From the IMG/VR virus record IMGVR_UViG_3300027668_000089, positions 1 through 25,449 of that record: a DNA stretch of 25,449 nucleotides. One strand, 5' to 3'. Below, piece by piece: positions 1-25,449 of the stretch (positions are counted from its first letter, which is position 1; each line of letters opens with the position of its first letter). The stretch is from a virus. A model generated the notes under the pieces. It did not search any database and was not told the origin of the DNA. It saw nothing but the letters and a program-made list of their open reading frames with translations. The position numbers and the translations under genes were made by a program.

Positions 1-1
1 T

Positions 2-2197
2 TTTGATAGTTATATAAATAATTTTACAGGTAATTTATATATTAAAAATTTAGCTGACAATAAAGATATTATATTTCAAAATGATGATGGTGCTGGTGGT
101 GTTGCTACGTATTTAACTTTAGACGGTAGCACCACGCACGCTTATTTTTCAAATCCAGGAAACGTCGGGATTAAGACAACTAATCCTGGTTCTACGCTGC
201 AAGTTGGTGATTTAGCAAATACGTCAAGTGTAAAAAATGATATATTTCTTACAGGCGATACAGTAAATACAAATAATTATTACGCAAGGTTAATATTCGG
301 TAATTCAACACAATCGGGTGGTTCAACTACAAGTATTAGGGCTGAAAGATCAGATGGAAGTAATTTTGCTACTTCATTAACATTTTACACTAATCCAACT
401 ACAAGCGCGGGTAATGGTAGTGAAAGAATGCGTATTGATTCAGCTGGAGCAATAAAATTTAACGCTTACGGCGCAGGTTATTTAAAATCAGATGCTTCAG
501 GTAATATTACAGCCGCAGGCGCGAGCCAGGTAGGTCCTTTCTTACCACTAGCTGGTGGCACAATGTTAGGTGATATTCAATTTAACGAACACTCTGCTAA
601 GTTTAATCAGTCTGGAGTTAGATCTTGGGAGATAGTAGCTAGTAGTGGAAAATTAAATATACTCTCTGGTGATAGTGCTGGTGTAGTTAGTATAAGTTCT
701 GGTTTAGAAGTAGAAGATAACGTAACTGTCATAGGTGATGTTACGGCAGACCAAGTTCTTACAACTAACAATAGTAATGGACAAAACATTAGAATAGGTG
801 ATGATGTCTGGATTGGGGATATTAATGTTGCTGATACATTTAGAGTTCAAGGAAACGTAAATCCTAATAATGGATATATAACATTTGGTAACTCAAGCAA
901 TACTGCTTTAGGTAGAGCTGGAACAGGCCCTTTAATTTGGGGTGGAGACTTTGAAGTAACAGGTACTTCACTTTTAGACGGAGCTGTAACTATTAGTAAT
1001 AATTTAGATATAACCGCAAGTGGTGTTATTAGGATGGCTGGCACAGAGGTTATATCTGCTGCTAGATTTGTAAGCTCTACAAAAGCAACTTCAACTTCAG
1101 CTACAATAGGTACAGACAATAACGCAACTTTAACAACTAAAGGCTATGTTGATGGTCTTGTAACAGGTGTTCCAGTATACAAAGGAACATGGGACGCAAG
1201 AGATAATGCTGAAAGAGGTAGCGGATCTGACGGTGGTGCTCCAGACTTAAGATTAGTAGCTAATAAAATATTAGGCAATTATTACATAGTTGACACAGCA
1301 GGTAGCGCAACGCCAAATGGCGCAGGTACAGAACCTAGTTCATGGAACGTTGGTGATTGGTGTATATTCTCAGATGTAACACCAGGGGTTGGAACAGATC
1401 TATGGCAAAAAATAGATAACTCATCTGTTATATCAGGTGCTGGTACAGGACTATCTTTAACTAAATGGGAAGGAATTTTAGGTGCGCCTTCAGAAACTTT
1501 AACTGATAGTCTTTTAACTGACACAGGAACGCTTGGCTATACTACTTCTAATAGTGAATTATTTCAACTTAAAGGAACTACTGCTTCAGGGTTTGCTGAG
1601 GTTGATATAGCAAACAATGTAGATGATAAAATTACTATAGGATCTATTGGTTCTACGTATACTTCAGCTGATTGGACCGGTTCTACTTATATATACAATA
1701 CCGGCACAAATAAAAAGATGTATATAAAGTCTATAGGTAATATGCAGTTTTTTACTGGTGGTTACTCTGTGGCTAGTAATATAAGAATGACTATTCTTGC
1801 TTCAAACGGCAATGTAGGTATTGGAGATAACAACCCTGCTTCTAAGTTAACCGTAAATGGTGATATAAAAATTAAAGCAGCCGTAATAGGTAATCAACAA
1901 AATACAACTGTAGATATAGGAACTGAAGTAGTAGCTGAAGTATCTACGGCATCATTTACAGCGGCTTTCTTTGATTTTGTTATTAAGAAAGGACTTAATG
2001 TAAGATCAGGTACAGTATACGCTTGTCACAACGGGGATACAACTCCTTTAATACAATTTACAGAAACATCCACTCAAGATTTAGGCGATACATCCGATGT
2101 AGTTTTAAGCGTAGTTTTTGGTGGTGGAGCTATGCAATTAAAAGCAACAGTTACTTCAAATGGCTGGAGTGTTAAATCATTAATAAGAGCAATATAA
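2..2197 (+). CDS. Repeat-rich tail fibre protein, 5' end outside window
   Basis: The frame is open from base 2, so the gene starts upstream of the window and at least 731 residues are present. The ATG at 428 is not the start: it encodes the Met inside an ERMRID motif that recurs in the large fibre gene downstream. Before it the frame reads continuous fibre-like sequence, including NVGIKTTNPGSTLQV, a variant of the VGIGTTSP repeat. This motif pair is familiar from tail fibres and adhesins of marine phages. The protein is Gly/Ser/Thr/Asn-rich, predicted beta, with no long hydrophobic segments. A second VGIG repeat (GNVGIGDNNPASKLTV) lies near the C-terminus, followed by a distinct end domain of about 110 residues ending KSLIRAI. 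I see no peptidase S74 chaperone motif. The role as a host-contacting fibre is inferred from repeats and position beside lectin-like genes. Confidence 0.8.
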   Translation, partial: FDSYINNFTGNLYIKNLADNKDIIFQNDDGAGGVATYLTLDGSTTHAYFSNPGNVGIKTTNPGSTLQVGDLANTSSVKNDIFLTGDTVNTNNYYARLIFGNSTQSGGSTTSIRAERSDGSNFATSLTFYTNPTTSAGNGSERMRIDSAGAIKFNAYGAGYLKSDASGNITAAGASQVGPFLPLAGGTMLGDIQFNEHSAKFNQSGVRSWEIVASSGKLNILSGDSAGVVSISSGLEVEDNVTVIGDVTADQVLTTNNSNGQNIRIGDDVWIGDINVADTFRVQGNVNPNNGYITFGNSSNTALGRAGTGPLIWGGDFEVTGTSLLDGAVTISNNLDITASGVIRMAGTEVISAARFVSSTKATSTSATIGTDNNATLTTKGYVDGLVTGVPVYKGTWDARDNAERGSGSDGGAPDLRLVANKILGNYYIVDTAGSATPNGAGTEPSSWNVGDWCIFSDVTPGVGTDLWQKIDNSSVISGAGTGLSLTKWEGILGAPSETLTDSLLTDTGTLGYTTSNSELFQLKGTTASGFAEVDIANNVDDKITIGSIGSTYTSADWTGSTYIYNTGTNKKMYIKSIGNMQFFTGGYSVASNIRMTILASNGNVGIGDNNPASKLTVNGDIKIKAAVIGNQQNTTVDIGTEVVAEVSTASFTAAFFDFVIKKGLNVRSGTVYACHNGDTTPLIQFTETSTQDLGDTSDVVLSVVFGGGAMQLKATVTSNGWSVKSLIRAI

Positions 2198-2198
2198 T

Positions 2199-2870
2199 AT
2201 GGGATTTTTTAGAGGACCAAATATAGTAACAGACGAATTAAAATTCGCGTTAGACGCAGGTAGTACTAGAAGTTATGCAGGTTCAGGCACTACGGCTTAT
2301 AATATAATAAATAATACTTCTGGTACTTTAGTTAACGGTGTTGGTTTTAGTACATCTAATGGAGGTTATTTTGATTTTGATGGTACTGATGATTATATTA
2401 GTAATTTTTCAAACACTGGAATAACTCATGGTACCAGTAATTTTAGCTATTCTTTTTGGTTAAATTTGCAAGGGAAAGGGGCTTTAGATACTATACTTGA
2501 AAATGGTTCATGGACTAGTTGTTTATTAATAAGATACTCTGGTCAAAACACACCCGGAGTGGAAATTTATTCAATGAGTACTTATATTGGAAAATTTGCT
2601 TTTGACCCTGCTTTAAGTACTTGGAACAATATAATGTTTATAAGAAGTGGAAATTTTATAAATTTTTATATTAATGGCGTTTATCAATCCCGGCTTGGGT
2701 TTAACAAGAATATAATTCCAACTGCTAATATTTTTATAGGGACATCACAGCACTCCGTTAGCCAAACTTTCAATGGTTATATTGCTACAGCTCACATATA
2801 TACTAAAGCTTTATCGGCAACAGAAATACAACAAAATTATAACGCACAAAAATCAAGATTCGGATTATGA
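2199..2870 (+). CDS. LamG/concanavalin-like lectin protein, copy 1
   Basis: This 223-residue protein begins one base after the fibre stop codon. It has hallmarks of a LamG / concanavalin A-like jelly roll: YFDFDGTDDYI near residues 60-70, a central FYINGVYQ strand, and the ending IYTKALSATEIQQNYNA. Such domains usually bind or cleave glycans. No catalytic glycosidase pair is evident, so binding is the more likely role. It is the first of three tandem paralogues that share the start pattern GP-IV-D-L-FA-DAGS-RSY-GSG and the ending QNYNA--SRF. There is no signal peptide, as expected for a virion component assembled inside the cell. Its stop overlaps the next start by four bases (ATGA), suggesting translational coupling. 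A role as fibre tip or accessory receptor-binding protein is inferred. Confidence 0.8.
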   Translation: MGFFRGPNIVTDELKFALDAGSTRSYAGSGTTAYNIINNTSGTLVNGVGFSTSNGGYFDFDGTDDYISNFSNTGITHGTSNFSYSFWLNLQGKGALDTILENGSWTSCLLIRYSGQNTPGVEIYSMSTYIGKFAFDPALSTWNNIMFIRSGNFINFYINGVYQSRLGFNKNIIPTANIFIGTSQHSVSQTFNGYIATAHIYTKALSATEIQQNYNAQKSRFGL

Positions 2871-3115
2871 TAACATACATTACAATAGAAATGACTGAAA
2901 TAGCATTGGTTGATTTTAATCAAGTGCTAGAAACATCAGAAGAAACACTTAGACTATCAGTTGATGGTTTAGAAACAGTATTAAAATGGGAAGGTGCAGA
3001 GCCTTCATTTGTATCAACATTAAGTTCATACGAAGGACCATATACTCACGAAGAGATTTTAGTAATAATGGCTACTCCAGAGTGGACTAACCCAGCACCA
3101 ATACCACCAGAATAA
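2867..3115 (+). CDS. Small acidic hypothetical protein in the fibre block
   Basis: This 82-residue protein overlaps the upstream lectin gene by four bases and stops one base before the next lectin gene, so it lies in one translational chain with them. It is acidic and ends in a Pro-rich tail (WTNPAPIPPE). The 131-residue protein at 9138 ends similarly (WMNPVPPVPPVED). No family was recognised. Being squeezed between two lectin paralogues, it may be a small fibre-associated or assembly protein, but that rests on position alone. The gene looks real because of the tight spacing and continuous frame. Confidence 0.65.
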   Translation: MITYITIEMTEIALVDFNQVLETSEETLRLSVDGLETVLKWEGAEPSFVSTLSSYEGPYTHEEILVIMATPEWTNPAPIPPE

Positions 3116-3116
3116 T

Positions 3117-3797
3117 ATGGGAACGTTCGGAGGACCAGATATAGTAACAGACGGATTAGTATTTGCAGTAGATGCAGGTAGCGCAAGAAGTTATCCAGGA
3201 TCAGGAAGTACTTGGTATGATTTAAGCGGTAATGGTTTAGATATGGATATGGTAGGTACGGTAACCTGGAACTCAGCAGGGTATTTTACAGGATGGGCTA
3301 CGGCTAATTATTTTAACTGCTCAACTGGATCGCAGCAATTTTTACCTATCGGTAATCAAGCTAGAACAATAATAACAGTTGTTGAAGTTGGTACGGTAAG
3401 TGGATATCAGCACATAGTTCATTATGGATTAAATACTACAAATCAAGCATATGGACTTGCACTTCTTAACGGAGGACTGTCAGATCATAGATGGGGAACA
3501 AGTAACAATGGTACTGTTGGTGTTTCTGCTTCAAATGGTGTAGTAATGCTTTCAACTAGACATGCAACAAACACTGGTGCGCGCCTTGGAATTGATACAT
3601 CATACGAAGATAGAAGTACAATAATTGGAGCCAATACAAGTAATAGCGGTCAATTCAGAATAGGATCTAGAATATATGATGGAGAAGGTTGGATGTCTAA
3701 TGGTAAAATTTTTAGGGTATTAATTTACAATAGAGTACTAACTGATGCAGAAATTGAACAAAATTACAATGCTTTAAAAAGCAGATTTGGATTATAA
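3117..3797 (+). CDS. LamG/concanavalin-like lectin protein, copy 2
   Basis: This is a 226-residue paralogue of the neighbours at 2199 and 3827. The N-terminus matches both (GPDIVTDGLVFAVDAGSARS), and the end (VLIYNRVLTDAEIEQNYNAL) is the common C-terminal strand and helix of LamG-type domains. The central part differs strongly from the other copies: here it contains WYDLSGNGLDMDM, a pattern often seen in LamG-like proteins, and lacks the FDFDGTDD motif. Conserved ends with variable centres suggest duplication followed by divergence of the ligand-binding face. No signal peptide is seen. It is probably a virion surface lectin or fibre-tip protein; binding specificity cannot be read from sequence. 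Confidence 0.78.
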   Translation: MGTFGGPDIVTDGLVFAVDAGSARSYPGSGSTWYDLSGNGLDMDMVGTVTWNSAGYFTGWATANYFNCSTGSQQFLPIGNQARTIITVVEVGTVSGYQHIVHYGLNTTNQAYGLALLNGGLSDHRWGTSNNGTVGVSASNGVVMLSTRHATNTGARLGIDTSYEDRSTIIGANTSNSGQFRIGSRIYDGEGWMSNGKIFRVLIYNRVLTDAEIEQNYNALKSRFGL

Positions 3798-3826
3798 AAT
3801 AATAACGTAAAAAATAGATTTATATA

Positions 3827-4492
3827 ATGTACACAGGACCACATATAGTAGAAGACGGATTAGTATTTGCAATTGACGCAGGTAGCACTAGATCTTATCC
3901 AGGAAGTGGTACTACAGTAACAAGCTTAGTAGGATCAGCAACGGGTGCATTAAACAACGGTGTTGGGTTCACTAGTGCTTCTGGTGGAGGTTTTACTTTT
4001 GATGGAACTGATGACAATATATCAATTGGCACTTCGCTTTTAAATGTTAATGCGTTTACTGTAGAAGCTATAGTAAATATCACAAGTACTGGTAACACTA
4101 ATAAGACAATATTTTCTTCAGGAAATGCATCTAACTCTGGAATATGGTTGTTAAAGCATAGGTCAGGATTAGGTAATAGTCTTATAATGCACGGGTATGA
4201 TGGTGTTAATCCAAGAATTAATGTTACAGGTGGTGTAGTACCAGATGCTATAAATACATATGTGGCAATAGTATATAACGGGACTTCTTATCAATTATAT
4301 ATGAATGGCGTAACAAGTGGAAATGCTGTGACAGACAATAATATTGCAGCTAGTTCAACTAATCTTATTGCTTCATTAAACAATGGTTCATTTGCACCTG
4401 GAACTATTTACGCATTAAGGGTTTACAATAAAGGGCTTACCGCTACTGAAGTATTACAAAATTATAATGCACAAGAATCAAGATTTTTATAA
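3827..4492 (+). CDS. LamG/concanavalin-like lectin protein, copy 3
   Basis: This is the third tandem paralogue, 221 residues. The start (GPHIVEDGLVFAIDAGSTRS) is very close to copy 2, and the DNA is also visibly similar over roughly the first 80 bases. The domain centre is closer to copy 1, with GNGVGF-like and FTFDGTDDNISIG segments. A YQLYMNGV strand and the ending LRVYNKGLTATEVLQNYNA complete the LamG pattern. A 29-base A/T-rich gap separates it from copy 2, unlike the overlaps upstream. Its mixed resemblance to both neighbours could reflect gene conversion. Likely role: glycan-binding virion protein. Confidence 0.8.
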   Translation: MYTGPHIVEDGLVFAIDAGSTRSYPGSGTTVTSLVGSATGALNNGVGFTSASGGGFTFDGTDDNISIGTSLLNVNAFTVEAIVNITSTGNTNKTIFSSGNASNSGIWLLKHRSGLGNSLIMHGYDGVNPRINVTGGVVPDAINTYVAIVYNGTSYQLYMNGVTSGNAVTDNNIAASSTNLIASLNNGSFAPGTIYALRVYNKGLTATEVLQNYNAQESRFL

Positions 4493-4526
4493 CTAAAAAT
4501 AACCTGGAAAATGAAGGGTAAAAAAT

Positions 4527-7500
4527 ATGGCGAACGAATTTAAAATAAGAAAAGGCCTCATAGTAGAAGGGGCAACTAGTGGAACTGTAGTTGATGTTCA
4601 GGGATCTTTAGGTCAACTGTTTTCAGTTACAGATAATCTTACTGGTGAAATATTCGCGGTAGCCGATATATCAGGTGTACCGATAATGACAGTTAATTCA
4701 AGTGGTGTATCATATTTTGATGGTAAAGTCGGTATCGGAACGACTAGTCCTGATGCTAAATTAACTATATCAAAAACAAGTTTTTCAACCACTTTTACAT
4801 CTGCTGATTCATATATTAGAATTGGTAAAGGAGAAAATGGACAAAATGGTTATCAATTTATAGGTTTTGGATATAACAACGGAGCTGCAGACCAAGTACC
4901 TGCATATATAGGTTTTCAACAAACTGGAACTCCTGGCAATTATACTAAAGGAGCATTAGTTTTTGGAACAAGAAATGTAACCACTAATACAGCTCCTACA
5001 GAAAGAATGCGTATAGATGGTGCTGGAGCACTTAAATTAAATGCTTATGACGGTACAAACAATACAGGTAGTCCAACATATATATTAGGTACAGATTCCT
5101 CAGGTAATGTAGTTAAAGTATTAGGTGGTGATATACCTGGTGGTGGCGGAACAGTTACTGGAAATGGCGCAAATGGCGAAATTGCTTTTTGGACTTCATC
5201 GTCAGTTTTAGATGGAGATAGTCTTTTCAAATGGAATGCAAGTAATAATAGACTAGGCGTAGGAGTTGCCACTCCCTTAGATAGGTTGCATGTAAACGTA
5301 GGTACTGATCAGAACATAGCTTTTAATTCAATAAATTCTCTTGCTAGAATATCAAGTTACAATGATGCTCAAACGCTTTCTAAACCTTTACAAATAAACG
5401 GATCAGATCTAAGGTTTTTAACTGGAAGCTCAGAAAAAATGCGTATTACACCTTCCGGTCAAATTGGAATTGGAGGAATACCACAAACTACTCTTGCCTC
5501 CGAAATAACTGTAGAAATTGGCGCGAGTGGAATAATATATTCAGAAAGAGACGCGAGTCAATATAACTCAGTAAGCATAGGATCAAATTGGTATTATGAC
5601 AGCACAAATTCTAGGGTTGAATATAAGAACGCTGTGGTTCCTGGTGCTACTAATTATTTACAATACCAAGGAGAGCATATTTTTAGAACAGCAGTCGCTC
5701 CCTCAGCAGCTAACGATCCAATAACGTGGAATGATAGAATGGTTATTGAAAACGGCGGTGATGTTGGTATTGGAATAACTGGTCCTGGCGCTCGGTTAGA
5801 TGTTTTTGGTCCAGATTTATCTACAGGTACTATTAAATGGCAGAACGCTGGTAGCAGAAGAGCTGGTTATTTATATAGCGACTCAGGAGGTATTGCTATA
5901 TTTGATACCAATTTAAGTGAAGCTGGAATTTATATGATGTCTAATACTCGTATAGATTTTAGAGTTAATGGTTCAGAAAGAATGCGTATTACTTCAGCTG
6001 GAGGAATATCATTTGGATCTACAGGAACTGCTTACGGAACTTCAGGTCAGGTATTAACTTCTGCTGGAAACGCAAGTCCAACCTGGCAAAATAACGGAAG
6101 TGGCGACATATCTGGATCTGGAACAGCTGGATATGTTACTAAGTTCACTGGCACCAAAACAATAGGCAACGGACCAATGGTGTTTAATAGTAATAATTTT
6201 GAGTTACTACAAACTGGAGTGTTTAATAATTCAGTTCACAGCTTGTACAATGGTACTAGCTCTGGAGGCACTGGAACAACAGTTGTACAATATATAAAAA
6301 TATTTGACAAAGTTGGTAATGCTAATCAACAGTACCTTCATTTTGAACTTGTATCTTTTAATGGTTCTGAATATTCCGCAGAAGTTAAAGTAATTGTACC
6401 AGCTTATTCAGGTTTTTCAAGTTCTTACGGAACTATGGACGATGGTATGGGTGTGCAGGTTGAAATAACATACGGTGGATTATCAGTACAAACAAGTTCT
6501 ATTCTTTCTATAATAGAAGTTGCAGATCTTTCTTCAACAAGTAGCGGTACAGAATTATATTTAAAAATACAACCAGCTGCCGCTAGTACTGCAATAAACG
6601 TAAGAGATTATGGTGATTGTACGCAGAGAGTTTTAATTAATCAAACTTGGAGTACTACAGCCCCTTCGTATCAACACAGGGAATTTACTTTCAACGTAGC
6701 TGCCACTAATATAAATCAAGTTTTATCAATACACAGAGATCAAAAAATAGGTATCGGAACGACTAGTCCTGGAGCTAAACTTGAAGTAGCCGGTGGAAAT
6801 GGAGCTGTTGGAGGAACCGGTTTAGTATATTTTAACAATTCAGATGACGCTGCGTCTTTGGTTATTAACAACGCAGGTACTTCATCTCAAAATGATAGAG
6901 GCGTATTTGACGCGCGAATAGGAGGTAGTTCTGTATTTAAAATAAATAACAGCGGCAACGTTGGTATTGGAACGACTAGTCCTGGAACAAAATTAGCTTT
7001 TGGGGGCTTTGGTTCAATATGGGTAAATAATGATTCAACAAATCCTTTCGGTATGGATACTGTTGGAGGAGAATTAAGATTATTTGTTGGTACAGGCGCT
7101 GACTCTTACCAGATGAAATTTGGTAAATATAGTGGTACAACTTTTACTCCACATATGACAATTGGTGATGATGCTTCTAGGCCAAGCTTTGTTGGCATCG
7201 GGACCACTAGTCCTAATGCTAAATTAACTTTATTTAATCCAACAGAAGATGTTTCTATTAATGTTAATACTGGAACAGGTGGTTCTTATCCTAAAAAAAC
7301 AGGTATATCTTTTGGCGCAACATCTACAAGTTTAGGTGGAGATGCTGAATTTACAGGAGGTGCAGGAATACAAGCAGTTAATACTGCCGCAAGTGGAAAT
7401 CCAACAAATTTAACTTTTTGGACTAATAGTGCTGGTACTCCTGCCGAAAGAATGCAAATTACTACTGTGGGTGAACTTCAAGTAACTGGTAACGGTGTAA

Positions 7501-8750
7501 TAAGAAATGAGCATAGTAGCGCAAACTATTCCTATTGGCAACAAACGGCATCAGACGCAAGATTATTTACTCAATATGCACAACCTTTATATTTTGGAAC
7601 AAACGCCTCAACAAAAATGACTATCTTATCTGGTGGTAACGTTGGTATTGGAACGACTGGGCCTGATGGAACACTTGAAATTGTACAACCCTCAGGTAAC
7701 GGAAGCGCAGGCATACCTACACTTATGGTAACTAATGATGCAAATGGAGCATCTGGTTACACATGGCAAAGTTGGCGTTATGTAGAATCTAACACAAGTT
7801 TCAGATTAGATTTAAAACAAAGAGTAACTGGAGGAGTTGTTCAATATTCTTTTAATATGGTTAACAATGGTGTTGGCTTTGATGATGTTTTAGTATTAGA
7901 CAGAGGAAAAGTAGGAATCGGAACAACTTTTCCTGACGCTGAGTTAGAAGTAAGAGGCACAACAGTAATCAGCACTGTATCTGATGGTGTTAATTCAGTG
8001 CTTATAGGTTTAGCAGGTTCAAATAGAACTACTGTTCAGTTTGATACCGCGGATACTACTCATACAAATAGACAATGGGGATTAACAAATATTGCAGGAG
8101 ACTTTTATGTAGGTAGACATGGATTAAATGTAATGACCATGAAAAACAACGGCAACGTTGGTATTGGAACAACAACTCCTTTAGCTAAACTTGACATACA
8201 AGGAACACAAGGTCAGTTATTCTCAGTTACAGATGATTTATCTGGTGAGATATTTGCAGTGGCAGATATATCAGGAGTTCCTATCATGTCAATTAACTCA
8301 AATGGAATTTCTACCTTTGCAGGTGATATTAAACTTGGACCATCCTCTAGTATTGTAACAGATGACCAACCAGCAGCTAGTACAGCTAGTGGAAGTGGAA
8401 CAATAGTTAATTGGTCAGTTTCTGCAACAGTTACCGCTGGTCTAATGTATATACTTAAGTTTGATGGAACTTGGACAGCAACTGATGCAGATAGTGAGGT
8501 TAAATCTACAGGAATGGTAACTATAGCTTTAGGAACTAACGCAACTCAAGGCATGCTATTACAAGGTTTTTTCTATAAATCTGCTCACGGTTTTACAATA
8601 GGTCTTCCTTTGTACATATCTAATACAACTGGAGCTCTTACAAACACAAGACCTAATGGCACTAATGATTATGTTAGAATAGTAGGTTACGCAACAAGTA
8701 CTAATTATATATACTTTGATCCAGATAAAACTTGGGTTCAAGTAGCTTAA
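4527..8750 (+). CDS. Giant tail fibre with VGIGTTSP/ERMRI repeats
   Basis: This 1407-residue protein is the largest gene in the window. The N-terminus (MANEFKIRKGLIVEG) is a typical start for marine phage fibre proteins. Inside are at least seven VGIG-TT-P repeats (encoded near 4731, 5764, 6750, 6963, 7191, 7641, 7910 and 8160, some degenerate) and several ERMRI motifs (near 5001, 5434, 5976, 7446). Each appears to cap a beta-rich repeat unit. A module reading GQLFSVTD-L-GEIFAVADIS occurs twice, near residues 27-60 and again near 1230-1265, so the two ends share a duplicated block. The last roughly 120 residues form a separate domain ending YIYFDPDKTWVQVA. No enzymatic motif and no S74 motif were found. 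It probably forms a trimeric host-contacting fibre. A weak GA-rich box (gaagggt) lies before the ATG, unusual for this genome. Confidence 0.85.
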   Translation: MANEFKIRKGLIVEGATSGTVVDVQGSLGQLFSVTDNLTGEIFAVADISGVPIMTVNSSGVSYFDGKVGIGTTSPDAKLTISKTSFSTTFTSADSYIRIGKGENGQNGYQFIGFGYNNGAADQVPAYIGFQQTGTPGNYTKGALVFGTRNVTTNTAPTERMRIDGAGALKLNAYDGTNNTGSPTYILGTDSSGNVVKVLGGDIPGGGGTVTGNGANGEIAFWTSSSVLDGDSLFKWNASNNRLGVGVATPLDRLHVNVGTDQNIAFNSINSLARISSYNDAQTLSKPLQINGSDLRFLTGSSEKMRITPSGQIGIGGIPQTTLASEITVEIGASGIIYSERDASQYNSVSIGSNWYYDSTNSRVEYKNAVVPGATNYLQYQGEHIFRTAVAPSAANDPITWNDRMVIENGGDVGIGITGPGARLDVFGPDLSTGTIKWQNAGSRRAGYLYSDSGGIAIFDTNLSEAGIYMMSNTRIDFRVNGSERMRITSAGGISFGSTGTAYGTSGQVLTSAGNASPTWQNNGSGDISGSGTAGYVTKFTGTKTIGNGPMVFNSNNFELLQTGVFNNSVHSLYNGTSSGGTGTTVVQYIKIFDKVGNANQQYLHFELVSFNGSEYSAEVKVIVPAYSGFSSSYGTMDDGMGVQVEITYGGLSVQTSSILSIIEVADLSSTSSGTELYLKIQPAAASTAINVRDYGDCTQRVLINQTWSTTAPSYQHREFTFNVAATNINQVLSIHRDQKIGIGTTSPGAKLEVAGGNGAVGGTGLVYFNNSDDAASLVINNAGTSSQNDRGVFDARIGGSSVFKINNSGNVGIGTTSPGTKLAFGGFGSIWVNNDSTNPFGMDTVGGELRLFVGTGADSYQMKFGKYSGTTFTPHMTIGDDASRPSFVGIGTTSPNAKLTLFNPTEDVSINVNTGTGGSYPKKTGISFGATSTSLGGDAEFTGGAGIQAVNTAASGNPTNLTFWTNSAGTPAERMQITTVGELQVTGNGVIRNEHSSANYSYWQQTASDARLFTQYAQPLYFGTNASTKMTILSGGNVGIGTTGPDGTLEIVQPSGNGSAGIPTLMVTNDANGASGYTWQSWRYVESNTSFRLDLKQRVTGGVVQYSFNMVNNGVGFDDVLVLDRGKVGIGTTFPDAELEVRGTTVISTVSDGVNSVLIGLAGSNRTTVQFDTADTTHTNRQWGLTNIAGDFYVGRHGLNVMTMKNNGNVGIGTTTPLAKLDIQGTQGQLFSVTDDLSGEIFAVADISGVPIMSINSNGISTFAGDIKLGPSSSIVTDDQPAASTASGSGTIVNWSVSATVTAGLMYILKFDGTWTATDADSEVKSTGMVTIALGTNATQGMLLQGFFYKSAHGFTIGLPLYISNTTGALTNTRPNGTNDYVRIVGYATSTNYIYFDPDKTWVQVA

Positions 8751-8760
8751 AAAAAAAACT

Positions 8761-9111
8761 ATGGCTTGGACTGATGGAAATGTTAATGGTGTAGCGAACA
8801 ATAGAACTGTAACAGTTAATGGTGTCGCTAGGGTTAATGATATAAAATTTGTAAATAATGTAAACGGTGGTAATCTACTTGTTATACGCGGTGGTTCACT
8901 GTCAGGATCTCCTCAAGTTGTTTACACAAGCGTAGATCCATCTTCTAATATTGATGACGGTGATATAGTTTATGAAGACGCAAGTTTGAATTCTCCCTTT
9001 GATGGTGACGATATTTTTTTCTGGGCTGATCCATCATGCGGCAGTGAAGGAGCACAGGCTGATATAGATAATGACGGTGAATTAAGCAATAGACAATGCG
9101 TACCAGTATAA
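8761..9111 (+). CDS. Hypothetical acidic protein after the fibre gene
   Basis: This 116-residue protein starts ten bases after the fibre stop, behind a run of nine or more A residues. It is Asn/Val/Gly-rich in the first half (NGVANNRTVTVNGVARV) and Asp-rich in the second, with an acidic end containing two Cys residues (DPSCGSEG and NRQCVPV). Predicted mostly beta. No family was recognised. Its position at the end of the fibre block suggests a small virion or fibre-associated protein; this is inference only. Confidence 0.6.
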   Translation: MAWTDGNVNGVANNRTVTVNGVARVNDIKFVNNVNGGNLLVIRGGSLSGSPQVVYTSVDPSSNIDDGDIVYEDASLNSPFDGDDIFFWADPSCGSEGAQADIDNDGELSNRQCVPV

Positions 9112-9137
9112 ATAAATAAATAATAAACAATAAACAA

Positions 9138-9533
9138 ATGGCAATTACTTACAAATGGGATATCCCACAAATGAACGCTCACATTCAAGCAGAGGGTGAA
9201 GACAATGTAATATACACAGTACATTACAGATACACTGGTTCTGAATTCGTACCAGATGGATCAGGGAGCACACCTCCAACAGGTAAAACTTATTCAAATA
9301 CTGTTATTGGAACACAAAGCTATACTTACGTAGCTGGAGATCCTTTTGTACCTTACGAAAATACTGAAGCTTTTGAAGCTGTAGTTATTGGATGGCTAGA
9401 AGGATCGTTAGATGTACCCGCAATGCAAGCTAGCATAGCTGCTGTTATAACAAAAGAAATAACACCAGTAAACGAAGACTTGTATTTTACGTGGATGAAT
9501 CCAGTACCACCGGTACCACCAGTAGAAGATTAG
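9138..9533 (+). CDS. Small virion-type protein, DUF7936-like
   Basis: This 131-residue protein opens with MAITYKWDIPQMN and contains TVHYRYTG (residues 27-34), a middle FVPYENTEAFEAVVIGWLEG and the segment DVPAMQASIAAVI. From memory this pattern (ITY-W-I, TVHWRYTG, then a helix ending in a V-GWLE motif) is that of a small protein common in marine podoviruses and cyanophages, possibly DUF7936; I could not check this. The C-terminus is Pro-rich and acidic. It follows 8761 after a 26-base A/T-only spacer and is the last gene before the structured gap at 9534-9649. Role unknown; a virion component is plausible. Confidence 0.65.
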   Translation: MAITYKWDIPQMNAHIQAEGEDNVIYTVHYRYTGSEFVPDGSGSTPPTGKTYSNTVIGTQSYTYVAGDPFVPYENTEAFEAVVIGWLEGSLDVPAMQASIAAVITKEITPVNEDLYFTWMNPVPPVPPVED

Positions 9534-9538
9534 GTAAA

Positions 9539-9559
9539 TATCACTTAAAACAAGTGATA
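9539..9559 (+). other. Hairpin after the 131-residue gene
   Basis: A perfect 8-bp stem (tatcactt with aagtgata) closes a 5-base loop (aaaac), five bases after the preceding stop codon. No T-run follows, so it does not look like an intrinsic terminator. It could protect an mRNA 3' end or mark a processing site. Confidence 0.45.
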
Positions 9560-9570
9560 ATAAAGACTAA

Positions 9571-9623
9571 GCATATATCTGATATATTGGTTCGCCTCAG
9601 ATATGTGTAAACAACAGTGAACC
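9571..9623 (+). promoter_or_regulatory. Possible H-type pseudoknot in the leader of the 154-residue gene
   Basis: Stem 1 pairs 9571-9582 with 9597-9608 (12 pairs, two of them G-T; the inner 8, atatctga with tcagatat, are perfect). Its 14-base loop contains ggttcgc (9589-9595), which can pair with gtgaacc at 9617-9623 (7 pairs, one G-T). The structure ends 26 bases before the ATG at 9650. Most other gaps in this window are under 60 bases and unstructured, so the element stands out. A role in translation control, mRNA stability or RNA processing is inferred from position. No known riboswitch was recognised. Confidence 0.4.
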
Positions 9624-9649
9624 TTAAAACATTTTAAATATAAATAAAA

Positions 9650-10114
9650 ATGGAAAAATTTTTAAACATTAATCTAGCTGGAACAATTACTCCAATTAGA
9701 ATCGACAGCGTAGCTACAGTAGCATGCCCTACGCCGGCTGCTGATGCAATTACTATTGTTACAATCACTTACACAGGTGGTGGACAAGTTGTTCTTAGAA
9801 CAGCAACTCCAACCGCTACTACAGGAACTATTGAAACAGCTGCTCAAGCTGCTACATTAGTAAGAGGATTCTGGGAGCAAATTGTTGCTGGAGCTGGAAC
9901 ACCTTGGAACATGCCAGTAATTCCTGCAATGGGACGTGCTTGGGATCAAACAGTTGGACCTGCAGCACCTGCAGTACCTGTTGTACCTCAAGGTCAAGGA
10001 CCTGCTAACCCTGCATTAAGCGCTAAAGTTTCTGTTCAAATTACAGGAAGAGAACTAGTTGCTGGAGGAACTGATTTAGTACCTTTAGTATTTGTTAGTG
10101 CATTAGCTGCGTAA
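9650..10114 (+). CDS. Small Ala/Pro/Val-rich protein, possible virion component
   Basis: This 154-residue protein starts MEKFLNINLAG and has alternating beta-type sequence (AITIVTITYTGGGQVVL) followed by a TAAQAATLVRGFWEQIV helix. A Pro/Ala-rich linker (about residues 108-122, PAAPAVPVVPQGQGP) leads to a final segment ending VFVSALAA. Codons are comparatively G/C-rich and Ala-rich, as in the capsid gene, which would fit an abundant virion protein. The MEKFL start and layout remind me of small capsid-associated proteins of marine phages, but I cannot name a family. It has its own structured leader, suggesting independent expression control. The Cys at residue 26 is not part of a lipobox. Confidence 0.6.
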   Translation: MEKFLNINLAGTITPIRIDSVATVACPTPAADAITIVTITYTGGGQVVLRTATPTATTGTIETAAQAATLVRGFWEQIVAGAGTPWNMPVIPAMGRAWDQTVGPAAPAVPVVPQGQGPANPALSAKVSVQITGRELVAGGTDLVPLVFVSALAA

Positions 10115-10147
10115 TACCTTATTTTATTAACCATTAATTTTTAACCA

Positions 10148-10438
10148 ATGACCTTTTTTTACCAGACTAGTTCGTGGAATAGTCAACCACAACCAACCGA
10201 GGAAACTATTAGTTTCTGGAAACATCTCTCAGAGAAAAAACACTGGAGAATAGTACAGTTACCAAATGGATTCTTTCAAACCGAGTACCAACAACCTGCA
10301 AAGGAAGATACTTGGATCGACGTAACCCGAAGAGAAGATATTAAACAAGCAGAACAAGCTATTGATTCATCAGTAGAACACTATGCTAAGAAAATAGAAT
10401 TCTTGAAAGGACCAAAAGTCGTTAAAACCTTTAAGTAA
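10148..10438 (+). CDS. Hypothetical protein upstream of groEL
   Basis: This 96-residue soluble protein has an aromatic N-terminal half (FFYQTSSW, KKHWRIVQLPNGFFQTEYQ) and a helical, charged C-terminal half (REDIKQAEQAIDSS). It lies 33 bases after the previous stop and 27 bases before groEL. No signal peptide, membrane segment or recognised motif is present. Position next to the chaperonin genes gives no secure functional hint. Confidence 0.6.
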   Translation: MTFFYQTSSWNSQPQPTEETISFWKHLSEKKHWRIVQLPNGFFQTEYQQPAKEDTWIDVTRREDIKQAEQAIDSSVEHYAKKIEFLKGPKVVKTFK

Positions 10439-10465
10439 ATAAATTTAATTTAATCTAATCTAATT

Positions 10466-12016
10466 ATGTCAGACAAACTTGTCAAAAATCTGAACTTCGG
10501 TAGCGATGCCAAAGCTAAGATATTTAAAGGGATAGATAAACTCACAAAAGCTGTTAGCTCCACATTAGGAGCTAGCGGCAAATGTGTTATCCTTGAAAAT
10601 GAAAATGGTCAACCAGTTATAACCAAAGATGGTGTTACCGTTGCTAATTCAATAGTATTATATGATGCTGTTGAAAACATGGGAGCAACATTAATCAAAG
10701 AAGCCGCTAGAAAGACTGTAGAAGAAGCCGGAGACGGAACAACTACTGCGACAGTACTTGCTAGATCAATTCTAGTAGAAGCGAGCTCTAAAGATATTAA
10801 TTCAAGAGAATTAAAAACAGGAATAAATTCTGCAGTAAAAAAAGTTATTAAACACTTAGAAGAAAATACTATAGAAGTAACAGGCGATATGATTGACCAA
10901 GTTGCTACTATATCTTCTAATAACGATGCTGAATTAGGTAAACTAATCGGTGGCGCTTTTAAAAGTGTAGATAGAACAGGTGTTGTAATGATGGAAGAAT
11001 CAAAAGATATTGAATCTTCTGTTGAAGTTGTTGATGGTATGCAATATGATAAACCAATTAAGAGTTTACATTTCATAACTGATCAAGCAAAAGGTACAGC
11101 AGAACTAGACGATCCTTTAGTTTTAATTGTTGAATCACAGATTGATAGTGTAAGAAAAATACAAGGTATTTTAGAATATGCTATAAAGAATAATGAATCT
11201 TTATTTATTGTTGGAGATGTAGATCCTCAAGTGTTAGCTGCTTTAGCTATGAATAAAATGAAGGGAAATATTAAAACATGTATAGTAGACGCACCAACAT
11301 ATGGGTTTACTAAAAAAGAAAAGCTTAATGACTTGGCTTTAATGACTGGATCTACAGTTATTAACGAAGACTTAGGTGATGATATGGATTTAATAGATAT
11401 TAGCCATTTAGGAAGATGTAAAAAAGTTGTTAGCGGTAAATATGATACTGTTATACAAATTGAAGAAACTCCTGAAGAAGTTAAAGAAATAATTAAAGAT
11501 GTTAAGAAAAAGCTTCAAACTGAGAAGGTAGCAGGATTTGTTATAGCTCACGAAAAAAGACTTGCTCTGTTAGCAGCTAAGGTTGCTATAGTAAAAGTTG
11601 GTGCTAATTCTGAAATTGAATTAAAAGAAAAAAGAGATAGGGTTGAAGACGCTATCTGTGCTACAAAAGCCGCAATCAAAGAAGGTATTGTATCTGGTGG
11701 AGGAATTGCTCTACTAAATGCATCTTCATCTATTAAAGCAGAGTCTGAAGCTGAGCAAGTGCTTCTAGACGCAATTAAAGCTCCTTTTAAGACAATATTA
11801 GATAATGCTGGTATATTAGACTATACAGCACCTAAAATTCAAGGAGAAGGATTAGATGTGGTTACGGGAAATATGGTAAACATGATTGATGATGGTATTA
11901 TAGATCCATTATTAGTTACAAAAAGTGCTCTTTCAAATGCGGCTTCCGTAGCAACTACTATTTTATCAACTGATTGTATAATCAATAATATAAGGATACA
12001 TGAAAGCGATAGGTAG
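10466..12016 (+). CDS. groEL: Phage-encoded GroEL-type chaperonin
   Basis: This 516-residue protein aligns by eye along the whole length of bacterial GroEL. ATP-site motifs are present: ITKDGVTVAN (residues 52-61), GDGTTTATVLA (89-99, with D90 matching the metal-binding Asp87 of E. coli) and RVEDA (D395, matching catalytic Asp398) followed by SGGGIALL near 410. The C-terminal helix NMIDDGIIDPLLVTKSAL is conserved. The Gly-Gly-Met tail is absent; the protein ends RIHESDR. The apical domain is divergent, with several substrate-binding positions changed. Hence it is probably an active folding ATPase with altered substrate range, used for phage proteins such as the capsid or fibres. It overlaps groES by 17 bases, arguing for paired synthesis. 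Phage groEL genes are known from a minority of phages. Confidence 0.93.
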   Translation: MSDKLVKNLNFGSDAKAKIFKGIDKLTKAVSSTLGASGKCVILENENGQPVITKDGVTVANSIVLYDAVENMGATLIKEAARKTVEEAGDGTTTATVLARSILVEASSKDINSRELKTGINSAVKKVIKHLEENTIEVTGDMIDQVATISSNNDAELGKLIGGAFKSVDRTGVVMMEESKDIESSVEVVDGMQYDKPIKSLHFITDQAKGTAELDDPLVLIVESQIDSVRKIQGILEYAIKNNESLFIVGDVDPQVLAALAMNKMKGNIKTCIVDAPTYGFTKKEKLNDLALMTGSTVINEDLGDDMDLIDISHLGRCKKVVSGKYDTVIQIEETPEEVKEIIKDVKKKLQTEKVAGFVIAHEKRLALLAAKVAIVKVGANSEIELKEKRDRVEDAICATKAAIKEGIVSGGGIALLNASSSIKAESEAEQVLLDAIKAPFKTILDNAGILDYTAPKIQGEGLDVVTGNMVNMIDDGIIDPLLVTKSALSNAASVATTILSTDCIINNIRIHESDR

Positions 12017-12260
12017 TAATTTAATAATAAAGAAAATAGAAGAATCAAACCAGTCTACAAAAGGTGGTTTGCTTCTTACAGAAAAACAAAGAGAAGATGT
12101 AAGATTTCAAAAAGCTGAAGTATTTAAAGTAGGCGATTTGGTTGTAGCAGTAAAAGAAAAAGATATTATATACTTTGACAAAGCTGCTTCTCATAGAATA
12201 GAAATAAATAAAGAACCTTATCACGTTATTCGACAAGAAAATGTGGTTATTGTTTTATGA
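12000..12260 (+). CDS. groES: Phage-encoded GroES-type co-chaperonin
   Basis: This 86-residue protein has the GroES order of elements: an N-terminal strand (NLIIKKIEE, residues 7-15), a mobile-loop region with STKGGLLLTEKQ (19-30) matching the GGIVLT loop that docks on GroEL, then AEVFKVGD (39-46) and a C-terminal strand VIRQENVVIVL. It is about ten residues shorter than E. coli GroES (97), with a reduced roof region. The start lies inside the end of groEL, and the stop overlaps the next ATG (ATGA), giving a coupled chain of three genes. It should cap the adjacent phage GroEL; whether it also works with host GroEL is unknown. Confidence 0.88.
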   Translation: MKAIGSNLIIKKIEESNQSTKGGLLLTEKQREDVRFQKAEVFKVGDLVVAVKEKDIIYFDKAASHRIEINKEPYHVIRQENVVIVL

Positions 12261-12703
12261 AAAGGCTAGTAGCAAGAGATGTAAAAGATCTCAATTTGCT
12301 AAAACATTATCGTATAATACGTAAATGGGCTTCAAAAAACAATGATTTAAACGATGCAGATCTTGAATTATTAATTTATTTCGACTGTATGGATCTTTTT
12401 ACTAAGCATGATTTCAAAATGGGTACATATTCTTATAGTTGGGACAATAGGCGCTGGAACAGATTACTTAAAAACGACTGGATAGTCGTGTGGCGAAATA
12501 GAAATAGAACCACTCAAAAGTACAATATCTATAAAGTTTCATTTAAGTGCAAGCAACTTATAAGTAGAATGTATCGAATCATGTTAGGTGAAGAAGATAT
12601 ACCTTCAAGTGAAAGAAGAAATAAACTAATAAAAGGAGATAGTTATACAGACAAAGTACTGACACAAGCTATCTATAACGTAAATAAAGATAAAAATAGA
12701 TAA
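12257..12703 (+). CDS. Possible winged-helix protein
   Basis: This 148-residue basic protein is coupled to groES by a 4-base overlap. Helices around residues 10-55 (LLKHYRIIRKWASKNN, DADLELLIYFDCMDLFT) are followed by SWDNRRWNRLLKNDWIVVWRNRN and a strand pair reading RTTQKYNIYKVSFKCKQLI. This helix-helix-helix-wing order, with a basic wing, suggests a winged-helix DNA-binding fold like MarR-type proteins. It is an inference from pattern, not a recognised family. It could be a transcription regulator or a virion-associated DNA-binding protein. Confidence 0.6.
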   Translation: MKRLVARDVKDLNLLKHYRIIRKWASKNNDLNDADLELLIYFDCMDLFTKHDFKMGTYSYSWDNRRWNRLLKNDWIVVWRNRNRTTQKYNIYKVSFKCKQLISRMYRIMLGEEDIPSSERRNKLIKGDSYTDKVLTQAIYNVNKDKNR

Positions 12704-12705
12704 CA

Positions 12706-13068
12706 ATGGGAATATTTGATGCAATTAGTGGAGGAATTAGAGGAATTACTGGAAACTCATCTAACGGTGGTTCAATAGCTCAACGAGCAGCTAGTCTTGT
12801 AGGAGGGCGTCAATCACAACAAGGACAAGCTAGTATGAATGGAGGTGGAAATTTTCAATCATCTGTAACAGATAGTTTAGCTAATATAACAGAAAAATTA
12901 GATATGCAATCAGGAGTTGGAGATCCTACAGTTAACTCAGTAAACCCTGGTGATGGATCTATAAATACATTTAGTGATAACGTTTCACAATCAGGAGCTG
13001 GTATATATGGTTCACAAGATCAAAGACAGCAATCTGTAGGTTATCCTCGAAATGAAGAAATACTTTAA
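12706..13068 (+). CDS. Gly/Ser/Gln-rich low-complexity protein
   Basis: This 120-residue protein begins MGIFDAISGGIRGITG, a short amphipathic stretch, and continues as Gly/Ser/Gln/Asn-rich disordered sequence (GGRQSQQGQASMNGGG; QSGAGIYGSQDQRQQ). No known motif was recognised. It starts two bases after the preceding stop. The amphipathic start and disordered remainder would fit a small virion or ejection protein, but this is speculative. Confidence 0.6.
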   Translation: MGIFDAISGGIRGITGNSSNGGSIAQRAASLVGGRQSQQGQASMNGGGNFQSSVTDSLANITEKLDMQSGVGDPTVNSVNPGDGSINTFSDNVSQSGAGIYGSQDQRQQSVGYPRNEEIL

Positions 13069-13083
13069 AATAAAAACAATATT

Positions 13084-13302
13084 ATGATAGAAGATAAAGC
13101 ACACACTCACGCATCTAAAAATGATAAGATAGGAATAGTTGGTGAATCTCATATATGGGACGGACCATTAGATCAAGCAGGCAGATTACACGGTCAAGGA
13201 TCTAGTAGCGGTCGCTTAGGTATGAAATTAAAACTTGCTGCAACTCCTAATCCAGGAATGGGTATACCTACTGTATGTAGAGCTCAACACCAGTCTAGAT
13301 AG
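13084..13302 (+). CDS. Small hypothetical protein before the M15 peptidase
   Basis: This 72-residue protein is Gly/His-rich, with HTHASKNDKIGIVGESHIWD and a disordered basic end (RLHGQGSSSGRLGMK). It ends one base before the preferred start of the peptidase gene, which supports both being real. No family was recognised. Confidence 0.55.
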   Translation: MIEDKAHTHASKNDKIGIVGESHIWDGPLDQAGRLHGQGSSSGRLGMKLKLAATPNPGMGIPTVCRAQHQSR

Positions 13303-13303
13303 T

Positions 13304-13762
13304 ATGATAAGCAAACATATTAGTTATAATGAAGCAATTCATTCTAACACAGCTAAGAGATGTGGTATAGAAAATATACCCAACGAAGAGCAAACAAATA
13401 ATATGAAAAACTTAGCTGAAAAAATATTTGAACCATTAAGGTTATGGGTTGGTGGGGCAATAAAAATTAATTCATTTTTTAGATCTGAAGAACTAAACAA
13501 AGCATTAGGAGGAGCTTCTAGCTCTCAGCATTGTAAAGGTATGGCAATGGACATTGATGATGTCTATGGCCACAAGACTAATAAAGAAATGTTTGATTGG
13601 ATACGTAGTCACTGTAACTTTGATCAGATCATATGGGAATTTGGTAACGATGATAATCCTTCTTGGATACATGTAAGTTACATAGATGTAAGTAAAAACA
13701 GAAACAGAGTGCTTCTCGCTGAAAAAGAGTTTGGTAAAACTGTTTATAAAATCATAAAATAA
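13304..13762 (+). CDS. Peptidase M15-type peptidoglycan hydrolase, probable endolysin
   Basis: This 152-residue protein carries the metal-site signature of peptidase M15 (D-Ala-D-Ala carboxypeptidase / L-Ala-D-Glu endopeptidase group): SSQHCKGMAMDID (H76, D83 as zinc ligands) and WIHVSY (H123). FFRSEELNKALGG before it matches the usual FRS-LN-A-GG element. E112 in IIWEFG may be the catalytic acid. I chose ATG 13304 over ATG 13235: the extra 23 residues would overlap the gene before it, while 13304 starts one base after its stop and gives the usual MISKHISYNEA-type beginning. No signal peptide, so release would depend on a holin; one lies about 3 kb downstream. It probably cleaves the peptide cross-links of peptidoglycan during lysis; a virion-associated role at entry is possible. 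Confidence 0.85.
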   Translation: MISKHISYNEAIHSNTAKRCGIENIPNEEQTNNMKNLAEKIFEPLRLWVGGAIKINSFFRSEELNKALGGASSSQHCKGMAMDIDDVYGHKTNKEMFDWIRSHCNFDQIIWEFGNDDNPSWIHVSYIDVSKNRNRVLLAEKEFGKTVYKIIK

Positions 13763-13941
13763 TGAGTAAATTCTCAAGTCCTTTCATGAAAAAAGATTGG
13801 ATACAAAACGTAACAAAAGATATTAAAGCTAGAGGCACTGAAGGTGTTTGTACTGGTGATAAATTTGGTAGTTCAAGTTGTCCTCCAGGAAGCAAAAGAT
13901 ATAATCTAGCGCAAACATTTAAAAAAATAAATAAATCATGA
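13762..13941 (+). CDS. 59-residue Cys-containing hypothetical protein
   Basis: This short gene fills a gap that would otherwise be empty. ATG 13762 overlaps the peptidase stop by one base (TAATG) and the TGA at 13939 overlaps the next start (ATGA at 13938), so it sits precisely in the coupled chain. The protein is basic, with KKDWIQNVTKDIKARGTEG followed by VCTGDKFGSSSCPPGSKRY; the two Cys residues are ten apart. From memory, short proteins with this IK-KGT-G-CTG pattern occur in marine phages next to structural genes, without a known function. Confidence 0.7.
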   Translation: MSKFSSPFMKKDWIQNVTKDIKARGTEGVCTGDKFGSSSCPPGSKRYNLAQTFKKINKS

Positions 13942-14903
13942 TAATAAACCCAAGCACACTAACAAACGGCGTTATGGTTATACCAGACGACGATGTTAAT
14001 ATTCCAGGACCTGCATTACAATTTTCAGGAACTGCTAACGGAAACGTACTAAATAAATTAATAGACACAACTAGACCTATTCAAGTTAATCCATCTATTG
14101 GCGGTTTCACTCAAACATTAAAAACTCCAGTTAATATAGGTCAGGTTTCTTTTGGTGGTCAAGGTGTTCAAATTGGTGATGTAGTTTATAACACTACCAA
14201 TAATACTTTAGGTATTGTAGGAGCAATAGATAGTGACACTACATTAAGTATAGTTAATCCTGATGGATCTGGAGCTAATTTAGATTTATTTCCACTTGGT
14301 ACTGAAGCTTATGCTATATACCAAGTTAATGGTATGCCATTTAATAATGGTCTTAATTTTGGCTTTAGAGCTTTAGTTACTCAATCGCTATCTGAAACAG
14401 CTGATACAACAGCTGGTTACACTGCAGCTGCTAATCAAGCTATAACAGCAAGTGGTGGAACTATATTTGATATAATGAATCAAACAGGTGGAACACCTAT
14501 AACATTTACACTTACTATAAGTGGTGGTGGTGATGCTACAGTTTGCACAATAGCAACTGCTGGTAAATTCTCTGCTAATTCTTTAGTTGGTAGAACAGTT
14601 ATATTTGATCAAGCGTCTATAAGAGCTGTTGCAGGATTCGGTAACACTGGTACTGGTGGCTGTACATTTACATTTGACGCAACTGATGAAGATTTTACTG
14701 CTAGAATACAAGCTGGCGGACAACCTAAAGCTTTTCAAATATACAATGGAGGAACACCGGCTACTTTCAACGTACTTACCTCAGGTGGAGACACGGTTCT
14801 TATACCGTTAGTACCAACTGGTGACGTATTACCTTTAGCGGTAGTAAGAGTATGGTCAGTAGGAACAACAGCAACATTAGGAACAACAATAGCATTTACA
14901 TAA
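13938..14903 (+). CDS. Beta-rich structural protein
   Basis: This 321-residue protein is Gly/Thr/Asn/Ala-rich and predicted mainly beta, with no charge clusters, signal peptide or membrane segment. It contains TPVNIGQVSFGGQGVQIGD (about residues 64-82), FPLGTEAYAIYQVNG, and a second half with alternating strands (TFTLTISGGGDATVCTIAT). The ending ATLGTTIAFT is typical of small virion surface proteins. Its coupling to the 59-residue gene and position in the late block suggest a head decoration, tail or fibre component, which I cannot resolve further. No enzymatic motif was found. Confidence 0.6.
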   Translation: MIINPSTLTNGVMVIPDDDVNIPGPALQFSGTANGNVLNKLIDTTRPIQVNPSIGGFTQTLKTPVNIGQVSFGGQGVQIGDVVYNTTNNTLGIVGAIDSDTTLSIVNPDGSGANLDLFPLGTEAYAIYQVNGMPFNNGLNFGFRALVTQSLSETADTTAGYTAAANQAITASGGTIFDIMNQTGGTPITFTLTISGGGDATVCTIATAGKFSANSLVGRTVIFDQASIRAVAGFGNTGTGGCTFTFDATDEDFTARIQAGGQPKAFQIYNGGTPATFNVLTSGGDTVLIPLVPTGDVLPLAVVRVWSVGTTATLGTTIAFT

Positions 14904-14926
14904 TAAATAATTAAAATATAAAATTG

Positions 14927-15319
14927 ATGAAATCAAGAAAAAAAATTGCTCAAGATTACGCTCGTAACGCAATAGCAGACGGTAACACTAAAGCTGGAAG
15001 ATACGAAAAAAAGATGGCTGTAAAAGAAGCAGCTGGTGAAGGACCTAAAATGTATGGTAAAAAAGAAAAAGGACCTAAAACTTTTGAAGGCGGAGCTCAC
15101 AGAGGAGAAATGAAACACGCTAAAGATGGTTCTGAAGAGCATTTAGGACCTAAAATGTATGGCGCTCATAAAGACAAAGGATCAAAAATGTACGGTAAAG
15201 ATCATGGACCTAAAATGACATCAGATCCACAATCATACAGATCTTCTATTGCTCAACACTGGCACAAAGAAAATTTATTGAGTGAAAACCCTATCGCAAG
15301 AAGAGCTGCTGGTAAATAA
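14927..15319 (+). CDS. Lys/Gly-rich protein with GPKMYG repeats
   Basis: This 130-residue protein is strongly basic. I use ATG 14927 and not the TTG one codon upstream. Five copies of a short GPKMYG-type motif occur at residues 39-44, 49-54 (GPKTFE), 74-79, 85-90 (GSKMYG) and 94-99 (GPKMTS), separated by 4-20 charged residues. The start (MKSRKKIAQDYARNAI) is a basic helix and the end (NPIARRAAGK) is also basic. The composition fits a nucleic-acid-binding or disordered virion protein, perhaps packaged with DNA, but no family is recognised. The stop overlaps the next start by one base. Confidence 0.65.
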   Translation: MKSRKKIAQDYARNAIADGNTKAGRYEKKMAVKEAAGEGPKMYGKKEKGPKTFEGGAHRGEMKHAKDGSEEHLGPKMYGAHKDKGSKMYGKDHGPKMTSDPQSYRSSIAQHWHKENLLSENPIARRAAGK

Positions 15320-15633
15320 TGGCTTTTTCTATGAACGGTGCTCCATATTGTAATTGCACATTGAATACTCCGGTGTATCATCGAGACATTGATGGTGGTG
15401 CCCTGGGTATGGCAAACAATAATGGTACTATAATAGTAAATCCAGATGTAAATCCAAAACAAGAAAAACGTGTTATAAAACATGAAAAGATTCATTTGGA
15501 TCAAATGGAAAGAGGAGATTTATCATACAATGATAACTCTGTTACTTGGAAAGGTAAAAAGTACTCAAGAAAAACTATGGACGAAGGAAATAAAAATCTA
15601 CCATGGGAAAAAGAAGCATATAAAAACAGTTAA
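15319..15633 (+). CDS. Small HExxH metallopeptidase-like protein
   Basis: This 104-residue protein carries HEKIH at residues 55-59 within KRVIKHEKIHLDQMERGD, which matches the HExxH zinc-binding motif. Downstream LPWEKEAY (94-101) offers Glu97 or Glu99 as a third ligand, the arrangement of gluzincin-like peptidases. The first half contains two Cys (residues 11 and 13) and NGTIIVNPDV, a strand before the active helix. The protein is very short for a protease, but similar mini-proteins with HEK-H followed by PWEKEA occur, from memory, in phages and bacteria of Bacteroidota. Processing of a virion protein is possible; an inactive derivative is also possible. It overlaps the preceding gene by one base. 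Confidence 0.6.
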   Translation: MAFSMNGAPYCNCTLNTPVYHRDIDGGALGMANNNGTIIVNPDVNPKQEKRVIKHEKIHLDQMERGDLSYNDNSVTWKGKKYSRKTMDEGNKNLPWEKEAYKNS

Positions 15634-15643
15634 AAAATAAATT

Positions 15644-16063
15644 ATGGGATATAAAATGATGCCTGGAAAAGGCGCAAGCGCTAGAAGCACAGGTAATGGT
15701 ATGCAAATGAGAGGATTAGTTAATCCAGCATCACCTTTAGGGGTACATGATGGCACGGCTCATACACCATCAGAAGTTCAATCTACTCTTGGTAGAGAAG
15801 GTGAATTTGTTAATTCAAAAGAAAACAACTACGCTGGTGGAAGTTATAACATAACTTTTGATCCAAAAACAGGTTATAAAAAAGGAGAAGTTAAAATAGA
15901 CACAGAAGATCCATCAAGACCAATAATGGACGGTAAAGAATACAAGGTATCTGATCCAAGACAAAAAACTTTAATGACAAAAGATTCTCTTAAATTAGAT
16001 AGAAAATATGGCTTAGAGGCAAAACGTGCTAATGAATATTCTGGAATAACAAAACCAAAGTAA
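15644..16063 (+). CDS. Hypothetical protein, basic and Gly-rich
   Basis: This 139-residue protein starts MGYKMMPGKGASARSTG, a basic disordered stretch, followed by LVNPASPLGVHDGTAHTPSE and TLGREGEFVNSKENNY. The remainder is charged (ITFDPKTGYKKGEVKI). No membrane segment or family was recognised. The Gly/Lys/Met-rich beginning resembles the basic repeat protein two genes upstream, so the two may be functionally linked, but this is weak. Confidence 0.6.
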   Translation: MGYKMMPGKGASARSTGNGMQMRGLVNPASPLGVHDGTAHTPSEVQSTLGREGEFVNSKENNYAGGSYNITFDPKTGYKKGEVKIDTEDPSRPIMDGKEYKVSDPRQKTLMTKDSLKLDRKYGLEAKRANEYSGITKPK

Positions 16064-16118
16064 ACTACAGTTTTAATAAGTGATTATATATATAGTATAA
16101 ACAATTAAATATAATCAA

Positions 16119-16454
16119 ATGAAAAACTTATTATTATCTTGCTTAATGTTAATTACATTGAGCGCAACTAGTCAAATTGAAAAAATTCAAGGCATTTGGA
16201 AAAGTGTTGAATCAGAATGTTTAACAAAAATTTCTTACAATAAAGAAAAGTTTAAATTTAAAAACATATGTGATTTTGATATTGATGAAACAGTAGTAAA
16301 CAAAGGTAAAGACTTTGTAACAACAACGTCAATAAATAAAGAAAACAACTATAAAGTAGTTATCAAATATACATTATTAGACAACGGTAATTTAAATGCT
16401 AATTTTGTTGGTGACTTTAAAGGGGTTATAATATATAGAAGATACGATGAGTAA
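16119..16454 (+). CDS. Secreted small protein with Bacteroidota-type signal peptide
   Basis: This 111-residue protein begins MKNLLLSCLMLITLSATSQ: a short basic start, a hydrophobic core and a likely signal peptidase I site near residues 17-18 (SATS-Q), a form frequent in Flavobacteriia. A lipoprotein reading at Cys8 is unlikely because only seven residues precede it. The mature part (about 93 residues) has GIWKSVESE and several beta strands ending GVIIYRRYDE, reminiscent of small lipocalin-like proteins. A secreted protein inside a virion/lysis block may act on the host envelope, for example in lysis or superinfection exclusion. It overlaps the holin gene by 8 bases. The 55-base leader before it (16064-16118) is nearly all A/T with no clear promoter. 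Confidence 0.65.
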   Translation: MKNLLLSCLMLITLSATSQIEKIQGIWKSVESECLTKISYNKEKFKFKNICDFDIDETVVNKGKDFVTTTSINKENNYKVVIKYTLLDNGNLNANFVGDFKGVIIYRRYDE

Positions 16455-16908
16455 AAAATTTAACAAAACTAAAGTTGGAAAGTTTTTAAGTAAAGCAGCG
16501 CCTAGTATATTAGATATAGCGGGTGATGTCTTACCTGACGCTGGCTTGTTTGGTTTAGTTAAAAATCTAATAAAAAAAGATACTGTATTACCTGCAGAAG
16601 ATAAAGAAAAAGCATTGATGTTGTTAGAACAAGATATGATAGAGATGCAAGAAACAACAAAGCGCTGGGAGAGCGATATGAAATCCGATTCATGGCTTTC
16701 TAAAAACACTCGACCAATGTGTTTAATATTTCTATCTGTAATGACTATAGCTTTTATATGGGTTGATAGTCATCATGAAATATCTTTTACAGTAGAACAA
16801 GAGTGGATAGGTTTATTAAAAACTTTAGTAACAACAGTTTATGTAGCCTATTTTGGTTCGCGAGGAGCGGAAAAATTTAAAAGTATAAGTAATAATAATA
16901 ATAAGTAA
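16447..16908 (+). CDS. Holin, 3TM / gene-transfer-agent release type
   Basis: This 153-residue protein has an N-terminal amphipathic or hydrophobic stretch (about residues 18-42, PSILDIAGDVLPDAGLFGLV), a charged helix (LLEQDMIEMQETTKRWESDM), and the sequence DSWLSKNTRPMCLIFLSVMT leading into a first membrane segment (about 91-106). A second follows at about 121-136 (GLLKTLVTTVYVAYFG) and then SRGAEK. The order W-SDM-SDSWLSKNTRP followed by two membrane helices is the pattern of the GTA_holin_3TM family, as I recall it. It should form lesions in the inner membrane that let the M15 hydrolase reach peptidoglycan. The start overlaps the secreted-protein gene by 8 bases. Confidence 0.75.
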   Translation: MSKKFNKTKVGKFLSKAAPSILDIAGDVLPDAGLFGLVKNLIKKDTVLPAEDKEKALMLLEQDMIEMQETTKRWESDMKSDSWLSKNTRPMCLIFLSVMTIAFIWVDSHHEISFTVEQEWIGLLKTLVTTVYVAYFGSRGAEKFKSISNNNNK

Positions 16909-16929
16909 TAACAATTAAAATTTAATCAA

Positions 16930-17202
16930 ATGAGTAAAGTAAAAGATTTAACAACAAAGATTACAGACAAAGAACTAGAAACAATCAAAGCACAACAAGG
17001 TAAAATCCAAACAGTTGTCTATGATTTAGGAGCTTTAGAAGCTAAGAAATTTGAAATTTCAGGAGCATTAAAAGAATTTAACGATGAGTTAAATAAAACT
17101 AAAAAAGAACTAGAGGAAAAGTACGGACAAGTTAATATCAACTTGCAAGACGGATCTTACGAAGAAATAGTAGAAGAAGTATCTACGGCTGACGCTAAGT
17201 AA
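16930..17202 (+). CDS. Small coiled-coil protein
   Basis: This 90-residue protein is almost entirely charged helix: KELETIKAQQGKIQTVVYDLG, then GALKEFNDELNKTKKELEE, with heptad-like hydrophobic spacing, followed by KYGQVNINLQDGSYEE. The ending EKYG----INL-DG resembles small coiled-coil proteins seen in T4-like and other marine phages. Its function is not known to me. The leader is A/T-rich without a Shine-Dalgarno box. Confidence 0.65.
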   Translation: MSKVKDLTTKITDKELETIKAQQGKIQTVVYDLGALEAKKFEISGALKEFNDELNKTKKELEEKYGQVNINLQDGSYEEIVEEVSTADAK

Positions 17203-17203
17203 G

Positions 17204-17431
17204 ATGAGCTCTGTTATAAGAAAGATAAGTATAGGCTCGGACTATAAAAACGAAGCAATGCATTACTCTGTAGGTCAACCAGTTTACGGTGGACATACTA
17301 TTAGTAGTATATCTTTAGAACAATCTGATAATTCTTATAACATATATATTAAAAAAGAAAACGAAGTTATGCCGTGGAAGAAATTTAATTCTAACATGGC
17401 TATCTCCGTTGAATACGACTTAGAGTATTAA
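17204..17431 (+). CDS. Small hypothetical protein
   Basis: This 75-residue protein starts one base after the previous stop and shares its last base with the next ATG (TAATG). It contains KISIGSDYKNEAMHYSVGQP and VYGGHTISSISLEQSDN, predicted beta. A DYK-(A/G)M-Y-VGQ motif occurs, from memory, in short proteins of marine phages; no role is established there as far as I know. Confidence 0.6.
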   Translation: MSSVIRKISIGSDYKNEAMHYSVGQPVYGGHTISSISLEQSDNSYNIYIKKENEVMPWKKFNSNMAISVEYDLEY

Positions 17432-18036
17432 TGAATAGTATATATGACTTTATTATAACTCCTAAAAATAGTAGATATAATAATGAAAAAAAGATAGGTG
17501 ATAAAACCTTAATACTAAATACTAGCATAGAAGATCATAAGCTAGTTAGTAAAGAGGCTATCATTGTTTCAGTACCTTTAGCATTTGACACGTTGTTAAA
17601 AGTTGGAGATGAAATAATGGTACATCATAATATCTTTAGAAGATGGTATGACGTAAAAGGTAGAGACAGAAACAGTGGACAGTATTTTAAAGAAGATTTA
17701 TACTTTTGCAAAATAGATCAATTGTATTTATATAAACAAAATAACAAATGGTTGTCTGTTGGTAAAAGATGCTTTATAAAACCAATTAAAAATAATGATA
17801 ATCTATCAAGTGATGTTGAGACAAAACATATTGGTATATTAGAAATTGGTAATAGTTCCTTAGAAGCGCTAGGAATTAATCCTGGAGATCTTGTAGGGTT
17901 TAAACCTGGTAGAGAATGGGAATTTATTGTAGACGGTCAACGTCTTTATTGTATGAAATCAAATGATATTGTTATAAAGTATGAATACGAAGGAAACGAA
18001 GAAGAATATAATCCAAGCTGGGCATATAGCAGTTGA
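17431..18036 (+). CDS. Possible tandem GroES-like barrel protein
   Basis: This 201-residue protein seems to contain two copies of a GroES-like strand order. The first half has KTLILN (25-30), EAIIVSVP (42-49), LKVGDEIMVHH (56-66) and DLYFCKIDQLYLYK (89-102). The second has KRCFIKPIK (112-120), HIGILEIGN (133-141), INPGDLVGFKPG (149-160) and LYCMKSNDIVIKYE (172-185). GroES reads RVIVKR, GEVLAVG, VKVGDIVIF and ESDILAIV in the same order. The long GroEL-binding mobile loop is missing in both halves, so it may be a structural protein using the barrel fold or an atypical co-chaperonin. The assignment is by eye only. The 3' end overlaps the next gene by 56 bases. Confidence 0.65.
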   Translation: MNSIYDFIITPKNSRYNNEKKIGDKTLILNTSIEDHKLVSKEAIIVSVPLAFDTLLKVGDEIMVHHNIFRRWYDVKGRDRNSGQYFKEDLYFCKIDQLYLYKQNNKWLSVGKRCFIKPIKNNDNLSSDVETKHIGILEIGNSSLEALGINPGDLVGFKPGREWEFIVDGQRLYCMKSNDIVIKYEYEGNEEEYNPSWAYSS

Positions 18037-18256
18037 GGAACTTATCAAAGTTGCTAAAGAAGCTATAATAGATACAGCAGAAGATATATCAGCTGACAGA
18101 CTTAAAAACGCTGCAGCAACAAAAAAATTAGCTATATTTGATGCTTTTGAAATACTTAATCGTATTAACGAAGAGCAAGACAAATTAGAAGACAAACCTA
18201 AGGAAGTTAAAAAAGAAGTTGTGTTTCGTGGCTTTGCTGAAGGAAGATCTAAATAA
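17981..18256 (+). CDS. Small helical protein before TerL, candidate small terminase
   Basis: This 91-residue protein is mainly helical and charged, with VEELIKVAKEAIIDTAEDIS followed by DRLKNAAATKKLAIFDAFEI and LNRINEEQDKLEDK. It lies directly before the large terminase and shares one base with its ATG (TAATG). Small terminase subunits are often encoded here, and the size and helical content fit, but I see no clear helix-turn-helix, so this is a positional guess. The start at 17981 lies 56 bases inside the previous gene; no later ATG is available before the conserved-looking helix, so the overlap appears real. Confidence 0.65.
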   Translation: MNTKETKKNIIQAGHIAVEELIKVAKEAIIDTAEDISADRLKNAAATKKLAIFDAFEILNRINEEQDKLEDKPKEVKKEVVFRGFAEGRSK

Positions 18257-20475
18257 TGTACGAACAAACTTTATATAAGGTATTACCCGATCATATTAAA
18301 CCTAAAATTCTTAAACGAATGAACAGGTATAATAAATGGGAGTATGGATACAATGAAGACCACGATATAATTGTAATATCTAGAACTGGTCAAATTGGAG
18401 AAGTATACGAAATACAAAACTTAAAAATAGCTTTACCTAAAGCTAATAATGTTCATAAGTTTGAAGCGAATAAATGGACTCCTTTTGATTACCCTAAAGA
18501 ATTAAAAAGAATAAAAACCGTGTTCGACTGGAGAGAATATCCTGAGGACTTTAAAGAAAAACACTATGACTACATCGATAATGAGTTCGCGCGCCGTGAA
18601 GAAGGCTTTTGGTATATTAACAAAGGCAAGTATACTTATATCACTGGCACTCATTATATGTACTTGCAGTGGTCCAAGATTGATGTTGGGCAACCAGACT
18701 TTCGAGAGGCCAACCGTATATTTTTCATATTCTGGGCCGCAGTATATGCAGACGCTAGGTGTTATGGTATGTGCTATCTCAAGAACAGACGTTCGGGTTT
18801 CTCGTTTATGGCATCAGGGGAGTGTGTTAACATGGCGACCATATCAACCGACGCACGTTTTGGGATTTTGTCCAAATCTGGCGCCGATGCTAAGAAAATG
18901 TTCACGGATAAGGTGGTACCGATATCCGTTAATTACCCATTCTTTTTCAAGCCCATCCAGGACGGAATGGACCGTCCCAAGACCGAGCTGGCCTACAGGG
19001 TCCCAGCCAGTAAGTTTACCAGAAGAAGTATCGTCAAAACCAGTAGTGAAGCCGGCATCGAAACCATCTCGGGTTTGGACACGACCATCGATTGGAAGAA
19101 CACCGGCGATAACGCCTACGATGGGGAGAAACTCAAACTCCTCGTCCACGATGAATCGGGGAAGTGGGAACGCCCGAACAACATCCTCAACAATTGGCGT
19201 GTCACGAAAACCACCCTTCGATTAGGTAGTAGAATTATTGGAAAGTGTATGATGGGATCAACATCAAATGCTTTAGATAAAGGTGGTAGAAACTTTAAAA
19301 AATTATACGATGACTCAAACGTCAACAAAAGAAATGCGAATGGACAAACTCGTTCGGGACTCTATTCTTTGTTCATTCCTATGGAATGGAATTACGAAGG
19401 ATACATCGACGCTTATGGCTTTCCTGTCTTCGACACCCCAAAAGCACCAGTACTCGGACCTCACGGAGTACCTATTAAAATAGGAGTAATAGAATATTGG
19501 GACAATGAAGTAGAAGGTCTTAAGGAAGACTCTGATGGATTAAACGAATTTTACAGACAATTTCCACGCACAACAAAACACGCGTTCAGAGATGAGTCTA
19601 AAATGTCTTTATTTAATCTAAGTAAGATATACGAGCAAATAGATTATAACGAAGATTTAAAACAACAAAGAGTAGTAACTCAAGGTAGTTTTCAATGGGA
19701 GAACGGAATAAGAGATACAAAAGTTATGTTCACACCAAACAAGGATGGTAGGTTTATAATATCTTGGGTTCCACCATTAAATCTACAGAATAGAGTTGTA
19801 AATAAAAATGGTATAAAATATCCAGGTAATGAGCACATGGGTGCTTTTGGTTGTGATAGTTATGATATATCAGGAACAGTAGATGGTAAAGGTTCTAATG
19901 GTTCTTTACATGGTTTAACTAAGTTCAGTATGGAAGACGCTCCTGCTGATCATTTTTTCTTAGAATATATCGCTCGTCCACAAACTGCTGAAATATTTTT
20001 TGAAGATGTTCTTATGGCATGTATATTTTATGGTATGCCAATTTTATGTGAAAATAATAAACCTAGATTACTTTATCATTTTAAACGTAGAGGATATAGA
20101 GGCTTTAGTATGAATAGACCAGATAAAACTTACATGAAGTTATCTGTAACAGAAAGAGAAATAGGTGGAATACCTAATTCAAGTGAAGATATTAAACAAG
20201 CACACGCCGCAGCTATTGAGTCTTATATAGAGACAAGAGTTGGATTTTTAGGAGATATGTATGGAGATATGTATTTTCAAAGAACATTAGAAGACTGGGC
20301 TGTATTTGATATAAACAATAGAACTAAACATGATGCAACAATTAGTTCAGGTCTTGCTGTAATGGCTTGTAACAAGAATAGGTATGCACCAGTTAATAAA
20401 TTAATAATAAAACCTATTGATCTTGGAATTAAAAGATATAATAATAAAGGTGAATTATCAAAAATAATTAAGTAA
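18256..20475 (+). CDS. terL: Terminase large subunit (DNA-packaging ATPase and nuclease)
   Basis: This 739-residue protein packages DNA into the head through the portal. ATPase domain: a deviant Walker A region KNRRSGFS (176-183), without the usual Lys before Ser/Thr, and Walker B LKLLVHDE (293-300, D299 and catalytic E300), followed by a GKCMMGSTSN coupling motif (329-338). Nuclease domain: FGCDSYDISG (531-540, D534) and PILCENNKPRLL (595-606, E599), typical acidic metal ligands of terminase nucleases. The N-terminal 110 residues form an extra domain. The gene is unusually long for TerL but the size fits large terminases of some Bacteroidota phages. Bases 18661-19220, covering the ATPase core, are markedly more G/C-rich than the rest. 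It is directly followed by the portal gene with no gap. Confidence 0.9.
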   Translation: MYEQTLYKVLPDHIKPKILKRMNRYNKWEYGYNEDHDIIVISRTGQIGEVYEIQNLKIALPKANNVHKFEANKWTPFDYPKELKRIKTVFDWREYPEDFKEKHYDYIDNEFARREEGFWYINKGKYTYITGTHYMYLQWSKIDVGQPDFREANRIFFIFWAAVYADARCYGMCYLKNRRSGFSFMASGECVNMATISTDARFGILSKSGADAKKMFTDKVVPISVNYPFFFKPIQDGMDRPKTELAYRVPASKFTRRSIVKTSSEAGIETISGLDTTIDWKNTGDNAYDGEKLKLLVHDESGKWERPNNILNNWRVTKTTLRLGSRIIGKCMMGSTSNALDKGGRNFKKLYDDSNVNKRNANGQTRSGLYSLFIPMEWNYEGYIDAYGFPVFDTPKAPVLGPHGVPIKIGVIEYWDNEVEGLKEDSDGLNEFYRQFPRTTKHAFRDESKMSLFNLSKIYEQIDYNEDLKQQRVVTQGSFQWENGIRDTKVMFTPNKDGRFIISWVPPLNLQNRVVNKNGIKYPGNEHMGAFGCDSYDISGTVDGKGSNGSLHGLTKFSMEDAPADHFFLEYIARPQTAEIFFEDVLMACIFYGMPILCENNKPRLLYHFKRRGYRGFSMNRPDKTYMKLSVTEREIGGIPNSSEDIKQAHAAAIESYIETRVGFLGDMYGDMYFQRTLEDWAVFDINNRTKHDATISSGLAVMACNKNRYAPVNKLIIKPIDLGIKRYNNKGELSKIIK
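18661..19220 (+). other. GC-rich composition island inside terL
   Basis: By hand count, 18961-19200 has 129 G/C in 240 bases (54%), while 19261-19320 has 17 of 60 (28%) and 20041-20100 has 13 of 60 (22%). Codons change too: CGT/CGC/CGA Arg, TCG Ser, and C-ending codons become common where neighbours use AGA and A/T-ending codons. The downstream edge near 19220 is sharp; the upstream edge is gradual, between about 18580 and 18780. The reading frame is intact. A smaller G/C-richer patch follows at about 19320-19480. Confidence 0.8.
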
Positions 20476-22881
20476 ATGAAAGTATATACAAATCCAAACA
20501 GTGCCTTCCCTAGTCAAGTAGTTAGTGACGAAGAAAAAAGTTCTCGGGACTACGGAAAACAAGTTGCTTTAGCTATACAAGGCGAGTGGTTTAGACAAGG
20601 TGGCCAAGGTAATAGATTTTCAACTTCATTTAATAGATTTCACGGCTTAAGATTATATGCTAGAGGAGAACAATCGGTTCAAAAATATAAAGATGAATTA
20701 GCTATTAATGGTGATTTGTCTTATTTAAATTTAGACTGGAAACCAGTTCCTGTTATATCTAAGTTTGTAGATATAGTTGTTAATGGTTTGTCTAATAAAA
20801 CATACGAAATTAAAGCATACGCTCAAGATCCTGAGTCTATGAAAAAGAGAACTAATTATGCTAATGCAATACTAGAAGACATGTATGCTAAGCAGTATTT
20901 AGGTGATCTTAAAAACACATTAGGCGTTGATTTATTTAGTCAACCTGATCCTGAAGCTTTACCAGAAAACGAAGATGAGCTAGATCTGCACATGCAATTA
21001 AGTTATAAGCAGTCAATTGAAATAGCTGAAGAAGAAGTAATAAACAATATATTAGCTAAAAATAGATATGACTTAATCAACCGTAGAGTTAATTATGATT
21101 TAACTGTTTTAGGTATTGGCGCTTCAAGAACTCATTGGAATAAAGCAAACGGCGTTACTATAGAATACGTTGATCCTGCTAAACTTATATACTCTTACAC
21201 AGAAGATCCAAATTTTGAAGATATATACTATGTAGGAGAAGTTAAGTCAATGACTATTCCAGAAGTAAAAAAACAATTTCCTAACCTATCAGCTGAAGAA
21301 TTAAAACGCATACAAGATATGCCTGGCAATAGAGATCAAATCTCTGGATGGAATACATGGGATCCAAATACTGTTCAGGTTTTATTTTTTGAATACAAGA
21401 CTTATAATAACCAAGTATTTAAAATAAAAGAAACTGATTACGGTTTAGAAAAAACTATTCAAAAGACTGATGATTTTAATCCACCACCAAGTGATACATT
21501 CTCTAAAGTATCTAGAACTATAGAGGTATTATATAATGGCGCTAAGGTATTAGGATTAGATAATCAAATATTACAATGGGAGTTAGCTGAAAATATGACT
21601 CGTCCTTTTGCTGATACTACTAAGGTTGAAATGAGTTACACTATTGCAGCTCCTAGAATATATCAAGGTCGTATAGATTCATTAGTTAGCAAGATAACAG
21701 GTTTTGCTGATATGATACAGATAACTCATCTTAAGTTACAACAAGTGTTGTCAAGAGTAGTACCAGATGGTGTATTCTTAGATATGGATGGTTTAGCAGA
21801 GGTTGATTTAGGCAATGGTACAAATTACAATGCAGCTGAAGCCTTAAACATGTATTTTCAAACTGGTTCAATAGTTGGTAGATCACTTACTCAAGATGGA
21901 GAACTTAACAGAGGTAAAGTACCTATACAAGAATTAACAAGCTCTAGCGGTCAAGCTAAGATACAAGGTTTAATACAAACTTATCAATATTATCTACAAA
22001 TGATAAGAGATGTAACCGGACTTAATGAAGCTCGTGATGGTAGTATGCCAGATAAAGATGCTTTAGTAGGTTTACAAAAAATGGCAGCTAACGCTTCTAA
22101 CATAGCAACTAAACACATATTAAACTCAAGTCTTTGGATAACTCTTAAAACTTGTGAAAACATATCTCTTAAAGTTGCAGATTCAATAAACTTTCCTTTA
22201 ACTTTAAACGCATTAAAAAATAGCGTATCTATTTACAACACAGCTACACTTAATGAAATACAAAATATAAACCTTCATGACTTTGGTATCTACTTAGAGC
22301 TAGAGCCAGAAGAAGAAGAACAAGCTCAATTAGAGCAAAACATACAAGTTGCTTTATCAAAAGGTGGTATTGACTTAGAAGATGCTATTGACATACGTCA
22401 AATCAAAAACCTTAAACTAGCTAATGATTTACTTAAGCAAAAACGCAAAAAGAAAATAGCAAGAGAACAAGCTCAGCAACAACAAATGATACAGGCTCAA
22501 GCTAATGCTAACGCTGAAGCTTCTGAAAGAGCCGCTATGGCTGAAGTTCAAAAGAATCAAGCTTTAACAGAAAGTGAAGTTCAAGAAGCTCAAGCTAAAT
22601 CTCAAATGGAAATGCAAAGAATGCAAATGGCATCTCAAATCAAACAACAAGAAATGGAAATTCAGTTTGGTTATGATTTACAATTAGCAGAAGTTCAACT
22701 AGGTGCTGTTAAACAAAAAGAACAGTATATAGAAGACCGTAAAGATAGAAGAGCTAAAGTACAAGCAACACAACAAAGCGAAATGATCGCTCAACGTAAA
22801 AATAACACGGTACCAGTTAATTTTGAATCTGGTAACCAAGCCCTTGAAGGATTAGGCGTAGAGGCTTTTACACCTCAATAA
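20476..22881 (+). CDS. Portal protein
   Basis: This 801-residue protein begins immediately after the TerL stop codon, the usual portal position. The region around residues 35-110 (FRQGGQGNRFST, FHGLRLYARGEQS, LNLDWKPVPVISKFVDIVVN) looks like the conserved portal start of crAss-like and related Bacteroidota phages, as I remember them. The core contains RVNYDLTVLGIGASRTHW and DPAKLIYSYTEDPNFED, with a long helical stretch near 480-560 containing QTYQYYLQMIRDVTGLNEARDG, a portal-type stem motif. The last 150 residues are a Gln/Ala/Met-rich coiled coil (about 640-770). It should form the dodecameric ring at one head vertex through which TerL drives DNA and to which the tail attaches. Longer than typical 500-residue portals. 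Confidence 0.85.
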   Translation: MKVYTNPNSAFPSQVVSDEEKSSRDYGKQVALAIQGEWFRQGGQGNRFSTSFNRFHGLRLYARGEQSVQKYKDELAINGDLSYLNLDWKPVPVISKFVDIVVNGLSNKTYEIKAYAQDPESMKKRTNYANAILEDMYAKQYLGDLKNTLGVDLFSQPDPEALPENEDELDLHMQLSYKQSIEIAEEEVINNILAKNRYDLINRRVNYDLTVLGIGASRTHWNKANGVTIEYVDPAKLIYSYTEDPNFEDIYYVGEVKSMTIPEVKKQFPNLSAEELKRIQDMPGNRDQISGWNTWDPNTVQVLFFEYKTYNNQVFKIKETDYGLEKTIQKTDDFNPPPSDTFSKVSRTIEVLYNGAKVLGLDNQILQWELAENMTRPFADTTKVEMSYTIAAPRIYQGRIDSLVSKITGFADMIQITHLKLQQVLSRVVPDGVFLDMDGLAEVDLGNGTNYNAAEALNMYFQTGSIVGRSLTQDGELNRGKVPIQELTSSSGQAKIQGLIQTYQYYLQMIRDVTGLNEARDGSMPDKDALVGLQKMAANASNIATKHILNSSLWITLKTCENISLKVADSINFPLTLNALKNSVSIYNTATLNEIQNINLHDFGIYLELEPEEEEQAQLEQNIQVALSKGGIDLEDAIDIRQIKNLKLANDLLKQKRKKKIAREQAQQQQMIQAQANANAEASERAAMAEVQKNQALTESEVQEAQAKSQMEMQRMQMASQIKQQEMEIQFGYDLQLAEVQLGAVKQKEQYIEDRKDRRAKVQATQQSEMIAQRKNNTVPVNFESGNQALEGLGVEAFTPQ

Positions 22882-22910
22882 TCTATTTATTAATTATATA
22901 ATATCATATC

Positions 22911-24047
22911 ATGTCAGAAGAAGTAAAACAAGAAGGTGACTTTAAAATTAAGTCAGCTAAACTAAAAAAGAAATCATTTGTAGACGAACCTATAAAGGTT
23001 GATTTAACTAAAAAAACAACAGAAGATGCCGTTCCAGTCGAAAAAACAGGAAAACTGGTTGAAGACAAACAAGCCGGAGATTTGGCTAAAGTGGAAAAAC
23101 AAATACCAGAGCCCATTCAAATTGGTGAAATTGAAAAGCCAGAAGAAGAAGCAACTTTAAAAGATGTAACAGACGAAGTTGTAGAGCAAAAAGCTTTCAC
23201 ACAGCCAGAGCAAACAATTGCACAGTTACCAGAAAACATCGAAAAACTAGTAGAGTTTATGAAAGAGACTGGTGGATCAATAGATGATTACGCTAGACTT
23301 AATGCTGATTATACTAATGTAGATGAAAATACTTTATTAAAAGAATATTACAAAAATACTAAACCACATCTAACCGAAGAAGATCTTTCATTTGTAATGG
23401 AGGAGAATTTTTCATTTGATGAGGAAGAAGATGAGGAGCGAGACATCCGCAAAAAGAAACTCGCAAAAAAAGAAGAGGTTGCAAAAGCTAAAGGCTTTTT
23501 AGACGGTATGAAGGATAAATATTACAAGGACATCAAGTTGAGACCTAGTGATAATCCTGACCAAAAGAAAGCAATGGATTTTTTCAATCGCTATAACGAA
23601 GATCAGAAATTAGCTGAACAACGACATGGTAAATTTTTAAACGAGACTAAAGAGCTTTTAAACGATGAATTCAAAGGTTTTGATTTCGAAGTCGGAGAAA
23701 AGAAATTTAGATATGGTATAAAAAATCCATCAGGTGTTGCAGAAGATCAATCAAATATTAACAACTTTGTCAAGAAGTTCTTGGATAGTGAAGGAAATGT
23801 TAAAGATGCGAAAGGTTATCACAAAGCTATGTATGCTGCTCAAAACGTAGATAAGATTATAAATCATTTTTATGAACAAGGAAAGACTGATGGTATAAAA
23901 ACCGTAGTCGAAGGATCTAAAAATCCAAGTGCTGATGGACCTCGTCCAACTGCAGGAGGCGATCAGTTTATAGGAGGGTTTAAAGTTAAAGCGTTAGACG
24001 GCGTTAGCACATCTAAGTTAAGAATTAACAAAAGTAAATTTAACTAA
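22911..24047 (+). CDS. Putative scaffolding protein
   Basis: This 378-residue protein lies between portal and capsid, the normal place for a scaffold. It is highly charged, with a Lys/Glu-rich disordered first 110 residues, an acidic block EEEDEERDIRKKKLAKKEE (171-189) running into helices, and a basic C-terminus (KLRINKSKFN). Scaffolds often end in a basic helix that binds the capsid protein, which would fit. There is no Ser-His-Asp or other protease signature, so a separate protease would be needed for any maturation. No family was recognised; the assignment rests on composition, order and size. Confidence 0.7.
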   Translation: MSEEVKQEGDFKIKSAKLKKKSFVDEPIKVDLTKKTTEDAVPVEKTGKLVEDKQAGDLAKVEKQIPEPIQIGEIEKPEEEATLKDVTDEVVEQKAFTQPEQTIAQLPENIEKLVEFMKETGGSIDDYARLNADYTNVDENTLLKEYYKNTKPHLTEEDLSFVMEENFSFDEEEDEERDIRKKKLAKKEEVAKAKGFLDGMKDKYYKDIKLRPSDNPDQKKAMDFFNRYNEDQKLAEQRHGKFLNETKELLNDEFKGFDFEVGEKKFRYGIKNPSGVAEDQSNINNFVKKFLDSEGNVKDAKGYHKAMYAAQNVDKIINHFYEQGKTDGIKTVVEGSKNPSADGPRPTAGGDQFIGGFKVKALDGVSTSKLRINKSKFN

Positions 24048-24065
24048 AAAACAAAAACTAAAATT

Positions 24066-25449
24066 ATGGGAGTATTAAGTCCTCAATTTGGTAGTTTATT
24101 ACCTTCACAAGCACAACAACTTTTGACGAATAACTACCTACAATTTAACACTGGAGGTGCAAATGATTTTGCTCAACAGTATCTACCTGAAGTCTATGAG
24201 GCTGAAGTAGAAAGATATGGAAACAGAACTATTTCTGGTTTCTTAAGAATGGTTGGCGCTGAAATGCCAATGACATCTGATCAAGTAATTTGGTCGGAAC
24301 AAAATAGATTACACATTGCATATGATAACGTAGCTGTGAATGCTGCTGGTGACTTTACTGTTCCTGCTGGAGCTGTAAACGTTGTTTTTCAAAACATGAC
24401 TATTGTAGTTATGGATCCTGCAAATCCTGCTGGAACTGTAAAAGCAATTGTTACTGATTCAACTACTAACGCTGGTTATGGCGGTGCTGGTGGAACATCA
24501 TTTACTGCTGTTGCTTATACACAAGCAAACATTAATCCTGGTGCTGCTGGTGCAGCTCTTGCTGGATTAAAAGTATTTGTATATGGTTCAGAATATGCTA
24601 AAGGAACTGTTGGACCTCTTAATGAGTCTATCACTCCTTCTTTCACACAATTTTCTAACTCACCAATCATATTAAAATCTAGATATGCTATATCTGGTTC
24701 TGATACTGCACAAATCGGTTGGGTTGAAGTTGCTGCTGAAGATGGAACATCTGGTTACCTATGGTATTTAAAAGCTGAAGGTGAAACTAGATTACGTTTC
24801 GAAGATTACTTAGAAATGAGTATGATTGAAGGTGAGCTTACTACAGCTGCATCTGGAGCTAGAGCTGCTGTTCTTCCAGGATTTACTGGAGCTGCAGGTA
24901 TCTTTGTGAAAGGTACACAAGGTCTATTCTCTGCAATTAACACAAGAGGTAATATCTTATCTGGCTATGCTGGATCATTACAAGATTTTGACTCTGTATT
25001 AGAGAATTTAGATACTCAAGGAGCTATTGAAGAAAACATGCTTTTCTTAGATAGAAAAACTGAGTTATTATTTGATAATATGTTAGCACAACAAAACTCT
25101 TACGGAGCTGGAGGTACATCTTACGGTGTATTTGAAAACTCTGAAGAAATGGCGTTGAACTTAGGATTTTCTGGATTCAGAAGAGGTTCTTATGACTTCT
25201 ACAAGACTTCATGGAAATACTTGAACGATGCTTCTACAAGAGGTGGTTCTGGTAACTTTGTTAATGGTGACAATATCGATGGTGTATTAATTCCAGCTGG
25301 AACTTCTACAGTATACGATCAATTACTAGGAACAAACATCAGACGTCCTTTCTTACACGTAAGATATAGAGCTTCACAAGCAGATGATAGAAGAATGAAA
25401 TCATGGTTAACAGGTTCTGTTGGCGGTGCTGCAACTTCTACTTTAGATG
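24066..25449 (+). CDS. Major capsid protein, 3' end outside window
   Basis: An open frame runs from ATG 24066 to the window end, giving 461 residues without a stop. It begins MGVLSPQFGSLLPSQAQQLL, then NDFAQQYLPEVYEAEVERYG and RTISGFLRMVGAEMPMTSDQ, a start I associate with HK97-fold capsid proteins of crAss-like and related phages. Later parts include FRRGSYDFYKTSWKYLNDAS and RRPFLHVRYRASQ. Ala/Gly-rich composition and a comparatively uniform codon choice fit a highly expressed virion protein. It follows the scaffold-like gene after 18 A/T-rich bases with no Shine-Dalgarno box. It should form the head shell and is a likely client of the phage GroEL. The C-terminus is not visible. Confidence 0.85.
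   Translation, partial: MGVLSPQFGSLLPSQAQQLLTNNYLQFNTGGANDFAQQYLPEVYEAEVERYGNRTISGFLRMVGAEMPMTSDQVIWSEQNRLHIAYDNVAVNAAGDFTVPAGAVNVVFQNMTIVVMDPANPAGTVKAIVTDSTTNAGYGGAGGTSFTAVAYTQANINPGAAGAALAGLKVFVYGSEYAKGTVGPLNESITPSFTQFSNSPIILKSRYAISGSDTAQIGWVEVAAEDGTSGYLWYLKAEGETRLRFEDYLEMSMIEGELTTAASGARAAVLPGFTGAAGIFVKGTQGLFSAINTRGNILSGYAGSLQDFDSVLENLDTQGAIEENMLFLDRKTELLFDNMLAQQNSYGAGGTSYGVFENSEEMALNLGFSGFRRGSYDFYKTSWKYLNDASTRGGSGNFVNGDNIDGVLIPAGTSTVYDQLLGTNIRRPFLHVRYRASQADDRRMKSWLTGSVGGAATSTLD

Follow-up and report, generated by a model that had tools for sequence, protein, structure and literature searches.

A phage-encoded GroEL with a conserved, altered apical groove, shortened inter-ring segments and its own lid

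GroEL was discovered via phage capsid assembly, and how far chaperonins can specialise for given clients or lids is still argued. IMG/VR virus record IMGVR_UViG_3300027668_000089 (positions 1 to 25,449; this whole stretch of 25,449 nucleotides is called the window here) carries a groEL gene of its own. A preliminary description of this DNA reported that several hydrophobic residues of the substrate-binding groove are changed and suggested that the protein is an ATPase specialised for phage clients. What, then, is the altered groove for: phage clients, a phage lid, or both? Phage-encoded GroEL and GroES are already known, and virioplankton chaperonins were reportedly the subject of a paper by Marine et al. 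in 2017; the family described here is a new variation on them.

Identity and lineage of the phage GroEL

The groEL open reading frame begins with the ATG at 10466, its stop codon ends at 12016 and it encodes 516 aa, as the preliminary description had it (Table 1). The protein matched Pfam Cpn60_TCP1 (PF00118; 179.6 bits, cut-off 34.3) and PHROG 5725 GroEL (E = 3.8e-128), and it passed the NCBIfam subfamily NF000592 (458 vs a cut-off of 397). It stayed below the cut-off of the GroEL equivalog TIGR02348 (450.9 vs 582.1 bits), so it does not classify with the ordinary bacterial GroELs. A structural comparison, which had been proposed earlier, revealed the three-domain fold of GroEL: the AlphaFold2 model (29 sequences in the alignment; mean pLDDT 85.7) matched solved GroEL chains (4ki8) with Z 41.6, rmsd 3.5 and 38% identity over 506 aligned residues. 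A scan of IMG/VR found 227 relatives, and the best 80 of the 227, 64-97% identical, were retained; with the window protein they make up a family of 81 sequences. Residues are numbered according to E. coli K-12 GroEL from NC_000913. The ATP site of the phage GroEL is intact, as previously claimed, with D52, D87 and D398 present in 81/81 family members and the TLG and GDGTTT motifs visible in the alignment. Since a groES gene lies beside groEL, a complete chaperonin/co-chaperonin pair is encoded and the term ATPase is too narrow. Because the score lies below the equivalog cut-off, and ring contacts and part of the hydrophobic groove are lost (see below), we call the window protein a divergent phage group I chaperonin, which probably works like GroEL/GroES or mtHsp60/Hsp10.

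Table 1. Chaperonin features and other genes of the window considered in this analysis
Feature	Position	Strand	Evidence
Phage GroEL, group I chaperonin large subunit, 516 aa	10466..12016	+	PF00118, PHROG 5725, NF000592, model vs GroEL
Client- and lid-binding groove, apical domain (window residues 198-263 = E. coli 199-265; underlying segment, helices H and I)	11057..11254	+	alignment to E. coli GroEL
Equatorial stretch, about E. coli 426-478, shortened; E434, S463, V464 missing	11726..11851 (approximate)	+	segment lengths
groES/Cpn10 lid, 86 aa, mobile loop TKGGLLLTE, without roof hairpin	12000..12260	+	PF00166, PHROG 3188, relatives' alignment, fold match
Third gene of apparent operon, 148 aa, PHROG 17028	12257..12703	+	homologue in 80/80 relatives
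Second GroES-like protein, 201 aa	17431..18036	+	PHROG 13932, HHalign
Terminase large subunit	18256..20475	+	PHROG 6681, E = 5.2e-159
Virion structural (probable major capsid) protein, runs past window end; candidate client	24066..25449	+	PHROG 13704, head and packaging, E = 6e-81

Phylogenetic analysis grouped the family in a single clade (SH-aLRT 100), separate from Bacteroidota and the other bacteria sampled; its stem is 1.3 to 1.8 changes per site long. The best identity to a bacterial GroEL was ~42% among the matches listed. A joint clade with Bacteroidota was not rejected (AU p = 0.64). Kinship with EL/OBP-type chaperonins, which the preliminary description had raised, was not seen: 6tmt ('putative GroEL-like chaperonine') scored 104 bits vs 334-364 bits for group I GroELs. 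The chaperonins of phages EL, OBP and AR9 are phage-encoded like that of the window, and ring separation or a single ring has been reported for them. The phi-EL protein is described as a remote homologue in evolutionary terms, with no interaction with E. coli GroES (PMC7185714); unlike it, the window protein belongs to group I and has an adjoining GroES gene.

The gene lies ~6-10 kb upstream of terL in relatives, groES accompanies groEL in all 19 terL loci that show the latter, and the order groEL-groES-orf148-...-terL-portal is conserved. In two loci (L231 and L233) groEL is not within 10 kb of terL but further upstream. The presence of both genes throughout these terminase neighbourhoods shows that the chaperonin pair is a lineage trait. 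The nearest named phage by terminase is MW202828 (63%), followed by Flavobacterium phage elemo and Cellulophaga phages, and this kinship makes a Bacteroidota host likely. Homologues of the capsid candidate are likewise found in elemo, Cellulophaga phages, Panino and MW202828. The best reading of the lineage is that of widespread aquatic podophage-like tailed phages in which the chaperonin was inherited vertically.

Elemo, Cellulophaga phi38:1, Maribacter Panino and MW202828, mostly Bacteroidota podophages, resemble the window phage in having groEL and a double-length GroES-like gene by terL. A separate Cpn10 gene is shared by elemo, phi38:1 and MW202828, and the shortened inter-ring segment by phi38:1 and Panino. 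However, their GroELs are only 36-40% identical to that of the window and their grooves differ (YIFEVLAM in Panino, YRFALLVE in phi38:1, YGFLVMYA in elemo). Position 234 is E in Panino and MW202828, K in Vibrio phage YC and A in phi38:1. An IMG/VR scan with the Panino GroEL found no relatives. In MW202828 (locus L083, 8943-10571) GroEL is ~36% identical although the terminase is 63% identical, and the gene sits in a similar place and in the same order with groES; either this GroEL evolves much faster than the terminase or it was replaced.

Elsewhere in the window, three similar, closely spaced ORFs of ~220 aa (2199-2870, 3117-3797 and 3827-4492, all on the + strand) are possibly duplicated receptor-binding or decoration genes; a LamG-like lectin profile scored above its cut-off for the first and below it for the second. 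Lysis genes encode an M15 peptidase endolysin (13235-13762, +) and a holin-like protein (16447-16908, +). Promoter and terminator scans gave nothing exceeding shuffles, and a tRNA scan found none.

The apical groove

Compared with E. coli GroEL, the window protein carries Y199I, Y203H, L234Q, V263A and V264M, whereas F204, L237 and L259 are unchanged. YGFTKKEK stands where E. coli has GFGDRRK, and the GGM tail is absent. All of these differences had been read by eye in the preliminary description, and the alignment bore them out. Of the classical hydrophobic groove (Y199, Y203, F204, L234, L237, L259, V263, V264), five residues are thus replaced, two of them by polar ones (Q234, H203). The changes are common to the family: Q234, A263, M264, L237, E238, I241, N265 and K268 are each present in 81/81 members, H203 and F204 each in 80/81, and position 199 is L, I or V in 81/81. 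Position 261 is A in 74/81, and the motif [LIV]HFQL[LMI]AM occurs in 79/81. For comparison we used 70 bacterial GroELs from many phyla, those nearest the window protein among the matches listed. At the same eight groove positions these have overwhelmingly Y, Y, F, L, L, L, V and V; Q234, A263 and M264 occur in none of the 70, and H203 in one. Position 241, I in all family members, is A or V in most bacteria.

The apical domain is the most diverged part of the phage GroEL. Window-to-bacteria identity is 33% there vs 48% in the N-terminal equatorial part, and the corresponding values for bacteria vs E. coli GroEL are 68% and 74%. The gene is under purifying selection (dN/dS of 0.05-0.24 between the window and relatives), and Q234, A263 and M264 never change among 28 representatives (<90% identity) while 143/184 apical positions vary. 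This fixed motif together with low dN/dS indicates that the groove was altered and then held; it is not drift. Hydrophobic groove residues remain at L237, F204, L259, I241, M264 and M267. These residues leave most of the groove hydrophobic; Q234 and H203 are the two polar replacements. GroELs at two more distant loci (L253 and L254, 57-58% identical) have N203, Q234, V263 and M264, an intermediate groove. This suggests that Q234 and M264 arose before H203 and A263.

Both clients and lid use this surface in GroEL. The IVL tripeptide of GroES is contacted by L234, L237 and V264, and an alanine mutant of N265 loses GroES binding (PMC3514286). Non-native Rubisco is contacted by Y203 and V264 (PMC10723157). 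The groove change therefore touches a dual-function surface, and sequence alone does not separate client binding from lid binding.

Lids and ring-to-ring contacts

The preliminary description had passed over the overlapping groES, the short inter-ring segments, the groove changes at 241 and 261 and the GroES-like gene at 17431. The groES ORF starts at 12000 and overlaps groEL by 17 bp, an overlap present in the 12 family loci measured, and a groES homologue lies directly downstream of groEL in 80/80 relatives (best 80 of 227). The 86-aa product matched PF00166 (41.3 bits, cut-off 21.1) and PHROG 3188, and fell under every NCBIfam GroES cut-off. Its model, of moderate confidence (pLDDT 73), matched Cpn10 structures including T4 gp31, and dN/dS of the gene is 0.09-0.24. 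The mobile-loop tripeptide of the phage GroES is L-[LIF]-[LI] (GGLLLTE in the window) vs mainly III, ILL or IVL in bacteria; the loop is hydrophobic. The phage GroES is predicted to work with the phage GroEL. In the alignment of relatives, the roof hairpin of the E. coli GroES dome is missing from every family GroES. T4 gp31 likewise carries a mobile loop but is devoid of roof loops, and it is required for folding the capsid protein gp23 (PMC6318259). However, gp31 uses host GroEL, whereas the window phage supplies its own ring, and the mobile loop of its lid is not lengthened. The 148-aa gene downstream overlaps the end of groES by 4 bp and may belong to the chaperonin module.

Besides groES, the window encodes a second GroES-like protein of 201 aa, the most unusual part of the system and also the least certain. 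It matched PHROG 13932 'co-chaperonin GroES' (E = 1.3e-19). In HHalign, its C-terminal half matched bacterial GroES with a probability of 96%; its N-terminal half gave a weak match of 26%, which nevertheless exceeded all 100 column shuffles. Among the column-shuffle controls of the C half, a few scored >130, and one that was inspected had 7 aligned columns, an apparent edge artefact of the program. The N half of the elemo homologue matches PHROG 3188 GroES at 3e-4. When the family profile was compared with PDB sequences, no GroES was among the matches, so the GroES fold of this protein rests on PHROG, HMM and HHalign. Its N-terminal half is possibly a second Cpn10-like domain, which would make it a tandem Cpn10. 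The double-length gene, just upstream of terL, is also found in elemo, phi38:1, Calle, Panino and MW202828, and the homologues in the first four are annotated as GroES or Cpn10. Among terL relatives with enough upstream sequence it is present in 67/67, including all 19 terL loci showing groEL.

The contacts between rings are changed as well. The segment carrying E461, S463 and V464 is 11-13 aa long in 81/81 family members vs 14-18 aa in the 70 bacteria (17 or 18 in 67/70). None of the 28 representatives compared with bacteria has positions 463 and 464. E434 is missing too, and positions 105, 109, 452 and 461 vary freely in the family. The classical double-ring contacts (K105-E434/D435, R452-E461, S463, V464) are thus absent or variable. 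In the single-ring GroEL-SR, R452, E461, S463 and V464 are mutated; mtHsp60 is without the K105-D435 and E461-R452 bridges; and GroEL-SR becomes functional when GroES binding is weakened (PMC5575113). Since the inter-ring segments are shortened in 81/81 members, a single-ring state is predicted, and the phage GroEL probably cycles as a single ring like mitochondrial Hsp60. The oligomeric state is not readable from a monomer model, and we infer the single ring from the contact positions.

Comparison with known systems places the phage pair as follows. It shares with bacterial GroEL/GroES the fold, domain order, ATP-site residues, N265 and a hydrophobic lid mobile loop. It differs in GroEL identity (~38-42%), in the groove (Q234/A263/M264/H203), in the short inter-ring segments, in the absence of the GGM tail, in the roofless lid and in gene order, which is groEL then groES, whereas groES comes first in E. 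coli. Like the phage protein, mtHsp60/Hsp10 and GroEL-SR are without inter-ring contact residues and are altered at two lid contacts, L234 and V264; these are V and L in mHsp60 but Q and M in the phage, and the single ring of the phage is a prediction.

How the chaperonin may work

The reading that we prefer, with a probability of roughly 0.6, is that the groove belongs to a vertically inherited phage chaperonin and lid, probably a single ring, whose rim is tuned to its own lid and adapted to phage proteins. Unfolded protein would bind the apical groove of the phage GroEL, ATP and GroES would drive it off the groove and into the chamber, and hydrolysis would be followed by release of the lid. 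The shortened equatorial segments lack residues that hold two rings together, which would give a single-ring cycle. L234Q, V263A, V264M, Y203H and Y199L/I/V sit on the surface common to client and lid, where they could tune the affinity for the cognate GroES, a weaker contact letting the lid leave a single ring. A further effect of these substitutions may be a rim better suited to phage proteins, the capsid protein among them. Changes in residues that touch the lid agree with the case of GroEL-SR, in which a single ring needs weaker lid contact; by this analogy, missing ring contacts and lid-contact substitutions would be linked. In this picture the gene pair, the conserved groove, the intact ATP site, the absent inter-ring residues and roof, the purifying selection and the synteny are observed, and a single-ring state, a weakened lid affinity and phage clients are predicted. 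Much of the groove's hydrophobicity is retained, so the client range may be ordinary.

Did the groove instead change mainly for one or a few phage proteins, such as capsid or fibre, with the lid secondary? Y203 and Y199 lie in the underlying client-binding segment, outside the three listed GroES contacts, and non-native Rubisco is touched by Y203 and V264 (PMC10723157). Positions 203, 234, 263 and 264 are variable in several other phage GroELs too, but not in bacteria. However, L234 and V264 are GroES contacts (PMC3514286), I241 and M264 keep the groove hydrophobic, and the sequence names no client. The 1407-aa fibre would be too large for a normal chamber; the capsid protein is a candidate client by analogy with T4. 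Because L234 and V264 bind the lid loop, the phage has its own GroES and the groove is largely hydrophobic, lid tuning accounts for the findings no less well, and we regard a change driven mainly by clients as possible but on the unlikely side. Of the earlier claim of specialisation for phage clients, what stands is a remodelled, conserved groove in a phage gene; clients as its cause do not follow, since L234 and V264 bind the lid and the groove stays largely hydrophobic.

The phage GroEL might also be used mainly with the 201-aa protein, or with mixed lids, as chloroplasts use Cpn10 and tandem Cpn20 (PMC5780408). The 201-aa protein might be the true partner, or both might be lids. The constant presence of its gene and its Cpn10-like C half speak for this. 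Its N half, however, is weakly supported as a Cpn10 domain, the C half has no clear hydrophobic mobile loop, and the gene lies in the packaging module apart from groEL, where it may encode a virion or packaging protein on a GroES fold; we find this partnership quite unlikely. An unlikely, though bolder, extension of the preferred reading is a natural single-ring group I chaperonin with two phage lids, a roofless Cpn10 and a packaging-module tandem Cpn20-like protein, the rim being re-tuned so that an enlarged chamber, serving the capsid protein, is closed by these and not by host lids.

An ordinary promiscuous phage GroEL that boosts folding capacity, its groove changes nearly neutral and fixed by descent, would agree with the canonical fold, with the retention of F204, L237, L259 and N265, with the precedent of other phage GroELs and GroESs and with the stepwise changes seen in the two 57-58% relatives. 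Near-neutral changes, however, would not be expected to leave Q234, A263 and M264 invariant among so many varying apical positions, and this reading is highly doubtful. That the gene was captured from a host recently, or is a copy in decay, is hardly credible. Homology alone speaks for it, and an old origin from Bacteroidota groEL is not rejected (AU p = 0.64). Identity, however, is at most ~42% among the matches listed, the clade is separate with a long stem, the frames are intact and dN/dS is well below 1; recent capture is rejected.

The main correction to the preliminary description is that three features, an altered groove, a lid without a roof and absent ring contacts, co-occur and should be studied as one machine. 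The family is a natural experiment, in which groove and ring-contact residues that are near-invariant in bacteria were replaced and then frozen in many phages alongside a lid gene. With these phages one can ask experimentally if lid contact must be weaker in a natural single ring, and if clients are selected by phage chaperonins. In summary, the same rim and ring-contact changes in 81/81 members point to a phage-tuned, possibly single-ring folding machine.
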